This document shows positions 1 through 64,000 of a stretch of 64,000 bases of DNA, piece by piece. The translations under genes and the position numbers were made by a program. The first letter of the stretch is position 1. Every line of letters starts with the position of its first letter. Origin of the DNA: Aquaticitalea lipolytica (GTDB lineage Bacteria; Bacteroidota; Bacteroidia; Flavobacteriales; Flavobacteriaceae); assembly GCF_014641635.1 (NCBI RefSeq), contig NZ_BMIC01000001.1, forward strand, positions 1,060,641-1,124,640. Direction: 5' to 3'. Below the pieces are notes generated by a model. It searched no databases. It was not told the DNA's origin and saw only the letters and a program-made list of their open reading frames with translations.

Positions 1-1
1 G

Positions 2-352
2 ATTTTGGATAAAGATAGTCAGTTTGTAACCGATGACGATAGGGCTTTGATGGCTTCAAAAATTCAAAATGTCCAATCATCAAAAATCCTCGTTACACAC
101 GGAACAATAACAATGGTGCAGACCGCAAAATTTTTAGGTCAGCAAAACTTAAATAAGACTGTGGTATTGACTGGTGCTTTCATTTTGGGTACAAATCCAG
201 AATCTGATGCGTCCTTTAATTTAGGTTTTGCCATTTCAGCGTTGCAATTTCTTGAATCTGGTGTGTATATCGCCATGAATGGAAATATTTACAATTGGGA
301 CAACGTGCGGAAGGATACGGAAAACAACCGTTTTGAATCCATAAATAAATAA
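2..352 (+). CDS. Asparaginase-like domain protein, 5' end cut by the window
   Basis: The reading frame is open from the window edge, so the N-terminus is missing. The visible 115 or so residues match the middle of the asparaginase/glutaminase fold: a VTHGT motif (the family's catalytic Thr-His-Gly-Thr turn), then VVLTGAF, then a SDASFNLGFA stretch like the family's SDgxxNL segment. The product ends soon after this, so it is probably one of the short, single-domain asparaginase-like proteins of Bacteroidetes and not a full enzyme of about 330 residues. It lacks the C-terminal half seen in true L-asparaginases, and activity is uncertain. The next gene starts 6 nt after its stop, so the two are probably cotranscribed. 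Family assignment is fairly safe; function is inference. Confidence 0.7.
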   Translation: MLDKDSQFVTDDDRALMASKIQNVQSSKILVTHGTITMVQTAKFLGQQNLNKTVVLTGAFILGTNPESDASFNLGFAISALQFLESGVYIAMNGNIYNWDNVRKDTENNRFESINK

Positions 353-358
353 GAATGG

Positions 359-1282
359 ATGATGTTTGGCACCTCTATACATTGGACTACTTTTTTCTAC
401 CTTTTGGCTGATTCAGTTATTGTGCTAATCGCTATCTATATTTCAAAAAAGAAAACACGAAACGATTTAAAACGGTTCATCAATCTTGGGCTGTTATTTA
501 TTACTTACAACTTCACGGGAGGCTTTTTGCCAACGGATAAATTTCCAGGACCAATAATCCTACAATACATTATCACTTACGGCATTGCAATTGCACTTTG
601 CATCTATATTGTTTACTATCTTTATGAGGAATATGACATCATTGTTCTGAAGTTCAACTCCTCTATAAAGAACATTATAATAATTTCGGCAATCAGCTAT
701 GTTGCCTTGTATTTAATCCCTTACTATTTTACCAAATCATTAATAGCATCAAAGTATTTATTCAATATTCCTATTTCATTATTGACCTTCACTTTTCTGG
801 TTGTTTTTTGCCGCAGGATTTCCAACCCAAAAAACACATCTCCTATAATTTTAAGAAGAAATAAATTGTCATTGATAAGTGCTGGAAGTATAGCACTCTT
901 GCCCATTTTAACGGCAATTGGTGATTATCAATGGTTAACTTTCTCTGTGATGAACTTGGCTTTTTACGCAATCACTGTGATTGAAATAGACCGTTACCTA
1001 TACATACTCGCCCACCACTCCAGAATGTATGAGGTCTTTGCTCTAACTAAAAAAAAGCATATTGTAACTTCAGAATCAAAAATTGTTTATGAAGATTTGA
1101 CGCGCAGGGAAATAGAAATTGCATTGTGCATTTTAAATAACGTAAGCTACAAGAAAATTGCCCAAGAATTATTCATAGCAGAAAGCACAGTCTCAAAACA
1201 TGCTTCAAACATTTTCAAAAAAACAGGAGTAAAAAACAAGCGTCAGTTCATTTCTCGGTTTAAAAAGAAACCCAGCAAATAG
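359..1282 (+). CDS. Membrane-anchored LuxR-type transcriptional regulator
   Basis: This 307-residue protein has about seven hydrophobic segments in residues 10-215 and a LuxR/FixJ-type helix-turn-helix at about 247-303 (LTRREIEIALCI, then SYKKIAQELFIAESTVSKH). There is no receiver domain, so the signal is presumably sensed in or through the membrane. The layout of an N-terminal membrane sensor with a C-terminal HTH recurs in Bacteroidetes regulators of unknown ligand. ATG codons at 359 and 362 are both usable; the first is chosen because it lies 6 nt after the preceding stop. A CCGTA/TACGG dyad sits just downstream at 1319-1356, a possible target site. It could regulate the asparaginase-like gene or element functions. 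The ligand is unknown. Confidence 0.8.
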   Translation: MMFGTSIHWTTFFYLLADSVIVLIAIYISKKKTRNDLKRFINLGLLFITYNFTGGFLPTDKFPGPIILQYIITYGIAIALCIYIVYYLYEEYDIIVLKFNSSIKNIIIISAISYVALYLIPYYFTKSLIASKYLFNIPISLLTFTFLVVFCRRISNPKNTSPIILRRNKLSLISAGSIALLPILTAIGDYQWLTFSVMNLAFYAITVIEIDRYLYILAHHSRMYEVFALTKKKHIVTSESKIVYEDLTRREIEIALCILNNVSYKKIAQELFIAESTVSKHASNIFKKTGVKNKRQFISRFKKKPSK

Positions 1283-1318
1283 TCAGTAATTTCCTTAATT
1301 CTTGGGTAAATCTTCTTT

Positions 1319-1356
1319 CCGTAGATAAATACGTGTTAGCCCGTATTATTCTACGG
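1319..1356. promoter_or_regulatory. Inverted repeat CCGTAGA...TCTACGG between the LuxR-type gene and rteC
   Basis: The 236-nt gap between the LuxR-type gene and rteC holds a two-step dyad: outer arms CCGTAGA and TCTACGG, inner arms ATACG and CGTAT, around an 8-nt centre. It lacks a U-run typical of a terminator. TACGGT motifs recur at 2390, 2401 and 2528 on the other side of rteC, which favours a protein-binding site. The rest of the gap shows nothing recognisable. Confidence 0.4.
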
Positions 1357-1518
1357 TTTAATTTTCTAATAAATAGAGTTCCTCAATGTATATTTATTAA
1401 TGGCTATAAATAAACATAAAAGCCGCCAATTCTTATGAAATTCAATACCAAGCCTAGATAAACCCAACCAAAACATTTAAAACAATAGTTATGACACCGC
1501 AATTAAAAATTATCCCAA

Positions 1519-2355
1519 ATGAACCAAAACGCTCTCATAAAAAACCTCCCCCAACTCCTAAATGATATAAAATCTGAAAATAAAAATATCATTGACAGAG
1601 CCTACCAATCCATTTTGGTTTGTAGGGATGTTTTGAGCGAGCTAAAAAAGGAAGTATTGAATAAAGGCTTTTCTACTGTTGAAGAAGAAATACAATTCTT
1701 TAAGGAAACCAAACAAATCCCATTGGAAAATCTCATTTACTTTTCTGAAGTCCATTCCTTTGAAATCCAATTCCCAAAAATCGACTTCAAAAGCCAACTT
1801 AAAGCTATAAAGAAGAAAAGTGATAAAATAAATCGTTTCTTTCTGTATAACCTAGACTTTGGCAGATACATAGAGCTTGGACAGACCCATTTTGATAAAG
1901 AATACTATACTAGGGCACATCTTAACGGCACCCCTATCACCCTTTCTCGATTTTACTTTCAAGACCCAGAGTTTTGCACTGCGAGGGATATGCTTTTGGG
2001 CAAGTACAATGCTTACAAATCATTGACAAAACATCTAACATTTAAAAAACGCAATGTGAAAAACGAAATGAATGGGGTTGCTCGCTCCGTTACAAACTTT
2101 GAAAAACTGCATTGGCCATTCAGCAATACTGATTATGTTGAACTGCTATATGCTCTATGTTCAAAAGGACTTGGCAGTAAAGATAACCTGGGCATTGTCA
2201 AGGTTTCAGAAAAACTTCAGCAAGTTTTAGACTTTACACCAAAGGACATCTATAAAACCTATCAAGAAGTCAAAAACCGTAAGAAAAGCAGAACATCTTT
2301 TCTTGATGGACTTACCGCCTCTTTACTAGATGAAATGAACAAAAGCGATGAATAA
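1519..2355 (+). CDS. rteC: RteC-family excision/transfer regulator
   Basis: This 278-residue protein matches the RteC domain family throughout: an N-terminal helical region with an FFKETKQIPLENLIYF block (about 53-70), and a C-terminal LHWPFSNTDYVELLYALCSKG block (split here as LHWPFSNTDYVEL and LYALCSKG) that resembles a winged-helix part. In CTnDOT, RteC is a DNA-binding activator of the excision operon and acts downstream of the RteA/RteB two-component system. No rteA or rteB is in view; they may lie to the left, or control may differ. The start at 1519 (ATG AAC CAA) gives a full-length product. It marks this DNA as a Bacteroidetes conjugative element. The following gene encodes an excisionase-like HTH protein, the expected type of target. 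Confidence 0.85.
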   Translation: MNQNALIKNLPQLLNDIKSENKNIIDRAYQSILVCRDVLSELKKEVLNKGFSTVEEEIQFFKETKQIPLENLIYFSEVHSFEIQFPKIDFKSQLKAIKKKSDKINRFFLYNLDFGRYIELGQTHFDKEYYTRAHLNGTPITLSRFYFQDPEFCTARDMLLGKYNAYKSLTKHLTFKKRNVKNEMNGVARSVTNFEKLHWPFSNTDYVELLYALCSKGLGSKDNLGIVKVSEKLQQVLDFTPKDIYKTYQEVKNRKKSRTSFLDGLTASLLDEMNKSDE

Positions 2356-2656
2356 CCAAGATTCATTTTCCAATTTAAAATCACCTTAGTACGGTTTACC
2401 TACGGTGTTTTCATTTTAGCCATAATTTCCGTTTTTATTGACTGGATTTGATATAAAATTTCTTCCTATTGTTCATCAAACAGTATCGAACTCACCCAAA
2501 ATTCAAGATGTTAAATTTTCACCGTAGTACGGTCACACTATGGAACAAAATCCATTAAACCCCATCAATTTTGTAGAACGAAAGTCAAATCTGGTCAGGG
2601 GCTGTCAAATTAGTTGAAAGCAATGCGGCAGTCCCTTTCTATTAAACCGTTCTATT
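2356..2656 (+). promoter_or_regulatory. Control region with TACGGT repeats upstream of the HTH/replication genes
   Basis: This 301-nt gap has no credible ORF. It contains TACGGT at 2390 and again at 2401, and a perfect short palindrome ACCGTA-g-TACGGT at 2521-2533. These match the TACGG half-sites of the dyad at 1319-1356 upstream of rteC. By analogy with CTnDOT, where RteC binds inverted half-sites upstream of the excision operon, the 2521-2533 palindrome is a candidate RteC or LuxR-type operator. That link is inference. Confidence 0.4.
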
Positions 2657-2941
2657 ATGCCAACAAGTATCATCACCACTGACGACCTTCGGGAATTCAA
2701 AATGGAATTGCTCGATGACATCAAAAACCTGCTTGCCAAACAATCCAAGGGCAGGTTCAAAAAATACCTCAAATCATCAGAGGTTATGGATTTGCTTCAA
2801 GTGAGTCCGGGCACACTTCAAAATCTTCGCATCAATGGCACGTTGCCCTATACCAAAGTGGGCGGTATCATCTACTACGATGCCGAGGAAATCCAAAAAG
2901 TTATGGATGCCAACCGTGTGCACCACGGTCTAAATCCCTAG
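2657..2941 (+). CDS. Excisionase-like helix-turn-helix protein
   Basis: This small basic protein of 94 residues has a helical N-terminus and a MerR/excisionase-type winged HTH (HTH_17 class) at about residues 39-90: KYLKSSEVMDLLQVS, GTLQNLRINGTLPY, then a wing with YYDAEEIQKVM. Proteins of this type in Bacteroides conjugative transposons act as recombination directionality factors or as regulators (Xis2c/Xis2d class). Its place just after rteC and its regulatory gap fits an excision-control gene. It is followed after 3 nt by the DnaD-like gene, so it heads a three-gene operon. Whether it bends DNA for excision or regulates transcription cannot be told from sequence. Confidence 0.8.
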   Translation: MPTSIITTDDLREFKMELLDDIKNLLAKQSKGRFKKYLKSSEVMDLLQVSPGTLQNLRINGTLPYTKVGGIIYYDAEEIQKVMDANRVHHGLNP

Positions 2942-2944
2942 ACG

Positions 2945-3697
2945 ATGAACTACATAAAGCTACTCAATGCGGCTTTTGAAAAGTTCTATTTTGATGACCG
3001 CCTAAACCCGACCCATATCAGCCTGTATATGGCCTTGTTCCAGGAATGGAACAGCAACCGTTTTGCCGATGAATTTTATGTAAACCGTAGGGAACTGATG
3101 CGTGCGGCAAAAATTGGTTCAAAATCTACCTACCATAGATGTATTGTTGATTTGAACGGTTGGCAATACCTATCCTATTTCCCATCAAACAATCCATACA
3201 AGGGTAGCAAAGTCAAGATGGCCATTATCGGAACAGGTGATGAACCGGATGTGGGACAGTACAATCCCATATTAGAACAGCTTGCGGAACAGTACTATCC
3301 CAGAGGTGTACCACTTGGGGGACACCACCTTCCCAAAAATGGTCAGGCAGTGAACCCGCACCGTCCCACCAGTGGACAAGCATTGGTATCTAATACAAAC
3401 AATACCAAACAGGAAAACTTTATAAAACAGCCAAAGGACTGTCAGGCGGTCATTGATTTTTTTGAGGAAAAGAATTTTGAAGCTGATGAAGCCGAAAAAT
3501 TTTACCTGCATTATGCCGACCGAAATTGGCAAACAGGCGATGGCGAACCGATTCGAGACTGGCGTGCCGTGGCTATCAACTGGATGGACCGTACTGAATT
3601 GTTTGACACCGAAAACAAACCAAACAAAAAACAACCGTCCCAAATCAAGGACAACCTGCGGACTACTAAAACAAAAGACTATGGACAACCCCTCTAA
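2945..3697 (+). CDS. DnaD-like replication/regulatory protein
   Basis: This 250-residue protein has an N-terminal winged-helix-like region (about 1-110; THISLYMALFQEWN, then YVNRRELMRAAKIGSKSTYHR), a low-complexity linker, and a C-terminal DnaD/DnaB-II-like helical segment with a DWRAVAINWM motif (about 200-212). Such proteins are often called transcriptional regulators in Bacteroidetes elements. The motif pairing with a downstream DnaC-like ATPase suggests a primosome-loading pair that would start replication of the excised circle. Its 3' end overlaps the ATPase start by 17 nt, which indicates translational coupling. The replication role is inference. Confidence 0.65.
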   Translation: MNYIKLLNAAFEKFYFDDRLNPTHISLYMALFQEWNSNRFADEFYVNRRELMRAAKIGSKSTYHRCIVDLNGWQYLSYFPSNNPYKGSKVKMAIIGTGDEPDVGQYNPILEQLAEQYYPRGVPLGGHHLPKNGQAVNPHRPTSGQALVSNTNNTKQENFIKQPKDCQAVIDFFEEKNFEADEAEKFYLHYADRNWQTGDGEPIRDWRAVAINWMDRTELFDTENKPNKKQPSQIKDNLRTTKTKDYGQPL

Positions 3698-4343
3698 AAT
3701 CATTGAAGGCAGCGTGGAATATTCGCTCGGAACGTTCGACGGAAAAAGCGTGGTTTACGATTTCTCGAAAATCTTGGTGTATCTGAATGCCAAGGGCAAG
3801 CTGTTGTTCGGCAAAAAGTTCAGGATTTATGATGAGGACAGGGAAATCCTATTGAAACTCTGTTCCTATTTTATCAAGGATAAAGCTTATTGCGATGCCA
3901 ACGGCATTGATATTGACAAGGGCATTCTACTTTCCGGCCCAGTGGGATGCGGTAAAACAAGCCTGATGAAATTGTTGCGGCATATTGTGCCATTACAACG
4001 ACCGTATGAAGTGATTCCTTGCAGAAACATAACTTTTGGTTTTAACCATTTGGGCTTTAAAACGGTCGAGGAATATGGCAATACCAAATTTTATTGTTTT
4101 GACGATTTGGGCATTGAACCATCTGGCCGATTTTATGGCAAGGACTTGAACGTGATGGGCGAAGTGTTACTATCACGCTATGAGCTTTACCTTACCACTA
4201 AGCGAAAAATAAAGACCCACGCTACCACTAACCTTAACGCTGAGGAACTAGAAGAACGCTATGGCAACCGTGTCCGCAGCCGGATGCGGGAACTCTTTAA
4301 TTTGATTGCTTTTGATAAAGGGGCTGGGGATAAGAGGAAGTGA
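3681..4343 (+). CDS. DnaC/IstB-like AAA ATPase (helicase-loader type)
   Basis: This P-loop ATPase of about 220 residues has Walker A GPVGCGKT at 86-93 and Walker B FYCFDDLG at about 137-144. A THATTNL sensor-1-like segment and an arginine-rich YGNRVRSRMREL motif near the C-terminus match DnaC/IstB-type loaders. The frame is open further upstream, but the ATG at 3681 is chosen because the earlier part lies inside the DnaD-like gene in another frame and has no family character. The short overlap suggests the two products are made together. It probably loads the host replicative helicase on the element; this rests on family knowledge, not on sequence alone. Confidence 0.75.
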   Translation: MDNPSKIIEGSVEYSLGTFDGKSVVYDFSKILVYLNAKGKLLFGKKFRIYDEDREILLKLCSYFIKDKAYCDANGIDIDKGILLSGPVGCGKTSLMKLLRHIVPLQRPYEVIPCRNITFGFNHLGFKTVEEYGNTKFYCFDDLGIEPSGRFYGKDLNVMGEVLLSRYELYLTTKRKIKTHATTNLNAEELEERYGNRVRSRMRELFNLIAFDKGAGDKRK

Positions 4344-4439
4344 TTCAGCTTTTGAACGATTTGTACAGTAAGATAATTTCTGAAACAAATTCAATTATAA
4401 TCGCTTTCAAACTCTTTACCAGCTCCAAAAATAATTCCT

Positions 4440-5081
4440 TCATAGCATTGATTTTAATGTTGTTAAAATGAGGTTGGCCACAAGCCGTAGATTCTTTGAA
4501 TCCGAATAATAATTTTCCTCATCCCCATTACTCAAAAAACCCAATTCCACCAATACAGAGGGCAAATAACCTATCGTTTCCCTTAGCACCTGAAAATTGG
4601 CAAACTTTACGCCCCTACTCTCAAAACCCATCTTCTTATTAAGGTTCGCTTGTAAATTAAAGGCAAGCCAAGTAGCATTATCGGAATACTGGGTTTGTTG
4701 ACTTCCCACGTAAACTTCAATACCCCTTGCATAGGGATTATCGGAATGGTTGCAATGCAACGACACGAACAAATCAACTTTTAAGGTTTTGGCCAGCTTG
4801 GTTCTATCGGACAAATAAATTAATGTATCGTTATATCGTGTCAAATAGATTTCCATTGGCGATTTTGACTTTTCGTTAAGCTCTAAAATGGCCTTGGCAA
4901 TATTCAAAACAACCTCTTTTTCCTGTACGCTATTTTCACCGATTGCACCCGAATCTTTTCCACCGTGTCCGGGGTCGATCACAACTACTTTTTTTGCATC
5001 CAAATCCTGCCCCGAAAGCAAGCAACTTTTGAAGAGCAAAATGGCAAAACTGACGTTTTTGAGCAGATTTTTCATTTTCAT
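4440..5081 (-). CDS. N-acetylmuramoyl-L-alanine amidase (Amidase_3)
   Basis: This secreted peptidoglycan amidase has a signal peptide at residues 1-25 (KNLLKNVSFAILLF, cleavage near LLSGQ) and a complete Amidase_3 domain. The zinc ligands expected in the family are present: H39 in DPGHGG, E54 in QEKEV, H109 in SLHCNH; the catalytic Glu is E179 in VELGF. It cleaves the amide between MurNAc and L-Ala. The ATG at 5081 is chosen because the longer frame adds 24 residues before the signal peptide; 5075 is equally possible. It is divergent from the tra operon, with a promoter-like -7 box at 5208-5215. Conjugation systems usually carry a wall-cutting enzyme, and this gene is the obvious candidate. 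Confidence 0.9.
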   Translation of the reverse strand: MKMKNLLKNVSFAILLFKSCLLSGQDLDAKKVVVIDPGHGGKDSGAIGENSVQEKEVVLNIAKAILELNEKSKSPMEIYLTRYNDTLIYLSDRTKLAKTLKVDLFVSLHCNHSDNPYARGIEVYVGSQQTQYSDNATWLAFNLQANLNKKMGFESRGVKFANFQVLRETIGYLPSVLVELGFLSNGDEENYYSDSKNLRLVANLILTTLKSML

Positions 5082-5207
5082 TTTTCGGGTTATCAACAGT
5101 CGGGTTTCAAAATCGCATAGAATTTGATGCCAAATAATAGCAACGGAAACCAAACAATATCAAATAATATTTTATTCACAATTAATTGATTTACAATATT
5201 TTACCCT

Positions 5208-5240
5208 CAAATATATGTAAATTTCCCATAACGAAAACAA
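5208..5240 (-). promoter_or_regulatory. Flavobacterial promoter for the amidase gene
   Basis: Read on the minus strand, a TTG (5240-5238) lies 22 nt upstream of TATATTTG (5215-5208), matching the Bacteroidetes -33/-7 pattern. It would give a leader of roughly 120 nt before the amidase start. No equally good box is seen for the divergent traE gene. Confidence 0.5.
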
Positions 5241-5264
5241 TACAAATTTTTAAACTTATTCGTT

Positions 5265-5552
5265 ATGAAAAAATCACATTATTTGGCAGGCGTTCTTTCG
5301 TTATTGACCACATCCCTTTTTGCCCAAATCGGTGGCATCGAGGATTCGGTCAATGACGTTTCCGATACCATCCGAACCATTTTCCCCATCATCCTTGGGG
5401 TCATCTTCCTTATTGGCTTCCTCTTCAATGCCGGACACTTTTTTGGTGAAAACGCCGACCTCAAAAAAGGCATTACCCGTGTACTGGTCTTTGTGCTTAT
5501 CGCCGGGGCGGTTGTGGGCATCTTTACTTATTTAATTGGCATCGTAGTTTAA
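5265..5552 (+). CDS. traE: Conjugative transfer protein TraE (DUF4134)
   Basis: This 95-residue small membrane protein has a signal-like N-terminus (about 1-20, ending LFAQ) and two transmembrane segments (about 38-56 and 70-92). This is the DUF4134/TraE pattern of Bacteroidetes mating channels, with a role like VirB2 pilin or VirB3 small subunits. The start at 5265 gives a proper signal peptide. It is the first gene of the tra operon and lies 1 nt from traF. Family identity is clear from length, topology and synteny. Confidence 0.85.
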   Translation: MKKSHYLAGVLSLLTTSLFAQIGGIEDSVNDVSDTIRTIFPIILGVIFLIGFLFNAGHFFGENADLKKGITRVLVFVLIAGAVVGIFTYLIGIVV

Positions 5553-5553
5553 A

Positions 5554-5838
5554 ATGAAGAAGTACGAGGTCTATAGAAATATGCGGAAAGGGGCGGTCAT
5601 TTTTGGCCTGCCCATTTCTTTGTTCGCCTTGATGATGGTTTCCATTTTGGGATCCTTGCTCATCATCATCTTTTCTTTTGGTTTTGGTATCATCATAGGA
5701 CTATTGCTGTTCAATGCCGTTCTCTATATCGCCCTGATACGGATGGCCAACAACCCACAACTCTTTCAAATGGGAAACCCCTTCCCGAAAATCATCAGTA
5801 ACAAGCGTAACTCAGGATTTGATTATGAACAAGATTAA
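5554..5838 (+). CDS. traF: Conjugative transfer protein TraF (DUF4133)
   Basis: This 94-residue inner-membrane protein has two adjacent hydrophobic segments (about 15-35 and 38-63), a VirB3-like shape typical of DUF4133. The charged N-terminus YEVYRNMRKGAVIFGLP is characteristic of the family. VirB3 proteins bind the VirB4 ATPase, and here the traG start overlaps the traF stop by 14 nt. Confidence 0.85.
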   Translation: MKKYEVYRNMRKGAVIFGLPISLFALMMVSILGSLLIIIFSFGFGIIIGLLLFNAVLYIALIRMANNPQLFQMGNPFPKIISNKRNSGFDYEQD

Positions 5839-8230
5839 CCTTTCGGCATATCGACCTATTGCGGATATTCAAGATAATATCGTCTTTGCCAACAATGGCA
5901 ATGTGGTATTGTGCTTTAAGGGCAATCTACCTGAAATCTATTCGCTTTCCGAAAAGGACTTTGAGGATATGCACGGGGCTTGGTTCCAGGCTTTAAAGTC
6001 TCTACCCGTGGGTACTGTAGTCCATAAACAGGATATTTATTTAAAGAAAACCTATTCCTCGGAACAACTGCCGAACAGCACCTTTTTAGAAAAGGCCACG
6101 CACGACCATTTTAAAGGTCGAGAATATATCGAACATCAATGCTATCTGTTCTTTATCCTTACCAAGAACAAGGCACTCAACAATCCAAAATACGTCAACC
6201 CCTTCCGAAAGGTGTCCAAAAGTATCGTTCAGGAAATGGACGATAACGTAAAGGGCTTCGCCAATGCGGTCAATGATTCGGTTTCCTATATCAGCAACAG
6301 TCGCAGGGTGTCCCTGAGACCATTAAAAGAGACGGAAATAATGGAGTTTACCCGAAATTATTTCAATGGGTTCAGTGAGGGATTTGACACCGACATCTTA
6401 TTGGAAAAGAAAAACGTCGCCATTGGCGACAACCATTTTGATGCCCTGGCCATTAACAGCGAACTGTGCTTTGGCGAAAGTGTACAGAGCAGCAAGACCA
6501 ATGAGAAATTCACTTCGGACGATTTTGTATTTCATCAGGGGTTTATCGATGGCTTAGGGCTTACGCTCTACGAAAACCATATCGTCAACCAAATCCTATA
6601 TCTTGACGACAAGCAAAAGTGGCGCAAACTGCTCGACAAAAAAGTGGAGGAACTGAACAAAAGCTCCAATTTCGGTTCTCAGAACAAAGTGGTGCTTGGT
6701 AAAATCCAGCACATCCTTGACCAAATCAATGCCGACGACAATGCTCGGATTATTCGTGGTCATCTCAATGTAGTGTATTGGGCAAAAGACAAAAAGGGTC
6801 TTGATTCGATTACCTCAAAAATCAAGACCGAGTTTAAGGAACTCGATATCATCCCATACTACCCAAGAGGCGAAGAACGAAAAAATTACATTCTAAATAG
6901 CTTCTGCTGTTTCTCATCCAACTTTTCAAACAACGACTTGTATGTCACCGATTTAAAGCACGCCCTTTGCCTGTTCATCAACAATACCAACTACAAATCG
7001 GATGCAACCGGAATCATCTTCAATGACCGAGAGCATAACATTCCTGTTTTAAAAGATGTTTGGGACGAACGCAAAAAGCGCATCAAGGCACGGAACTTCG
7101 CCATATTCGCCCCAACGGGCGAGGGCAAATCCTTTTTGGCCAATAACATCCTGCGCCAATATTTTGAAAACGGTGTCCGTCTGGTCATTATCGATTTGGG
7201 CGGTTCGTATACGAAATTCGCCAAGCTCTATCCCGAAAAATACACCGTGCTACGTTATGAAAGCGGAAAAAATCTGGGTATCAATCCATTTTACATCAGC
7301 GACCAAAACGACCTGACACCGGAACGTCTGGAGGATTTGTCCGTGTTCCTTTTTGAACTCTTCGCTTCGGATTTAAAGGTAACCAAGGCACAATCCGTTT
7401 CTGTCAAGAAGATTCTGAGCCATTATTACGATAGCGTTTCGGAAAACCATTCCCTTGACGGGTTCTACCATTTTATAGAAAGGCACCATAAGGATATTCT
7501 GAACGACCTAAAAATCCATCCCGACTACTTTAATGTAACGAGCTTTTTGCACGTAATGTCAGAGTACGTCGGCGATGGTCTATATAGTTTTTTGTTCGAG
7601 GTCAGCGAAGACCAGACCTATAAAATAGAGGACAAACGGTTGATTGTTTTTGAGCTTGATGAAGTGAAGGACAACAAGGAAATCCTGTCCGTGATGCTCA
7701 AGCTCATCAAATCCTCCATCCAACGCACCATTTGGCGGAACCGTGCCGAAAAAGGCATCATCCTATTCGATGAGTTTGCCAAACAGTTGAAGTTTGAAAA
7801 CGTGTTGGAAAGTGTGGAGTTCTACTATCAGGCCATTCGAAAGCAGAACGGTGCCATAGGAATTATTTTACAGTCCATCAACCAATTGCCGAACAATTCC
7901 ACATCGGCAAGCATCCTCGAAAACACCCAGGTCATCTATAGCCTGAACAATGAAAAGGGCTATGAGGAACTGGTCAAACGGTTGAACCTATCCAGTCACG
8001 ACCTGAACCAGTTAAAATCCATCAAGAACAACCTTTCAGGGCCGAGAAAGTACACCGAAATGTTCATCAAAATTGGCAAGGAAAGCAACATTTTCCGATT
8101 GGAAGTCCCCAAGGAAGTCTATGCGGCTTACCTAACGGACGGAACAGAAAACGAGGTCATAATGGCCATTTATAACAGAACAAACAATATGGAACAGGCC
8201 ATAAAAGAATTCACATCTAAATCACAATAA
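5825..8230 (+). CDS. traG: TraG, VirB4-type conjugation ATPase
   Basis: This protein of about 801 residues powers assembly of the type IV secretion channel at the inner membrane. Walker A is FAPTGEGKSF at about 428-437; Walker B is GIILFDEFAKQL near 644-655. The N-terminal third is the TraG/VirB4 N-terminal domain, and the C-terminal ASILENTQVIYSL block is typical of VirB4. The frame can begin 6 nt earlier with TTG, but the ATG at 5825 is the better start. It overlaps traF and is 2 nt from traI. Length fits the family. Confidence 0.93.
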   Translation: MNKINLSAYRPIADIQDNIVFANNGNVVLCFKGNLPEIYSLSEKDFEDMHGAWFQALKSLPVGTVVHKQDIYLKKTYSSEQLPNSTFLEKATHDHFKGREYIEHQCYLFFILTKNKALNNPKYVNPFRKVSKSIVQEMDDNVKGFANAVNDSVSYISNSRRVSLRPLKETEIMEFTRNYFNGFSEGFDTDILLEKKNVAIGDNHFDALAINSELCFGESVQSSKTNEKFTSDDFVFHQGFIDGLGLTLYENHIVNQILYLDDKQKWRKLLDKKVEELNKSSNFGSQNKVVLGKIQHILDQINADDNARIIRGHLNVVYWAKDKKGLDSITSKIKTEFKELDIIPYYPRGEERKNYILNSFCCFSSNFSNNDLYVTDLKHALCLFINNTNYKSDATGIIFNDREHNIPVLKDVWDERKKRIKARNFAIFAPTGEGKSFLANNILRQYFENGVRLVIIDLGGSYTKFAKLYPEKYTVLRYESGKNLGINPFYISDQNDLTPERLEDLSVFLFELFASDLKVTKAQSVSVKKILSHYYDSVSENHSLDGFYHFIERHHKDILNDLKIHPDYFNVTSFLHVMSEYVGDGLYSFLFEVSEDQTYKIEDKRLIVFELDEVKDNKEILSVMLKLIKSSIQRTIWRNRAEKGIILFDEFAKQLKFENVLESVEFYYQAIRKQNGAIGIILQSINQLPNNSTSASILENTQVIYSLNNEKGYEELVKRLNLSSHDLNQLKSIKNNLSGPRKYTEMFIKIGKESNIFRLEVPKEVYAAYLTDGTENEVIMAIYNRTNNMEQAIKEFTSKSQ

Positions 8231-8232
8231 TT

Positions 8233-8820
8233 ATGAAGACAAAAATCAAAATTTATTCAATCGGGATATTCCTTGCAATTTCCCTTTTAATGCCCGGTCG
8301 TGCCACCGCCCAGGGGATGCCCGTTTATGACAACACCAATTTCATCAGCTTGGTAAAACAGCTTTTGGAATCAGGAAAGCAGACCGCACAGCTCATCAAA
8401 TCCGTGAAGTTTTTAAAAGATGCCAAAGAAAGCATCGAGAAGGTATCAAACGTGGTACAACAACTTAGAGCTGTTCAGGAAATTGCCAGCAACAACCAAC
8501 GCCTTATCCAAATAATGCAGGACGATATGCAGGACATTCTCAATTCACCCTATATCAAGCCGGAAGAGGTCAGTCGTGTGGTGGAATCCTTTGAGGCCAT
8601 TGTTCAAAACTCCTTGGACACGGTGGATTTTATTGATGAAGTACTATCCAGTGACTACCTCAAAATGAGCGATGCTGAACGTGCGGCCATTTTAAAGGCC
8701 AAAGAAATAGAATCTAAGGAAATGGTGTCAGCTGTTAACACCAAAACCCGAAGGTATCGGGATATTATTTCCTTCAGGAAAATGCAGGATAAGGTCAATA
8801 ACCGCGAAACTAATTATTAA
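8233..8820 (+). CDS. traI: Conjugative transfer protein TraI (DUF4141)
   Basis: This 195-residue exported protein has a signal peptide at about 1-27 (IGIFLAISLLMPG, then ATAQG) and a mostly helical, coiled-coil-like body (about 40-140). This pattern fits the DUF4141 family, which sits between traG and traJ in Bacteroides elements and resembles VirB5-type minor channel components. It lies 2 nt after traG and 2 nt before traJ, so it is cotranslated with them. It is not the TraI relaxase of F-type plasmids, despite the name. Confidence 0.85.
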   Translation: MKTKIKIYSIGIFLAISLLMPGRATAQGMPVYDNTNFISLVKQLLESGKQTAQLIKSVKFLKDAKESIEKVSNVVQQLRAVQEIASNNQRLIQIMQDDMQDILNSPYIKPEEVSRVVESFEAIVQNSLDTVDFIDEVLSSDYLKMSDAERAAILKAKEIESKEMVSAVNTKTRRYRDIISFRKMQDKVNNRETNY

Positions 8821-8822
8821 CG

Positions 8823-9665
8823 ATGACCACCACCATCATTTTAGGGATTGGTCTCGAATACGTCGATACCATTTTTCAGACCATACAGAACAGCGCATTC
8901 TCGCAATACACCATTGCCGGGATGAAAACGCTTGCCGTGCTGTTCTTTTTGGTCAACATCCTTAAAAAATATAACGAAGGCGTGGCTGATAGGGATGGCT
9001 ATTCCTGGGGATTGAGTCCGGGCGAGCTGGCCAAGAATTTTGCCATTGTTCTTTTGGTCATTTTCTCTACGCAAATTTTAGGTTTTTTTGACGATATTTT
9101 GGTGGCCATAGAAGGTCAATACAGGGGAACGGCACCTGCCTTGTTACCATTGCAAATGCAGGATATTCCCATTGAAGAGGAAATCGGGTTTGTACAGGCC
9201 GCACAAGCGGCAATGGCATTGTTGTACGAAGCATTGGTAACACCGTTGTACGGTTTCAAGATATTTGCATTCATCGTCAGTATTATTCTGTGGATTTTGG
9301 ATTTGTTCATTTATCCACTTTTCCTTGCTGAACGCTTTTTCTTGTTAGGCATAATGCAGGCATTCTTTCCTTTGGTCATCAGCTTGGCGGTCTTTGAAAA
9401 ATTCCGGTCGCTTGCGTACAACTTCTTCAAACTGTATGCAGCCGTTTATATGCTCGTGCCGGCTTTCTTTTTGGTCAACGTCTTTATCAATGCCATCTAC
9501 AACGAAATCAATACCAATTTCTGGACCAATCTATTCGGTACGGATGTTGGCCAAGGCTTTTTTGCCCCTGTGGTGCAATTAGGCTCCGTTGTGTTCATTG
9601 TGTTCCTAAAGTTTAAGTTATATAGGCGTGCCACCTCATTTACCCTCAGATTGTTCAGCAACTAA
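8823..9665 (+). CDS. traJ: Conjugative transfer protein TraJ (VirB6-like)
   Basis: This 280-residue polytopic inner-membrane protein has about six hydrophobic segments (near 30-47, 65-90, 140-165, 168-195, 200-222, 245-265). The LLGIMQAFFPLVISLAVFEKF stretch (LLGIMQAFFPL then VISLAVFEKF) is typical of TraJ of Bacteroidetes elements. VirB6-like proteins form part of the inner-membrane path for DNA. It is directly downstream of traI and upstream of traK, as in CTnDOT. Confidence 0.88.
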   Translation: MTTTIILGIGLEYVDTIFQTIQNSAFSQYTIAGMKTLAVLFFLVNILKKYNEGVADRDGYSWGLSPGELAKNFAIVLLVIFSTQILGFFDDILVAIEGQYRGTAPALLPLQMQDIPIEEEIGFVQAAQAAMALLYEALVTPLYGFKIFAFIVSIILWILDLFIYPLFLAERFFLLGIMQAFFPLVISLAVFEKFRSLAYNFFKLYAAVYMLVPAFFLVNVFINAIYNEINTNFWTNLFGTDVGQGFFAPVVQLGSVVFIVFLKFKLYRRATSFTLRLFSN

Positions 9666-9675
9666 ACCTATCAAA

Positions 9676-10305
9676 ATGAAAACACCGTACAAAAACATTT
9701 ATGCCGTCCTAAAAACAAATCGGTTCATCGTGCTTGCCGTGGTTATCTCTGCGGCATTGTCGAGCTTCTTTTCGGTTTGGATGGCTCATACCATTAACAA
9801 AAGGGCATTAAACAGTGCCTTTGCCGTCAACACCGATGGTTCGGTGATTCCATTAACGTTGGTCGTGCAACAAGAAAATTTTAAGGTCGAGGCCTTGTCG
9901 CACTTGCAACTGTTCCACACCTATTTCTATAACATCGATGCGAGCAATTATGAAAAAAATCTGGAAAAGGCACTTTGGTTGGGCAACAGTTCTGTAGATA
10001 ACCTCTATCGTCAGAAAAAAGCGGACGGGGTCTATAACCGATTGCTGCAATATTCCCTGGTTCAAAAAGTGTTGAGTATCGATTCCCAAATCGAGAAACG
10101 GGATGACACCTATGCATTCAGAACGGTAACCATTTTTGAAATCAACCGTGGTTCTACCATTGACACCTACGAATTGGTCTCTATTGGAAACCTGATTACC
10201 GTTGATAGGAACTTTCCCAACAATCCGCACGGGCTGCTCATCACCGAATATTTCGAGAACTCATTAAGAAAAATTGAGCCGACCAGCCTGCCGTCGGGCA
10301 GGTAA
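9676..10305 (+). CDS. traK: Conjugative transfer protein TraK (VirB8-like)
   Basis: This protein of about 209 residues has one N-terminal transmembrane helix (about 14-35, FIVLAVVISAALSSF) and a periplasmic domain with the TraK pattern LFHTYFYNIDASNYEKNLEKAL (LFHTYFYNID, then NYEKNLEKAL). VirB8-type proteins nucleate the periplasmic channel. The ATG at 9676 is chosen over an upstream start inside traJ. The last codons, before the stop at 10303, are built from a CCTGCC/GGCAGG hairpin (10287-10302), so the C-terminal residues may be an acquired extension. Confidence 0.88.
   Translation: MKTPYKNIYAVLKTNRFIVLAVVISAALSSFFSVWMAHTINKRALNSAFAVNTDGSVIPLTLVVQQENFKVEALSHLQLFHTYFYNIDASNYEKNLEKALWLGNSSVDNLYRQKKADGVYNRLLQYSLVQKVLSIDSQIEKRDDTYAFRTVTIFEINRGSTIDTYELVSIGNLITVDRNFPNNPHGLLITEYFENSLRKIEPTSLPSGR
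10286..10303. repeat. CCTGCC-GTCG-GGCAGG hairpin at the traK 3' end
   Basis: A perfect 6-bp GC-rich stem with a 4-nt loop lies across the last traK codons and its stop. It has no U-run, so it is not a classical terminator. Similar CCTGCC palindromes are dispersed in many flavobacterial genomes (from memory), so it may be an inserted palindromic unit that slightly lowers downstream expression. Confidence 0.5.
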
Positions 10306-10327
10306 TCGGCAATTAAAAACTACTATT

Positions 10328-11269
10328 ATGAAAGTTAAAGTTGAAAAGAACAAAATAGTATTTGCCATTGTCCTGGCCACGCTGCTCATTTTCCTTATTT
10401 CCTATTCGGTTATGGTTATGGGCGATGACGAAAGCGACAATGAAAATCTGGAACAGACCTTGGTGCCCGAGCTGGAAGAAGAACAAAAGGAATATGATTC
10501 CAAACTGGATGCCATCAATGATTTAAAAGAAGTACGGGAAACCAATGCACCAAGCATTTATGATGAAAAGCTGTTGGATTCTACCGGACTTTACAATCCC
10601 GACCTACCCGAATTGGAAAAACAGCGCATCGTGGACAGTATCTATAAATCCAACAGGATTAACTATTCCGAAAGGACGTATCGGAATATCGGAACAAAAA
10701 GGGTTGTCCAAAAAACCGAACAGAAAATTGATTCTTCCGAAATCATTGCCGAACAAAAAATCAAGGCCAAGGAACTCGGTCTAGAACATCAATTGTTCTT
10801 TGCCTCGGATCCAAAGCGAAATGAAATTTCTGTGCTTGGTGCAACGGATGATGTTATTTATGTCGTGGTCAATGGCGACCAGACCGTTATGGTCAATTCC
10901 CGTTTACGGATGCGTTTGATGCAGGATGCGACCATTAACGGCAAGCGCATTCCGAAAAATACCGATGTCTTTGGTTTTATAAGCTTTCAGCCTAATCGTG
11001 CCCTTATCGAAATAGAAAATATCGACCATCATCCCACAAGCCTAAAGGCAATTGATTTTCAGGATGGCAGCGAGGGCATCTATGTACAGAATAGTTTCAG
11101 GGCAGAGGCCACGGGCGAAGTGCTGGACGATATTATTCAGGACATCAACGTGCCTGGTGTTCCCCAAGTCGGCGGTGTCAGTAAAGTGCTTCGCCGAAGA
11201 AACCGAAACGTAAAGGTGACAGTGCTCAATAATTACAAACTCATTTTAAAATCCGACAATCGGCAATAA
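10328..11269 (+). CDS. traM: Conjugative transfer protein TraM (VirB10-like)
   Basis: This protein of about 313 residues has an N-terminal membrane anchor (about 9-30, IVFAIVLATLLIFLI), a charged and partly coiled stretch (about 40-150), and a C-terminal TraM domain with VNSRLRMRLMQDATINGKRIPKNT (VNSRLRMRLMQD, then INGKRIPKNT), a hallmark of TraM/VirB10 beta-barrel domains. It links the inner-membrane energy source to the outer pore. The ATG at 10328 gives a clean anchor; an earlier in-frame start lies within traK. CTnDOT has traL between traK and traM; here there is only a 22-nt gap. Confidence 0.88.
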   Translation: MKVKVEKNKIVFAIVLATLLIFLISYSVMVMGDDESDNENLEQTLVPELEEEQKEYDSKLDAINDLKEVRETNAPSIYDEKLLDSTGLYNPDLPELEKQRIVDSIYKSNRINYSERTYRNIGTKRVVQKTEQKIDSSEIIAEQKIKAKELGLEHQLFFASDPKRNEISVLGATDDVIYVVVNGDQTVMVNSRLRMRLMQDATINGKRIPKNTDVFGFISFQPNRALIEIENIDHHPTSLKAIDFQDGSEGIYVQNSFRAEATGEVLDDIIQDINVPGVPQVGGVSKVLRRRNRNVKVTVLNNYKLILKSDNRQ

Positions 11270-11285
11270 TTTAATTCCTATCACA

Positions 11286-12110
11286 ATGAAAACTTACATC
11301 CTATCACTGCTATTGATTTGCCCAATCTTTATAACGGCACAACAAACCCTGGACACCATATATGCCAATGACCAAAAGAACGTTGCCCTGTTCTTTCCAG
11401 AACCAATTCGTCAGGGCATCACAGGTTCAGAGAATTTTGTCTTTACCTATAACCGGGAAAAGGAACAATATTTTGGCTTGTTGCAGGCCAAGCCCGGAAA
11501 GGAAAGTAATCTGCTAGTAATCAACCGAAATGGCGCCATTTTTTCGTATATTGTATGTTACAGAGAGCAGCTTGAAAAGCTGAATTATTTTATCCCGATG
11601 GATAGCAGTATAGGCAATGAAAGGCCTGTATTTATTGAAAACGAGGGGCAGCTAAACCCTGTAAGGGAAATTGGAAATCGGACTTATTATTATCAAAAAT
11701 TCTGTTCCTATCTGCTGACCCGAAAACATCGCATCGGAAGGATAAAAAAACGAAGCGAGGGCATTGTTCTGAGCATCGAAAATATTGTTTTTGACAGAGA
11801 GGAACTGTACTTCGTGATTCGCATTGAGAACAAATCCACATTGGATTACGATTTGAATTTTTTGAACTTTTCGGTCGAGACCCGACAAAAGGGAAGGAAA
11901 AAATCCTTGCAAAGCCTGCATCAAGAACCGCTCTTTGTCCACGACCGACCTAGCAAAATAGCTGAAGGCGAAACCTCCAGATTGGTTTATGTGATGCCTA
12001 AATTTTCGTTGAGCGATGACCGCAGGGTGATTCTGGAACTGAACGAAAACAATGGCGAACGCAACCTGAAATTGAAGGTGTCCCATAATTTTATCAATAA
12101 CCCAAATTAG
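11286..12110 (+). CDS. traN: Conjugative transfer protein TraN (VirB9-like, DUF4138)
   Basis: This 274-residue exported protein has a signal peptide at about 1-18 (YILSLLLICPIFITAQ). The DUF4138/TraN fold follows, with DTIYANDQKNVALFFPEPI (DTIYANDQKN, then VALFFPEPI) near 21-40 and a LTRKHRIGRIKKR motif mid-protein. It probably forms the outer-membrane part of the channel with TraM. It sits 16 nt after traM and is followed after 6 nt by a lipoprotein gene with a frameshift. traO and later CTnDOT-type genes do not follow. Confidence 0.87.
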   Translation: MKTYILSLLLICPIFITAQQTLDTIYANDQKNVALFFPEPIRQGITGSENFVFTYNREKEQYFGLLQAKPGKESNLLVINRNGAIFSYIVCYREQLEKLNYFIPMDSSIGNERPVFIENEGQLNPVREIGNRTYYYQKFCSYLLTRKHRIGRIKKRSEGIVLSIENIVFDREELYFVIRIENKSTLDYDLNFLNFSVETRQKGRKKSLQSLHQEPLFVHDRPSKIAEGETSRLVYVMPKFSLSDDRRVILELNENNGERNLKLKVSHNFINNPN

Positions 12111-12116
12111 AATATT

Positions 12117-12481
12117 ATGAAAAGATTGGTCATTTATGCGTTGGTTCTGCTGCTTTTTGCCTGTGCAGAACAAAAGGAACTTTCCCCTGTCGAAACGGCT
12201 CAAATTGTTGCTGAAAGTTTTTACACTAAAGACAACACAACCCTAAAAAACCATACGACAAAAGAAGGCTATGACGGTATGGTGAGCATCCAGAATTTTG
12301 TGCCGGATGGAAATTCAAACGATTCAGATTTTAAGATATTGAATGAGAAAACCGATGGTGAAATTGCCTGGTAAAATTCTCTACTTCTTACGATTCAAAA
12401 CCTGAAACCTTCAAGCTGGTCAAACAAGATGGGCAATGGAAAGTTACACAGCAAGGTGTTAGGGAAAAAACGCCTTTTTAA
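12117..12481 (+). pseudogene. Lipoprotein gene with a -1 frameshift at the end of the tra operon
   Basis: The first frame gives 85 residues with a lipoprotein signal (VLLLFACAEQK, lipobox FAC at about residue 16), then stops at 12372. Adding one base at the TGG|TAA junction (about 12371) joins a second frame that runs to a stop at 12479-12481 and continues the same protein character (LVKQDGQWKVTQQG). That phrase is like the C-terminal strand of DUF4878/NTF2-like lipoproteins. The whole would be about 122 residues. No slippery heptamer is visible at the site, so a single-base deletion or a sequencing error is likelier than programmed frameshifting. It may have been an entry-exclusion or channel lipoprotein; that is a guess. 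Confidence 0.65.
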
Positions 12482-12494
12482 ACTTTCTCAATAG

Positions 12495-12540
12495 AAATGG
12501 CGACTCGGTTTTAAAAGCTCAAATCGCCATTTTTCATTTT
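12495..12540 (+). terminator. Terminator of the tra operon
   Basis: AAATGGCGA (12495-12503) pairs with TCGCCATTT (12524-12532), a 9-bp stem, followed by TTTCATTTT. It lies just after the frameshifted lipoprotein gene. The convergent dps gene ends at 12545, so the element may serve both directions. Confidence 0.75.
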
Positions 12541-12544
12541 CCGT

Positions 12545-13015
12545 TTATAGATGGGAACGCAGCATCCACGCCATTTTTTCGTGTTCTTCCAATAGTCCTC
12601 CCAACATTCCGGCAGAGCCCTCGTCCTTATACTTGTCGCTACATTGCCCTATGTTTTTACGGATTTCAACGATGATACTTTCGTGGTCTGATAGCAATGT
12701 TTTGATAAAGTCTTTTGATGTCGTGCCCTCTTCGTACTTTTCGGTCAACTGGGTCAATTCCAACATTTCCTTTAAGGATGAAGGTGGGAAATGCCCCAAC
12801 GAGCGAATTCGTTCTGCCAAATCGTCCACAAATCCGTCAATTTGGTCGAACTGTTCCTCAAAAAATTCGTGCATCGGTTTAAAATCGCTTCCTTGAACGT
12901 TCCAATGCGCCTTTTTTGTCTTTAGGAAAAGTGCAAATTCGTCCGCCAAGATTTTGCCCAATATGTCCGAGACCTCTTGTCTGTTTTCTGCGGAAATGCC
13001 AATGTTAACTTTCAT
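12545..13015 (-). CDS. dps: Dps-family ferritin-like DNA-protection protein
   Basis: This 156-residue protein has the Dps ferroxidase signature: KKAHWNVQGSDF at about 34-45 with H37, then HEFFEEQFDQIDGFVDDLAERI (HEFFEEQFDQI, then DGFVDDLAERI) carrying the Asp and Glu ligands. Dps dodecamers oxidise and store iron with peroxide and shield DNA. The N-terminus is short and lacks a lysine-rich tail, so DNA binding may be weak. It ends a minus-strand trio with the hydrolase (17 nt upstream) and a Crp-type regulator, and forms cargo between the tra and mobilisation blocks. Confidence 0.92.
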   Translation of the reverse strand: MKVNIGISAENRQEVSDILGKILADEFALFLKTKKAHWNVQGSDFKPMHEFFEEQFDQIDGFVDDLAERIRSLGHFPPSSLKEMLELTQLTEKYEEGTTSKDFIKTLLSDHESIIVEIRKNIGQCSDKYKDEGSAGMLGGLLEEHEKMAWMLRSHL

Positions 13016-13032
13016 TTTCAGATTGTTATTTG

Positions 13033-13725
13033 TTATGACAACGACTCTGCTGCTTCAAGAATCAATTTCGATATTTCGTCTGCCTTTGAAGCCAATGAAG
13101 CGTGGCTTGCATCCAGTTCAATCGTTTTTTTCGGGTTCATCCTTGCGCTCATTTCACGTTGCGTGTCGGGATGTATCATTTTGTCCCGGGTGGAAACTTG
13201 GTACCAAACGGGCTTTTTATTCCACGCAGGATTTTCCATTTCGTCCCCAAAACATTGTCCGCTAATCGCCTTTTGCGATAATGACATTACCAGAGCATCT
13301 TCATCGTTTACATCGGGACAGAATTCTCTTTGGAACTCATCATATTTTATCCATAAAAAGCCTTTGTCGTCAGGGGCAATGCTTCCACCACCAGAGGTTG
13401 GGCGCTTTGCCAAAAGTCCGCCCAAACTTTCGCCTTTGTCGGGCGCAAATGCAGCTATATAGACCAATCCGGTTACCTTGTCGTTGTTTCCAGCACCGGT
13501 TATCACGGCACCCCCGTAGGAATGACCGACCAACAGCACTTTGCCGTCCTGAGCATTTACCAGGTCGGTCGTTTTTTGCACATCGTCCGCCAACGAGGTC
13601 AGAGGGTTTTGTACCGCACGAACTTTGTAACCCGCCTTTGCGAGTTTTGGGATTACGCCTTTCCAATGTGAACCGTCACCCCAGGCACCGTGTACCAATA
13701 CGATTGTTATGTTTTTTGTTGCCAT
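13033..13725 (-). CDS. Alpha/beta hydrolase
   Basis: This 230-residue serine hydrolase has the oxyanion region VHGAWGDGSHW (about 11-21), nucleophile elbow GHSYGG with S69, and catalytic His H208 in DASHASL. A GCAWGDGSHW-type N-terminus and the short length place it with the EstC/salicylate-esterase-like group often annotated as alpha/beta hydrolase of unknown substrate. No signal peptide is seen, so it is cytoplasmic. It lies between a Crp-type regulator (65 nt upstream) and dps. The substrate is unknown. Confidence 0.88.
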   Translation of the reverse strand: MATKNITIVLVHGAWGDGSHWKGVIPKLAKAGYKVRAVQNPLTSLADDVQKTTDLVNAQDGKVLLVGHSYGGAVITGAGNNDKVTGLVYIAAFAPDKGESLGGLLAKRPTSGGGSIAPDDKGFLWIKYDEFQREFCPDVNDEDALVMSLSQKAISGQCFGDEMENPAWNKKPVWYQVSTRDKMIHPDTQREMSARMNPKKTIELDASHASLASKADEISKLILEAAESLS

Positions 13726-13790
13726 AGTATAAATGTTTTTAGTTAAGACATTAAGGTAGGATATACTGGACAGAATTTCGTTACCTTAAG

Positions 13791-14366
13791 TTAAGTTTTT
13801 TGCAGTCGCCTTCTAATCCTGCTCAAAGACTGTGGGGTGATGCCCAAATAGCTTGCAATGTGCTTTTGAGGCACGTTCCGGAAGATTTCGGGGCTTTCTT
13901 CCAGAAGGTTGATATACCTTTTTTCGGCCGAAAAATAAAGTAGGTTCTCGATTCTTTTTATGGCATCCAGATAAATCCGTTCCGCCATTTTGCGCCCAAA
14001 TTCCTGCCAATAGGCTTCTTTAAGATAAAGTTTTTGTAAATCGTTTTTGTGCAATAAAAGCATTTCTGTTTTGCGCAATGCCTGAATATTGAGTTTGGAA
14101 GTTTTATTGTTCAGTATGCTTTCGTAATCCGTGAAAAATTGGTTTTTTGAGTGGATGTTGAAACTTTGATCCTCACCACTTTCATTGATGTAGAAACTTC
14201 GCAATGTTCCACTTTTCACAAATCCGAGGTGTTTGCATTTTTTTCCCTGTTTTAGGAAGAACTCCGACTTTTTGAGCGTTCTTTCCTTTAACAATCCGTA
14301 GAATTCATCGAAATGTTCAAGGTCCACTTGGAATAGGTCGCCATATTTTTGAAAATTGTCGTTCAC
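13791..14366 (-). CDS. Crp/Fnr-family transcriptional regulator
   Basis: This 191-residue protein has an N-terminal cyclic-nucleotide-binding-like beta barrel (about 20-120; LKKSEFFLKQGKKCKHLGFV split as LKKSEFFLKQG and KKCKHLGFV) and a C-terminal Crp-type HTH at about 162-188 (PQKHIASYLGITPQSLSRIRR, seen as HIASYLGI and SLSRIRRRL). The arginine-rich cAMP pocket of E. coli Crp is not evident, so it probably senses something else. This type is common in Bacteroidetes. It is the first gene of the minus-strand trio and probably controls the hydrolase and dps. Confidence 0.88.
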   Translation of the reverse strand: MNDNFQKYGDLFQVDLEHFDEFYGLLKERTLKKSEFFLKQGKKCKHLGFVKSGTLRSFYINESGEDQSFNIHSKNQFFTDYESILNNKTSKLNIQALRKTEMLLLHKNDLQKLYLKEAYWQEFGRKMAERIYLDAIKRIENLLYFSAEKRYINLLEESPEIFRNVPQKHIASYLGITPQSLSRIRRRLQKT

Positions 14367-14473
14367 TTTGTCTTTTTGGAATTGTACTTCGATAGGTTCA
14401 TAATTTTAGTTCGCATCCGTTTTATATTTTCATTTTAAATGAAGTCCATTCGATATTTGGAATCTTATTTTTT

Positions 14474-15724
14474 TTACCATTTAAAAGCTACTTCCATCAA
14501 TTCCATTTCCGCATTTTTTATTCCCAATTCTTTGGCTACTATTTTCCAATCTTTGACCACTGAAAGCACTTCATCCAGAATAGTATTCATCTCTTCTTCG
14601 CTCAGGCGAAAATATTCGCCCACGCTTTTCACCAAATCAAAGTCCAGAGCATTATCGTCCATATCGATATTTAGTGACAAGCCGTCCTTTTCTATGGATG
14701 GGTTTAAATCATAAGCTGGTGACAATACCCAGCCCTTATCCGTCAAAATAAACCCGTGATTTCGCAAGTGGTCGTCTGTGTTGGAAATCGCAATATTGAA
14801 CACGATGCGCCGCCAAAGTTGGTGCAAGTTCGCTTCAACATCAACACCATAATTTTCAATAAACTCGACAATCTCAAGATAGCTTGGTGAGGCATTCTTT
14901 ATTGAATCTTCGGTATTGCCGGTCATCGTCATTGCCGAGGCAAAGTGTATCCGTTTTTCAACTTTTCTATCGAATCGTTTGGTCAAGAAGGTATGGTATT
15001 GTCCGCTAATTTTTTCAACTTTGGATGCTGCCATATCGATGCCGGCAGCTATGGCCAATCGATAAGCCAAAAACTCCCAAAGGGCTTTGTCAATGGTATC
15101 GGCTTTTGATGGAAACTTGGCAATCCACAGATTTTTTTGTGCGTCGAAAATATTGGCTTTGGGTCTGGCTCCACCCAAGGATGAACCAGGTGCTATTAAA
15201 ACCGCAATCCATTTTCTGATGGCCTCACTTTGGTCATCACTTTCCAGTTGTTTAGCGGCTTCCTGTAAATCGCCTAACGATGACCAAGGCGGTGTTGGGG
15301 CTTGGGCATCGTTATCCAAAAAAGGACCGTCCAAATCTGTTTTAAAGCGTAAGGCCCCCATTCGGCTTTCATCGAACACACCAAGCAAATAATCCAGTTC
15401 ATAAAGATTTTTTGGTTTTTCATTGTTTGCCCTTGCGTCTTGTGCTGCTTTTCGCTTCATCAAGGTCTTGCCCCAAGTGTCCGGCATACTATCAAGGAAG
15501 ATTCCAAAATTCTCTTTGTTGGCAGGAAACTGTGGCCCGGAATAAAACTTAATATCAGGGTCAAGCAAACGTTGTGCATCTGTTTTTAACCAATCTTTGT
15601 CATATTCAAAACTGAAGGCTTTCTTTCCTTTGGCAAAATGTGCGGATAACGTACCTATGAGGGTCGGACCTTCCAAGCCCCCCCAGTCAGCAAAAACGTA
15701 TATGTCAAATTTTCCTTCTGCCAT
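14474..15724 (-). CDS. hipA: HipA-type toxin kinase
   Basis: This 416-residue HipA-family Ser/Thr kinase is complete. A GSSLGGARPK loop (about 183-192) is the family's N-terminal glycine-rich stretch. The catalytic loop SNTDDHLRNHGF has D317/D318 and the metal-binding SPAYDLNPS has D339. HipA of E. coli phosphorylates glutamyl-tRNA synthetase and causes growth arrest; the target of this homologue is not known. It lies 5 nt downstream of a HipB-like antitoxin gene. All key motifs are intact, so it is probably active. It is expected to stabilise the conjugative element. Confidence 0.92.
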   Translation of the reverse strand: MAEGKFDIYVFADWGGLEGPTLIGTLSAHFAKGKKAFSFEYDKDWLKTDAQRLLDPDIKFYSGPQFPANKENFGIFLDSMPDTWGKTLMKRKAAQDARANNEKPKNLYELDYLLGVFDESRMGALRFKTDLDGPFLDNDAQAPTPPWSSLGDLQEAAKQLESDDQSEAIRKWIAVLIAPGSSLGGARPKANIFDAQKNLWIAKFPSKADTIDKALWEFLAYRLAIAAGIDMAASKVEKISGQYHTFLTKRFDRKVEKRIHFASAMTMTGNTEDSIKNASPSYLEIVEFIENYGVDVEANLHQLWRRIVFNIAISNTDDHLRNHGFILTDKGWVLSPAYDLNPSIEKDGLSLNIDMDDNALDFDLVKSVGEYFRLSEEEMNTILDEVLSVVKDWKIVAKELGIKNAEMELMEVAFKW

Positions 15725-15729
15725 CTTTA

Positions 15730-16017
15730 TTATAATAAATCCAGATCTTGTAGTTTTCTGCCAAAGGCATCGTCATTGGCAAGCTTCAAGAAATCATCTT
15801 GAAGATTCAGTACCCTGAGCACATTAAAATACAGGCCAATGGCCACGGCCGGGTCTCCCTTTTCTATGCGATAAAGGGTAGCCCTGTGAATGCCCGCACG
15901 TTCGGAAACTTGCTCTGTCGTGAGCTTTCTTCGCTTTCGTGCCAGTTTGATGTTTTCACCGATCTGGTCAAAAATCTTCTGGTATTTGGGAAGCAATATG
16001 GTTTTCTTAGAATTCAT
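15730..16017 (-). CDS. hipB: HipB-type XRE-family antitoxin
   Basis: This protein of about 95 residues has a Cro/CI-type HTH at about 20-75 (IGENIKLARKRRKLT, then TEQVSERAGIHRATLYRIEKG seen as QVSERAGIHRATLYRIEKG). It would bind and silence HipA and repress its own operon. The ATG at 16017 is preferred over an in-frame TTG 21 nt upstream, which would add seven residues. The gene ends 5 nt before hipA in a normal antitoxin-toxin order. Confidence 0.88.
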   Translation of the reverse strand: MNSKKTILLPKYQKIFDQIGENIKLARKRRKLTTEQVSERAGIHRATLYRIEKGDPAVAIGLYFNVLRVLNLQDDFLKLANDDAFGRKLQDLDLL

Positions 16018-16092
16018 AATGTTGCTCTTTAACGACAAAAATACATTTTATGTTGTAAATAAGCAACTTTTTAAAATGATACAGACGTGCTT

Positions 16093-17673
16093 TCAACCAA
16101 ATATCGACCTAGCCTCATCATAAATCCGCTCAAAATTGGCTTCCAAATCCGAACTTGAATATTGCTTTTTCGGATTAGGAAGTTTCTTTTGGATTTTAGC
16201 CAGTTTGAAATGTACTTTCTTATCCTTCCCATCGGCGTAGGTAATAAACTCGCCCTGTTTTAATCGGAAGAACACATCTGCCCGAATCTTCGGAATTTCC
16301 TTTTCGCCCGTAGTAATCCGGGTATCAAAATCGAGGTTATGGCCACGACTGATGCTTTTAGTCGGGTCTTTGATGATTTCAAAAAAGCGTTCGTAATATT
16401 TTGCCGTGTCCGGGTCGTTTACCTTTCCAAAGAATTGATAGGACAGATTGCTCAAAATCGCCCGGCTTGCCTTATCACCGTACATCATATCGTTTTGGAT
16501 TTTGTCTTGCATCACATAGATTGTGGCGATATCATAGCTTCTCAATGTTGCCGGAATCCGGTGCATATTTAATAAACGAATGGTGGGTGCTTCCTCCATC
16601 AACAAAAAAGACGGTCGGGAATTGCGAACGCTCATCTGTTTGGTGATGGTGTGGACGATGGTGGCAATAACCGGTGCATAAGATGTCTCGTATTTGGGAT
16701 TGTTCACCACCGAAATAACCCCTGGATTTTCTTCGCTATTGATATTTAACGGTACTTCATCTGCGGACAATGCCATAAATATGCGTTGGGTGCTGATGCG
16801 TTTTAGCGCATTGGCCAAGGTACTTTTTACACCTGCCGTTTGCCGTTCGGAATCTTTGCCACTAATGAACGCATCCGCCATAGCCCGAGACGTGGTATTG
16901 GTTTCCAAAAATTGGATGAGGCTGTCAGTGTCCAACAATTGATAAATGGCAATCAAATGGGGCAGGGTGCAATATCTAGGGTAATCGGTTTTCAGCTTCC
17001 ATATCAGTCCACCGACCAAGCCCTCGGCGGCATCGTTAAAGAATTTTGTCGTTCCAGTCGAACCACTTTCCCGTTGCTCCAAAAGGTTTTCAATCAACAC
17101 CCTAGAAACCTCGTTTACACTTTCCTCGTTCTCCAGATAACGAGGTGCAATCGGGTTTACCCTGTGGATGATACGGTCAAAGGAAATGACCTTAAAGGGA
17201 ATGTCGCCATCCTTAAAAAGCGGATAGGCCATTTCGGTAAGTTCAAAATCCTTGTAATCGTGGATGATGCCACAGAACCGATGTTTTTGGAAGTGTTTCA
17301 GAAACCCATAGACCACACTTTCCGTCTTTCCGCTTCCCGCAGAACCGATGACCGAAGCCCCTCGTTTAATGTTGTGGAGTTTGAATTGGCCTTTGGTCGT
17401 AGCAAAACTTACACTAAAACTTTCATTTCCATTGTTGAGTTCATTCGGACTATGCAGAAATACATAGAACACTGTATTGATAAGCAATAACGGACAGCCA
17501 TAATACAAGGAAGCCAATGGCCATCCCAATTCCTTTGAAACATAAAAAACCAGTAAACCGATTAGCAAGATATTCAGGGCAAAGGCATATTTGACCACCC
17601 GAAAACAGCCGTAAAAAACAATACTCAGACTGCCAACTATTATTAGAATCGATATAAGGTTGTCCGTTTGCAT
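16093..17673 (-). CDS. VirD4/TraG-type coupling protein (MobC-like)
   Basis: This type IV coupling ATPase of about 526 residues has two or three N-terminal membrane helices (about 8-80), Walker A GSAGSGKT at 110-117, and a Walker B-like FLLMEEAP. The acidic pair EE replaces the usual DE. A TFXXXD-type TRSISRGHN/TTGEKEIP region near the C-terminus is as in Bacteroidetes coupling proteins. It brings the relaxase-DNA complex to the mating channel. The ATG at 17673 lies 1 nt after the relaxase stop; a longer frame would begin inside the relaxase and is not chosen. The relaxase, BfmA-like and coupling genes form one operon. Confidence 0.9.
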   Translation of the reverse strand: MQTDNLISILIIVGSLSIVFYGCFRVVKYAFALNILLIGLLVFYVSKELGWPLASLYYGCPLLLINTVFYVFLHSPNELNNGNESFSVSFATTKGQFKLHNIKRGASVIGSAGSGKTESVVYGFLKHFQKHRFCGIIHDYKDFELTEMAYPLFKDGDIPFKVISFDRIIHRVNPIAPRYLENEESVNEVSRVLIENLLEQRESGSTGTTKFFNDAAEGLVGGLIWKLKTDYPRYCTLPHLIAIYQLLDTDSLIQFLETNTTSRAMADAFISGKDSERQTAGVKSTLANALKRISTQRIFMALSADEVPLNINSEENPGVISVVNNPKYETSYAPVIATIVHTITKQMSVRNSRPSFLLMEEAPTIRLLNMHRIPATLRSYDIATIYVMQDKIQNDMMYGDKASRAILSNLSYQFFGKVNDPDTAKYYERFFEIIKDPTKSISRGHNLDFDTRITTGEKEIPKIRADVFFRLKQGEFITYADGKDKKVHFKLAKIQKKLPNPKKQYSSSDLEANFERIYDEARSIFG

Positions 17674-17674
17674 A

Positions 17675-18706
17675 TTAGATTCCGATTGAACTTGATTTGA
17701 TGGCGATTTCCGCACCACGCTGCAACCGTTTAAAGGCACGAAGTGCCAATTGTGCTTTGTTGGTGGGAATGTTGGGCAGCATCGGAACGCCCGATTTTCC
17801 GATGATTTTAAAGGCCAATGCCTTTTCGTTGGCTGGCAGTTTCATCAAGGCGGCAAAGTAGCCTTTCGGATTCTTTACAAATTCCTTTTTGGCCTTGTAG
17901 GTCTCTGCAAAGTTGCGCTGATAACCGAAAGTTTTGTCAAAGGTCTTTTCGGCTCGTTCAAAGAATTGGTCTCGGTCAAACCCCCGATTTACGGTCTTGC
18001 CGTGCATCTCCACTTTGGATGCCTTGTGCTTGCTTCCAGGGGAAAGGCTGAACGAATTGGAGGCATCCTTTCGGCTGATGATGATATGAATATGACTTTG
18101 GTTGCCAGCTTTTTTCATTCCTTGGACGATGCGCTTGCCGTTCTGTTGGTGCGGTGCTTCCTTTTTGAGTTTGGCTATTTCCTTTTGTCGTTTTTTGATT
18201 TTGCCTTCCATCGTTCCTCTTTGAATGTTCCGGATTTCGGTTTTAAGCTGAAGAATCTTTGTGGCATAAGGTTGGTTTTCTCGAATCTCCCTGTCCGTTC
18301 CCTTAAAGCTGCGTTGGTGCTCGATTTTTGCAAAATATTTGATGTCATCGACCGAAACTGGGCGACCGTCTATTTCCCTGTTGAAACTTGCCACATAGTC
18401 CTTCATCAGCTCACGGGTGTACCGTTTCAAATCCTCGCTGTTGTCCTGAAGTCTCCGTAGCTCGGATTTGGACGGGCTGACCGTGATGGAATAGAACTTG
18501 GGTTCGTCCCGTTTGAGCTTGGCGGTATTGCCATCGATTTCGCGTACCACTTCGGCTGCGGAAATCTCATCGCCATACTGGTTGAAAAAATGCTCCATAT
18601 CCTCTTGTTCCAAACCTTGGTTTTCCTTTTCCAGATACTTCACGAAATCCGCCGAGCTTTGCGAGTAGTTCTTCCCCAAATTCTGTGCTGTGATGGTGAT
18701 GTACAT
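17675..18706 (-). CDS. Relaxase/mobilisation protein (DUF5712-like)
   Basis: This 343-residue protein matches the relaxases found beside BfmA/BtgA proteins in Bacteroidetes elements. An SHIHIIISRKD stretch carries the metal-binding H205 and H207, with a further candidate ligand H130 in KIEH. Tyr residues near the N-terminus (Y2, Y14) are candidates for the nicking residue. It would cut at oriT and stay bound to the transferred strand. Long charged coil regions occupy about 145-195. Start ATG at 18706, 11 nt after the BfmA-like stop. The assignment is by motif and context. Confidence 0.8.
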   Translation of the reverse strand: MYITITAQNLGKNYSQSSADFVKYLEKENQGLEQEDMEHFFNQYGDEISAAEVVREIDGNTAKLKRDEPKFYSITVSPSKSELRRLQDNSEDLKRYTRELMKDYVASFNREIDGRPVSVDDIKYFAKIEHQRSFKGTDREIRENQPYATKILQLKTEIRNIQRGTMEGKIKKRQKEIAKLKKEAPHQQNGKRIVQGMKKAGNQSHIHIIISRKDASNSFSLSPGSKHKASKVEMHGKTVNRGFDRDQFFERAEKTFDKTFGYQRNFAETYKAKKEFVKNPKGYFAALMKLPANEKALAFKIIGKSGVPMLPNIPTNKAQLALRAFKRLQRGAEIAIKSSSIGI

Positions 18707-18717
18707 TGTTTAAAATT

Positions 18718-19098
18718 TTAAAGTTCGTTGGTGGTGTTTTTCTTCTCCCTGAATTTGACCTCTTGCTTTTCTTCGGCATATTTCTTTTCTAGAATGAGCG
18801 GTTTCTTTTTAGGCTCATCAACCTCAAACAGGGATTGCAGCATGGCGACCGTGGGCTTGGTCTGGGTCTTTTCCACATCACGCATTATGGCGATAACGGC
18901 ATTGATTCGCTTTAACAATTTGGCCTCAATGGTACGTCCCGTTGGCCCAAAATTTTCCTTTGGGGAAATCTCGTTGTAGTGGAAAAAATCGAGAATGGTT
19001 TCCATTGCCTCGGTGTGAGTTTTGAAATGGGTGCGTGAGAATGCCTGGAAACGCTTTGCGGTTTCCTTTTTGAACCTGATACCGATGAATGAGTCCAT
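18718..19098 (-). CDS. BfmA/BtgA-family mobilisation protein
   Basis: This protein of about 126 residues has the BfmA/BtgA pattern: FIGIRFKKETAKRFQAFSRT (seen as FIGIRFKKETA and KRFQAFSRT), a THTEAMETILDFF block, then a helical and charged tail. These proteins bind oriT and help the relaxase, and resemble ribbon-helix-helix accessory factors. The ATG at 19098 is chosen; the longer frame adds about 29 residues unlike the family. It is the first gene of the mob operon, and a candidate oriT lies directly upstream. Confidence 0.8.
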   Translation of the reverse strand: MDSFIGIRFKKETAKRFQAFSRTHFKTHTEAMETILDFFHYNEISPKENFGPTGRTIEAKLLKRINAVIAIMRDVEKTQTKPTVAMLQSLFEVDEPKKKPLILEKKYAEEKQEVKFREKKNTTNEL

Positions 19099-19518
19099 AT
19101 TTCGCCGATTTGTCGCAAAATCTTCCCTGAAAATGGGCGTTTGGAGGCCGTTTGTCGCAAATCGTTGAAACCCAATACAATTCAATAATTTTCAACTACC
19201 TAAAAACCAATTAATTGCACTAAAAACGGAATACGTAACATCGCTCCGCGTGTTACCCTCTTGCTATTCCATTTCGTCCCGCTCGCGGGACAAAATTCCA
19301 TACAATCTGCTTCCCATCCAGATTGCCATTTCAGGGAAAATAATTTTCCGATATGTTATTTTCCGATGTAAAGGATTATCGGCGAAAGTCAAAAATTGGA
19401 TAATCCCTTTTAAAAATTTGATGCTGGATTTCAGCGAAGTAAAGATACGGTTTTCAATCTTTTGAGCATAGAAAAAGCCCTCATTTAATAAGGGCTGTTT
19501 TGGTTCGTTTTAGTGTTC
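19099..19518. other. Candidate oriT region with two hairpins
   Basis: This 420-nt gap upstream of the mob operon has no credible gene. It holds GTAACA (19235-19240) paired with TGTTAC (19251-19256) around a 10-nt loop, and 20 nt further GTCCCGC-tc-GCGGGAC (19276-19291). Hairpins next to a relaxase accessory gene are the usual architecture of an oriT. The nick site cannot be fixed by eye. The right part (19300-19470) shows nothing else. Confidence 0.45.
19472..19496 (-). terminator. Terminator after the radC small-ORF group
   Basis: On the minus strand AGCCCT pairs with AGGGCT around a 9-nt loop, followed by TTTTTC. It lies 23 nt after the last tiny ORF (stop at 19519) and closes the ssb-radC transcript. 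Confidence 0.7.
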
Positions 19519-19593
19519 CTAAATATTGAATACAAAGGTATAGGAGTATAAATTCCGTATCGCTTCCTCTTCCAAAAGGGTATCGTAATTCAT
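19519..19593 (-). CDS. Tiny coupled ORF, 24 residues
   Basis: The ATG of this ORF overlaps the stop of the previous one in an ATGA arrangement (19590-19593), which suggests real translation. The product is short and acidic at the front (DTLLEEEAIRNLY). No family is recognised. Coding status is uncertain because of its length. Confidence 0.4.
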   Translation of the reverse strand: MNYDTLLEEEAIRNLYSYTFVFNI

Positions 19594-19715
19594 GTAATGT
19601 TTCTGAGTATATCCTTTATCTGTTCCCCGAACCGCTTTTCCACATCCTTTCTTGACATGGCAAGCAGTCGGCTCTGTGTCTCGTCATCGAGATTGTTATA
19701 ATTGAGGTAAATCAT
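19590..19715 (-). CDS. Small protein of 41 residues
   Basis: It starts 12 nt after the stop of the 37-residue ORF and overlaps the next ORF by 4 nt. The product (NNLDDETQSRLLAMS, RKDVEKRFGEQIKDI) is amphipathic and likely helical. No family is recognised. Tight packing with both neighbours downstream of radC supports a real gene. Confidence 0.5.
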   Translation of the reverse strand: MIYLNYNNLDDETQSRLLAMSRKDVEKRFGEQIKDILRNIT

Positions 19716-19727
19716 TGTTCAAGATGT

Positions 19728-19841
19728 TTATAGGTCGTACAAATCGGGGTCAAAACCAAGGGGGTAATCCCCTTGGTCATGTTGTTCGTCCGACCAGAAT
19801 TCTAAATCGGTATGGCGACTTTCTTTTTCCTTGCTTTCCAT
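19728..19841 (-). CDS. Small acidic protein of 37 residues
   Basis: The frame starts 11 nt after the radC stop (19853). The product is rich in Asp and Glu (DLEFWSDEQHDQGDY, DPDLYDL). Acidic mini-proteins near ssb in conjugative elements can be anti-restriction DNA mimics, but this one is too short to assign. First of three consecutive small ORFs. Confidence 0.5.
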   Translation of the reverse strand: MESKEKESRHTDLEFWSDEQHDQGDYPLGFDPDLYDL

Positions 19842-19852
19842 AATGTCGGTTT

Positions 19853-20302
19853 TTATAAATCGCCATTATCGGCAAAACTGTAATAGTCACCATTTGGTGT
19901 TATTATCAAATGGTCGAGCAACCTCACGTCAAAAAGCTGTGCCGCCTTTTTAATTTTTTTGGTCAGGGTCAAATCCGCTTCACTTGGTCGGGTCTTATAA
20001 CTTGGATGGTTATGTGCAAGCAAAATCCCAACGGAAAGTGTCTTTAGCACAATAGCAAAAAGAATCCTCACATCGACCACCGTACCCGTTAGACCTCCCG
20101 TGGACAATGGAAAAACCCCTTTGACCTTATTGGAATTGTTCAACAACAGGATTTTAAAGGTCTCGTGCAAGCCTATCGTGTTCTTGTCCCAATGCTCGTA
20201 GAGCAATCTTGCTGCATCTTGGGAACTATTTATAGGTTCTGATTTCAAGGTTGAAATCTTTTCCCGGTAACTTATCTGAATTTCGTTAACTTTACTCTTC
20301 AT
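19853..20302 (-). CDS. radC: RadC-like JAB/JAMM-domain protein
   Basis: This 149-residue RadC-family protein is a single JAB domain. The putative metal site is AHNHPS (H97, H99) with SEAD (D110). Full RadC proteins of about 225 residues have an N-terminal HhH region; it is absent here, which is the norm for the mobile-element type. The biochemical role is not settled. The ATG at 20302 is chosen over a longer frame that would run into the hairpin at 20332-20372. It follows ssb, with an attenuator-like hairpin between them. Confidence 0.88.
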   Translation of the reverse strand: MKSKVNEIQISYREKISTLKSEPINSSQDAARLLYEHWDKNTIGLHETFKILLLNNSNKVKGVFPLSTGGLTGTVVDVRILFAIVLKTLSVGILLAHNHPSYKTRPSEADLTLTKKIKKAAQLFDVRLLDHLIITPNGDYYSFADNGDL

Positions 20303-20331
20303 TATTCTAAATTTTAAAGTGGATAATGAAA

Positions 20332-20380
20332 AGAGGGCACGCACTAATTGAAAACTGGTTTAAGTGCCCTCTTTCTTTTT
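20332..20380. terminator. Hairpin between ssb and radC (attenuator or bidirectional terminator)
   Basis: AGAGGGCAC (20332-20340) pairs perfectly with GTGCCCTCT (20364-20372). On the plus strand it is followed by TTCTTTTTTT; on the minus strand, the direction of ssb and radC, by TTTTCATT. It could reduce readthrough from ssb into radC. Confidence 0.65.
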
Positions 20381-20386
20381 TTGGTT

Positions 20387-20731
20387 TTACTTATCGCCTT
20401 TGTTTCCAAGCAATAGGATTTCATCGGCTACTACTTCGGTTACGTAGCGTTGGTTGCCGTCTTCGGTGGTGTAGGTTCTTGTTTTCAATTTCCCCGTAAT
20501 GCCCACTTCCTTGCCTTTTTCTACATACTTTTCAACAATTTCGGCGGTCTTTCCCCAAGCGACAATCGTATGCCAATTGGTGTCCGTTTGTTTTTCGCCC
20601 TTGCCGTCCTTGTAATACTCGTTGGACGCCAATGAAAAGCGGGCTACTTTCTTTCCGCTTTCAAGGTTCGTAATGGTTGGTTCTTGCCCAACATTTCCGA
20701 TTAACTGTACGTGATTTTTAATGGTACTCAT
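20387..20731 (-). CDS. ssb: Single-stranded DNA-binding protein
   Basis: This 114-residue protein is an OB-fold SSB core: HVQLIGNVGQEP, ARFSLASNEYY, TNWHTIVAWGKTAEIVEKYV (WHTIVAWGKTAE), KGKEVGITGKLKTR. It lacks the long acidic-tipped tail of housekeeping SSBs, as is usual for element-borne copies, so contacts with host repair proteins are probably limited. The ATG at 20731 begins MSTIKNHVQL; 13 extra upstream residues in frame are not family-like. It would coat the incoming strand after transfer. It lies next to the structured region at 20.8-21.4 kb. Confidence 0.92.
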   Translation of the reverse strand: MSTIKNHVQLIGNVGQEPTITNLESGKKVARFSLASNEYYKDGKGEKQTDTNWHTIVAWGKTAEIVEKYVEKGKEVGITGKLKTRTYTTEDGNQRYVTEVVADEILLLGNKGDK

Positions 20732-21500
20732 AACTAAAAGATTTAAAAGATTAATAATTTCCCTTTTCAATTCAACTTAAATTTTAAGGGGTGTTTGTTT
20801 GATTTCTTTCGTGCGCAGCACAATGGATAAAGTGGGTTTTGTCAAGACTTTCGGTGAAAAATCAGGAGTGTCTGCGACGTAGTAAAATGCTCGCATTTTC
20901 AAGGAAGTAGAAACCTTATTTTTTGCCGGAACCTGCCTTGGTCTTGACAAGTTCCATAAGGGCATTAGCAATTCTTTTAAACCATTTGCAAGGAAGCGTA
21001 CAGGCAGTTAAGCGCGTGCGGCAAATAGGGTTTAAATTAGAATTGGTTATGCACTGCCTGCTTTTCGACGCCCCGAAAAGCAATACAGGCTTTATCCATT
21101 ATAAACCCCTTAAAATGTGTAAGACAGCGGTTCGTTTTTTAGGGATTTTCGAGCAAGGGCTCAAGAAGAACTTGCCGAATATCACGTTGGGAAAACCGAA
21201 GCGGTGGCTTTCCGTTGGCAAGCGGACTCCATCCCCTTTTTGGCTCGGGAATGCAGTGTCCCTGTCCAGTCCCGATAGCTATCGGGACGGACAGGGGTAA
21301 CGGAATGGAAAGCCAAAAACGGGGATGGTGTCCAAGATGTTTTTGAGTGAAGCGCTTTTCCCGAAGTGGAGTGGCTATCCGTCTTTTTGCGGAAAGCCGC
21401 GGAACGTAGGGGAATGTGCTGAACGTCTGAAAAAATAAGGTATACTCTTTCTGTCAGGATTTTACTACTGGAACTGTAAAATCTGTTCCTCAATTTCTGT
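20732..21500. other. Non-coding structured region upstream of ssb, rich in inverted repeats
   Basis: No ORF here has a family match or convincing coding character. Several perfect or near-perfect inverted repeats are packed together: ATTTTAAGGGGT at 20781 with its complement at 21105; TTGTCAAGAC at 20839 with GTCTTGACAA at 20941; AAAATG-ctcg-CATTTT at 20884; CAGGCAGT at 21001 with ACTGCCTG at 21053; GCTTTTCG/CGAAAAGC at 21060-21081; and a long hairpin at 21226-21330. Such structure next to ssb and radC fits a replication origin or single-strand promoter of the element's leading region. Confidence 0.55.
21226..21330. repeat. Long imperfect inverted repeat with a TCCCGATAGCTATCGGGA centre
   Basis: The centre (21270-21287) is a perfect 18-nt palindrome. 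It extends to CCCTGTCC / GGACAGGG, and further out CCATCCCC...TTTTTGGCT is mirrored by AGCCAAAAAC..GGGGATGG. The structure spans about 105 nt. The central palindrome is also a familiar dispersed unit in flavobacterial genomes (from memory). Confidence 0.7.
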
Positions 21501-21836
21501 ATTAAGCCATCCCGAGTTAGTCTTTAGGTTATTTTATCATGTTGGGTTTAAATATTGAATTTCAGATTATCGAACTGAATCTAAACAAGTCCAATCACAA
21601 TTAAATTCCATGAGCAAACTTATAAATGATGCGAACCATTTTCACTCAGTATACTCTCTACATAAATGATAATTTTTCTCTTATTTTTTTGTAAATTATA
21701 GAGCGAAAACGTTTAGTCTTCCCTGTTCATTCTATCAATGCATATGAACCGTCAGGTAAGGCACAATTGTGGGCAATCATGTATAAATTAGATGTATTTA
21801 AAACTCATTAGACCAAAGCTTTATACTAAAAAATAG

Positions 21837-21950
21837 ATGAAAGTTGAAAAAGTCAAATTGGGTGAATTTTACAACAAAAGTGTCATCTCTATTAATGGCA
21901 TGATTAAATTACATGAATATGAGAGTTTTATGAAATCCCTCATGCAATAA
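21837..21950 (+). CDS. Possible small ORF, 37 residues
   Basis: The otherwise empty 21.5-22.0 kb stretch holds one clean short frame (KVEKVKLGEFYNKS, MIKLHEYESFMKS). No family or clear promoter is seen. It may be a remnant or a chance ORF in AT-rich DNA. Confidence 0.2.
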   Translation: MKVEKVKLGEFYNKSVISINGMIKLHEYESFMKSLMQ

Positions 21951-22002
21951 ATTTTTGAAACAAATAATATAATTGTGCTTTATAACCAGCTAAGGATTCA
22001 TC

Positions 22003-22010
22003 TATATTTG
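22003..22010 (+). promoter_or_regulatory. -7 box for the cyclase gene
   Basis: TATATTTG matches the TAnnTTTG consensus and lies 60 nt before the cyclase start. The nearest TTG is 27 nt upstream, which is longer than the usual spacing, so only the -7 element is well supported. Confidence 0.4.
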
Positions 22011-22070
22011 AATTTAGGGCATAAAACTAATAAAGTAAACTGAGGTAATGACCAGCTGGGTTTAATCCAT

Positions 22071-23159
22071 ATGAATAGAGAATTAAAAAAATACTTAATT
22101 ATCCTCATAAAATCATTGCTATTTTGGACAATAGCAATGTGTCTGCATGTATTTATAAGATACCTCGGTGTATATGACGAACCTGGCATTCATGTAAATT
22201 TTGAATACGAATTGTCTTTGATAGATAATCTAAAATATGGATTTCTTTCAGGAATGCTAATTGGATTTTTTTTATCGCTTGTTGAATATGTGTTCGAAAA
22301 ATATTTGGCTTACAGAATTCCTATGTGGTTGTATTTTATTTTCGAGACCATTGCGTATTTTATCGTTTTGGCTTTTGTTTTAATTATCGCCTTCTTCTTT
22401 TTTAACAAAGAAAACAATACAAATTATTTCACGAAAGAGTATCTGCGATTGGACAATAAAGTTTATTGGGCTTATTTAATTTATGCATTATATATATCCA
22501 TAGGTTTGTCATTTATACGAATTTCCACTGAATTTTTAGGAGGTAATACTTTTTGGAAAATTCTTCAAGGCAAATATCAAACTCCAAAAGAAGAAACGCG
22601 CATATTTATGTTCCTTGATTTAAAATCTTCAACAACCATAGCTGAGAAATTAGGGCATTTTAAACATAGCAAATTAATTAAAGACTGTTTTTTTGATTTG
22701 AATGAAATATTATTGAATTTTAAAGGCGAAATCTATCAATACGTTGGAGATGAAGCAGTTATTACATGGATTTACACTTTAGGAATTCAGAATAATAATT
22801 GTACAGAATTATTTTTTTCATTTAGGGACAGATTAAAAAACAGGAGTCCCTATTACCTAAAGAATTACGGTATAATACCTGAATTTAAGGCTGGTATACA
22901 TGGCGGGAAAATAATAACTGTAGAGGTAGGAACAATAAAAAAAGAAATAGCCTATCACGGCGACACCATAAATACTGCAGCACGTATTCAATCAAAATGT
23001 TCTGAATACCAACAACAGGTTATTATATCAAAAGAATTGTTCGAGGCTCTAAATAAGGACAATAGCTATAAAACTATTGACCTTGGTTCAATTCTGCTTA
23101 GGGGCAAGGAAGTTCAACTGAACTTACTCGGCTTGAAAAAGTATCATAATAAAAAGTGA
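22071..23159 (+). CDS. Membrane-bound class III adenylate/guanylate cyclase
   Basis: This 362-residue protein has four or five transmembrane segments (about 8-30, 55-75, 85-112, 130-150) and a class III cyclase domain at about 177-355. Metal-binding D183 (FMFLDLKSST) and D227 (YQYVGDEAV) are present, and GDTINTAARIQ provides the Asn/Arg transition-state region. It should make cAMP or cGMP at the inner membrane; the purine-specifying residues cannot be called by eye. Sequence is AT-rich compared with the tra genes, pointing to a separate origin as cargo. It is next to, but convergent with, the RND operon. Confidence 0.88.
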   Translation: MNRELKKYLIILIKSLLFWTIAMCLHVFIRYLGVYDEPGIHVNFEYELSLIDNLKYGFLSGMLIGFFLSLVEYVFEKYLAYRIPMWLYFIFETIAYFIVLAFVLIIAFFFFNKENNTNYFTKEYLRLDNKVYWAYLIYALYISIGLSFIRISTEFLGGNTFWKILQGKYQTPKEETRIFMFLDLKSSTTIAEKLGHFKHSKLIKDCFFDLNEILLNFKGEIYQYVGDEAVITWIYTLGIQNNNCTELFFSFRDRLKNRSPYYLKNYGIIPEFKAGIHGGKIITVEVGTIKKEIAYHGDTINTAARIQSKCSEYQQQVIISKELFEALNKDNSYKTIDLGSILLRGKEVQLNLLGLKKYHNKK

Positions 23160-23453
23160 CCTACCGTACAATTTGGCAAACTCCCAGTTACTGACTACTA
23201 CAGATTGAGTTGGAAACTTTAAGTGAAAAAAGCTGTATGCGTTACCGTAGTCTCCAGATTCTCTTCAATTTTTATATAACCCATAGAAAAAGACAAAATA
23301 CTACATACGGTAAAAACCTGATTCAAAATCTCATTTGTAACATAACCAAGGTCGTATTTATCCATCTAAAGTATGTGAAGAAAAAAACAACAAATCAAAT
23401 AAGAGGTGTTTTCAATTTGATAAATTGTGTACTCACAATTTTAGCACCACTTG
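23160..23453. other. Intergenic stretch between the cyclase and RND permease genes
   Basis: The 294 nt between these convergent genes contain scattered CCGTA and TACGG motifs (for example near 23164, 23240 and 23297) but no stable terminator and no credible ORF. Confidence 0.4.
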
Positions 23454-26400
23454 CTATTCTTCTATAAGTTTTTCATTGAACTCATAGCTCTTATAATCCA
23501 CTTTAAAAAGCGCACTGTATACAGTAGGAATAAACAATAGTGTTATAACGGTCCCAAACAATAAACCCACCATGATTCCTATAGCCATTCCTTCCCACAT
23601 TTCTCCTCCAGAGATATATAGCGGCAATAAACCGAGTACTGTTGTAAATGTTGCTAAAAGTATAGGTCTGAATCGTTGCAAGCAAGCGGCGATTATGGCA
23701 TCTTGTTCTGTTCTTCCCAAATCACGCTGTTCAATTTCCATTCTATCAATAAGAACAATGGCATTGTTAATTACAATTCCTGCAAGGGATATTAAACCTA
23801 GAAAAGGCATAAATCCAAAGGCTTCACCAAATACTAATAAGCCAATCACCACACCAATGATACCTAAAGGAATAGTCATCACTACCATGGCCATTTTTCT
23901 AAAAGAATTGAATTGAATAATCAATAGCAGCACAATTATAAATCCTGATAATGGCAAATACCCAATGACGGATCCCATATTCTCTTCAGATTGCTTAGCC
24001 TCTCCGCCAAACTCATAACTATAATCAGAGGGCCAATTCTTTCTTTGCTCTTCCAGCCATGGTATAATTTCATTGATTATATCAGAAGAATTACCTTCAG
24101 GGCGTAAATCACTAGATATGATTACAGTTCTTACCAAATTAAAACGCTTAATTTTTGAGTATTGCCACATAGGGACTATAGATGCTACTTGTAACAATGG
24201 CACAGTCCTCCCAGTTGTCTGCGAATAAACATTTAGTGTTTCAAGCGAAGCCAAAGATTGTTGCTGATTGTCATCACTACGCATAACTATTGGTATGGAT
24301 TTATCATCCTCTCTATACTCTCCCGTCTGAAAACCATCTAAAACGGTAAGCAATGAAGTTGCGATATCCAAGCTTGTGATTCCTGCTGATTGAGCTCTGT
24401 TTTGGTCTATTTCAATAATAAATTTCTTGCTTTTAGGGCCCCAATCGTCCTTGACATTTTTTGTGCCACTAATGCTGGACAATTTTAATTTTACTGCCTG
24501 ACTAATCTGAGACAATTCATCAAAATTATTGCCAGAAACTTTAATCTCAATAGGTATGCCGCCGCCACCAGCAGATAAAGCCCCGACTTTAATATCAGCA
24601 TTAGGAAAGTTTTTGAATGCAAAATCATCAATTTTGGCAATCATCTTATTATTTTCATTGAAAGATGATGTATTTATGAGAATGTGGGCATAGTTTGAAT
24701 TAGCTTCATCAGGTGTATATCCTAAATCATATGATTCTGGCCCTTCTCCTATGTAAGAAGACCAATCTAAAATTCCAGTCAATCGTTTGTTATTTACCTG
24801 CAATGAATCTGCTATATAGCTTTCAATTCGTTCCACAACCTCAGAAGTTCGCTCAATTTTGTTACCTTCTGGTAAGTTGATATCAACTGTGATCATATTA
24901 CGGTCACTATCTGGAAAAAACACGAAAGGTATTTTAGTGAATCCATATAGAGAAGCTAAAAAAATAAGAAAAATGCCAATTATCACTTTCCATTTGTTCT
25001 GTAGCGCAGTCAATATCATGTCTTTATAATAAATCTTCAACTTGTTAATGACAACATCTATGAATCCTGGCTTCTTTTCCGTTTTTGGAGACACCTTTAA
25101 AAATAGGTAACAAAACAATGTTATAACTGTGAGTGCAATAATCCAAGACGACAAAAGAGCAATGGTAATTACAACAAAAATTGGACCTACAATATCTCCC
25201 ATAGCTGTAGGTGATAGGTAAAATGCCAAAAATGCTGCCGATGTTGTTAATGTTGAAATCAATAAAGGCATCCATAATTCTGAAAATGCTTCTACCGTAG
25301 CTTTTTTTCTTTCTATGCCTTCCTCCATTTTTACCATAATGGTTTCTGCCACTACAATAGCATTATCAACAAGCATCCCTAGCGCCATAATCAAAGCTGC
25401 TAGGGTCACCTGGTTTAAGCCCATATTAATTACCCCCATAACCATTAATGTCATAATGGTTACTATTGGTATTAAACTAGCAATAACAAAACCTGTTCTA
25501 ATACCTAAGAAAATAAGCATGACGAGCAAAACAATCGCAATAGATTGCATCAGGTTTACAATGAAATCGTTTACCTTAAAATCTATATAATTATCTAATG
25601 ACGACACTCTTATCAGTTCTAATCCAACAGGCAACTTTTCTTGCCAATGATCAACCACCTTGTTAACTTCTTCACCCAACGCTATTACATTGGCATTTTC
25701 TTTTAGGTTCACGTGTAATGAAATAGCATTTTTACCATTGATACGTACTTCTTGAGAAGGTGGGTCTATATAGCCTTTTTTTACCGTTGTTATATCACCT
25801 AGTTTAATAAGCTGAGAACTGTTCTCGTTCCCTACGGAAATTAGCATGTTATCAATATCCTTTACAGAATTAAAATTTCCCGTTGGTTCCAAAATTATAC
25901 GCTCATCACCTAAATTAACTTGCCCGCCAGAGTTCAGAATATTAGTAGCAGCAATAGCCTGCTGAAGTTTGGAGGCCGACAAACCATATTCTTTTAATCG
26001 CGAATTTTCAAACTCTACAAAAACCCGTTCTTCTTGCTCACCACCAATTTCCACTTTGGCTGCATCCGGTAAGCTTATTAGTGCATCCTTTATATCATCA
26101 GCGTATTCTTTCATCTCTGCATAAGAATATCCATCAGATGTTAAACCAACCACAATGCCATAAACATCACCAATACCGTCATCGTTCAAAAAGGGAACTA
26201 CTCCTTCAGGTAAACCTTCCAATACATTTAATTTCCTACGCAATCTATCCCAAACAGATTGCATTTTCGTTGGAGGCACTTCATCCTTTAAGGTTACGCT
26301 TACCACAGACAATCCTGTTCTTGAGATACTGCTTACCTCTTTAAGTTCAGGTAATTCTTGAGCCGCTTTCTCAATTTTGTCTGTAACCAATTGCTCAACG

Positions 26401-26573
26401 CGTTCAGGGCTTGCCCCAGGAAATTCAGAAACAACAGTGGCTAAACGTACAGTATAAGGAGGCATGCTATCTCGGGACAAACCCGAATACATTACTAAAC
26501 CCATGAGCACGATTGTTGTCAATACCATGAAGATTATTCTGTTTTTGTCTATAGAAAATTGTGCTAGATTCAT
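23454..26573 (-). CDS. RND-family efflux permease (AcrB/HAE1-like)
   Basis: This 1039-residue inner-membrane transporter has a complete RND plan: TM1 at about 12-30, a large periplasmic loop, a TM2-6 block near 335-470, the second loop, and TM8-12 near 860-1010. The TM4 motif ALGMLVDNAIVVAE holds the proton-relay Asp. The second half has FLGLISLAGIVINNAIVLID (seen as GIVINNAIVLID). It exports drugs or other lipophiles using the proton gradient. It is the last gene of a three-gene operon (TolC-type, HlyD-type, RND), 16 nt after the adaptor gene. Confidence 0.93.
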   Translation of the reverse strand: MNLAQFSIDKNRIIFMVLTTIVLMGLVMYSGLSRDSMPPYTVRLATVVSEFPGASPERVEQLVTDKIEKAAQELPELKEVSSISRTGLSVVSVTLKDEVPPTKMQSVWDRLRRKLNVLEGLPEGVVPFLNDDGIGDVYGIVVGLTSDGYSYAEMKEYADDIKDALISLPDAAKVEIGGEQEERVFVEFENSRLKEYGLSASKLQQAIAATNILNSGGQVNLGDERIILEPTGNFNSVKDIDNMLISVGNENSSQLIKLGDITTVKKGYIDPPSQEVRINGKNAISLHVNLKENANVIALGEEVNKVVDHWQEKLPVGLELIRVSSLDNYIDFKVNDFIVNLMQSIAIVLLVMLIFLGIRTGFVIASLIPIVTIMTLMVMGVINMGLNQVTLAALIMALGMLVDNAIVVAETIMVKMEEGIERKKATVEAFSELWMPLLISTLTTSAAFLAFYLSPTAMGDIVGPIFVVITIALLSSWIIALTVITLFCYLFLKVSPKTEKKPGFIDVVINKLKIYYKDMILTALQNKWKVIIGIFLIFLASLYGFTKIPFVFFPDSDRNMITVDINLPEGNKIERTSEVVERIESYIADSLQVNNKRLTGILDWSSYIGEGPESYDLGYTPDEANSNYAHILINTSSFNENNKMIAKIDDFAFKNFPNADIKVGALSAGGGGIPIEIKVSGNNFDELSQISQAVKLKLSSISGTKNVKDDWGPKSKKFIIEIDQNRAQSAGITSLDIATSLLTVLDGFQTGEYREDDKSIPIVMRSDDNQQQSLASLETLNVYSQTTGRTVPLLQVASIVPMWQYSKIKRFNLVRTVIISSDLRPEGNSSDIINEIIPWLEEQRKNWPSDYSYEFGGEAKQSEENMGSVIGYLPLSGFIIVLLLIIQFNSFRKMAMVVMTIPLGIIGVVIGLLVFGEAFGFMPFLGLISLAGIVINNAIVLIDRMEIEQRDLGRTEQDAIIAACLQRFRPILLATFTTVLGLLPLYISGGEMWEGMAIGIMVGLLFGTVITLLFIPTVYSALFKVDYKSYEFNEKLIEE

Positions 26574-26589
26574 TTGGGTCGGGTTTTAA

Positions 26590-27675
26590 TTACTTCAACT
26601 TCACTTCTTGGCCGTCTAATAATATTTGTAAACCTGCTGTAGCAATTTTTTGTCCCGCTTCTAATCCGGAAACAATCTCAAAACCCTCAGTGTTTAAGTT
26701 GCCAATCTTTATTGGATGTTTTTTGACAATAGTTCTATTTTCATGTTCTACAATCAAGAATACAAATCGTCCATTACTATCTTCTCCAACCGCATTTGCA
26801 GGCACAACTAAAATATTGTCATATGTACCACTCTCCTTAAAATCGAAAGTTACATTAGCCGCCATGCCACTTTTTATTTCTTCACTAGTATTTACTAAGC
26901 GAATACGGATAGGGTATGTTGCTGTATTTATATCAACGGAAGGGGATATTTCTGTCACCTTGGCTTTAAAAACTTTACTTGGCAAAGAAGAAAAGTTCAC
27001 AAGAACTTCCATATCTTGTTTTACACCGTTAATTATACTTTCAGGTATTCCCAAGACTATTTCCATATCCACTCCTGCATTAAGGATTGCAATGGTCTGA
27101 CCTGGGCCAACATTTTCATCCATTTCGGCATTAACTGCTGAAATCACACCATCTGATGGTGCATATAGAAACCCAAAACGCACTTGTTCACGCTGAATGT
27201 CCACACCTCTTTGTGCAGATTGATAGCTTTCTTGGGCTGTTCTATAGGCATTTTTTGCGGATTCAAAATCACTTAAAGAAGAACTTCCTTTTTCATACAA
27301 TGAACGTATTCGGTTCAGGCTTAACTTTGCTGTATTCATTTGTGATTCTGCACTATTCAATTGTGTTAATGCTTGCTCATAAGCTAAGCGAGACTGCACA
27401 TTGTCCAACTTTGCAATTAATTGTCCTTTTTTTACTTTTTGCCCAAGCTTGATATCAAACAACGTTATTATTCCACTGTTCCTAAAACTTAAATTAATGA
27501 CTTTGTCCGTTTGAGCTGTCCCACTAAACGTCCTTATTTTCTCCCCTCCCGAATAGCCTATTTCCTGATACTTTACAGGTCGCACAGGCTTTTGTGTTTC
27601 TTGTTTCTTTTCTGAACAAGAAATGAGTCCAATTGCAAACAATGCAATCCAAAATGTATAGATTGTGTATTTCAT
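26590..27675 (-). CDS. RND efflux periplasmic adaptor (HlyD/MFP family)
   Basis: This 361-residue lipoprotein has lipobox LISC at about residue 20. The barrel-sandwich (lipoyl-like) halves are RVRPVKYQE.. and SDGVISAVNAEMDENV, flanking a coiled-coil hairpin (about 95-160). Beta-barrel and membrane-proximal domains follow. It bridges the permease and the TolC-type channel. It starts 14 nt after the TolC-type gene's stop, so expression is linked. Confidence 0.92.
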   Translation of the reverse strand: MKYTIYTFWIALFAIGLISCSEKKQETQKPVRPVKYQEIGYSGGEKIRTFSGTAQTDKVINLSFRNSGIITLFDIKLGQKVKKGQLIAKLDNVQSRLAYEQALTQLNSAESQMNTAKLSLNRIRSLYEKGSSSLSDFESAKNAYRTAQESYQSAQRGVDIQREQVRFGFLYAPSDGVISAVNAEMDENVGPGQTIAILNAGVDMEIVLGIPESIINGVKQDMEVLVNFSSLPSKVFKAKVTEISPSVDINTATYPIRIRLVNTSEEIKSGMAANVTFDFKESGTYDNILVVPANAVGEDSNGRFVFLIVEHENRTIVKKHPIKIGNLNTEGFEIVSGLEAGQKIATAGLQILLDGQEVKLK

Positions 27676-27689
27676 CTTAATATGATGTT

Positions 27690-30032
27690 TTATTCCTTAT
27701 TATTTAAAAATTCTAAAAAGCGCTGCTCAAATTTCTCATTGTCATCGTCTGAATTAAGTATAAAATAATAACCTAAAAAACGTTCCAAATGCAAAGAGCT
27801 AATTAAAAAACTGTATACAGCAGTCGTTCTTGCCAATTGTGCGTTTAAATAATTATTTTGAGCATCGATTAATTGGACTATATTGACAGCACCACTTGAA
27901 TATCCGGTTTGTGTAAGTTCTAGAGCCTCTTTTGCAGCTTCTTCTGATACTTTTGACAACTTAATGTTTGCCATTTCATTTATAACATTTAACACTGCCT
28001 TTCTCACATTGGCGGCAATTTCCAATTCAGTATTTTCCCTATTGATTTGTAGTTGGTCTTTTTGAATTGTTGCTGTTTGCTTATCAATATTATTTTTATT
28101 TTGGTTAAAAATGGGAACCGAAATATTTACGCCTACATTATAGTTCTCGTCTAACAAAGAAAAACCTTGAATTGGTGTACTACCTGCCCCGCTCCGGCTA
28201 AAGATTCTATTGAATTGCCCCTGCAAACCTACGGTTGGCAAAAAGCGGCCTAAGCCACTTAGCTTGATACTTCTATCTATGGCTTCCATATTATAGTTAA
28301 TGGATTTAAGCTCGGGGGCATTTTTTTTTGCTTCTATAACAAGAAATTCTATAAAATGTTCCCTGATATTAGGGCTATCTAAGAAATTGGAAAAATGCTC
28401 ATAATTGTATTTTTGGAAGACTCCTTCATTCAAGGCCACTTCTTCAATTCCAACTTTGTCACCAATATTATTGTTTAAAAGCTGGTTGACATTGACAAAT
28501 CCTTCCTCTAAACTATTTATTGCCTTAATCAACTCTAATCTGTTTTGCGCCATCTCACTTTGAAAACGCAACATATCAGACTTTCCTGCTTCCCCTGCAT
28601 TATAGTTTTGTTCTGCTATCTGAAGATTCTTTTTAGTGAGTTCTAAATTGCTTACTTGAATTTGCTTATTTGCATTTAAAATCAAAATTGTAAAGTAATT
28701 ACTTGAAGCACTAAAAATGGCATCTAATTGTGCCGCATTAAAGTTTTCTTGTTGGGCTTTCTGCAATTTTTTTTGAATAGCGATGTTTGCACTTGCTCTT
28801 GCAGAAAAAATTGTTTGATTCAAAGTGATATTTCCAGTTGTAGAATACTCTGCGTTTTGGCCAAAGCTATTTTCTGCCATGTCGGGATCCACGTAAGTAC
28901 CCATTCCTCCAATCGTTAAATTAGGCAGATAATCACTTTTTGCCTTTTTCACCTCCTGCTGACTTAATTCTATTTCCTTTTGATTTGATTGCAAGAAAAG
29001 ATTGTTTTCAAGCACCTCATCTATAAGTTCAAATAAATTGTATTTTTCCTTTGATGATAGATTCTTAAACCCTCCCACAAAATGCGCATCAGCCATCAAG
29101 CTGTATTTAATAGGGACATCAATTAAATCAGCTGTATCGAAATTAATACTTAACTGATTTGTAAAATCAATATAAATTGGCATATCCTCCAACGGTGTTC
29201 CATTTATATAAGTTTCAATAGTTAGTGAGATTCTCCGAAAAAATTGATCGAAATTATCCTGATTTTGATAAGTAGCCATTAAGCCACCTTCAACTTGTTG
29301 TACGTCATTCAATGTAAAGGAAGGTATTTTTTTATCTATTAAAACCTGTGCTAGGGTACCAACTTCTTCATTGGAAAGAAAAAACCCACCAGCAAGGTAT
29401 AAAGCATCTACATTGTCTAAATTAGATGTAATATCATCGATTGTTGTGAAGGGAATAATTTGGTATTGAGACTTTAATTCTCGCAAAGCATCATCGAAGA
29501 TTTTTTCGAATGGAAGAGTTGAAACGACCTCTTTGTCCAAGGCAATTCCAACTTTACTGAAACCACTTATCTCATGCAACATTTTCAAATCATCTCTGTA
29601 TGATTCTTTTTCAACTAGATACGCAAGGTTTTTAATACCAGAGGTTTTGTTTGTTAAATCAACATTTAACAAATCGCTATTGACCGCCCCAAAGACAATT
29701 GTAGGTTTTATGAATGACTCTATCTGGCTTATAAATTGATTGTTGATAATGCCAAATACTAAAATAATATCTGTTTCATTTTCAAGGATTTTTTTATAAT
29801 TCAATTCTGCCAGCTCGAAATTAAATTCATTAGCTAGAATATTTTTTTCTAAAAAATGAATGTTAGCATCCTCACCGACAACAGCTTTGACTTCATCCTC
29901 TAAACGTTCAAGCAGTGAATTGATTTTTTTGTTTCTATTATCTAAAAGGATACCAATGTTATAGTCCCGTTTAATTTGAGAATTGCCAATTCCATAGAAA
30001 ATGAGAAAGAAAATTATTATTAGTTTTTTCAT
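27690..30032 (-). CDS. TolC-family channel with an N-terminal substrate-binding-like domain
   Basis: This 780-residue protein has a signal peptide (about 1-18, ending GNSQ). Residues about 20-320 look like a periplasmic ABC-type substrate-binding fold (YNIGILLDNRN, DIILVFGI, VDALYLAGGFF, KKIPSFTLND). Residues about 340-770 form a TolC outer-membrane efflux protein with two repeats and a closing QLIDAQNNYLNAQLA motif. A normal TolC is about 430-490 residues, so the extra 320 are a fusion. It heads the RND operon. The front domain may capture or present a substrate in the periplasm; the ligand is unknown. Confidence 0.85.
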   Translation of the reverse strand: MKKLIIIFFLIFYGIGNSQIKRDYNIGILLDNRNKKINSLLERLEDEVKAVVGEDANIHFLEKNILANEFNFELAELNYKKILENETDIILVFGIINNQFISQIESFIKPTIVFGAVNSDLLNVDLTNKTSGIKNLAYLVEKESYRDDLKMLHEISGFSKVGIALDKEVVSTLPFEKIFDDALRELKSQYQIIPFTTIDDITSNLDNVDALYLAGGFFLSNEEVGTLAQVLIDKKIPSFTLNDVQQVEGGLMATYQNQDNFDQFFRRISLTIETYINGTPLEDMPIYIDFTNQLSINFDTADLIDVPIKYSLMADAHFVGGFKNLSSKEKYNLFELIDEVLENNLFLQSNQKEIELSQQEVKKAKSDYLPNLTIGGMGTYVDPDMAENSFGQNAEYSTTGNITLNQTIFSARASANIAIQKKLQKAQQENFNAAQLDAIFSASSNYFTILILNANKQIQVSNLELTKKNLQIAEQNYNAGEAGKSDMLRFQSEMAQNRLELIKAINSLEEGFVNVNQLLNNNIGDKVGIEEVALNEGVFQKYNYEHFSNFLDSPNIREHFIEFLVIEAKKNAPELKSINYNMEAIDRSIKLSGLGRFLPTVGLQGQFNRIFSRSGAGSTPIQGFSLLDENYNVGVNISVPIFNQNKNNIDKQTATIQKDQLQINRENTELEIAANVRKAVLNVINEMANIKLSKVSEEAAKEALELTQTGYSSGAVNIVQLIDAQNNYLNAQLARTTAVYSFLISSLHLERFLGYYFILNSDDDNEKFEQRFLEFLNNKE

Positions 30033-30341
30033 TTGGTTTTTTATTTAGAAAAACGAAACATTTATAACTAGCACAATAATGAACATATGCTATTATTGTA
30101 ACTTTTTCGATTGGTAATTTAACAAAATTTTTGGAAAAACAAATTAAAATATTTGCCCATTTCTTTACTTAAACTATCAATTTGAAACCAATTGACGCGA
30201 TTTCCTTTAGATACATATTTAGCAACAAATAATTTAAAATGTTATGCGCAAGGTGTACCCTTCATAAAATAAACAATGTAAACTACCCCATTTAAATCAT
30301 AAAAGTTGAAAATCTTTTTTGGTTTTTCATGTGAGCAAAAG
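30033..30341. other. Intergenic gap between the TolC-type and ParB-like genes
   Basis: These 309 AT-rich nt should contain the RND-operon promoter, but no -33/-7 pair is clear. No ORF, hairpin terminator or repeat is seen. Confidence 0.4.
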
Positions 30342-32129
30342 CTAATCGTTTAATTCTTGAATTTTCTTTTCAAGAACAGCGATACGCTCTTTCAAACGTG
30401 TTTCACGCTTGTCCCGTTTTTCGGTATATTCCTTTTCAATTACTGCAATCTTCGATTTGAAGTATCCCTGAATGGCATTATAGAATGAAATGTTCGTCAG
30501 GTTATTAACGTGATTGCTTTCACCAAAATGCACTTGCTTTGTAAGCAGGTACCGTATTAGCTTATGAAAAACATCTTTCTTGAAATTTTTCTTGAAATGT
30601 TCAACAGTTTCCACTTCTGTCATCTTTGAAGTACCCGTCAGCAGTTTGGAAAAATACTTCTGACGACCCATATAATCCACATTGTTTTCAAAAAGTGAGA
30701 TTGAAAAGGCGACCATTTCATCCACAGACAGTGCTTTCTTGGTATTGATATAATCGGTTTCACGAATCATCTGTACCACTTCTTCAAACTGCTTGTTGTT
30801 CTCAATCTGTTTTTTGCGGATTTCTCGCTCATTAATTTTGATGATTTGTTCTTGGGGTGTACAATCTGCCATTTTCCTGTTGGCCAATGGTGCAGAATAT
30901 TCAGTGGAATCGTTCTCTGTCTCCTCAATAACTTTTACGAAAGCATTTTTGTGTTGGTAGGTTTCAGTATTGAAAACGATACCATTCACGAAGCCGTTGT
31001 CCTTGGCTGAATTGTACATTTCCAGGTCATCTTTATAGCTCTGTATAGCTTCGTCCAATTCTGCTTTCAGTTCATCCTCGGAATAATCATAATGCTGGTA
31101 TTCAACCTTTATGGCATCCATTGTTGGTTCAGTAGGACATTCTATGATTTCGACATCATCCAGCAAATAGACTTTCAATCCATTACTTTCAAGTTGGGAA
31201 ATGACCAGTTGGTTGTTTTCTTCATCTGCCCAATACTGTCGTATTCCAGGAATCAACAGAACGCTTTCTTTCTTGGATTTTTCAATGAGGTTCAAGAACG
31301 ATTTGGACTTTTTCGTTTCAAAACAAGCCGATTTGGTGCAGACCATTTTACCTTCGCCAAAAAGATTCCCTTGATTTGCGGCATTGAACGGACATTCTAC
31401 ACAGGTACCAGATTTTAAAACCAAGGTTTTATCTGCAACATCAAAAGGTGCTTTTTCTAAATCGTAGGTCTGGTTGTTTATCATTCGGTTTATCTGATGT
31501 GCGTTGAATTCTTCGCCCATCGTTTCCAGCATCATCTGCTGCTCTTCTGGCTCAAAGAGCGCAACGCCAACACCTAATGAAATGGTCATTTCACCGCTGC
31601 GAACAAAGTGTTTGAAGCCATCAATCAATCCGGAAAGCTTTAAGCGTTGTCGAATAAAATTGTCTGTTCTTCCCAAACGCTTCGCGATTTCTGACGGGGA
31701 ATACTTCTCGTTTAAATAGGCTATTGCATCAGCTTCTTCTGTAGGTTCAACATCCTGTCGTTGTAGGTTTTCGATAATTTGAACTTCGAGAACCTCATTG
31801 TTCTCATAGGTTCTCACGATACAGGGAATAGTTTTCTTTTTGGCCAGCATACATGCTCTGTAACGACGTTCGCCCATTACGATTATAAAATCCCTTCCAG
31901 ATTTTCTTACCGTTATGGGCTGTAATACACCGTGCGCTTTGATGCTTTCTGAAAGTTGGCTCAGCAATTTTTCATCAAAGGTTTTTCTTGGCTGGTCTGG
32001 GTCTGGCTTGATTTTGCCAATGTCCAGGTTCTGGATTTGAATTGTTTGTACTTTCTTTCCATTCACTTCTTTGTTCGCTGTAGTCGTTTTACTTCTACGC
32101 ATTCTTGTGGTACTCGCTTTTGTTGTCAT
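30342..32129 (-). CDS. parB: ParB/RepB/Spo0J-family partition protein, long form
   Basis: This protein of about 595 residues has the ParB N-domain (IKPDPDQPRKTFDE, HGVLQPITVR, GERRYRACMLA, IIENLQRQDVEP) and the KorB/ParB HTH (SPSEIAKRLGRTDNFIRQRL seen as EIAKRLGRTDNFIRQRL). A Cys-rich segment follows (CVECPF..., KMVCTKSACF) that could bind a metal. The last 300 residues, unlike chromosomal ParB of about 300, are unassigned and end in a coiled coil. No parA is adjacent. The ATG at 32129 is preferred over a TTG 9 nt upstream. It lies at the element end next to tRNA-Leu and probably stabilises the circular form or acts as a regulator. Confidence 0.85.
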   Translation of the reverse strand: MTTKASTTRMRRSKTTTANKEVNGKKVQTIQIQNLDIGKIKPDPDQPRKTFDEKLLSQLSESIKAHGVLQPITVRKSGRDFIIVMGERRYRACMLAKKKTIPCIVRTYENNEVLEVQIIENLQRQDVEPTEEADAIAYLNEKYSPSEIAKRLGRTDNFIRQRLKLSGLIDGFKHFVRSGEMTISLGVGVALFEPEEQQMMLETMGEEFNAHQINRMINNQTYDLEKAPFDVADKTLVLKSGTCVECPFNAANQGNLFGEGKMVCTKSACFETKKSKSFLNLIEKSKKESVLLIPGIRQYWADEENNQLVISQLESNGLKVYLLDDVEIIECPTEPTMDAIKVEYQHYDYSEDELKAELDEAIQSYKDDLEMYNSAKDNGFVNGIVFNTETYQHKNAFVKVIEETENDSTEYSAPLANRKMADCTPQEQIIKINEREIRKKQIENNKQFEEVVQMIRETDYINTKKALSVDEMVAFSISLFENNVDYMGRQKYFSKLLTGTSKMTEVETVEHFKKNFKKDVFHKLIRYLLTKQVHFGESNHVNNLTNISFYNAIQGYFKSKIAVIEKEYTEKRDKRETRLKERIAVLEKKIQELND

Positions 32130-32492
32130 AATACTCAAATTTTAGATTAAACAATATTTGAGCAGAAACCAAACTGAAGATAAAATCTTGGCTCAAAAGG
32201 AAACGGAATAAATTAGTAAAGGCAGAAGTGATGGCTTTATGCCGTAGTCTTTTGATGCAAATATTTTACGAGTTTAACTTGCGGGGATATTGCACAAATA
32301 AATACATTTCATATCGCGGATATAAAGAAGAGAACTAGTAAAAAATATTATTTCGAGCATAAGTAAAATAATATTTTCTACCAATTGAAAGCATATAACA
32401 TTAATCAAAATGGGAAGAGAAAAAAAGTAAAATGTTGTACCTATGTTGTACCTGAAGAGAAATTTAGCAACAAAAACCACTCTATTTAAAAT

Positions 32493-32522
32493 AAAAAAGC
32501 CGAAGATTTCTCCTCGGCTTTT
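32493..32522 (-). terminator. Terminator of tRNA-Leu
   Basis: On the minus strand AAAAGCCGA pairs with TCGGCTTTT around a short loop, followed by a T-run. It begins 3 nt after the tRNA 3' end. Confidence 0.8.
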
Positions 32523-32524
32523 CG

Positions 32525-32606
32525 TGCGGGCGAAGGGACTCGAACCCCCACACCTTGCGGCATCAGATCCTAAGTCTGACGTGTCTACCAATTCCACCAC
32601 GCCCGC
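32525..32606 (-). tRNA. tRNA-Leu(UAG), likely integration target
   Basis: The 82-nt gene folds as a class II tRNA. The acceptor stem GCGGGCG/CGCCCGC is perfect, the D-arm includes GAATTGGTAGACAC, the anticodon stem TCAGA/TCTGA encloses CTTAGGA with anticodon TAG (32570-32572 on the plus strand), a short variable arm follows, and the T-arm has GGTTCGAGTCC. CCA is not encoded. Its 3' end points towards the conjugative element, as expected if the element integrated there. The matching att copy at the other end would be outside the window. Confidence 0.95.
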
Positions 32607-32643
32607 ATTTTAACAATATTTTAAGAACCTATACTTGGTTAAA

Positions 32644-32682
32644 TCCTAAGTCTAGCGTGTCTACCAATTCCACCACGCCTGC
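32644..32682 (-). pseudogene. Degenerate 5' half of a second tRNA-Leu
   Basis: A 39-nt stretch repeats the acceptor 5' strand, D-arm and anticodon 5' side of the intact tRNA-Leu with about four changes, in the same direction, 38 nt upstream of it. The rest is missing. It is either a decayed tandem tRNA or a scar of earlier recombination at this site. Confidence 0.85.
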
Positions 32683-32708
32683 ATCAGGTCCGATTATTAT
32701 CGGGATGC
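32681..32708. repeat. Palindromic unit CCGAT-TATT-ATCGG
   Basis: An inner CCGAT/ATCGG stem and an outer GCATC/GATGC stem flank the truncated tRNA copy. The inner stem shares its ends with the 21270-21287 palindrome. It is probably a dispersed flavobacterial palindrome. Confidence 0.4.
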
Positions 32709-32772
32709 AAATATAAAAATTACTTTCAATATACAAACGTATCTTTTAAGAAAAAAGTTATCACGGATTTTG

Positions 32773-32780
32773 TATTTTTG
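32773..32780 (+). promoter_or_regulatory. -7 box for the dipeptidase gene
   Basis: TATTTTTG fits TAnnTTTG and lies 21 nt before the ATG at 32802, which rules against the upstream TTG start inside the promoter. Confidence 0.5.
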
Positions 32781-32801
32781 AATCAATTTGAAAATATAAT
32801 T

Positions 32802-34190
32802 ATGCAAAACATTCAATCTTACGTTAATCAACATAAAGAAAGATTCCTAAACGAGCTTATTGAGCTTTTAAAAATACCATCAATAAGTGCAGATTCAGCC
32901 TATAAAAACGATGTGTTAAAAACAGCCGATGAAATTAAAATAAGCCTTGAAAAAGCAGGTTGTAACCATGTAGAAATATGTAAAACAGATGGCTACCCTA
33001 TTGTTTACGGAGAAAAAATTATTGATAAAAACCTACCTACAATATTGGTTTATGGTCACTACGATGTGCAACCACCAGATCCTTTAAATTTATGGAACTC
33101 ACCTCCTTTTGAGCCAGTAATTAAAAACACAGAACTTCACCCTGAAGGTGCAATTTTTGCGCGTGGTGCATGTGATGATAAAGGACAAATGTATATGCAC
33201 GTTAAGGCTCTAGAGTTTATGACATCTACAAACCAACTGCCTTGTAATGTAAAGTTTATGATCGAGGGTGAAGAGGAAGTTGGCAGTGTTAATCTTTCAA
33301 AATTTGTTAAAACAAATCAAGAGAAACTTAAAAACGATGTTATTTTAATTTCTGATACAGGAATGATTTCTAAAGACACACCATCAATAACTACAGGTTT
33401 ACGTGGTTTAAGTTATGTTGAAGTTGAAGTTACTGGTCCAAACAGAGATTTACATTCAGGGTTATATGGTGGAGCTGTTGCTAATCCGATTAATATTTTA
33501 TCTAAAATGATAGCATCTCTACATGATGAAAATAACCATATCACTATTCCTGGTTTTTATGATAAGGTTGAAGAATTATCAAAAGCTGAAAGAGAACAAA
33601 TGGCTAAAGCGCCTTTTTCATTAGAAAATTATAAAAAAGCTTTAGACATTGAGGCTGTTTATGGTGAAGAAGGTTATACAACTAATGAACGTAATTCTAT
33701 CAGACCAACATTAGATGTTAATGGTATTTGGGGAGGATATACTGGCGAAGGTGCTAAAACAGTGATTGCAAGTAAGGCGTATGCTAAAATTTCGATGCGT
33801 TTAGTACCTCATCAAGATTGGGAAGAAATAACTCAACTATTCAAAAAACACTTCGAAAGTATTGCTCCTAAAGGTGCAAGAGTAAAAGTAACACCTCATC
33901 ATGGTGGACAAGGTTATGTAACACCAATTGACAGTATTGGTTATAAAGCTGCAAGTAAAGCTTACCAAGATTCATTTGGAAAAGAACCAATTCCGCAGCG
34001 TAGTGGAGGAAGTATTCCTATTGTAGCGTTATTTGAACAAGAGCTTAAAAGCAAAACCATTTTAATGGGATTCGGCTTAGATAGCGACGCTATACATTCG
34101 CCAAACGAACATTTTGGTGTTTGGAACTACTTAAAAGGAATTGAAACTATTCCTTTATTTTATAAGTATTTTACTGAGTTAAGTAAATAA
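32802..34190 (+). CDS. M20-family dipeptidase
   Basis: This metallopeptidase of about 462 residues has the M20 metal-site motifs VYGHYDVQPP, ARGACDDKGQ and IEGEEEVGS, plus a dimerisation insert (DLHSGLYGG). It hydrolyses dipeptides in the cytoplasm (CNDP/PepV-like group). The ATG at 32802 is chosen because of the -7 box that overlaps the earlier TTG. It is a single gene, with a bidirectional terminator after it at 34211-34245. It is the first chromosomal gene beyond the element. Confidence 0.93.
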   Translation: MQNIQSYVNQHKERFLNELIELLKIPSISADSAYKNDVLKTADEIKISLEKAGCNHVEICKTDGYPIVYGEKIIDKNLPTILVYGHYDVQPPDPLNLWNSPPFEPVIKNTELHPEGAIFARGACDDKGQMYMHVKALEFMTSTNQLPCNVKFMIEGEEEVGSVNLSKFVKTNQEKLKNDVILISDTGMISKDTPSITTGLRGLSYVEVEVTGPNRDLHSGLYGGAVANPINILSKMIASLHDENNHITIPGFYDKVEELSKAEREQMAKAPFSLENYKKALDIEAVYGEEGYTTNERNSIRPTLDVNGIWGGYTGEGAKTVIASKAYAKISMRLVPHQDWEEITQLFKKHFESIAPKGARVKVTPHHGGQGYVTPIDSIGYKAASKAYQDSFGKEPIPQRSGGSIPIVALFEQELKSKTILMGFGLDSDAIHSPNEHFGVWNYLKGIETIPLFYKYFTELSK

Positions 34191-34210
34191 CTTCTATCAA
34201 AATTCATAAA

Positions 34211-34245
34211 AAAAAATCCGCTCACTAAAAATGAACGGATTTTTT
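34211..34245. terminator. Bidirectional terminator
   Basis: AAAAAATCCG pairs with CGGATTTTTT around a 15-nt loop. It serves the dipeptidase gene and the convergent M28 peptidase gene. Confidence 0.85.
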
Positions 34246-34265
34246 ATTTTAAAGCAAAATGAAAT

Positions 34266-35630
34266 TTATTCTTTTACAATTTTATATGTTCCTGTTTTTT
34301 GAGCAGACTTTATATTTATAAAGTAAACTCCACTTGAAATATCCTTTAAGCTAATTGTATTTTGTTGTTGCTGTATAGTTTTAGTAAGCATTAATTTTCC
34401 TGATATATTATATAAACTTACAATAGCTTCTTCATCAAAGTTCAATTCAATTTTTAAATCGTTTTTTACTGGATTTGGATGAATTGTAATTTCATCTTTA
34501 GTAAAAGCAGACAAACCTAATGTGTTAAAAAGGAAACATTCACTACGCTCTGTACATGTTCCTGAAGTTACTTCTACCGCAAATGTTCCATTAAATGTTG
34601 GTGAAAAAGATTGATTTGTGGCTCCAGAAATTGCCATATTAGTATCGCAATTATACCATTGGTATGTTGCTGAAGCTTCATTTGCTGTTAATGTAGTTGC
34701 ATTGGCAGTAATAGTATTATCAACACTTACCAAACCACCTTTAGTAGCCATATAGCCTAATATTATTTTCGCTAATTGATGATAGTATGGCAAATCTAAA
34801 GTACTATATCTATCTCCAGATGTATGATAAAAAGGTGTTTGGTCATTAGTTTCCCACGATTCACCAACTAAAACCGCTGAATAGCCTCTGTTCCAAAAAC
34901 GAGAATGATCACTGTTTGGTGTTCCAGGATTAACAACATTTACTACAAGGTTAAAACCATAGGTAGGATTGTTTAAAACTGCAATAATATCATCTTTCAT
35001 TGCAATAGAATTTGCAATTGGTCTTACATCGATATCAAAATTATTATCACCATTACCATCATAACCCATCATATCAATATTTAAAACACCTAAAATGTTA
35101 TCGCCATTATTAAAAGCCTCAGTTGCATAATGATTTGCTCCTAAAAGGCCATTTTCTTCTTGGTCCCAAAGGGCATAAACAATTGTATTATCAAAACACT
35201 GTTTAGATAAAATTCTTGCAATTTCTAGAACAGCAATTGTACCACTAGCATTATCATCAGCACAATAATTAGCAACCGAATCGTAATGAGCACAAATTAT
35301 ATAAATGTTATTCGGATTTGTTTTTCCTAGTTGAGTTGCAATAATATTTCTGCCGTTTGCACTATAAACTTGATCTGTGATAGTCAAATTATTATACTGC
35401 TCAAACTCTTGCTTTATATAATCTGCTGCAATATCGTTATTACTACTTACTCTATTAAGTATAGTTACTGTATTGCCATCTACAACAGTTGGAATTTCTC
35501 CAGAAAATTCTTGAACTTTTAAAGAAAGCGTATCTAAATTAACTAAATTAATTAATTCATTAATAGACTGTGAATACGATATTGTTGAAAACAATATAGC
35601 GCATAACAAATTAATAATCAGTTTGTTCAT
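34266..35630 (-). CDS. Secreted M28 aminopeptidase with T9SS sorting domain
   Basis: This 454-residue exported protein has a signal peptide (about 1-20, ending SYSQ) and an M28 zinc peptidase domain with CAHYDSV, CADDNASG, DQEENGLLG and NSDHSRFW supplying the expected metal ligands. An Ig-like/PKD-like linker (ATYQWYNCDTN) precedes the C-terminal type A sorting domain (IHPNPVKNDL, then ISGKLMLT, SSGVYFINI). It is delivered outside the cell by the type IX system and releases amino acids from peptides. A -7 box TATATTTG lies at 35656-35663 on its strand. Confidence 0.92.
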   Translation of the reverse strand: MNKLIINLLCAILFSTISYSQSINELINLVNLDTLSLKVQEFSGEIPTVVDGNTVTILNRVSSNNDIAADYIKQEFEQYNNLTITDQVYSANGRNIIATQLGKTNPNNIYIICAHYDSVANYCADDNASGTIAVLEIARILSKQCFDNTIVYALWDQEENGLLGANHYATEAFNNGDNILGVLNIDMMGYDGNGDNNFDIDVRPIANSIAMKDDIIAVLNNPTYGFNLVVNVVNPGTPNSDHSRFWNRGYSAVLVGESWETNDQTPFYHTSGDRYSTLDLPYYHQLAKIILGYMATKGGLVSVDNTITANATTLTANEASATYQWYNCDTNMAISGATNQSFSPTFNGTFAVEVTSGTCTERSECFLFNTLGLSAFTKDEITIHPNPVKNDLKIELNFDEEAIVSLYNISGKLMLTKTIQQQQNTISLKDISSGVYFINIKSAQKTGTYKIVKE

Positions 35631-35655
35631 TTTGGGTTTTTATTGTAATAAGCAT

Positions 35656-35663
35656 CAAATATA
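35656..35663 (-). promoter_or_regulatory. -7 box for the M28 peptidase gene
   Basis: Minus-strand TATATTTG matches the consensus, 25 nt before the start codon. The -33 partner is not clear. Confidence 0.45.
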
Positions 35664-35694
35664 GTGTATTTTAACAAAATTTAAGTTGAATTAA

Positions 35695-35729
35695 TTTGTA
35701 TATATTATTTTTTATTCTACATTTGTAGA
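35695..35729 (+). promoter_or_regulatory. Promoter and overlapping BlaI-type operator
   Basis: TTG (35696-35698) and TACATTTG (35718-35725) are 19 nt apart, an ideal Bacteroidetes promoter. The dyad TCTAC-attt-GTAGA (35716-35729) covers the -7 box and resembles the TACAnnTGTA core bound by BlaI/MecI repressors. It implies self-repression of the following pair. Confidence 0.75.
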
Positions 35730-35752
35730 GTACATTCTAAAAACGTAGAGCA

Positions 35753-36118
35753 ATGCAATTAACTAAAACAGAGGAAGACTTAATGAACCATCTATGGAAA
35801 CTGGAGAAAGCTTTCATGAAAGATTTATTAGATGCTTATCCAGAGCCAAAACCTGCAACAACAACAGTTGCAACGTTGTTAAAGCGAATGACAGATAAGA
35901 AATTTGTTGGTTATACATTGTATGGTAAATCACGAGAATACTACCCTTTGGTTAAGAAGAAAGATTACTTTTCAAAACACGTTAATGGTCTAATAAAAAA
36001 CTTTTTTAATGATAGTGCCTCACAATTTGCATCCTTTTTTACTAAAGAAACCGATTTAACAAAAGAAGAATTGGAAGACCTAAAAAAACTCATAGATAAC
36101 GAAATTAAAAACAAATAA
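35753..36118 (+). CDS. BlaI/MecI-family repressor (first copy)
   Basis: This 121-residue winged-helix repressor has LTKTEEDLMNHLWKLEKAFM at the front (LTKTEEDLMNHLW), TTTVATLLKRMTDK as the recognition region and GKSREYYPLV as the wing. In staphylococci BlaI is inactivated by cleavage when the partner BlaR1 is stimulated. It lies 2 nt upstream of an M56 peptidase gene. The operator at 35716-35729 lies directly upstream. The stimulus is not necessarily a beta-lactam in this phylum. Confidence 0.92.
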   Translation: MQLTKTEEDLMNHLWKLEKAFMKDLLDAYPEPKPATTTVATLLKRMTDKKFVGYTLYGKSREYYPLVKKKDYFSKHVNGLIKNFFNDSASQFASFFTKETDLTKEELEDLKKLIDNEIKNK

Positions 36119-36120
36119 TC

Positions 36121-37776
36121 ATGCTCATCTACATTCTAAAATTCTCGGCTTGTTTATTCATTTTTATGGCATTTTATAAATTGTTTTTAGAAAGAGAGAC
36201 AATGCATCAATTAAAGCGTTTTTACTTGTTATTTGCTTTGGTTTTATCTATTGGTTTTCCTTTGATAACCTTCACTCAATTTGTTGAACCTGTAACAATC
36301 ACCCAAAATTTTACGAATGCACAACAAATTGTATTTGAACATGAAGCAATTGAGCAAACTAGTTTATGGGATTATTTACCTCAGCTATTATGGACAGTCT
36401 ATGGTATTGGTGTATTAATTTTTAGTTTAAAGTTTGTGTTAAACCTCAATGTTATTTTTAAAAAGATCCATTGTAACCCAAAATTAAAAGCTCATCGTTA
36501 TATAAATGTGTTATTAAATGATGAAGTAACTCCTCACACGTTTTTTAATTATATCTTTTTAAATAAATATAAATACGAATCGCAACAAATTCCTCAAGAA
36601 GTCTTTATACATGAACAAACTCATGCTGAACAAAAACATAGTTTAGATATCTTATTTATTGAATTATTACAAATACTATTTTGGTTTAATCCACTCCTCT
36701 ATTTTATAAAAAGAGATATTAAACTTAATCACGAATTTTTAGCAGATAAAGCTGTTTTGCTTAACGGGATACAGCCTTCGCAGTATCAACAACTATTATT
36801 AGCATTCTCATCAAATGCAGCAGAACCTCAATTGGCTAATGCCATCAATTATTCATCAATCAAAAAACGATTTACAATTATGAAAACACAAACATCAAAA
36901 CAAAAAATGTGGTTAAGAAGCTTATTACTTCTACCATTAGTTGCACTAACACTTTATGGATTTAGTGAAAGAAAGGAAGTAGTAAATGGAGAAATCTTAA
37001 CAAGTTTAGAAATAATAGAGACGCTAGATTTATTTTTAAATGAAAACGGAGAGCTTTTACTTAACGATAAAGTTGTAACACTATTAGAGATTAAAAACTT
37101 ATTTCAGCAAAACAAGAATTTGCAAGTATCTGTAAAGATATATCCAGATGCAAACAAAGAAATTAAAGATAATATTTTCTCTGATTTAAGAACTATTGGC
37201 ATTAAAAAGATAACTATCTGTACTAGTCAAGTTGATGAATTTTTAAATCAACAAAAAGCAACTCCAGAAGAAGTTGCAGAATACAACAAGTTAGCTAAAA
37301 AATACAATGCACAACCAAAAGAGAAGCGTGTTGTTAAGTTAGATGATCTAAAACGTTTGGAATACATTTATAACAAAATGTCTAAAGACCAAAAAGCATC
37401 TTCAGAACCATTTCCAGATTGTCCACCTCCTCCACCAGCACCAAAAGTAATTAAAGGAAAAGAGTTACCGCCTCCTCCACCAATTCCAGCTGATGCAACA
37501 CCTACTCAAAAAAAGAAAATGCAAAATGCTGTGGATGATTACAACAATAAAGTACCACCTCCACCTCCTCCACCAGCGCCAAAATCGCCTTTAGACCACG
37601 TCATTGAAATGGCTAAAAAAGGAGCTTCGTTTTATTATGAAGGAAAGTCAATTTCATCAGACGAAGCTATAAGTTTACTAAAGAAAAATGATAAACTTAA
37701 TATTTCAACAAAAGAATCAAATTCTAAGCAACCAAAGGTTTATATCACTACAAAACCAATTGTAATTAAGAATTAA
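36121..37776 (+). CDS. M56 (BlaR1-like) metallopeptidase with an ExbD-like periplasmic region
   Basis: This 551-residue membrane protein has TM segments near 5-22, 34-50 and 88-110, and the M56 zinc motif HEQTH at 164-168 with a downstream Glu in LNHEFLAD. A further TM is at about 265-282. Residues about 302-368 (LNENGELLLNDKVVT, IKIYPDANKEI) resemble ExbD/TolR periplasmic domains. A proline-rich tail carries three runs such as PPPPPAPK and ends with a small unassigned domain. BlaR1-type proteins cut their repressor on sensing a signal; here no penicillin-binding domain is present, so the signal is different. Confidence 0.85.
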   Translation: MLIYILKFSACLFIFMAFYKLFLERETMHQLKRFYLLFALVLSIGFPLITFTQFVEPVTITQNFTNAQQIVFEHEAIEQTSLWDYLPQLLWTVYGIGVLIFSLKFVLNLNVIFKKIHCNPKLKAHRYINVLLNDEVTPHTFFNYIFLNKYKYESQQIPQEVFIHEQTHAEQKHSLDILFIELLQILFWFNPLLYFIKRDIKLNHEFLADKAVLLNGIQPSQYQQLLLAFSSNAAEPQLANAINYSSIKKRFTIMKTQTSKQKMWLRSLLLLPLVALTLYGFSERKEVVNGEILTSLEIIETLDLFLNENGELLLNDKVVTLLEIKNLFQQNKNLQVSVKIYPDANKEIKDNIFSDLRTIGIKKITICTSQVDEFLNQQKATPEEVAEYNKLAKKYNAQPKEKRVVKLDDLKRLEYIYNKMSKDQKASSEPFPDCPPPPPAPKVIKGKELPPPPPIPADATPTQKKKMQNAVDDYNNKVPPPPPPPAPKSPLDHVIEMAKKGASFYYEGKSISSDEAISLLKKNDKLNISTKESNSKQPKVYITTKPIVIKN

Positions 37777-37792
37777 AAAAATCAAAACCTAT

Positions 37793-37831
37793 AAAAAGAC
37801 CTTTCAATTTGATGATTTGAAAGGTCTTTTT
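37793..37831 (+). terminator. Terminator after the first M56 gene
   Basis: AAAAAGACCTTTCAA pairs with TTGAAAGGTCTTTTT around a short loop, a very strong intrinsic terminator. Confidence 0.88.
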
Positions 37832-37878
37832 CATTAAATCATGTAACAAATTCACTAACTTAACGTTCTAATAGACAA

Positions 37879-37902
37879 CCTGTCCTGAGCGTAGTCGAAG
37901 GG
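37879..37902. repeat. CCTGAGCGTAGTCGAAGG-type dispersed repeat
   Basis: The stretch CCTGTCCTGAGCGTAGTCG followed by AAGGG resembles a short sequence dispersed in many Bacteroidetes genomes (from memory). It lies 23 nt before the DUF4407 start. Confidence 0.5.
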
Positions 37903-37924
37903 TCAATCAAAATCAAATCACGTT

Positions 37925-39025
37925 ATGTTAAAAAAATTCTTCATTGTCTGTTCTGGGTCTGACACAGATATTCTCGACAACTGTTCTATAGGAGAACAAA
38001 ATAAATACGCAGGTATTGGCGCTACCGTATTTTTTACAGCTGTTATGGCTACAATTGCTGCTAGCTATGCACTTTATACTGTTTTTGATAATCTTTATAC
38101 TTCAATTGGTTTTGGATTAATTTGGGGTTTACTCATTTTTAATTTAGATAGATTCATTGTTTCCACTATTAAAAAACGTAATAGTGTAATGGATGAATTA
38201 ATACAAGCCACTCCACGTATTATTCTTGCAGTTATTATTGCAGTTGTGATTTCTAAACCTTTAGAATTAAAAATTTTTGAAAAGGAAATTAATCAAGTCC
38301 TTTTAGAACAAAAAAATGAACTGACACTTGCTAATAAAGATCAAATAGCATTACAATTTAATCCTACGGTTGAAGGATTACAGAACGATATTAATAGCTT
38401 ACAATCTGAAATTACTACTAAAGAAACAGAAGTGAATGCCCTTTATGACACTTATATTACAGAAGCCGAAGGGACTGCTGGTACAAAACTATTAGGCAAA
38501 GGACCTGTTTATGCTGAAAAAAGAGAAAAACATGATGCTGCATTAGCAGAATTACAACAGCTAAAAACAGATAATAAAGCAAAAATCACAGCAATTGAAG
38601 GTCAAATTGTACAATTACAAAACGATTATAATACACAAGTAGCCTCAACCCAACCAATAATTGACGGTTTTGATGGATTAATGGCTCGTGTTAATGCCTT
38701 AAGTAAATTACCTTGGCTGCCTTCATTTTTTATATTTCTACTATTTCTGGCTATTGAAACATCACCTATTTTCGCCAAATTGTTATCACCAAAAGGCGAA
38801 TACGATTATAAGTTAGAGGATGCTGAAACTGCAGTAAAAACTTGGGTAGAACAAAAGGTTAATGAGCGTAATATTCTTTTAAAAACTGATATGTCAATCA
38901 ACAATAAAATTTACAATGATATTGCTGAAGAAGATGAATTATACCAATACAAGCGAAAAAAAGCTCGCGAACTAATGCAATTGCAAGCTGATGCTTTTTT
39001 TAAACATCAGAAAAATGCGTTGTAA
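37925..39025 (+). CDS. DUF4407 membrane protein
   Basis: This 366-residue protein has four predicted TM segments (about 33-52, 60-78, 98-115, 258-278) and a long periplasmic or cytoplasmic coiled coil (about 140-245). The first TM pair contains FGLIWGLLIFNLDRFIV (LLIFNLDRFIV), characteristic of DUF4407. Function is unknown; the four-helix plus coiled-coil plan recalls mechanosensor or organiser proteins. Its stop abuts the stop of the convergent STAS gene with no spacer. Confidence 0.85.
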   Translation: MLKKFFIVCSGSDTDILDNCSIGEQNKYAGIGATVFFTAVMATIAASYALYTVFDNLYTSIGFGLIWGLLIFNLDRFIVSTIKKRNSVMDELIQATPRIILAVIIAVVISKPLELKIFEKEINQVLLEQKNELTLANKDQIALQFNPTVEGLQNDINSLQSEITTKETEVNALYDTYITEAEGTAGTKLLGKGPVYAEKREKHDAALAELQQLKTDNKAKITAIEGQIVQLQNDYNTQVASTQPIIDGFDGLMARVNALSKLPWLPSFFIFLLFLAIETSPIFAKLLSPKGEYDYKLEDAETAVKTWVEQKVNERNILLKTDMSINNKIYNDIAEEDELYQYKRKKARELMQLQADAFFKHQKNAL

Positions 39026-39304
39026 TTAAGCTGCGCTTTCAGATTTAAAATGTTCATATAAATCATCGCAACCTAAACCTATTATCGATAAGTTTTTGTG
39101 TTTTGTTATTGACTCATTATGAAGTTGTGCTAAAGCATTAACACCATAAGTATCTATACTTTCTAAATCTTCGATACTCAAAGTTAACGAACTAAATTTA
39201 TCGAAAATATTTTTAAATTCATTTTGAAAAACAGCCACATTCTGTCTGTTTAGAACACCCTTTATTTTAAAATGGTTGTTGTAGTGTGTAATTTGAAGAT
39301 TCAT
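39026..39304 (-). CDS. STAS-domain protein (anti-sigma-factor-antagonist-like)
   Basis: This 92-residue single STAS domain has IKGVLNRQNVAVFQNEF, LTLSIEDLESIDTYGV (SIEDLESIDTYGV) and HKNLSIIGL. In SpoIIAA a Ser after the Asp is phosphorylated; here the match is DTYG, so Thr could take that role. No kinase or sigma gene is adjacent. It probably works with partners elsewhere. Confidence 0.75.
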   Translation of the reverse strand: MNLQITHYNNHFKIKGVLNRQNVAVFQNEFKNIFDKFSSLTLSIEDLESIDTYGVNALAQLHNESITKHKNLSIIGLGCDDLYEHFKSESAA

Positions 39305-39489
39305 AATAACATAATTTAAACTGGTTAAACGTTTGAGGGGATTATGCTATTAATCAAAGTATTACAGAGTAAATATCTGTTTATAAAATGAGCCGTCAAA
39401 AGATATTCGTTGAAATGACTTCTAGTATCGTTGAAAATATATAAAGTTCTCTACGGCACTATAACACGCACACTTATAGGTTATTATGA

Positions 39490-40737
39490 TTAGAACTTTC
39501 TGTCAGGTAAGTACATTGTCATATCTAAAGACGTCTTTTTATCTGAAATTATTTCAGATACTAATTTACCAGTTCCTGTTCCCATACTCCAGCCCATCAT
39601 GGCATGTCCAGCTGCAATTGTTAGGTTATTACATTTTGAAGATTTACCAATATATGGTAATCCGTCTGGCGATACTGGTCGTAATCCGCAAGCTGCATTT
39701 TCTTTTTCTTCAGAAGTTAATTTAATTTCAGGGTAATAACGCGTCGCTGCATTTGCAATAGCTTCAACTCTAACTCTATTTATATTATGGTTTATTCCTG
39801 CAATTTCCATTGTACCTGCAAACCGTGTAAAGCCATTCATAGGAGTTACAGCAACTTTTGCCTCAGCTAAAATAGAAGGAATTTGAATTCCAGTATTCTG
39901 ATTTGTATTAATTCTGTAACCTTTTCCTGCTTGTAAAAGTAGTTTTAACCCTAGCTTTTTACTTAATATATGACTCCATGATCCTGCAGCTAGAACAAAT
40001 TCATCTGCCTTAAAAGTTTGATTGTTAGTTTTAATAGAAACAATTTTCCTATTTACTACTTCTAAATCTTCAACTTTCTCATTTGAGTAAAAAGTAACTC
40101 CAACAGCTTTTAAATGTGCTTTCATTTCATCCATAAACTCCTGTGGTGTTGTATGTGAATCACATTTATAAAAAGTTGCTCCTTTAACATTCAAATTAAT
40201 ATTAGGCTCTAAAGCTTCTAATTCCTTTACGCTAATCTCTTCAGCATCTAATCCTTCACGTTTAGCTAAACGCGCTGTCTCAACCTCTTCTTCCAACATT
40301 TTTTCAGTTTGGCAAAGCATTAATAATCCTTTTTTTTCATAGTGAAATGTGAAACTTTCATCACGTTTTATATCATCATATAAATCTTGACTCATTAAGG
40401 AAATATCTTTTATTGCTGGAATGGCTTTATTAACATGACTGGCATTACATGATTTATTGAATGCTAATGTCCATTTTAAAAAATCAGAATCTAGACGCGG
40501 CTTGATGTATAACGGACTTGCAGAATTAAGCATCCATTTTAGCCCCTTTTTCATAACTCCAGGAGCAGACAAAGGTACGATATGGCTAGGCGACAAATAT
40601 CCTGCATTTACATATGAAGCTCCTCCATCCATATTAGATTGATCAATTATAGTTACTTGATTACCTTCCTTTTGAAGATAATAAGCAGAACATAATCCTA
40701 TGATTCCGCCTCCAATTATAATTACTTTTTTATTCAT
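39490..40737 (-). CDS. FAD-dependent D-amino-acid/hydroxyproline dehydrogenase (DadA-like)
   Basis: This 415-residue flavoprotein has the N-terminal dinucleotide-binding motif GGGIIGLCSAYYL and the C-terminal DAO-family GLRPVSPDGLPYIG and GHAMMGWSMGTGTG. It is 1 nt downstream of a 4-hydroxyproline epimerase gene. That pairing indicates oxidation of cis-4-hydroxy-D-proline to pyrroline-4-hydroxy-2-carboxylate. No signal peptide is evident. The substrate is inferred from context. Confidence 0.88.
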   Translation of the reverse strand: MNKKVIIIGGGIIGLCSAYYLQKEGNQVTIIDQSNMDGGASYVNAGYLSPSHIVPLSAPGVMKKGLKWMLNSASPLYIKPRLDSDFLKWTLAFNKSCNASHVNKAIPAIKDISLMSQDLYDDIKRDESFTFHYEKKGLLMLCQTEKMLEEEVETARLAKREGLDAEEISVKELEALEPNINLNVKGATFYKCDSHTTPQEFMDEMKAHLKAVGVTFYSNEKVEDLEVVNRKIVSIKTNNQTFKADEFVLAAGSWSHILSKKLGLKLLLQAGKGYRINTNQNTGIQIPSILAEAKVAVTPMNGFTRFAGTMEIAGINHNINRVRVEAIANAATRYYPEIKLTSEEKENAACGLRPVSPDGLPYIGKSSKCNNLTIAAGHAMMGWSMGTGTGKLVSEIISDKKTSLDMTMYLPDRKF

Positions 40738-40738
40738 A

Positions 40739-41749
40739 TTATATCACTTGAAATCCGAAAGCATAAGGATCATCATCAGTATCTATTGTTATGGTATTAT
40801 GTCCATAAATTTTTGCCCAACCTTTTACACTAGGTATAATAGCTAATTTCCCACCTAAAACGGTTTCCTTTTCAACTCTTCCAATAAATTTACTTCCTAT
40901 AAAACTCTCGTGTATAAAGTCTTCACCAACCTTAAGTTTTCCTTTAGCATGTAATTGTGCCAATCTTGCTGAAGTTCCTGTTCCGCAAGGGCTTCTATCT
41001 ATAGCTTTATCTCCATAAAATACTGCATTTCTACCATGTGATGATGGGTCAATTGGGTTACCTGTCCAAAGCATATGTGTTACATCTTTTATGGTTTCAT
41101 TTTCTGGATGAATAAATTTATTTGGGTATTTATCATTTATGCGCTGTCTTACAATTTGTGAAAACTGAATTATTTTAGAAGCTGAATAATTATGTACTCC
41201 TGAGAAGTTTTGCTGTGGATCTACAATTGCATAATAGTTCCCACCATAAGCAACATCAAAACTAATTTCACCTAATTCTGGGCACTCAACAGTTAGATTT
41301 TCAGCAGCTAAAAAACTTTTAACATTGGTTAATTTTACCCAATCTACTTTAGTGCCTGTTTGCTGATATTCAATTTCAACTAAACCTGCTGGTGCCTCCA
41401 TTTTTATTTTTCCAGGAATTTTTGGAATTACTAATCCTTCTTCAATAGCAATTGTAATTGTTCCAATTGTTCCATGTCCACACATAGGTAAACATCCAGA
41501 TGTTTCAATAAACAAAATGGCAAAATCATTTTCAGGATTGTGAGGTGGATATAAAATAGAGCCACTCATCATATCATGCCCACGAGGTTCAAACATTAAG
41601 CCTTTTCGTATCCAATCGTATTCATTTAAAAAGTGTTGACGCTTCTCACTCATAGTATTTCCGACTAGCTTAGGACCACCATCTTTTACAACTCTAACAG
41701 GGTTTCCGCAAGTATGTGCGTCGATACAAACAAAGGTGTTTTGACTCAT
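40739..41749 (-). CDS. 4-hydroxyproline epimerase (proline racemase family)
   Basis: This 336-residue enzyme has both catalytic Cys: the MCGHGTIG motif and the SPCGTGTSARLA motif. It interconverts trans-4-hydroxy-L-proline and cis-4-hydroxy-D-proline. The family also contains 3-hydroxyproline dehydratases, which lack one Cys; both are present here, so epimerase is the better call. It starts the pathway continued by the adjacent oxidase, the DapA-like enzyme at 47.6-48.5 kb and the semialdehyde dehydrogenase at 45.6-47.2 kb. Confidence 0.92.
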   Translation of the reverse strand: MSQNTFVCIDAHTCGNPVRVVKDGGPKLVGNTMSEKRQHFLNEYDWIRKGLMFEPRGHDMMSGSILYPPHNPENDFAILFIETSGCLPMCGHGTIGTITIAIEEGLVIPKIPGKIKMEAPAGLVEIEYQQTGTKVDWVKLTNVKSFLAAENLTVECPELGEISFDVAYGGNYYAIVDPQQNFSGVHNYSASKIIQFSQIVRQRINDKYPNKFIHPENETIKDVTHMLWTGNPIDPSSHGRNAVFYGDKAIDRSPCGTGTSARLAQLHAKGKLKVGEDFIHESFIGSKFIGRVEKETVLGGKLAIIPSVKGWAKIYGHNTITIDTDDDPYAFGFQVI

Positions 41750-42100
41750 TGAGATAATTACTTTTTATTTAAAAATTTTATGATAAACATACCTGCTTTA
41801 TAGTAAGTGTAAAGTTATAATTTTTTAACTCATTTTAATTTATTTATAGTCATCAAATATTTTAATTTCTACAAAAAAATTCAATAATATTTCTTTCTAA
41901 AGATCTTTTTAATTCTAAACCTAATGCTTAAGATAATATTGCTTCATTTAGCATGAGTTAATTTATTGATTTTAATATTTGTTTTTAACTTATTATTAAC
42001 ATTATTCTTAATGATTATTCATTAAAAGCATGTTTATATTAGCTATTTATTAATTTATTATGATTTTATATAAGAATGTTTTATAGAATAGTTTTTTCAA
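41750..42100. other. AT-rich intergenic region between divergent genes
   Basis: Between the epimerase start and the promoter of the T9SS gene are about 350 nt of very AT-rich DNA. No ORF, hairpin or clear minus-strand promoter was found. Confidence 0.4.
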
Positions 42101-42108
42101 TACATTTG
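42101..42108 (+). promoter_or_regulatory. -7 box for the T9SS-sorted protein gene
   Basis: TACATTTG fits TAnnTTTG and lies 27 nt before the ATG at 42135, supporting that start over 42126. Confidence 0.5.
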
Positions 42109-42134
42109 CCTAATATTCTAAAACTATGTTACTT

Positions 42135-43766
42135 ATGAAAAAACTATTACTATTATCTTTTATTTTGGCGGGTTTTGTTTCTCTAGCTCAAGAAACACAG
42201 TATTATACTGCTTTACCTAACAATGGATCTACATCCGGACTATCAAGAGCTCCACAAGGAACGCAACGTTATATTAGAACTGTGTATTTGATTACCAGTG
42301 CAGAAGCAACTGCTTCAGGGTTAGTTAATGGTGATGTTATTAACTCGATTGGTTTTCTTTATTCAACAGCTCAAAACTTAGCTACTACTGGAAACTTTAT
42401 TGTATATATGCAAAATACAGCAGATGCAACTAATACAAAATCTACAACTTGGTCAACAGCAATTTCAGGAATGACTACGGTTAGTAATTCTACATTTACT
42501 ATCCCTGCAACAACTGGACAAGCGTTTCATACATTTTCTGGCGGCTCACCATTTACGTATACTGGTGGAGCAATCTATGTTGCTTTTGATTATCAAAATG
42601 CTGCTGGACCAATTGCTACAACTGCAAACGTGGCTTTATGTAGTAATACATTAACCGCAGGTTTAAAAAATGCACAAAGCACAACTGCAATTCCAACAAC
42701 TTTAACAAGCACTTCTAACTTTAGACCTCATACATTACTTGGCAAAAATGTAGCTTGCGCATCTCCTTTAAATATTGCTACATCTAATATAACACTAACA
42801 GGTGCTGATGTAACTTGGACAGGAGCAGGAACCAATTATTCAATTCAATATGGAACACAAGGATTTACTGTTGGCAATGGAACAATTGTTAACAATATTT
42901 CAAGCCCTTATACTATACCTAGTTTAAATTCTGGAACTGCTTATAGTTATTATATTAAAAAGTTTTGTACTGCACCAAATGAAAGTATTTGGGATGGACC
43001 ATATAATTTTACAACTGTTTTTGCACCTGCAACTCCTCCTTATTCTTATGGATTTGAAGCTAATGGTGATTGGAGTATTTTAAATGCTGGAACTGGAAAT
43101 AATTGGGGATTATATACTGCAACAGGAACTGGTGCAATTCCTGCAGCTGCTGAAGGTACAGCTTATGCTGCTTACCCATTTAATTCAACTAACGCTGCTA
43201 ATGCTTGGTTATTTTCTAGGGCTTTAAATCTAACTGCTGGAACCTCGTACAATGTAGATTTTAAGTATAGAACTGCTGATGGAACTCCATATCCTGAAAA
43301 CTTTAAAGTTACTATGGGCACAGACAAAACCGTTGCCGCACAAACAAATACATTGCAGACTTATAACTCTACAACTGTTCAGGTTTGGACTCAAGCTAAC
43401 TTAACATTTACTCCTTCTACAACTGGAGTTTATTATTTAGGGTTTCATTGTTTTTCTGCTGCTGACCAATATGTGTTAGCCGTAGACGATGTGCAAATAA
43501 CACAAACTTTATCAACAGAAGAGTTTTCACAATCTAGAATTAATGTGTATCCAAATCCTGTAAAGGATATTTTAAATATTAAGAGTGATATTCCTAATAT
43601 AGAAAGTATTACAATTACAGATTTAAACGGAAGAATAGTTAAATCTATTAATTATAATACTGTCTCTGAAGTAAATTGCAACATTTCTGATTTAAACTCT
43701 GGAATCTATTTCTTAAGAATAGCATCAACAGATGGAATACTAGACAAAAAAATTATTAAAAACTAA
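42135..43766 (+). CDS. Secreted adhesin-like protein with Fn3 and T9SS sorting domain
   Basis: This protein of about 543 residues has a signal peptide (KKLLLLSFILAGFVSLAQ). An N-terminal beta-rich region is followed by a fibronectin type III-like domain (about 210-305; ADVTWTGAGTNYSIQYG, KKFCTAPNESIWDGPY), a jelly-roll/choice-of-anchor-J domain (about 310-465; YSYGFEANGDW, YYLGFHCFSAAD), and a C-terminal type A sorting domain (VYPNPVKDIL, DLNGRIV, SGIYFLRI). It is exported through the type IX system. It sits inside the hydroxyproline cluster on the opposite strand. ATG 42126 is an alternative start. Confidence 0.88.
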   Translation: MKKLLLLSFILAGFVSLAQETQYYTALPNNGSTSGLSRAPQGTQRYIRTVYLITSAEATASGLVNGDVINSIGFLYSTAQNLATTGNFIVYMQNTADATNTKSTTWSTAISGMTTVSNSTFTIPATTGQAFHTFSGGSPFTYTGGAIYVAFDYQNAAGPIATTANVALCSNTLTAGLKNAQSTTAIPTTLTSTSNFRPHTLLGKNVACASPLNIATSNITLTGADVTWTGAGTNYSIQYGTQGFTVGNGTIVNNISSPYTIPSLNSGTAYSYYIKKFCTAPNESIWDGPYNFTTVFAPATPPYSYGFEANGDWSILNAGTGNNWGLYTATGTGAIPAAAEGTAYAAYPFNSTNAANAWLFSRALNLTAGTSYNVDFKYRTADGTPYPENFKVTMGTDKTVAAQTNTLQTYNSTTVQVWTQANLTFTPSTTGVYYLGFHCFSAADQYVLAVDDVQITQTLSTEEFSQSRINVYPNPVKDILNIKSDIPNIESITITDLNGRIVKSINYNTVSEVNCNISDLNSGIYFLRIASTDGILDKKIIKN

Positions 43767-43783
43767 TTTAAATACATTCTAAC

Positions 43784-43817
43784 AAAAAGGTGATAAGAGT
43801 TTTCTTATCACCTTTTT
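43784..43817. terminator. Terminator between convergent genes
   Basis: AAAAAGGTGATAA pairs with TTATCACCTTTTT around a short loop and a longer T-run on the plus strand. Confidence 0.85.
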
Positions 43818-43849
43818 TTATTTATAATTTTACCAATCAAGAATGCTAT

Positions 43850-45589
43850 TTACTTTTTAGAGTCGCTAATTGTATTTTTAATATAATTATTAACGCGCAT
43901 TTCTAAAATTGCTAAAGTTACTGTGCCTTGCTCTAAAATAATTTCATGAAACTCTCGAATATCAAATTTTGAGCCTAGTTCCTTTTCAGTTTTTTTGCGT
44001 AATTCTCTAATTTTTAATTCTCCTATTTTATAAGACAGTGCTTGTCCTGGCCAAGAAATATAGCGATCAGTTTCAGTATTAATTTCATGCAATGACAATG
44101 CTGTATTTGAAGACATATAATCAACTACCTGTTCTCTAGTCCATCCCTTTGCATGTATGCCTGTATCAACCACTAATCTGCAAGCACGCCACATTTCGTA
44201 AGTTAGCTTGCCAAATTGCTCATATGGCGTGGTATACATTCCCATTTCGTCAGCTAAAAATTCAGAATATAATCCCCAACCTTCTCCGTAAGCAGATAGA
44301 TATAGATTTTTTCTAAACTGCGGAATACTATCACCAAGTTCATTATTTAAACTCCCTTGCAAATGATGCCCAGGAACAGCTTCGTGAACTGTTAAAGATG
44401 GTAACGTATATAAGGTTCTACTTGGTAAGTCGTATGTATTTACCCAATAATAACCTGGATCTGTACTTTCTTTATAAGTACCAATATAACGTCCTCCTGT
44501 ATATTTGGGAGCAATTGCATCAGGTACTGGAGCCACACCATAAGGTTTACGAGGTAACGTTTTGAAAAAACGAGGCAACTGTGCATCAGCACGTTTTGCC
44601 ATATCACGAGCAATCATCAACAATTGTTCTGGTGTTTCTGCATAAAATTGTTTGTCTGTTCTTAAAAAATGGAAGAAATCTGCAAAGCTGCCTTTAAAAT
44701 TTAAATCTTTGATAATTTGCTCCATTTCAGCTTTTATACGAGCAACTTCCTTTAAGCCAATGTTATGAATATCGTCTGCAGAATATTGAGTACTTGTTGT
44801 GTAGAAATTGATTCTATTTTGATAAAAATCATTCCCGTTTGGCGTTTCAGAAACACCTAAAGTGGTTCTTGTTTTTGGAAAGTATTCGGTTTCAAAAAAA
44901 GTCTTTATACGTTTAAACTCTGGAGTTACTTTGGTTTCAATGGCAATTTTTGCAGCTGTTAAAACTGAATCCTTTTGAGCATTACTTAAATCTGATGGTA
45001 AATTTTTAAAAGGCGAATAATAAAAACTATCTTCAAAATGGTCTACAATATGATCATTATAAGTTGACTCATATCCTTTAAAAATAACCAAAGGTTGTGA
45101 AATACCTTTTTCTAAACCTTCACGTAAATTGGCAAGATTTTGATTTACAAATTCTGGAACAGCATTGAGCATTTTTAAATACTCTTTAACCTGAAAATAG
45201 TCTGCTAAAGGTCTTACTTGATAAGTTAAATCATTATGAAATCCTGCATCAGATAATAATGGATTTAAATACTGCTCGAATTTGTAATAATCAATCTGGT
45301 CTTGAAGTACAAACGCCAGAAGATCCGCAGAAATTCTATCGGTTTCGGTTAATTTGCTTTTATCAATTTTTAATAATTCGTCCAAAGTATTTTGAGCAAA
45401 ATCGGCTTCAGATTTGTAATATTCTTTTGTATACAATCCTAAAGGGTATTTACTTCTGTCATAACCTTCATGGTCTTGATAGGTTTCAATGATACTTTGA
45501 AGTGATTTTGGTTTGCTAAAATCTTCTTTATTCTTACAACCAAAAATTACTACCAATAAAAGAATTGAAACTATCTTTAAAAACCTCAT
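43850..45589 (-). CDS. DUF885 lipoprotein (putative metallopeptidase)
   Basis: This 579-residue lipoprotein has lipobox IFGC at about residue 18. The DUF885 family hallmark VHEAVPGHHLQ supplies HExxxGHH-type metal ligands, and AYGEGWGLYSE gives the second motif. Such proteins are thought to be carboxypeptidase-like. Its start overlaps the stop of the dehydrogenase gene by 4 nt. Hydroxyproline is abundant in collagen-like peptides, so a peptidase in this operon could release it; this is inference. Confidence 0.85.
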   Translation of the reverse strand: MRFLKIVSILLLVVIFGCKNKEDFSKPKSLQSIIETYQDHEGYDRSKYPLGLYTKEYYKSEADFAQNTLDELLKIDKSKLTETDRISADLLAFVLQDQIDYYKFEQYLNPLLSDAGFHNDLTYQVRPLADYFQVKEYLKMLNAVPEFVNQNLANLREGLEKGISQPLVIFKGYESTYNDHIVDHFEDSFYYSPFKNLPSDLSNAQKDSVLTAAKIAIETKVTPEFKRIKTFFETEYFPKTRTTLGVSETPNGNDFYQNRINFYTTSTQYSADDIHNIGLKEVARIKAEMEQIIKDLNFKGSFADFFHFLRTDKQFYAETPEQLLMIARDMAKRADAQLPRFFKTLPRKPYGVAPVPDAIAPKYTGGRYIGTYKESTDPGYYWVNTYDLPSRTLYTLPSLTVHEAVPGHHLQGSLNNELGDSIPQFRKNLYLSAYGEGWGLYSEFLADEMGMYTTPYEQFGKLTYEMWRACRLVVDTGIHAKGWTREQVVDYMSSNTALSLHEINTETDRYISWPGQALSYKIGELKIRELRKKTEKELGSKFDIREFHEIILEQGTVTLAILEMRVNNYIKNTISDSKK

Positions 45590-47169
45590 ATCTTATCTGT
45601 TGTTTGTTTATTATTTACTAGACGTGAAATCCGTAACGGATTTTCATTTTTAAGCTCATTTGGCAGCAACTCATCTGGCCAATCTTGATAACTAAATGGT
45701 CTTACCCAACGTTTTATTGAATGAATACCAACTGCTGTAAAACGACTATCTGTTGATGCTGGATATGGTCCACCATGTGTCATTGAAGGGCAAACCTCAA
45801 CTCCTGTAGGAACGCCATTAAAAATAATGCGTCCTACTCTGTTTTGCAATGCTGAAATTACTTCTGGATATTGTGCAGCTTCATCTTCTTCAGCTATTAA
45901 AGTTCCTGTTAATTGACCTTCTAATTTTGATATTATTTGCTCTAATTGTATAGCATTTTCACACTGTACAACTATAGAATATGGTCCAAAAACCTCTTGA
46001 TGCAAGGTTGGATTTTCTAAAAAGGTTTTGCCTTCAACTGTTGTTATGGTTTGTCGAGCATAATTAGTTTTTACTTCAGCATCATAACTTGCAACAACAT
46101 TTAATTCAGGTTGAGACGTTGCTTTTTTCTTGTTGTTTTCGTAAGCTCCAATAATATTTGGATGCAGCATTACTGATGGTTCAATTTTTAGAATTTCATT
46201 AGATAAGTTTTGAATGAATTCAGATAAGTCTTCGCTTTTAATCCCTAATAACAAACCAGGATTTGTACAAAACTGACCTGTTCCTAAAGTGATTGAACTT
46301 GCGTAAGTTTTTGCCAGAGATTCATTTCTGTTTTTTAATGCTTTTGGAAGCATTACAACAGGGTTGATACTTCCCATTTCGGCGAATACAGGAATTGGTT
46401 CTTCTCGTTGTGCTGCCAAATCGTACAATGCTCGACCTCCTTTTATACTTCCTGTAAAACCAACTGCTTTTACTCCTTTATGTTTTACTAATTGAGAACC
46501 TACTTCAATTCCGCTTGAATTTAAATTTGAGAACACACCATTTGGCATACCTGTTTTTTGTGCTGCTTTTACAATGGCTGAAGCTACTAATTCTCCTGTT
46601 CCTGCATGCATTGGATGTGACTTTACAATCACTGGACAACCTGCCGCAAACGCTGCTGCTGTATCGCCTCCAGCTGTTGAATATGCCAAAGGGAAATTGC
46701 TTGCTCCAAAAACCACAACTGGACCAAGTGGTACTAATAGTTTACGTATATCAGATTTTGGCATTGGTTGACGTTCTGGTTGAGCTGTATCAATGGTTGC
46801 CTCAACCCATGACCCTTCGGTTACCAAATCGGCAAACATTCTTAATTGACCAATTGTTCTTCCTCGTTCTCCTTTTGCTCGTCCTTCTGGCAAGCCAGTT
46901 TCGGAACAATAGGTTTGAATTAATGCATCATCTAATGCTAAAATCTCATCAGCAATAGCATTTAAAAAAGCTGCTTTTTTCTTTCCTGAAATAGTTCTAA
47001 ATGTTCTAAAAGCTTCTGAAGCTAATACAACAGCTTCATTAATTTCATCAGAAGTTGCTTCTGTAAAAACAGTTTCGTTTTCAATATTTAATAGCGGATT
47101 AAATGTTTTATATGTCTTGCTTCCTTTAGCTGATTGATTATTCCCTATGTAGTTTTTTCCTGTTATCAT
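45586..47169 (-). CDS. Alpha-ketoglutaric semialdehyde dehydrogenase (NADP+-type)
   Basis: This 527-residue aldehyde dehydrogenase has the catalytic Cys in GTGQFCTNPGL and Glu in FAEMGSINPVV, and VVFGASNFPLAYS as the cofactor-side motif. The FAEMGSINP signature is that of class III KGSA dehydrogenases that end hydroxyproline and sugar-acid pathways with 2-oxoglutarate. Context with epimerase, oxidase and DapA-like genes agrees. It overlaps the DUF1272 and DUF885 genes by 4 nt each. Confidence 0.92.
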   Translation of the reverse strand: MITGKNYIGNNQSAKGSKTYKTFNPLLNIENETVFTEATSDEINEAVVLASEAFRTFRTISGKKKAAFLNAIADEILALDDALIQTYCSETGLPEGRAKGERGRTIGQLRMFADLVTEGSWVEATIDTAQPERQPMPKSDIRKLLVPLGPVVVFGASNFPLAYSTAGGDTAAAFAAGCPVIVKSHPMHAGTGELVASAIVKAAQKTGMPNGVFSNLNSSGIEVGSQLVKHKGVKAVGFTGSIKGGRALYDLAAQREEPIPVFAEMGSINPVVMLPKALKNRNESLAKTYASSITLGTGQFCTNPGLLLGIKSEDLSEFIQNLSNEILKIEPSVMLHPNIIGAYENNKKKATSQPELNVVASYDAEVKTNYARQTITTVEGKTFLENPTLHQEVFGPYSIVVQCENAIQLEQIISKLEGQLTGTLIAEEDEAAQYPEVISALQNRVGRIIFNGVPTGVEVCPSMTHGGPYPASTDSRFTAVGIHSIKRWVRPFSYQDWPDELLPNELKNENPLRISRLVNNKQTTDKI

Positions 47170-47432
47170 TTTCTTTTTATTCTTTCTAGGTGTTTCTCTA
47201 TATCAACAGGTTTATGAATCACTTTTGTTGATACTGGATATTTTATTAATAATGCTTCTGGTCGTGTTGGACGTTTTTCAAATCCACCACCACAATTTGG
47301 ACACACATTTTGTAAAACATTTTCAGTGCAATCTTTACAGAATGTACACTCGAATGTGCAAATCATTGCCTCTTGTGAATTGAAAGGTAATGATTTGTTA
47401 CAATGTTCGCATGTTGGTCTTATTTCTAACAT
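47166..47432 (-). CDS. DUF1272 zinc-ribbon protein
   Basis: This protein of about 88 residues has four or more CxxC motifs (CEHCNK, CTFECTFCKDC, CPNCGGG), a double zinc ribbon typical of DUF1272. The ATG at 47432 gives MLEIRPTCEHC, the family start; a longer frame would run across the palindromic repeats upstream. It ends 4 nt into the dehydrogenase gene. Function is unknown. Confidence 0.88.
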   Translation of the reverse strand: MLEIRPTCEHCNKSLPFNSQEAMICTFECTFCKDCTENVLQNVCPNCGGGFEKRPTRPEALLIKYPVSTKVIHKPVDIEKHLERIKRK

Positions 47433-47474
47433 TTTTTTTGTGTTAAGGATTGAGGCTTTGTTTGAGCTCTTTAG

Positions 47475-47514
47475 CTTTTTGGATTCCGCATTGAAGTGCA
47501 GAATGACAAAAAAG
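47475..47514. repeat. Palindromic unit ATTCCGCA...TGCAGAAT
   Basis: ATTC-c-GCA and TGC-a-GAAT pair, flanked by a CTTTTT/AAAAAG outer stem. It belongs with the repeats at 47540 and 58842, which share GATTCC...GAATGAC ends. Confidence 0.55.
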
Positions 47515-47539
47515 GTAAAAGCGAGTGCCAAAAGCCTGA

Positions 47540-47579
47540 CTTTACTGGTCTCTCGACTCCGCTCGAGATGACAGTAAAG
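47540..47579. repeat. Palindromic unit CTTTACTG...TCTCGA...TCGAGA...CAGTAAAG
   Basis: A two-part hairpin with 8-bp outer arms and 6-bp inner arms separated by a 3-by-3 internal loop (gtc/tga). It lies 25 nt from the previous unit and 17 nt from the DapA-like gene's stop. It may act as a terminator-like mRNA end. Confidence 0.6.
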
Positions 47580-47595
47580 GAACACCCAAATTATA

Positions 47596-48510
47596 TTACA
47601 AATTTTTATAATCTGGCAATGTTGGTCTATTTTTTAAACTATCCTCAATGATGTTGATCACTTGTTTGCGTTCTTCGCCATGCAAAGGCAAACGTGGTGC
47701 TCTCACATTTTCAGTACCAATTCCTGTATAAACTTCTGCCAGTTTTATATTCTGTACTAATTTAGGGTTTATATCTAACTCTAACAACGGTAAAAACCAG
47801 CGATAGATTTCGATAGCTTCTTTGATACGTCCTGCTTTTTGAAGCTCGTAAATAGCAACTGTTTCGGCTGGAAAAGCACATACTAAACCAGCTATCCATC
47901 CATCAGCTCCCATTAGTAAACTCTCCAGTGCAATGGTATCTACTCCTGTCATAATTTTGAGTCGGTCACCAAAACGATTTTTAATTCTGGTAACGTTAGA
48001 TATATCTCTTGTAGATTCTTTTACTGCTTCAATGTTTTTACACTTTAATAATTCGTCAAACATATTTAAAGTGACTTCAACTTTATAATCTACAGGATTG
48101 TTATATACCATAATTGGCAATGAAGTACTGTTGGCAACCGCTTTAAAATACTCAACAGTTTCTCTATCTCCAGATTTGTATCGCATTGGTGGCAACATCA
48201 TCAATCCTTTGGCGCCATCTTCTTCAGCTTTTTGTGCTGCTAAAATGGCTCCTTTTGTAGTTTGTTCTGCAATATTGATAAGTACTGGCACTTTACCTTT
48301 TACTATATCTACTGTTGCAGTAGTTAAAAGTCTTTTTTCTTCATCAAGTAATGTGCTGGCTTCACCTAATGTTCCACCAAGAACAATACCATGAACTCCA
48401 GCTTCTAATTGCGCATTGATATTGAGTTCGAAGGTTTTTAAATCGAGCTCATCATTATCTGTAAACTTCGTTGTAACTGCAGGCATAATGCCTTTCCATT
48501 GAATACTCAT
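47596..48510 (-). CDS. DapA-family 1-pyrroline-4-hydroxy-2-carboxylate deaminase
   Basis: This 304-residue protein of the DHDPS/NAL family has GGTLGEASTL, MVYNNPVDYK with the catalytic Tyr, and AVKESTRDISN with the Schiff-base Lys. The hydroxyproline-pathway member deaminates pyrroline-4-hydroxy-2-carboxylate to alpha-ketoglutaric semialdehyde, and the cluster around it supports that over dihydrodipicolinate synthesis. It is divergent from the AraC-type regulator. Confidence 0.88.
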   Translation of the reverse strand: MSIQWKGIMPAVTTKFTDNDELDLKTFELNINAQLEAGVHGIVLGGTLGEASTLLDEEKRLLTTATVDIVKGKVPVLINIAEQTTKGAILAAQKAEEDGAKGLMMLPPMRYKSGDRETVEYFKAVANSTSLPIMVYNNPVDYKVEVTLNMFDELLKCKNIEAVKESTRDISNVTRIKNRFGDRLKIMTGVDTIALESLLMGADGWIAGLVCAFPAETVAIYELQKAGRIKEAIEIYRWFLPLLELDINPKLVQNIKLAEVYTGIGTENVRAPRLPLHGEERKQVINIIEDSLKNRPTLPDYKNL

Positions 48511-48638
48511 AAATTTTATTTTTTGATACAGTAAAAATAGCTTTTGATGACAGTATTTATTTATTAGTTGTTATCCTTAATTGATACTATATTATCCAAT
48601 AAATAAGTATATTTTAATTATTTTGAATAGTATTTGAT

Positions 48639-48646
48639 TATTTTTG
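48639..48646 (+). promoter_or_regulatory. -7 box for the AraC-family regulator
   Basis: TATTTTTG lies 26 nt before the start at 48672. A TTG is only 13 nt upstream of it, so the -33 element is unsure. Confidence 0.4.
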
Positions 48647-48671
48647 AGAGCTGTATAAACTTTAGTACCAC

Positions 48672-49532
48672 ATGAAAGTATTACCTTTTAAAATACCAAA
48701 ACCTGAACAGGATGCTTTTGTATTTCAAGTAGATAAAGACGAGGTATTTTATGATAAATTGCATCAGCATGAAGAAATTCAATTAAGTTTTATTGTTGAA
48801 GGTGAAGGCACACTTATAGTTGGCGATACTGTAAATTATTATTCTAAAAATGATATTTTGGTTATCGGAAGCCATATTCCGCATGTGTTTAAAAGTGATG
48901 TAAAAGCCTCAAAAAACTCACATATGCTAACTTTATTTTTTACTAAATATTCCTTTGGCGAAAGTTTTTTTCAACTCGAAGAATTGAAAACATTGGAGAA
49001 TTTTTTTCAACGTTCTAAACATGGCTTTAAAGTGCTTTCAAAACAAAAACTAATGAAAGAGTTTTTTTTTCAACTTGAAAATGCTTCAAAATTTAATCGG
49101 TTTATCATATTACTAAACCTTATTAAAACCGCATCTGTTGCGAATTACAAAAGTTTATCTTCCTTTATTTATGATAAAAAATATTCAGATAATGAAGGGA
49201 ACAGAATGCGAAATGTATTTGAATATACTATGAATAACTTTGAAAAAGACATTTCATTAAGCGTCATTTCTGAAGTCGCTAATATGACCAAAAATGCCTT
49301 TTGCAAATACTTTAAAAAGCGTACCAATAAAACCTATGTTCAGTTTTTAAATGAATTGAGAGTTGAAAACGCAAGTAAGCTTTTAGCATCAAAAAATGAA
49401 CTTTCAATAACAGAGATTGCTGAACTTTCTGGCTACAATAATATATCTAATTTTAACAGACAGTTTAAAGCTTTTAAGAAAGCAAACCCTTCTGAATTTA
49501 GAAAAAAGTTTAAGTCTTCTTTACGTATTTAG
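48672..49532 (+). CDS. AraC-family regulator of the hydroxyproline cluster
   Basis: This 286-residue protein has an N-terminal cupin-like sensor (about 15-85; KLHQHEEIQLSFIVEGEGT seen as HQHEEIQLSFIVEGEG) and a C-terminal pair of HTHs at about 190-283 (ISLSVISEVANMTKNAFCKYFK seen as VISEVANMTKNAFCKYF; SITEIAELSGYNNISNFNRQFK seen as EIAELSGYNNISNFNRQF). It is divergent from the DapA-like gene. It probably activates the cluster with hydroxyproline or an intermediate. Its 3' end overlaps the convergent phnA-like gene by 23 nt. Confidence 0.88.
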   Translation: MKVLPFKIPKPEQDAFVFQVDKDEVFYDKLHQHEEIQLSFIVEGEGTLIVGDTVNYYSKNDILVIGSHIPHVFKSDVKASKNSHMLTLFFTKYSFGESFFQLEELKTLENFFQRSKHGFKVLSKQKLMKEFFFQLENASKFNRFIILLNLIKTASVANYKSLSSFIYDKKYSDNEGNRMRNVFEYTMNNFEKDISLSVISEVANMTKNAFCKYFKKRTNKTYVQFLNELRVENASKLLASKNELSITEIAELSGYNNISNFNRQFKAFKKANPSEFRKKFKSSLRI

Positions 49533-50088
49533 TAATGATAACAATTTGCTGGCCATCAACTTTACCTTCAATATATTCAGCATTTTCATGATCTAAACGA
49601 ATGTTTCTAACAGCTGTACCTTGTTTTGCAACCATACTAGAACCTTTCACTTTTAAGTCTTTTATCAAGACAACAGAATCGCCATTTTCTAAAATAACAC
49701 CATTAACATCGCGATGGATGATTTTTGCTGATTCATCTTCATGTTCGCCAGTTGCTCTTGCTAGCGCTAACGCTTCGTCATCAAGATACATCATATCTAA
49801 TAAATCTTTTGGCCAACCTTCATTTCGTAATCTTTGTAACATACGCCAAGCCATAATTTGTACAGCAACATGCTCACTCCACATACTATCATTTAGGCAT
49901 CGCCAATGATTGACATCCATTTCGGTATTGCCTTCGATTTGATCCAGACATGTTTTACAAACCAATACATCATTAGCCACATTTTCATTTAATGATGGTG
50001 GAATGGTATATTGTGACAAGCTATTTTTAGAAGCACAAAGTTCGCATTGATTATTACTTCTATCTTGAAGCATTTGAAGTACACTCAT
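49510..50088 (-). CDS. PhnA-family protein
   Basis: This protein of about 192 residues has an N-terminal zinc-ribbon-like Cys set (NQCELCASKN, VLVCKTCLDQ) and a C-terminal PhnA domain (NGDSVVLIKDLKVKGSS, QGTAVRNIRL, IVIITKYVKK). PhnA was named from the phosphonate operon but no phosphonate gene is near. Start ATG 50088 gives MSVLQML; 10 extra upstream residues are possible. Function is unknown. Confidence 0.88.
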   Translation of the reverse strand: MSVLQMLQDRSNNQCELCASKNSLSQYTIPPSLNENVANDVLVCKTCLDQIEGNTEMDVNHWRCLNDSMWSEHVAVQIMAWRMLQRLRNEGWPKDLLDMMYLDDEALALARATGEHEDESAKIIHRDVNGVILENGDSVVLIKDLKVKGSSMVAKQGTAVRNIRLDHENAEYIEGKVDGQQIVIITKYVKKT

Positions 50089-50141
50089 GTTGATAATTTT
50101 GATTTTGCAATGATACACTTAATTAAAACTTGAAGCAAACT

Positions 50142-50167
50142 AAAAAGGATGCCAAATGACATCCTTT
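50142..50167 (-). terminator. Terminator after the secreted duplicated-domain protein gene
   Basis: On the minus strand AAAGGATG pairs with CATCCTTT followed by TTAG and T-rich DNA. Confidence 0.7.
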
Positions 50168-50190
50168 AATATTAATTAGTTATTGCTTAG

Positions 50191-51003
50191 CTATTTACGA
50201 AGCTCAGCAATGGCAGTATAAACTTGGTCTCCATGAACACCTGTTGTGTACTTATTATATTTTTCAAAAAAAGCTTTGCGAGACTCTGGAGTTTTCCAAT
50301 GTGCTCTAACTAATTCTCCATTTCTTTCTGCCATTTTTTCTAAATCGCTCATTGAATCTAAAAAATATGCGTGCATAAATTCGGTTCTATCTGCTCCCCA
50401 AGCATGCATATGTGGATAGTAGCCTTTTATGTATTCATTTTTATGGATTACGTTTTCCACAAATTCTTTATTTAACTCGTTAAACTCTTTGTTTGATCCT
50501 TCTTTTGGAAATGCAAAATGTTGTCTTTGTAGATATAAAATTTTGTCTTCAGTTAAATCAGAACTTAAGGGTTTAGAACCAGGTAAAACAGCATAAATTT
50601 CATCTGAATGGTTTACAGAGTAAAAATCGTTTTGTCTTTTTAGGAACGCTGTTCTCACTTTTTCATCTGGCCATGCTTCTTTTTCTAATTCACCGTTTCG
50701 AGTAGAGGCCTTGTCAATATTTTCCCAACTACTAAAAACTTGTACATATTTTAACTCGGTATTATCATCGCTCCAACGATGTAAATAAAAGCCAGCTCCC
50801 ATAATGTATTGGTTTTTTTTGGTGACCTTTTCAAGGTATTCTTTTTCAGTTTTTACCCAAGTAGTATCTTGATTTTCCATGTTCCAATGCATGGTTGTAA
50901 CCGTATAGTATTGAGGTGTTTCAGCATCTTGAGCTACTGTAGCATTCGTAAATAGTAAGGCAAACAATGCCATTACAATTAATAGTTTTTTGGTTGTTTT
51001 CAT
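50191..51003 (-). CDS. Secreted protein with two tandem ABM-like domains, unknown function
   Basis: This 270-residue protein has a signal peptide (about 1-24, VMALFALLFTNATVAQ). The body is a duplication: residues about 50-138 (KKNQYIMGAGFYLHRW, RNGELEKEAW, HSDEIYAVLP) repeat at about 180-266 (HKNEYIKGYYPHMHAW, RNGELVRAHW, HGDQVYTAIA). The size and order of strands and helices suggest dimeric alpha-beta barrel units folded as one chain. No family name is recognised. It stands alone, with a terminator downstream. Confidence 0.75.
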   Translation of the reverse strand: MKTTKKLLIVMALFALLFTNATVAQDAETPQYYTVTTMHWNMENQDTTWVKTEKEYLEKVTKKNQYIMGAGFYLHRWSDDNTELKYVQVFSSWENIDKASTRNGELEKEAWPDEKVRTAFLKRQNDFYSVNHSDEIYAVLPGSKPLSSDLTEDKILYLQRQHFAFPKEGSNKEFNELNKEFVENVIHKNEYIKGYYPHMHAWGADRTEFMHAYFLDSMSDLEKMAERNGELVRAHWKTPESRKAFFEKYNKYTTGVHGDQVYTAIAELRK

Positions 51004-51197
51004 AATTGAATAAATTAATGTTAGTATAAATTGATTAATAGCTTACTACCTTTAATTTGGGACAATACAAACAACTCAATTGGGACTTATAAGATTAAGT
51101 CTTTGTTACATTTCTGTGGAGAGATAAATAAATGTAAAGTATAAATTTACGAAAAAATATTCAAATAATTGATTTTCAATAATTTGTAGCTTATTTA

Positions 51198-51563
51198 CTA
51201 CATAGATATTTGGTCGCGAAGTTTTTTAGGCATCCCTTTTACAACCATATCGTATGAGTGGTCAATTAATTCTATAAGGAATTTTGTAGAAATTTCTCCA
51301 GACGTTAGAGAAACCGAATTCCAATGAACTTTGCTCATGTGGTAACCAGGATAAATACTATCATATTGTGCGCGAAGTTCTTCTGCATACTCAGGATCGC
51401 ATTTTAGATTAATAAATCGGTCACCTACTTCCCATTTTTCTAGACCAACCAAGGCAAACATTTTTCCTAAAACCTTAAAAACTAGTGTGTGTTCATCAAA
51501 AGGAAAATCTTCAGTAACAGCTTTTTTGCTTAAACAATATTCGCGAAGTTGTTCTATATTCAT
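51198..51563 (-). CDS. MmcQ/YjbR-family protein
   Basis: This 121-residue protein has IEQLREYCLSKKAVTEDFPF (LREYCLSKKAVTEDFPF), FALVGLEKW, NLKCDPEYAEELR and HMSKVHWNSV, the full YjbR/MmcQ pattern (double-wing DNA-binding-like fold). Function is unknown. It is 5 nt after the GNAT gene and is the last gene of a minus-strand operon starting at ruvC or earlier. Confidence 0.9.
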   Translation of the reverse strand: MNIEQLREYCLSKKAVTEDFPFDEHTLVFKVLGKMFALVGLEKWEVGDRFINLKCDPEYAEELRAQYDSIYPGYHMSKVHWNSVSLTSGEISTKFLIELIDHSYDMVVKGMPKKLRDQISM

Positions 51564-51568
51564 TGTTA

Positions 51569-51967
51569 TTATAATAAACGTTCCATTACTTTTTCAGGAT
51601 GTTTAAGCTCTGTGTAACCAAATTGTTTGTACAACTTGTGAGCATCAGAAGTTTTTAACATCCAAACCTTACACGATTGTAATTGAGGCTCTTCATTTAT
51701 TGCTTTCATCAACTGCTTTGAATAGCCTTTACCTCTATATTCTGGTAAAACAAACACATCCATCAAATAAGCAAATACTGTATAATCGGTTGCCAATCTT
51801 GCGAAACCTATTTGTTTTCCATCTAAATACATTCCAAAACACAAACAATGTTCAATCGTTTTTTTAACTTCTTCAAGCGTTCTTCCTTTTGCCCAATAGG
51901 TTTCAGTCAAAAACTGATGAATGACATAGATTTGGAGCTTTTCTTTATCAGTTGAAATTGTTATCAT
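51569..51967 (-). CDS. GNAT-family N-acetyltransferase
   Basis: This 132-residue acetyltransferase has the acetyl-CoA loop VLPEYRGKGYSKQLM (motif A, R/Q-x-x-G-x-G/A as RGKGYS), and a preceding FAYLMDVFVL strand. The substrate is unknown. Its start overlaps the cyclase-family gene by 4 nt. Confidence 0.9.
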   Translation of the reverse strand: MITISTDKEKLQIYVIHQFLTETYWAKGRTLEEVKKTIEHCLCFGMYLDGKQIGFARLATDYTVFAYLMDVFVLPEYRGKGYSKQLMKAINEEPQLQSCKVWMLKTSDAHKLYKQFGYTELKHPEKVMERLL

Positions 51968-52713
51968 TCCAAAATTTTATATAAAACAGGTTTGCTTGGT
52001 GTTGCATCATTTTCAAAAGGCGCAATTTGAAGATTTAATACATAGCAACCATCTTTTACTTTGTTAGGCACATAAATAAACTCTGTAATTGTAGCATCCA
52101 ATCTCAACTTTCCTTTAGTATTCCAAAACGCATTATGAGCTAGTAATTTACCTTCATCTTTTTCTTTATCTACACTCGGCAAATCTATTAACAAGTGCTT
52201 TATATTTTTGCTTTTTAAGTATTCTGCGGCTTCCTCTAAAAGGTAGGTTGGATTAGTATTTGAGTATTGTTTAGATTTTTTATCCTTCATATTGGGAAGG
52301 GTTCTTAACACAACAGCATCTCTTTTTTTATTGCCAAGGGCAAATTGAATTTGAGTTTTTGAAATCACAAAATCGTCATTGATAACTTCTGGCGCGACTG
52401 TAATAACCTCAGCTAAAAAGAAAAACTGTTTTAAATTTTTATTGATAGAATGTACCTCTTTTGTAATATGACCAACACATTCAGTATGTGTACCATGTGC
52501 ATGAGGATTAAACATAATGTTGTTGAAATTAACATCTGCTCCTTTTTCAACACTACCAATCCAATCGCCACTTTTTACTGGTTCAATTTTTGGTTCTTCT
52601 AAATACCATGCATTTACATTGGTTTTAGACGCTCGCATTGGAATAGAAATGTCTAACGGTTTTGATAAATCTATTTGTAATTTCTTAGAGTTATATTGAA
52701 TTGTTGCAATCAA
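51964..52713 (-). CDS. Cyclase-family hydrolase (kynurenine formamidase-like)
   Basis: This 249-residue protein has NPHAHGTHTECVGH, which carries the HxGTHxD-like metal motif with Glu replacing the usual Asp, and LLIDLPSVD with a further metal residue. The family includes kynurenine formamidase and other amide or ester hydrolases. No tryptophan-degradation gene is adjacent, so the substrate is unclear. It overlaps hemW and the GNAT gene by 4 nt each. Confidence 0.82.
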   Translation of the reverse strand: MIATIQYNSKKLQIDLSKPLDISIPMRASKTNVNAWYLEEPKIEPVKSGDWIGSVEKGADVNFNNIMFNPHAHGTHTECVGHITKEVHSINKNLKQFFFLAEVITVAPEVINDDFVISKTQIQFALGNKKRDAVVLRTLPNMKDKKSKQYSNTNPTYLLEEAAEYLKSKNIKHLLIDLPSVDKEKDEGKLLAHNAFWNTKGKLRLDATITEFIYVPNKVKDGCYVLNLQIAPFENDATPSKPVLYKILE

Positions 52714-53843
52714 GATAAATTAATTTTAAAGAGGTCTGATGCGATACCATCGCTTAAAAATTTTCCTTTTTTAGTGACCAATAATTTGTTGTTATCAAGA
52801 TACAACAAATGTTCGTTAATATGTTTTTGAGAATGTTCTAAAAGATAATTTTTGTACTGCTGTCCAAAATCTTGTTCCACTTTTTCTAACGAAACTCCCC
52901 AAACTGTGCGTAATCCTGTCATTACATACTCGTTATACTTATCGGTTATTGAGAGTGTTTCGGTTTCAATTGGCACTATTTTTTGTTCTAAAGATTTGAT
53001 ATATTTTGAATTGTTTCTCACATTCCAACCACGCTCATTTCCATTAAAAGAATGAGCCGAAGGTCCAATCCCTAAATATGGTTTTCCGAGCCAATAAGCT
53101 GAATTATTTTTACTAAAATACTCTGGCTTTCCAAAATTAGAAAGTTCATAATGTACAAACCCAGCAGCTTCCAATTTCTCTATTAAGATATGAAATTGCT
53201 CTTGTGCTAAATCATCATCAACATTTTTTATGACACCTTTTTTTATAAAGGTTTCTAGAGCTGTTTTAGGCTCTACTGTTAATGCATAACTGGAAATATG
53301 AGGTATATTGTATGATAAAACAGTTTCGATATTTTCAATCCAACGCTCATTACTCAATCCTGGAATACCATAAATTAAATCGACAGAAATGTTCTGAAAA
53401 TGCTTTGTTGCTTCATCTAAACATTGTTTCGCTTCTTTTGCATTGTGTGCACGATTCATCAGTTTTAAATCGTCTTCAAAAAAAGATTGGATACCTATGC
53501 TTAAACGATTAATTTCTGTATTTGCCAGTGAGCTGATTTGTTCTTTACTTAAATCATCTGGATTAGCTTCTAATGTTATTTCTGGGTTTTCAACGACTTT
53601 GTAATTCTTATATACAGAATTGATTATTAATTCAATTTCGTCTTTAGTTAATAAGCTTGGTGTACCTCCACCAAAATATATGGTTTCAACCATTTGGTTT
53701 TTGAATTCATCTTTACGTAACTCCAATTCTTTTACCAACGCATTTAGTAAATCATCTTTTTTCTTTAATGACGTCGAAAAATGAAAATCACAGTAATGAC
53801 AAGCTTGTTTGCAAAATGGAATATGTATGTAAATTCCTGACAT
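52710..53843 (-). CDS. hemW: HemW-type radical SAM heme chaperone
   Basis: This 377-residue radical SAM protein has the iron-sulfur motif CKQACHYCDF, GGGTPSLL for SAM binding, and the C-terminal HemW domain (PYLGIGPSAHSF, YVMTGLRTVWG). The first CxxxCxxC Cys set with a following Cys-less Phe is the HemW pattern. HemW delivers heme to respiratory enzymes and does not oxidise coproporphyrinogen. The gene overlaps ruvC by 1 nt and the cyclase-family gene by 4 nt. Confidence 0.92.
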   Translation of the reverse strand: MSGIYIHIPFCKQACHYCDFHFSTSLKKKDDLLNALVKELELRKDEFKNQMVETIYFGGGTPSLLTKDEIELIINSVYKNYKVVENPEITLEANPDDLSKEQISSLANTEINRLSIGIQSFFEDDLKLMNRAHNAKEAKQCLDEATKHFQNISVDLIYGIPGLSNERWIENIETVLSYNIPHISSYALTVEPKTALETFIKKGVIKNVDDDLAQEQFHILIEKLEAAGFVHYELSNFGKPEYFSKNNSAYWLGKPYLGIGPSAHSFNGNERGWNVRNNSKYIKSLEQKIVPIETETLSITDKYNEYVMTGLRTVWGVSLEKVEQDFGQQYKNYLLEHSQKHINEHLLYLDNNKLLVTKKGKFLSDGIASDLFKINLS

Positions 53844-54397
53844 TATTTCTTAACTCTATCTTCATTCTGCTTTACAAAAGCAGCCCAACCAGTATAACTT
53901 TTACCAATCTCTACTTTACCTTCATTATAAAAATGACACACAGCAGCTGCTAATCCATCTGTAGCATCAAGATTTTTGGGTAGTGTTTTAAGTCCAAGTA
54001 AGCTTTGCAGCATTTTTGCTACTTGCTCTTTACTTGCATTACCATTTCCTGTAATTGCCATTTTTATCTTCTTTGGCGAATATTCAGTTATTGGGACTTC
54101 TCTACTTAAACCTGCTGCCATTGCAACACCTTGTGCTCGACCTAGCTTTAGCATACTCTGAACATTTTTACCAAAAAAAGGTGCTTCAATAGCTATTTCA
54201 TCTGGATGATGCGTATCGATAAGTTCTATAGTACGTTCAAAAATAAGTTTGAGTTTAAGATAATGGTCATCATATTTTTTTAAATCTAACTCATTCAATT
54301 GCATAAACTGCATAGATTTACCAACCACTTTTATGAGCCCAAAACCCATAATTGTTGTTCCTGGATCGATACCTAATATTATTTTTTCTTTAGCCAT
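53843..54397 (-). CDS. ruvC: Holliday junction endonuclease RuvC
   Basis: This 184-residue nuclease has the catalytic acidic residues in [21 protein letters not shown] and [27 protein letters not shown] and [13 protein letters not shown]-like helices complete the fold. It cuts Holliday junctions with RuvAB. It sits 3 nt after the OMP gene and overlaps hemW. Confidence 0.95.
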
Positions 54398-54400
54398 TAA

Positions 54401-55027
54401 TTAACAATATTGACAACCACTTAAAGAAAAAGAAACTCCAAAGGTTAGGGTAAATAGGTTTCCATTAAAAGACCCTAATCCATCTGAAACAGGATTAAAA
54501 TCTTTAGCAAACCCATATATATATGATGTATCAGCAATTAAGGATAAACGTTCATTTAAATAATAATGAAATTCGATTCCTGCCATAACATTAAAAAACG
54601 ACAAATTGTTATCAGTATAGTCTCCAAGTGGTTTTACAAAGGTATAACCTGGTCCTGCATGCCCAACAACTCCTAAACGCTCTGGTAAAAAGGTGAGCGT
54701 TTTTTTAGCATCATACACAAATTGTAGATTAACTCTACTATAATTAATTTTAAACTCTGGAGAGTTATTTGCATTTGAAAAACGATTAAAACCAAAATCT
54801 AATTTTGCTCCAAATTGATCAGCAAACATGTATTGAATTCCTAAATTAACTGTTGGAAAATTAACAGGTTTTGCTTCAAAAGGTGATACAAATCCACCAG
54901 AAGAAGGGTTATTAACACCTACTGCAATTTGGGCTTTTATCTTTTGAGTTTCACTCTGCGAAAATGACACTAAACCAAAGTTGAGCGTTAAAATAATGAC
55001 TATATATTGTTTAAACTTTGACTTCAT
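54401..55027 (-). CDS. Outer membrane beta-barrel protein
   Basis: This 208-residue protein has a signal peptide (about 1-23, ILTLNFGLVSFSQ) and alternating amphipathic strands (VNLGIQYMFADQFGAKLDFG in part, FNVMAGIEFHYYLNERLSL in part). It ends with FTLTFGVSFSLSGCQYC instead of the usual terminal Phe. Close to OmpA/OmpW-like porins of Bacteroidetes. Function is unknown. It heads the ruvC operon. Confidence 0.8.
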   Translation of the reverse strand: MKSKFKQYIVIILTLNFGLVSFSQSETQKIKAQIAVGVNNPSSGGFVSPFEAKPVNFPTVNLGIQYMFADQFGAKLDFGFNRFSNANNSPEFKINYSRVNLQFVYDAKKTLTFLPERLGVVGHAGPGYTFVKPLGDYTDNNLSFFNVMAGIEFHYYLNERLSLIADTSYIYGFAKDFNPVSDGLGSFNGNLFTLTFGVSFSLSGCQYC

Positions 55028-55050
55028 ATTGATAATATTTGGTTTAATTT

Positions 55051-56028
55051 GTGATGATGTTAGATAGCCTGTCCTACAAAACTAAACAATTCTTTGTTGT
55101 GCTTATTAAATTAAGCATAGTTGTTGGCGCTTTTTATTTTATCTATTTAAAATTAATAGAAAACGAAACATTAGATTTTCGTGTTTTTATTGATTATTTA
55201 ATCAAAAAAGAGGGTTTTTCGCTAAAAAACATTCTTTTATTGTTGTTTTTAAGCGTTTTTAACTGGTTTTTTGAAATCTTAAAATGGCATACTTTAGTGA
55301 GTTCAATTACTAAAATTTCATTCAAAAATGCTCTTGAGCAAAGTTTAGGTGCTTTAACGGCTTCATTATTTACTCCAAACCGAATAGGTGAATATGGTGC
55401 GAAAGCCATTTACTATCTGTCAGGATTAAGAAAAAAAGTTATGCTTCTAAATTTGATTAGTAATATTTTACAAATGAGTGTTACTGTAGTTTTTGGAAGT
55501 ATAGGATTACTCTTCTTTGTATCTCATTACCATTTAGAAATAGACTTTAAAAAAATATTATATGCGCTCACACTTATACTCATGATTGGAGCATTTTTTG
55601 TGTTTAGTTTACAACATAAAGTCTTTGAAATTAAAGGTTTTTCAATAAAAAAAATAATTGAATTTATTAAGAGTATCAATAAAACAATCATTCTAAAAGC
55701 AGCCTTGTTTTCTATTTTGAGATACTTAATTTTTTCATTTCAAATGTATTATTTACTTCTTGTTTTTGGAGTTGATATTAGCTACTTAAATGCAATGATG
55801 GTTATCACAACAATGTATTTACTATCATCTATTATTCCTTCAATATTTATTTTTGATGTGGTTATTAAAGGTGGTGTAGCTGTTTATTTATTTTCAATTA
55901 TTGGAATTAATGAATTGACAGTTTTATGTATTATTACTTTAATGTGGATGCTCAATTTTGTGCTTCCAAGCGTATTTGGCAGCTATTATGTGCTTAATTT
56001 TAACCTTCCAAAAGAACAAACTGAATGA
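55051..56028 (+). CDS. Lysylphosphatidylglycerol-synthase-TM-like (UPF0104) membrane protein
   Basis: This 325-residue protein has about eight TM segments. FTPNRIGEYGAKAIYYLSG (TPNRIGEYGAKAIYY) is the hallmark of the AglD/MprF N-domain family. Such proteins are flippases or lipid-modification partners. It overlaps the glycosyltransferase gene by 4 nt, which suggests a shared role in lipid or glycan assembly. Start ATG 55051. Confidence 0.85.
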   Translation: MMMLDSLSYKTKQFFVVLIKLSIVVGAFYFIYLKLIENETLDFRVFIDYLIKKEGFSLKNILLLLFLSVFNWFFEILKWHTLVSSITKISFKNALEQSLGALTASLFTPNRIGEYGAKAIYYLSGLRKKVMLLNLISNILQMSVTVVFGSIGLLFFVSHYHLEIDFKKILYALTLILMIGAFFVFSLQHKVFEIKGFSIKKIIEFIKSINKTIILKAALFSILRYLIFSFQMYYLLLVFGVDISYLNAMMVITTMYLLSSIIPSIFIFDVVIKGGVAVYLFSIIGINELTVLCIITLMWMLNFVLPSVFGSYYVLNFNLPKEQTE

Positions 56029-57158
56029 CCACAATTGCTGTACTTATCACTATTGCATATTTAATTTTAATTGGATACCTCATTGTTGGTTTTGATAAAA
56101 TTAAAAGGTTTGCATTAAAAGATATTCCTGCTAAAACCAAGTTTACAGTCGTTATTCCATTTAGAAATGAAGCTGAAAAATTACCAATGTTATTGCAGTC
56201 CATTTCAGAATTAAATTACCCTAAAGCTCTATTTGAAATTATTTTTATTGATGACGAGTCTGATGATCATTCAGTTGAAGTTATCAAGACAATTTCAAAA
56301 AAAGTTAGAATTGAAGAAACCCTTATTAGCATTATTAAAAATGAGCGCAAAACCAAATCGCCTAAAAAGGATGCCATAACTGCAGCAATTTTAAAAGCAA
56401 AACATAAGTGGATAATCACTACAGATGCTGATTGTGTGTTGCCTAAATTTTGGCTTGATAGTTTTGATGAATTTATTCAACAAGAAGATTGCGAATTAAT
56501 AGTTGCGCCTTTAACCTATTCTAAAAGTGATAATTTTTTAGAACGCTTTCAATTACTAGACATTTTAAGTTTGCAAGGATCTACAATTGGTGGTTTTGGT
56601 ATTAGTCGTCCTTTTTTGTGTAATGGCGCAAATTTAGCTTATAAAAAATCGTTATTTAATGATCTAAACGGTTTTGATGGTAATACAGATATAGCTAGTG
56701 GTGACGATATTTTTTTACTTGAAAAAGCAGTTTTAAAACACAAATCTAAAGTTAGATATTTAAAATGTGAGCATGCTATTGTAACTACTCAACCAGAAAG
56801 AACGTGGAAAATCCTAAAACATCAACGTATGCGTTGGGCAGCAAAAACAAGTGCTTATAAAAACTGGTTTGGAAAGTTTGTTGGGATTATAATTTTTCTA
56901 ATGAATGGTGGATTAATGGTTTTTGGATTAATGACACTTATTGGCATTATTAAATGGAAGGTGTTCTTTTATATTTTAATTATCAAGTTTGCAATTGATG
57001 CCTTGCTACTATTTAAAACTGCATTATTTTTTAATCAAAAAGAAAGTCTAAAAAGTTATCCATTAAGCTTTTTTTTATATCCATTATTTAGCGTTTATAT
57101 TGTATTTATCTCTGTTTTTAAAACCTACAAATGGAAAGGCAGACCATATACCAAATAG
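56025..57158 (+). CDS. Family 2 glycosyltransferase
   Basis: This 377-residue GT-A enzyme has VVIPFRNEAEKLPMLLQSI (VVIPFRNEAEKLP), IIFIDDESDD and TTDADCVLP (DxD). QRMRWAAKTS is the QxxRW motif of processive transferases. A TM tail follows (about 285-370). It probably builds a surface glycan or glycolipid with the upstream flippase-like protein. Confidence 0.92.
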   Translation: MTTIAVLITIAYLILIGYLIVGFDKIKRFALKDIPAKTKFTVVIPFRNEAEKLPMLLQSISELNYPKALFEIIFIDDESDDHSVEVIKTISKKVRIEETLISIIKNERKTKSPKKDAITAAILKAKHKWIITTDADCVLPKFWLDSFDEFIQQEDCELIVAPLTYSKSDNFLERFQLLDILSLQGSTIGGFGISRPFLCNGANLAYKKSLFNDLNGFDGNTDIASGDDIFLLEKAVLKHKSKVRYLKCEHAIVTTQPERTWKILKHQRMRWAAKTSAYKNWFGKFVGIIIFLMNGGLMVFGLMTLIGIIKWKVFFYILIIKFAIDALLLFKTALFFNQKESLKSYPLSFFLYPLFSVYIVFISVFKTYKWKGRPYTK

Positions 57159-57171
57159 TGTTTTTATCATT

Positions 57172-57179
57172 TATTTTTG
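57172..57179 (+). promoter_or_regulatory. -7 box for the beta-barrel gene
   Basis: TATTTTTG lies 33 nt before the start at 57212. The -33 partner is not clear. Confidence 0.4.
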
Positions 57180-57211
57180 TTAGATTTACCTAACTATAAT
57201 CCTAAATCGTA

Positions 57212-58093
57212 ATGAAAAAATTACTCTTAATTTTATGTTTTCTATTAGGCTATACTTCTGCTGTTGCACAAGACACCTATACAGTTAATGGTGAGACACT
57301 TCAATTAAAAACAGAAATTGATGGTCAATTAGATTTACTTTGGAATGTTATTGATGGTAAGTATCGTTATTTTGTAAGAACAAGTGATAACACAATTCTA
57401 GAACTAAAAAATACTAAAAGTGACTCAGGCGATTATCTTGAAGAGTATAAAAGCACTTTACAAAATATAACTTCTGGCACAGATTTATCAACTCATAAAG
57501 TTAATCTTACTTTAGGTAGTTTAAGAAATTTTATTGACAAGTATAATGGCTTAACAGATTTAAATTACAACTCTCAAGTAACTAAAAGTAGTGTCGATTT
57601 ACGTTTAGGAATTTTTGGAGGTATTAGCAACAGTCCTTTTGTTGGTAATGATGATAATATAAAAACTCCAGTATTTGGTGTTGAATTAGAAATTTTAGAA
57701 GGAAAAACAATGCCTCGTCATTCTGGATTTTTGCAATTGAGACATACTTTTGATAATGATGATTTTCAATACTCTACAACCGAATTATCTTTAGGTTACA
57801 GATTTAGAGTTATAAACACATCAAAATTTGGGTTTTATGGCGACGTTAGGTTTGCCACCTTAAACTTCTCTAAAGCCACCATAAGTTATCTAGATGAAGA
57901 TGATATGCTAGTAACTGAAAACATATCTGACACTGCGTTTGATGCTCCTTTTATTTTTGGTATTGGAGCCGATTTTAAAATAACAGATAACAGCTATATT
58001 TTTATTGGTTACAATCAATTATTTGCTGCATTTTTAGATAATCAAGGTAATTTTTCTACTGATATTACTTTAGGGTATAAGTTAAGTTTATAA
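57212..58093 (+). CDS. Outer membrane beta-barrel protein, unknown function
   Basis: This 293-residue protein has a signal peptide (about 1-19, LLLILCFLLGYTSAVAQ). A globular N-terminal region (TVNGETLQLKTEIDGQLDL in part) precedes a C-terminal barrel of about 10 strands (residues 125-293), ending DITLGYKLSL. No family name is recognised. It overlaps the Bax-inhibitor-type gene by 1 nt. Confidence 0.75.
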   Translation: MKKLLLILCFLLGYTSAVAQDTYTVNGETLQLKTEIDGQLDLLWNVIDGKYRYFVRTSDNTILELKNTKSDSGDYLEEYKSTLQNITSGTDLSTHKVNLTLGSLRNFIDKYNGLTDLNYNSQVTKSSVDLRLGIFGGISNSPFVGNDDNIKTPVFGVELEILEGKTMPRHSGFLQLRHTFDNDDFQYSTTELSLGYRFRVINTSKFGFYGDVRFATLNFSKATISYLDEDDMLVTENISDTAFDAPFIFGIGADFKITDNSYIFIGYNQLFAAFLDNQGNFSTDITLGYKLSL

Positions 58094-58830
58094 TGGGTTT
58101 ATCAGATTTTAAATCTTCCAATCCTGCATTTACATCCTATTTTTGGGATGGTGAAAACAAGTCATCTTCAAAAATGACTATTTCAGGAATTTTTATAAAA
58201 TCTCTTACCTCTATACTAATTATTTCTTTTGTTACTTTTTGCATTTGGAGGCTTCATGCTGATGGATATGATGTTACTTGGTATTCACTTGGTGGAATAA
58301 TCGCTTCAATTATTTTAAGCGTGGCTATTTCATATAAAAACCATTGGGCTCCAGTAATTGTTCCTCTTTACGCTATAGCTCAAGGTTGTTTTTTGGGTGC
58401 TTTTTCTGCTTTTATAAAAGACAAATTTCCAGATATGCCTTATCAGGCAATTGGTGTTACTATAGTTACTTTTTTTGTAATGCTCATCTTGTACCAAACC
58501 AGAATTATTAAAGTCACTCAAAAGTTAAGAAGCGTTATTATAACTGCATCAATAACCATTGGTGTTGTGTATTTAATATCGTGGATTTTAGCCTTTTTTG
58601 ATATAAAAACCTTTATATGGGGAACATCTTGGTTAGCTATTATTTTTACAGCTGTTTCTGCTATTGTGGCTTCGTTTGCATTGCTTTTAGATTTCGATTA
58701 TATAGAAAAACACAAGAATACTGCAGAAAAAAGTAAAGAATGGTTAGCAACTTGGGGACTTTTAGTAACTCTTGTTTGGCTTTATATTGAAGTACTTCGC
58801 TTAATGCAGAAATTAGCAATACGATTTTAA
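58093..58830 (+). CDS. Bax inhibitor-1/YccA-family membrane protein
   Basis: This 245-residue protein has about seven TM segments (first at about 32-50) and a C-terminal LLLDFDYIE followed by WLATWGLLVTLVWLYIEVLRL (WGLLVTLVWLYIEVLR), the family's acidic tail pattern. Related proteins are calcium leak channels or protease modulators. It is followed by a palindromic unit at 58842-58873. Confidence 0.88.
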   Translation: MGLSDFKSSNPAFTSYFWDGENKSSSKMTISGIFIKSLTSILIISFVTFCIWRLHADGYDVTWYSLGGIIASIILSVAISYKNHWAPVIVPLYAIAQGCFLGAFSAFIKDKFPDMPYQAIGVTIVTFFVMLILYQTRIIKVTQKLRSVIITASITIGVVYLISWILAFFDIKTFIWGTSWLAIIFTAVSAIVASFALLLDFDYIEKHKNTAEKSKEWLATWGLLVTLVWLYIEVLRLMQKLAIRF

Positions 58831-58841
58831 AGTATTATTTA

Positions 58842-58873
58842 TTGTGGATTCCGTAACAAGTGCGGAATGACAA
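58842..58873. repeat. Palindromic unit TTG-TGG-ATTCCG...CGGAAT-GA-CAA
   Basis: A 6-bp ATTCCG/CGGAAT stem with flanking TTG/CAA, sitting 12 nt after the Bax-inhibitor-type stop and 6 nt before the convergent lipoprotein stop. Same family as the 47475 unit. Confidence 0.55.
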
Positions 58874-58878
58874 CTAAC

Positions 58879-59346
58879 TTAATTTATATTTACAATTACA
58901 GGCAAACTAAATTCGGTAGCTACTTGCTGGCTGCGTTTTATTGCTGGAAATATTTTTGGTAACGAATCGAAACTATGGCGTAACAAGCTATCTAACTGCG
59001 GAATTTGAGCCTTGGTAATGTCGCTACATTCAATTGATTTTATTGAAAAAACACCTTCACTATCTATATAAATACGTAGTAAAATAGTATCATTTACGTC
59101 TTCTGTAACCACTATATTTTGGTTGGAAAGTTTAGCATTTAATCTGTCGCGAAGTACATTTTGAAAACACTCTTTTTTGTTGTTAGTAGAATCGCAAATA
59201 GAAAATGTTGGATATTCATCAACATCATTCCAATTAATGGATTTTAATTCGTCATTAACAATAGTTTTAGTGTCGATTTTCTTTTTATCAAAGTAATCGC
59301 AAGACACAAAAAAAAGAATACTTAAAACAAGGATTAATCGTTTCAT
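58879..59346 (-). CDS. Lipoprotein with TonB-like C-terminal segment
   Basis: This 155-residue lipoprotein has lipobox VSC at about residue 16. The second half (VNDTILLRIYIDSEGVFSI, RHSFDSLPKIFPAIKR, VATEFSLPVIVNI) follows the TonB C-terminal pattern of strand, helix, FxPxx, VxxxFxLPVxF. The upstream M56 protein carries a similar C-terminal domain. It lies 41 nt after the TPR gene in the same operon. Function is unknown. Confidence 0.75.
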   Translation of the reverse strand: MKRLILVLSILFFVSCDYFDKKKIDTKTIVNDELKSINWNDVDEYPTFSICDSTNNKKECFQNVLRDRLNAKLSNQNIVVTEDVNDTILLRIYIDSEGVFSIKSIECSDITKAQIPQLDSLLRHSFDSLPKIFPAIKRSQQVATEFSLPVIVNIN

Positions 59347-59387
59347 TGTTATGCTAATGAAGCGGAAAAGTACAATTTTTTTAGATT

Positions 59388-60521
59388 TTATTCGCCTTTC
59401 ATGAATTTTTCTTCTTTTAGCTCTTTTAAGCGTTTATCAACAAAACTAACATAAATGTTATTTGGGAATTTCTCTTTAAAATCTTCATACACTTTTATTT
59501 TAGAATCTATATCTGCATAATATTTGTCTTTTGTGAGGACTAATAAAAACTGTGTAAACTGATTTTTAGGATTTTCATTGATTGCAATTTGAATGGCATC
59601 GATTGCTTCTTTATATTTATTTTGACTATTGTATATCACAGCCAATTTAGAATATTCTGCATCTAGTGGAATGTCCATTAATTCTAAAGCTTCAGAAATA
59701 TATTTTTCAGCATTTTTAAAATCACCTATTCGCTCATAAAGCTGACCTTGTATGTAAAGATTGGTTTTGTTTTTTGGGTCGTATTGAAGTGCTATTTCGC
59801 CTTGCTCAATTGCTTTTTTATATTCAGAGTCTTGTGCATAACAAAAGCTTAATTTCTCATGGATAAATTGAGAAGACTGCCCAAGTTCTATTTCTTTTTC
59901 AAACCATTTTGCTGATTCAACATACTTTTCGTCCCAATAATAATTTAATGCCTTTAGGTTTATTAGCTCAATGTTGTTTTCGTAAGCCCTTAAACCAGTA
60001 TCTATATATTTTAAAGATAAATTGTGTTTTCTGTTTACTAAATAATCTTCTGCTATTTTGTAAATGGCTTTTTGATGAGTCGAATCTAAATCAAAAGCAT
60101 TTTTAAAACTATTTATTGCTAATGTATCGCTTTGTAGTTCTAAAACTAGTCCTAATTCATAATGATAATTAGGGTTTTTAGTATCTATATTCAATAACTC
60201 TTTTAATAAAACAGAAGCTTCTTCAAGTTTTTGGTGTCTTGATAAAAGTTTTGCATAGTCATACTTGATTAATGCATTGTCTGGATTAGCCTTTAAACTT
60301 AAATCATAATTTAGCAAAGCCTCACCATCATTACCAATAGCTAAATACGCTTTAGCTATCTTATCATACACCTCTGAAGGGTTATTGTGAGTTTTATAAA
60401 TCTGGATTGCTTTGGTATAATTACCATAAGCATATAAACTATCTGCAACAGACAAAACCGAAGGTTGCGCTTCGGTTTTAAACACTGTTAATAAGATAAT
60501 GGCAATAAGGATTTTTCTCAT
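59388..60521 (-). CDS. Exported TPR-repeat protein
   Basis: This 377-residue protein has a signal peptide (about 1-18, IAIILLTVFKTEAQ) and about eight TPR units (residues 22-355; YGNYTKAIQIY, GNDGEALLNYDLSL, KYVESAKWFEKEI, GDFKNAEKYISEAL). It is a periplasmic scaffold. It overlaps the M56 gene's stop by 4 nt. Confidence 0.88.
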   Translation of the reverse strand: MRKILIAIILLTVFKTEAQPSVLSVADSLYAYGNYTKAIQIYKTHNNPSEVYDKIAKAYLAIGNDGEALLNYDLSLKANPDNALIKYDYAKLLSRHQKLEEASVLLKELLNIDTKNPNYHYELGLVLELQSDTLAINSFKNAFDLDSTHQKAIYKIAEDYLVNRKHNLSLKYIDTGLRAYENNIELINLKALNYYWDEKYVESAKWFEKEIELGQSSQFIHEKLSFCYAQDSEYKKAIEQGEIALQYDPKNKTNLYIQGQLYERIGDFKNAEKYISEALELMDIPLDAEYSKLAVIYNSQNKYKEAIDAIQIAINENPKNQFTQFLLVLTKDKYYADIDSKIKVYEDFKEKFPNNIYVSFVDKRLKELKEEKFMKGE

Positions 60522-62125
60522 TGTACTTGAAAAATGATTGGTAAACTATATGGCACATTCACATTTTTACCATTATACTTGCCTGGAGTCATTTTTGGTA
60601 ACGACTCAACAACACGTATAGCTTCAGCCTCAAGTGCTGGATGAGGAGCACGAGCCTTAGCGCTCTTAATAGTTCCGTCGTTAGCAATTACAAAAACTAC
60701 ACTTATTCTTTGTTTTCCTTTTAAATTTAACTCTTTAGCAAGTTTAGTATTAAAATTTTTATTTATATGACTAGCTATTGCCGTTGATGTACAGTCCTTT
60801 TTCTCTTTATTAGTTGCTAATTGTTTACATTCTTCAAAAGTTGGAACTTCATCTATAACACCAAAAGGAATTTCAGCAAGATCTATCACATCTTCAAAAA
60901 ACGGGTTATTAAACCCATTTTCTGTGGTATACAATAATAACAGCTTTAGCTTTTGTTCTTCATCATCAGAAATATTACCTTGTTTTTGTATCTGATCCAT
61001 TACATCTGCTACTTTTTGAGAGAGTTCACTTTTATCTTTTTTATCTATTAACTTTTGAACTTTCTTAACTAAATCTGCATCAAAGTTTTCGCCAGATACT
61101 ACTTTATATAATAGGTTTAAATTTTCTTGTTCTTCATCAGTAACATTACCTTGCTTCTGTATTTGCTTTTTTACAGCGCTTATTTTTTCTATTAACAAAC
61201 TACCTTCACTAGGAATCTCTTTCAAAACACTTGTGTCAAGCTTAGCCTTATCTACTTGAGCACTAGAAGTGTAAATTAAGATTCCAAATACAATTGGTAT
61301 TAATAATGCGTATTTTACTAATTTAACTTGTTTTGATTTTGATTTGTTTAACATAACGATTCGTTTTTTGATTAATGATTGTTTAAAAAATGGATTTATA
61401 AATGAAAACTGTTTAACATCAAATACTTGAGATAACAAGTTTTCATAATATTGATTTTTGTCGTTGTGTTTTATTGCATTAGCATCTGCAATAAATTCGT
61501 GTAAAGTTGATATTTTGTTTTGGTACATATACACAAGAGGATTAAACCAAAACAAGATTCTTAAAATCTCAAAAAACAATAAATCGAGGCTATGCTTTTG
61601 TTGTACATGTACAATTTCGTGCTTTAATATGGCTGATTTATCCTCTTCTTTAATGAGTTGACCAATACATATGTAATGAAAAAATGAAAATGCTGAAGTA
61701 CTATTAATTAAGTTAACAAGTAGTACATTATCTTTCCATCGCTTAGGGTTTTTATAAATAAGCAAACTAATTTTAATCATTTTATAAGCAAATAGTAATG
61801 CTGCAAGAATCATCCCAACATAAACCAAGTATTCCCAATGCCAAACAAATGATGACTCATTTAAAGGTATTTCTGTAAGCGAAATATTTTTAGTAGTTGA
61901 AGTAACATCTCCAATAATTACTTCTGGTAATCTAATTATAAACTGTTCGGGTACAACTCCCTTGAAAAATTCAATTTTTACAAATGGTAATAGTAATGAG
62001 CCTAAAGCAGTAATTAGTAAGTAGGCTCTGTTCCAATTGAAAAAGGTTTCTTTTTTTAAAAACACATCATAGATGAGCAAAAAGAATAATTGAAACGCAA
62101 TGGTTTGTAGAATATAGTATAACAT
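60518..62125 (-). CDS. M56 metallopeptidase fused to a TonB-like C-terminus
   Basis: This 535-residue protein has TM segments near 3-20, 34-50 and 98-118, and the zinc motif HEIVH at 169-173 with LHEFIADANA. A fourth TM is at about 270-288. The periplasmic part holds a repeated QIQKQGN-x-(S/T)D-EEQ motif (near 325 and 377) and a TonB-like C-terminal domain (about 440-535; ALEAEAIRVVESLPKMTPG, NVPYSLPIIFQVQ). A signal-cut repressor pair with the upstream BlaI gene, 1 nt away, is expected. The C-terminal domain differs from that of the first M56 protein. Confidence 0.88.
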   Translation of the reverse strand: MLYYILQTIAFQLFFLLIYDVFLKKETFFNWNRAYLLITALGSLLLPFVKIEFFKGVVPEQFIIRLPEVIIGDVTSTTKNISLTEIPLNESSFVWHWEYLVYVGMILAALLFAYKMIKISLLIYKNPKRWKDNVLLVNLINSTSAFSFFHYICIGQLIKEEDKSAILKHEIVHVQQKHSLDLLFFEILRILFWFNPLVYMYQNKISTLHEFIADANAIKHNDKNQYYENLLSQVFDVKQFSFINPFFKQSLIKKRIVMLNKSKSKQVKLVKYALLIPIVFGILIYTSSAQVDKAKLDTSVLKEIPSEGSLLIEKISAVKKQIQKQGNVTDEEQENLNLLYKVVSGENFDADLVKKVQKLIDKKDKSELSQKVADVMDQIQKQGNISDDEEQKLKLLLLYTTENGFNNPFFEDVIDLAEIPFGVIDEVPTFEECKQLATNKEKKDCTSTAIASHINKNFNTKLAKELNLKGKQRISVVFVIANDGTIKSAKARAPHPALEAEAIRVVESLPKMTPGKYNGKNVNVPYSLPIIFQVQ

Positions 62126-62126
62126 C

Positions 62127-62489
62127 TTATTCTTGTTTTTTGTTAACCTCTTTAAGTACTGATTCTAATTCTTGAAGATTAATATCATTTTTCTTCACAA
62201 AAAATGACACCATACTTTTAAAAGACCCTTGAAAATAGTTATCTACCAAAGAGTTTATACTTTGGTTACTATATTCATGTTTTTGTAATACAGGAAAATA
62301 CAAATGGCCTTTACCTTCTTTCTCATAATTAACAAACCCTTTGCTTTCTAATATTCTAACAATAGTAGACACAGTATTATAAGCAGGTTTAGGCTCTGGT
62401 AATTCATCAATAATTGCTTTTACATTGGCTCTTTCTAGTTGCCAAAGTACTTGCATAATTTCTTCTTCTGCCTTTGTTAATTGTTTCAT
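62127..62489 (-). CDS. BlaI/MecI-family repressor (second copy)
   Basis: This 120-residue winged-helix repressor has LTKAEEEIMQVLWQLERANV at the front (LTKAEEEIMQVLW), AYNTVSTIVRILESKGFV as recognition helix region and KGHLYFPVL as wing. It is similar in length and plan to the first copy. It heads a four-gene operon. A 34-nt palindrome upstream is its likely operator. Confidence 0.92.
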   Translation of the reverse strand: MKQLTKAEEEIMQVLWQLERANVKAIIDELPEPKPAYNTVSTIVRILESKGFVNYEKEGKGHLYFPVLQKHEYSNQSINSLVDNYFQGSFKSMVSFFVKKNDINLQELESVLKEVNKKQE

Positions 62490-62526
62490 GAGATATTAAT
62501 TTTAATTTCTTTTGAATTGCTAATAT

Positions 62527-62560
62527 AACTAAAAAATTAGTTTAAACTAATTTTTTAGTT
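62527..62560. promoter_or_regulatory. 34-nt perfect palindrome, likely operator of the second BlaI
   Basis: The sequence AACTAAAAAATTAGTTT is followed by its exact complement, centred between 62543 and 62544, about 40-70 nt upstream of the repressor start. It differs from the TACAnnTGTA-like dyad of the first copy, with a TTAGTTTAAACTAA core instead. Confidence 0.7.
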
Positions 62561-62618
62561 CAAAAATGTAACAATTATCTTAAGAACACGTCTTATAATT
62601 AGATTTTTAAATACTTAA

Positions 62619-63116
62619 ATGGATATTTTTTTAATTATTGTTGCTGCTATTTTCATGATTATAGGAATTTTAGGCAGCTTCTTACCTATACTTCCTGGAC
62701 CACTAACAAGTTGGCTAGGATTATTAATTTTTCATTGTACAGATGCTGTACCAATGAATTGGACTTTCTTAATCATAACTCTAGTTATAGCCATTTTTAT
62801 ATGGTTTTTAGATTATATAATTCCTGCAATGGGAACCAAAAAGTTTGGTGGCAGCAGAGCTGGTATGATAGGCACTTCTGTTGGATTAATTGTTGGACTA
62901 ATTGCGCCTATACCATTTGGAATAATTATAGGTCCTTTTATTGGTGCTTTAATTGGAGAACTTATAAATAAAAGTGAGTTTGATAAAGCTGTAAAAGCTG
63001 CTTTTGGTTCTTTTTTAGGTTTTATTGCATCAACCTTTATAAAGTTTATTGTGACAATAATATACTTAGGTTTTTTTATAGCAAAACTTGTAGAGTATAA
63101 AGACTTACTTTTTTAA
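62619..63116 (+). CDS. DUF456 membrane protein
   Basis: This 165-residue protein has about five TM segments. The first two are joined by LPILPGPLTSWLG, and GPFIGALIGELINK is typical of DUF456. Function is unknown. No clear promoter is seen. A terminator follows at 63123-63171. Confidence 0.88.
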   Translation: MDIFLIIVAAIFMIIGILGSFLPILPGPLTSWLGLLIFHCTDAVPMNWTFLIITLVIAIFIWFLDYIIPAMGTKKFGGSRAGMIGTSVGLIVGLIAPIPFGIIIGPFIGALIGELINKSEFDKAVKAAFGSFLGFIASTFIKFIVTIIYLGFFIAKLVEYKDLLF

Positions 63117-63122
63117 AAAATA

Positions 63123-63171
63123 AAACCTAACAACTTCATAGTGTGAATTTGTTAGGTTTATTCTTTTTTTG
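63123..63171 (+). terminator. Terminator of the DUF456 gene
   Basis: AAACCTAACAA pairs with TTGTTAGGTTT, followed by ATTC and a T-run. Confidence 0.85.
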
Positions 63172-63263
63172 CTATTAATTCAACAAATAAACTAGAGGGA
63201 TTAATTAAACTTTGTTGACAATTCAAATATATATAACGTAAATAACTTTTATACGTGGGAAAA

Positions 63264-63291
63264 CCGTAAACATGTTACGGAAAAACCGTAG
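63264..63291. promoter_or_regulatory. CCGTAA/TTACGG dyad plus a third CCGTA copy
   Basis: CCGTAA-acatg-TTACGG (63264-63280, read with one extra A) and a further AACCGTAG lie between the DUF456 terminator and the 3' end of the response regulator gene. The motifs are like those near the other LuxR-type gene at 1319-1356. Confidence 0.35.
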
Positions 63292-63360
63292 TTTTCAAGT
63301 ATATCAATGGTTTTGAAAGATTTTAAAATGCATAAAAAATGCATTTTATCGGTATTTTTT

Positions 63361-63999
63361 TTATAAAAAGCCTTTTTTTCGAGCTTCAAAGATTAAAGTT
63401 TCATCTTTTCCGTCTTCAATAGAGAATAACAACTTCATTTGTTTCTTCCTTTTTTCTATCGAACTCATAGACAAGTCGATATATTCAGTAAGGCTTTTTG
63501 TTTTTATACCTTGTGAAAGTAAGTGCAATATTTTTCTATTTATATCATCAATATGAATATCGCTAGTAACTAGTTTGTTTAAAAAGATACTAACTGTACT
63601 ACTATAATATGGAGGTGATACAAGAATATGCTGAAAAGCTTCGGCTAACTCACTAGAAGTTAAATCACTTTTAATTAAAAACCCATCAGGATCTACGTTT
63701 TTAATAATGTTGTGAATACGATAAGACTCATTAAACATTGTTAGAATAATAATCTTTGCATTTGGAAGAATTTTTTTGGCTATAACACCTAAATCTTCAC
63801 CTGAAGTAATTTTACCATCTTTAGAACCTGGAAGCCTTATATCAAAAAACAATACATCATAAGGTACATCTTGGGCAGACTTTTGCATTAATAAGTTTGC
63901 CGTATCACAATCATTGGCTGTATCAATAATAAGGGTTTGATCTTCGTTTTTAGTTGCCATTAATGTATTTTGATAACCTTCAATAATTATTGGATGATC
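63361..63999 (-). CDS. Response regulator with LuxR-like HTH, 5' end cut by the window
   Basis: The frame continues upstream of the ATG at 63960 to the window edge, where it reads DHPIIIEGYQNTL, the typical receiver start. So the true start is outside. The receiver domain has the phosphoacceptor Asp in VLFFDIRLPG and a conserved Lys in DGFLIKSDLTSSE. The C-terminal HTH is at about the last 65 residues (INRKILHLLSQGIKTKSLTEYI, seen as RKILHLLSQGIKTKSL). Partner kinase is not in view. Confidence 0.88.
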   Translation of the reverse strand, partial: DHPIIIEGYQNTLMATKNEDQTLIIDTANDCDTANLLMQKSAQDVPYDVLFFDIRLPGSKDGKITSGEDLGVIAKKILPNAKIIILTMFNESYRIHNIIKNVDPDGFLIKSDLTSSELAEAFQHILVSPPYYSSTVSIFLNKLVTSDIHIDDINRKILHLLSQGIKTKSLTEYIDLSMSSIEKRKKQMKLLFSIEDGKDETLIFEARKKGFL

Positions 64000-64000
64000 A

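Follow-up and report, generated by a model that had tools for sequence, protein, structure and literature searches.

A conserved, covarying fold of the ssb template strand in Flavobacteriaceae conjugative elements and its possible role in the transferred single strand

The island upstream of ssb

The window (the whole stretch of DNA analysed, 64,000 nt) includes a portion of an integrative conjugative element (ICE) of Bacteroidota type, with TraG, TraM, MobC-like, MobB, BfmA/BtgA, radC and ssb. The TraM homologue and the MobC-like coupling protein both fall below their profile cut-offs. The part of the element that concerns us reads as follows.

16093-17739, - strand: MobC-type coupling protein (NF041326, below the curated cut-off; PF10412)
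17675-18706, - strand: MobB-family relaxase (NF041495, E 4e-123, above cut-off; PF18976)
18718-19185, - strand: BfmA/BtgA-family mobilization protein (NF041200, above cut-off)
19221-19454, + strand: oriT candidate, a conserved non-coding block upstream of bfmA with putative function
19235-19240 / 19251-19256, + strand: inverted repeat of the oriT candidate, GTAACA / TGTTAC, followed by CCTCTTGCTATTCC at 19257-19270
19853-20344, - strand: radC-family gene (PF04002; listed ORF, the true start may be further in)
20387-20731, - strand: ssb (PF00436, E 9e-35 for the listed ORF 20387-20770), read away from the island
20732-20780, no strand: 49-nt spacer between the ssb ATG and stem P1 of the island

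The start of ssb at 20731 was placed at the ATG common to relatives. The oriT candidate upstream of bfmA is followed in order by radC, ssb and the island, and both radC and ssb are read towards it. Elsewhere in the window, beside the mobilization genes, 14474-16038 encodes a HipA-type kinase and HTH gene pair, likely a toxin-antitoxin system.

The island itself is non-coding and consists of a branched fold at 20781-21116 followed by hairpins at 21125-21206 and about 21205-21337.

20781-21116, + strand (the ssb template strand): type I fold, or domain 1, branched, with basal stem P1 at 20781-20790 / 21107-21116
20823-20833, + strand: left arm of P3, pairing with 21089-21099; a covarying stem of 11 bp whose length does not vary, 7 of its 11 pairs doubly changed
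20834-20955, + strand: P4-P7 arm, in which P4 (20834-20849 / 20940-20955) is largely invariant in sequence
20962-21082, + strand: P8-P11 arm (20962-21052) and P12 hairpin (21059-21067 / 21074-21082)
21125-21206, + strand: second hairpin (domain 2a), covarying
21205-21337, strand unassigned: third hairpin (domain 2b), with centre GTCCCGATAGCTATCGGGAC at 21269-21288

A first-pass annotation made from the letters of the DNA had reported a cluster of inverted repeats upstream of ssb, and these are present in both the sequence and the repeat list. The 12-bp pair (ATTTTAAGGGGT / ACCCCTTAAAAT) starts at 20781 and 21105, a start-to-start distance of 324 nt, and sits inside a longer listed repeat pair; the 10-bp pair (TTGTCAAGAC / GTCTTGACAA) starts at 20839 and 20941, 102 nt apart from start to start; and the hairpin of about 110 nt has arms at 21224-21241 / 21316-21333 around its central palindrome. 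The island of about 550 nt that had been described is real, but its right edge lies further out, at about 21337, and it includes a covarying hairpin (21125-21206) that the annotation had left unnamed. When 20760-21440 was folded as DNA, the + strand reached -143 kcal/mol (z -11.7); folded as RNA, the + strand reached -273 kcal/mol (z -12.7) and the - strand -230 kcal/mol (z -14.4). In each case, none of 20 shuffles equalled the native sequence.

The annotation had also found no gene in the island, and comparison of 64 copies agrees with it: reading frames are interrupted and core lengths fall in all three modulo-3 classes. The longest stop-free run in the core spans 42-113 amino acids (median 76) out of about 118, and none of the 64 copies keeps a frame open for at least 115 codons there. 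Accordingly, the program-listed ORFs of 64-125 amino acids that span the island were judged mechanical. A short peptide starting at 20823 (ATG GAT AAA GTG GGT ...) was rejected, its ATG being lost in copies with compensating changes and core lengths not being kept modulo 3. The idea that the palindrome of the third hairpin is a genome-wide repeat was likewise discarded, as its inner 18 nt occur only once in the host genome. DNA related to this third hairpin is also found to the right of a second type of fold (type II), described below.

Covariation and strand of the type I fold

In a DNA search, 102 of 397 genomes from the family gave matches at E <= 1e-3, many of these matches being short and confined to the right-hand hairpin. 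From these we took 29 loci besides the window's own and 60 further stretches picked from the match rows, some of which were wider views of known places and some of which had been taken for the right-hand part only. Seventy-six places spanning the left fold were excised, of which 64 were distinct, the window's copy included. The carriers are Flavobacteriaceae ICEs with BfmA, MobB and MobC. A 20-base core pattern found at least 117 stretches in species-representative genomes, with 80 loci among the matches listed; most of these bear Flavobacteriaceae-type genus names, for example Maribacter, whose family was looked up. The genera also include Arenibacter, Aquimarina, Flagellimonas, Winogradskyella and Lacinutrix, which we take to be Flavobacteriaceae. 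Two records, possibly misbinned, are named instead as MAGs of Saprospirales and Gastranaerophilales. In model searches of 246 order and 296 phylum genomes, in which the share from outside Flavobacteriaceae is not given by the search output and filters lose weak matches, convincing matches were confined to Flavobacteriaceae. Two weak matches from another family at E 2e-4 (L100:1501-1606 and L101:1501-1609) were set aside as, by eye, other hairpins with TTGACA arms; none of five element proteins occurs in these short loci. The core pattern had no match in viral contigs, and blastn found no match to the island in phage records.

The first-pass annotation had held that its reading would fail if the stems were neither conserved nor covarying in related elements; they are both. 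In the 64-row alignment, 96.2% of cells in the 85-pair consensus of domain 1 are paired, and 42 of the 85 pairs have changed on both sides (332 such cells), compared with a mean of 24.0 pairs (s.d. 2.5) and 87 cells in shuffled alignments, none of 500 reaching the observed value. Kindred sequences can beat shuffles without any structure; here, the slid controls, which gave 19-29 doubly changed pairs, and the size of the gap both count against that explanation. Doubly changed pairs make up 12 of 12 in P9 and 5 of 9 in P12, and inserted hairpins are tolerated in P5-P7 and the apical hairpin of the P4-P7 arm. Domain 2a behaves similarly: among 54 distinct copies, after prior omission of 7 of the 64 in which the hairpin was absent or could not be aligned by eye, 20 of 24 pairs are doubly changed, against a shuffled mean of 13.3 and a maximum of 17 in 300.

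A G-T pair on one strand reads as A-C on the other, and the wobbles in an alignment therefore report the strand on which a fold is kept. In domain 1, the + strand has 639 G-T cells and 28 A-C cells. RNAalifold, applied to the alignment up to 21225, predicted 94 pairs at -70 kcal/mol on the + strand and 42 pairs at -26 kcal/mol on the - strand. Because predictions of this kind favour wobbles, we repeated the analysis with wobbles forbidden and obtained G-T:A-C ratios of 25:5 on the + strand and 4:19 on the - strand. In domain 2a the ratio is 156:18 on the + strand, and no pair is predicted on the - strand. The excess of G-T over A-C indicates that the type I fold is maintained on the + strand, which templates ssb. 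Thus, a conserved, covarying + strand fold lies before ssb.

This bias bears on two other explanations, both of which it strongly disfavours. One is that the island is an element of double-stranded DNA, whether a replication origin, which the first-pass annotation had named as the main alternative, or a recombination site or hot spot with inverted repeats. The dense inverted repeats beside ssb and the mobilization genes would suit such an element, but a duplex has no reason to prefer wobbles on one strand, and distant pairs covary as a single-strand fold. A double-stranded origin is less likely given a strand-specific fold, and we consider the whole class highly improbable. The other, which we rate lowest of all, is a riboswitch-like or autoregulatory leader of the ssb mRNA, formed by - strand RNA. 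It would account for the position directly upstream of ssb, and the - strand of the window does fold well alone (z -14.4). However, the - strand consensus (42 pairs, against 94) is the poorer one, its cells are A-C rather than G-T (19 versus 4) once wobbles are forbidden, and there is no conserved - strand RNA fold.

As a yardstick we used 10 Frpo-like copies from enterobacterial plasmids, F included, one further copy having been dropped. The F-plasmid Frpo is described as a proven single-strand promoter (PMC9849209, PMC11541004). On the strand complementary to ssb in F, these copies have 130 G-T and 2 A-C cells; with wobbles forbidden, the ratios are 11:2 there and 1:10 on the opposite strand. 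Wobbles make up 9.8% of standard pairs in the Frpo-like copies and 10.5% in type I. A family that includes a proven single-strand promoter thus gives the same signature, and the signature cannot separate single-stranded DNA from RNA. RNase P RNA, intended as a calibrator, yielded no usable consensus fold from a sequence-only alignment, in which 28 of 30 loci could be used and identity averaged 54%, leaving the wobble level without calibration on the RNA side.

These observations frame the strongest rival to the interpretation developed below, namely that the island gives rise, on the + strand and opposite to ssb, to a large structured non-coding RNA that would act in trans or on the element and form a new class in Flavobacteriaceae ICEs. 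The rich covariation, the wobble level of about 10%, the conserved G-U pairs (alignment columns 70/388, 73/243 and 112/195) and the many invariant loop bases are typical of RNA. By contrast, the Frpo control, which is single-stranded DNA, has an equal wobble level. Furthermore, none of the 64 copies has TAnnTTTG on the + strand in the roughly 185 nt surrounding the 5' end, a weak argument given a background of 30/193 and the relatedness of the copies. We regard such an RNA as unlikely, although well worth weighing.

Place beside ssb and replacement by a second fold

Relative to ssb, the position and orientation of the type I fold hardly vary. An ssb gene that is read away from the fold is found no more than 200 nt from it in 60 of 64 copies, and the distance to TTTTAAGGGG, measured in 58 of the 64, is 15-117 nt (median 54). 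Among the GTDB places, 65 of 80 had both P1 arms within reach; ssb adjoins 61 of these 65 and is absent beside 3, and the remaining place is at an edge. The copies without an adjoining ssb are L048, L052, L070 and the second copy of L071, to which a further copy, L099, can be added, whose 3.1 kb contain none of five tested element proteins. The first larger gene to the left is BfmA-like in L048 and L070 and radC in L052. The existence of such copies favours the non-coding RNA. The near-fixed place in the remainder, and the replacement by an unrelated fold described next, better suit a role in cis.

The surroundings of the fold vary among relatives. The motif CCC[CTA] precedes TTTTAAGGGG by a short distance in 61 of 64 copies (in the window, 20762-20766, against the left arm of P1 at 20781-20790), and pairing between the two could give a hairpin in competition with P1. 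By eye, the spacers between ssb and P1 in relatives such as L090, L015 and L042 carry variable small inserted hairpins. L032 encodes a DUF932 protein to the right of the island, and L047 a similar-looking one, again by eye. The element in L071 has two type I folds (2354-2715 and 3678-4039), recalling the two Frpo copies of F; one stands before ssb and the other to the right of a leftward gene for 180 amino acids without a Pfam match.

In related elements (L077:3433-3870, L261-L290), a second fold, type II, occupies the same site upstream of ssb, and blastn and model searches found no similarity between the two types. Type II was first met in seven loci, with DNA fold z-scores of -3.6 to -11.9; one copy, folded as RNA, reached -148 kcal/mol on the + strand and -106 on the - strand, as a rod-like hairpin. 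A family search matched 97 of 395 genomes at E <= 1e-3, short matches included, and type II adjoins ssb in 36 of 36 analysed copies with long matches. In 30 distinct copies, 13 of 67 pairs are doubly changed, against 5.6 (s.d. 1.3) in shuffles. The + strand has 192 G-T and 13 A-C cells; with wobbles forbidden, the strand signal is weak (12:6 on the + strand, 6:10 on the - strand).

A survey of MobB relaxases, independent of the island, identified 105 places in 69 of 249 genomes, 3 of the 105 being partial relaxase matches. Within 7 kb upstream there was a type I fold at 40 of the 105 places, a type II fold at 47 (a count that takes in short matches), both at none and neither at 18, a number that may be overstated as the fold lists omit the weakest matches. 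In 86 of 87 cases, the direction of the fold relative to MobB is the same. Type I is replaced by the unrelated type II at the same site.

In a typical oriT, the transferred strand carries an inverted repeat on the 5' side of the nick. The oriT candidate has this layout on the + strand, where the inverted repeat is followed by CCTCTTGCTATTCC. Among 37 rows (36 distinct copies of 43, plus the window), each base of CCTCTTGCTATTCC is 95-100% identical, compared with 57-100% per base in the left arm of the repeat and 73-100% in the right arm. From this layout we infer that the + strand is probably the transferred strand, as far as the oriT guess holds, and that radC, ssb and the island would enter the recipient first.

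A putative single-strand promoter

Along the presumed coaxial path of P4 and P3, the type I fold presents two promoter-like elements.

20944-20949, + strand: TTGACA, -35-like, in the right arm of P4 and read towards ssb; in 53 of 64 copies and 39 of 43 further copies
21100-21105, + strand: TATAAA, unpaired, -10-like; in 52 of 64 copies, its first TA in 64 of 64

P4 and P3 are contiguous on the left arm and can therefore stack. The helical spacer between TTGACA and TATAAA is 17 nt in 64 of 64 copies and in 43 of 43 further ones; because the pattern that found the latter contains TATAAA, they bear on the spacer and TTGACA alone. P3, which forms the outer portion of this spacer, shifts in sequence by compensation while its length is fixed. 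Scored against TTGACA-17-TATAAT with a spacer of 17, the path reaches 11 of 12 in 46 of 64 copies, 10 in 13 and 9 in 5. A score of 11 was reached by 18 of 20,000 shuffled paths and 10 of 18,272 linear pieces of the window; as the path was spotted by eye and post hoc, we estimate its chance as nearer 1e-2 when other paths are allowed for.

TTGACA, the 17-bp helix and the unpaired TATAAA resemble a sigma70 promoter, and their letters are not those of the Bacteroidota consensus, given as -33 TTTG and -7 TAnnTTTG in PMC2483708, which also states that promoters from other Gram-negatives are generally poor in Bacteroidota. A canonical Bacteroidota promoter was found near the island in none of 64 copies on either strand, a test that is uninformative because few control upstream regions have the motif (TAnnTTTG in only 30 of 193, the full motif in 4 of 193). 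In a linear sigma70 scan, all 10 Frpo copies scored only 6-7 of 12 and type II showed no match in common, so the scan lends the promoter path neither validation nor generality.

The first-pass annotation had proposed a promoter of the Frpo type, and the strand that carries the fold, its position and the direction of the genes all fit; no homology to Frpo was found. As with Frpo/ssi, ssb follows the island directly, in what is presumed to be a leading region with genes read towards oriT (here a candidate), and the island forms a large fold of the ssb template strand with far more G-T than A-C. The -35/-10-like elements along the type I fold may be a further likeness, with letters that are not the known consensus of the host. 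It is branched, unlike the rod-shaped Frpo, whereas type II is a rod-like hairpin, as Frpo is. When compared by blastn at E 1e-5 with 72,556 plasmid records, F (NC_002483) among them, neither the island nor type II gave a match. On present evidence, then, the island may work like Frpo, with no homology found.

Two further systems invite comparison. The sso1 of ICEBs1 and other sso elements are, like the island, strand-specific stem-loops of ICEs, with sso1 acting after transfer (PMC4595007); the likeness drawn here is one of description, and the island fold, unlike sso1, is tied to ssb. The STAXI motif (RF01728) is likewise structured and lies near ssb, antirestriction and DNA-handling genes, and its authors discussed single-stranded DNA versus RNA (PMC2864571); it is a tandem pseudoknot listed for Enterobacteriales and has no match at the island. 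At gathering scores, Rfam matched only a tRNA in the whole window. Below the gathering score, at E <= 5, the 20300-22100 region gave four matches, none inside 20781-21337, be it STAXI, Flavo-1 or any other, and type II gave one match, far below its gathering score. The lack of an Rfam match above chance in either type speaks against a known RNA family. The large survey of leading regions in PMC11541004 searched with known Frpo/ssi sequences and a sigma70 consensus, and its main text does not contain the word stem 'bacteroid'. No earlier description of such a Bacteroidota element was among the literature matches listed.

We slightly favour the view that the island acts in cis on the single strand transferred by the ICE, where it starts RNA synthesis towards ssb. 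In this model, the + strand would fold into the branched structure on entering the recipient, and the P4/P3 coaxial helix would present a promoter-like surface (TTGACA, 17 bp, pre-melted TATAAA) to the recipient RNA polymerase. RNA would start on the left arm and proceed leftward, crossing the 49-nt spacer to reach ssb and radC, ahead of the complementary strand. Conversion to double-stranded DNA would dissolve the fold and so switch the promoter off. We infer the stacking of P4 on P3, RNA polymerase as the reader and ssb as the target. Against the promoter reading, many loop bases are invariant, beyond the needs of a bare promoter helix, and the excess of G-T over A-C is equally expected of a + strand RNA.

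RNA from the fold could also serve as a primer for the second strand, a role reported for Frpo RNA (PMC9849209, PMC11541004). This overlaps with the proposal that the island is a single-strand origin (sso), or a primosome or primase loading site, for second-strand synthesis, and that transcription of ssb is not its purpose. A strand-specific fold on the presumed transferred strand is consistent with this proposal, as is the occurrence of two unrelated folds at a single site. In the ICE ICEBs1, sso1 is a stem-loop region that is specific in orientation, and single-strand origins have little sequence in common (PMC4595007). Taken alone, however, an sso leaves unexplained both the promoter-like path and why the fold stays near the start of ssb, and Frpo does both jobs in the literature. 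We consider an sso acting alone quite unlikely.

More tentatively than for the promoter reading of the island itself, we suggest that two unrelated, mutually exclusive single-strand promoter folds stand before ssb in Flavobacteriaceae elements, independent of Frpo. Such promoters would then be a convergent, general device, with the Bacteroidota RNA polymerase reading a pre-melted promoter. If the island instead acts as RNA, it would represent a covarying non-coding RNA family of about 340 nt that is absent from Rfam 15. Single-strand promoters are established for F-like plasmids. If the promoter reading is true, the elements of another phylum have their own folded solutions to early gene expression, two or more of them at one site, and the expression of conjugative DNA before it becomes double-stranded would become directly testable.
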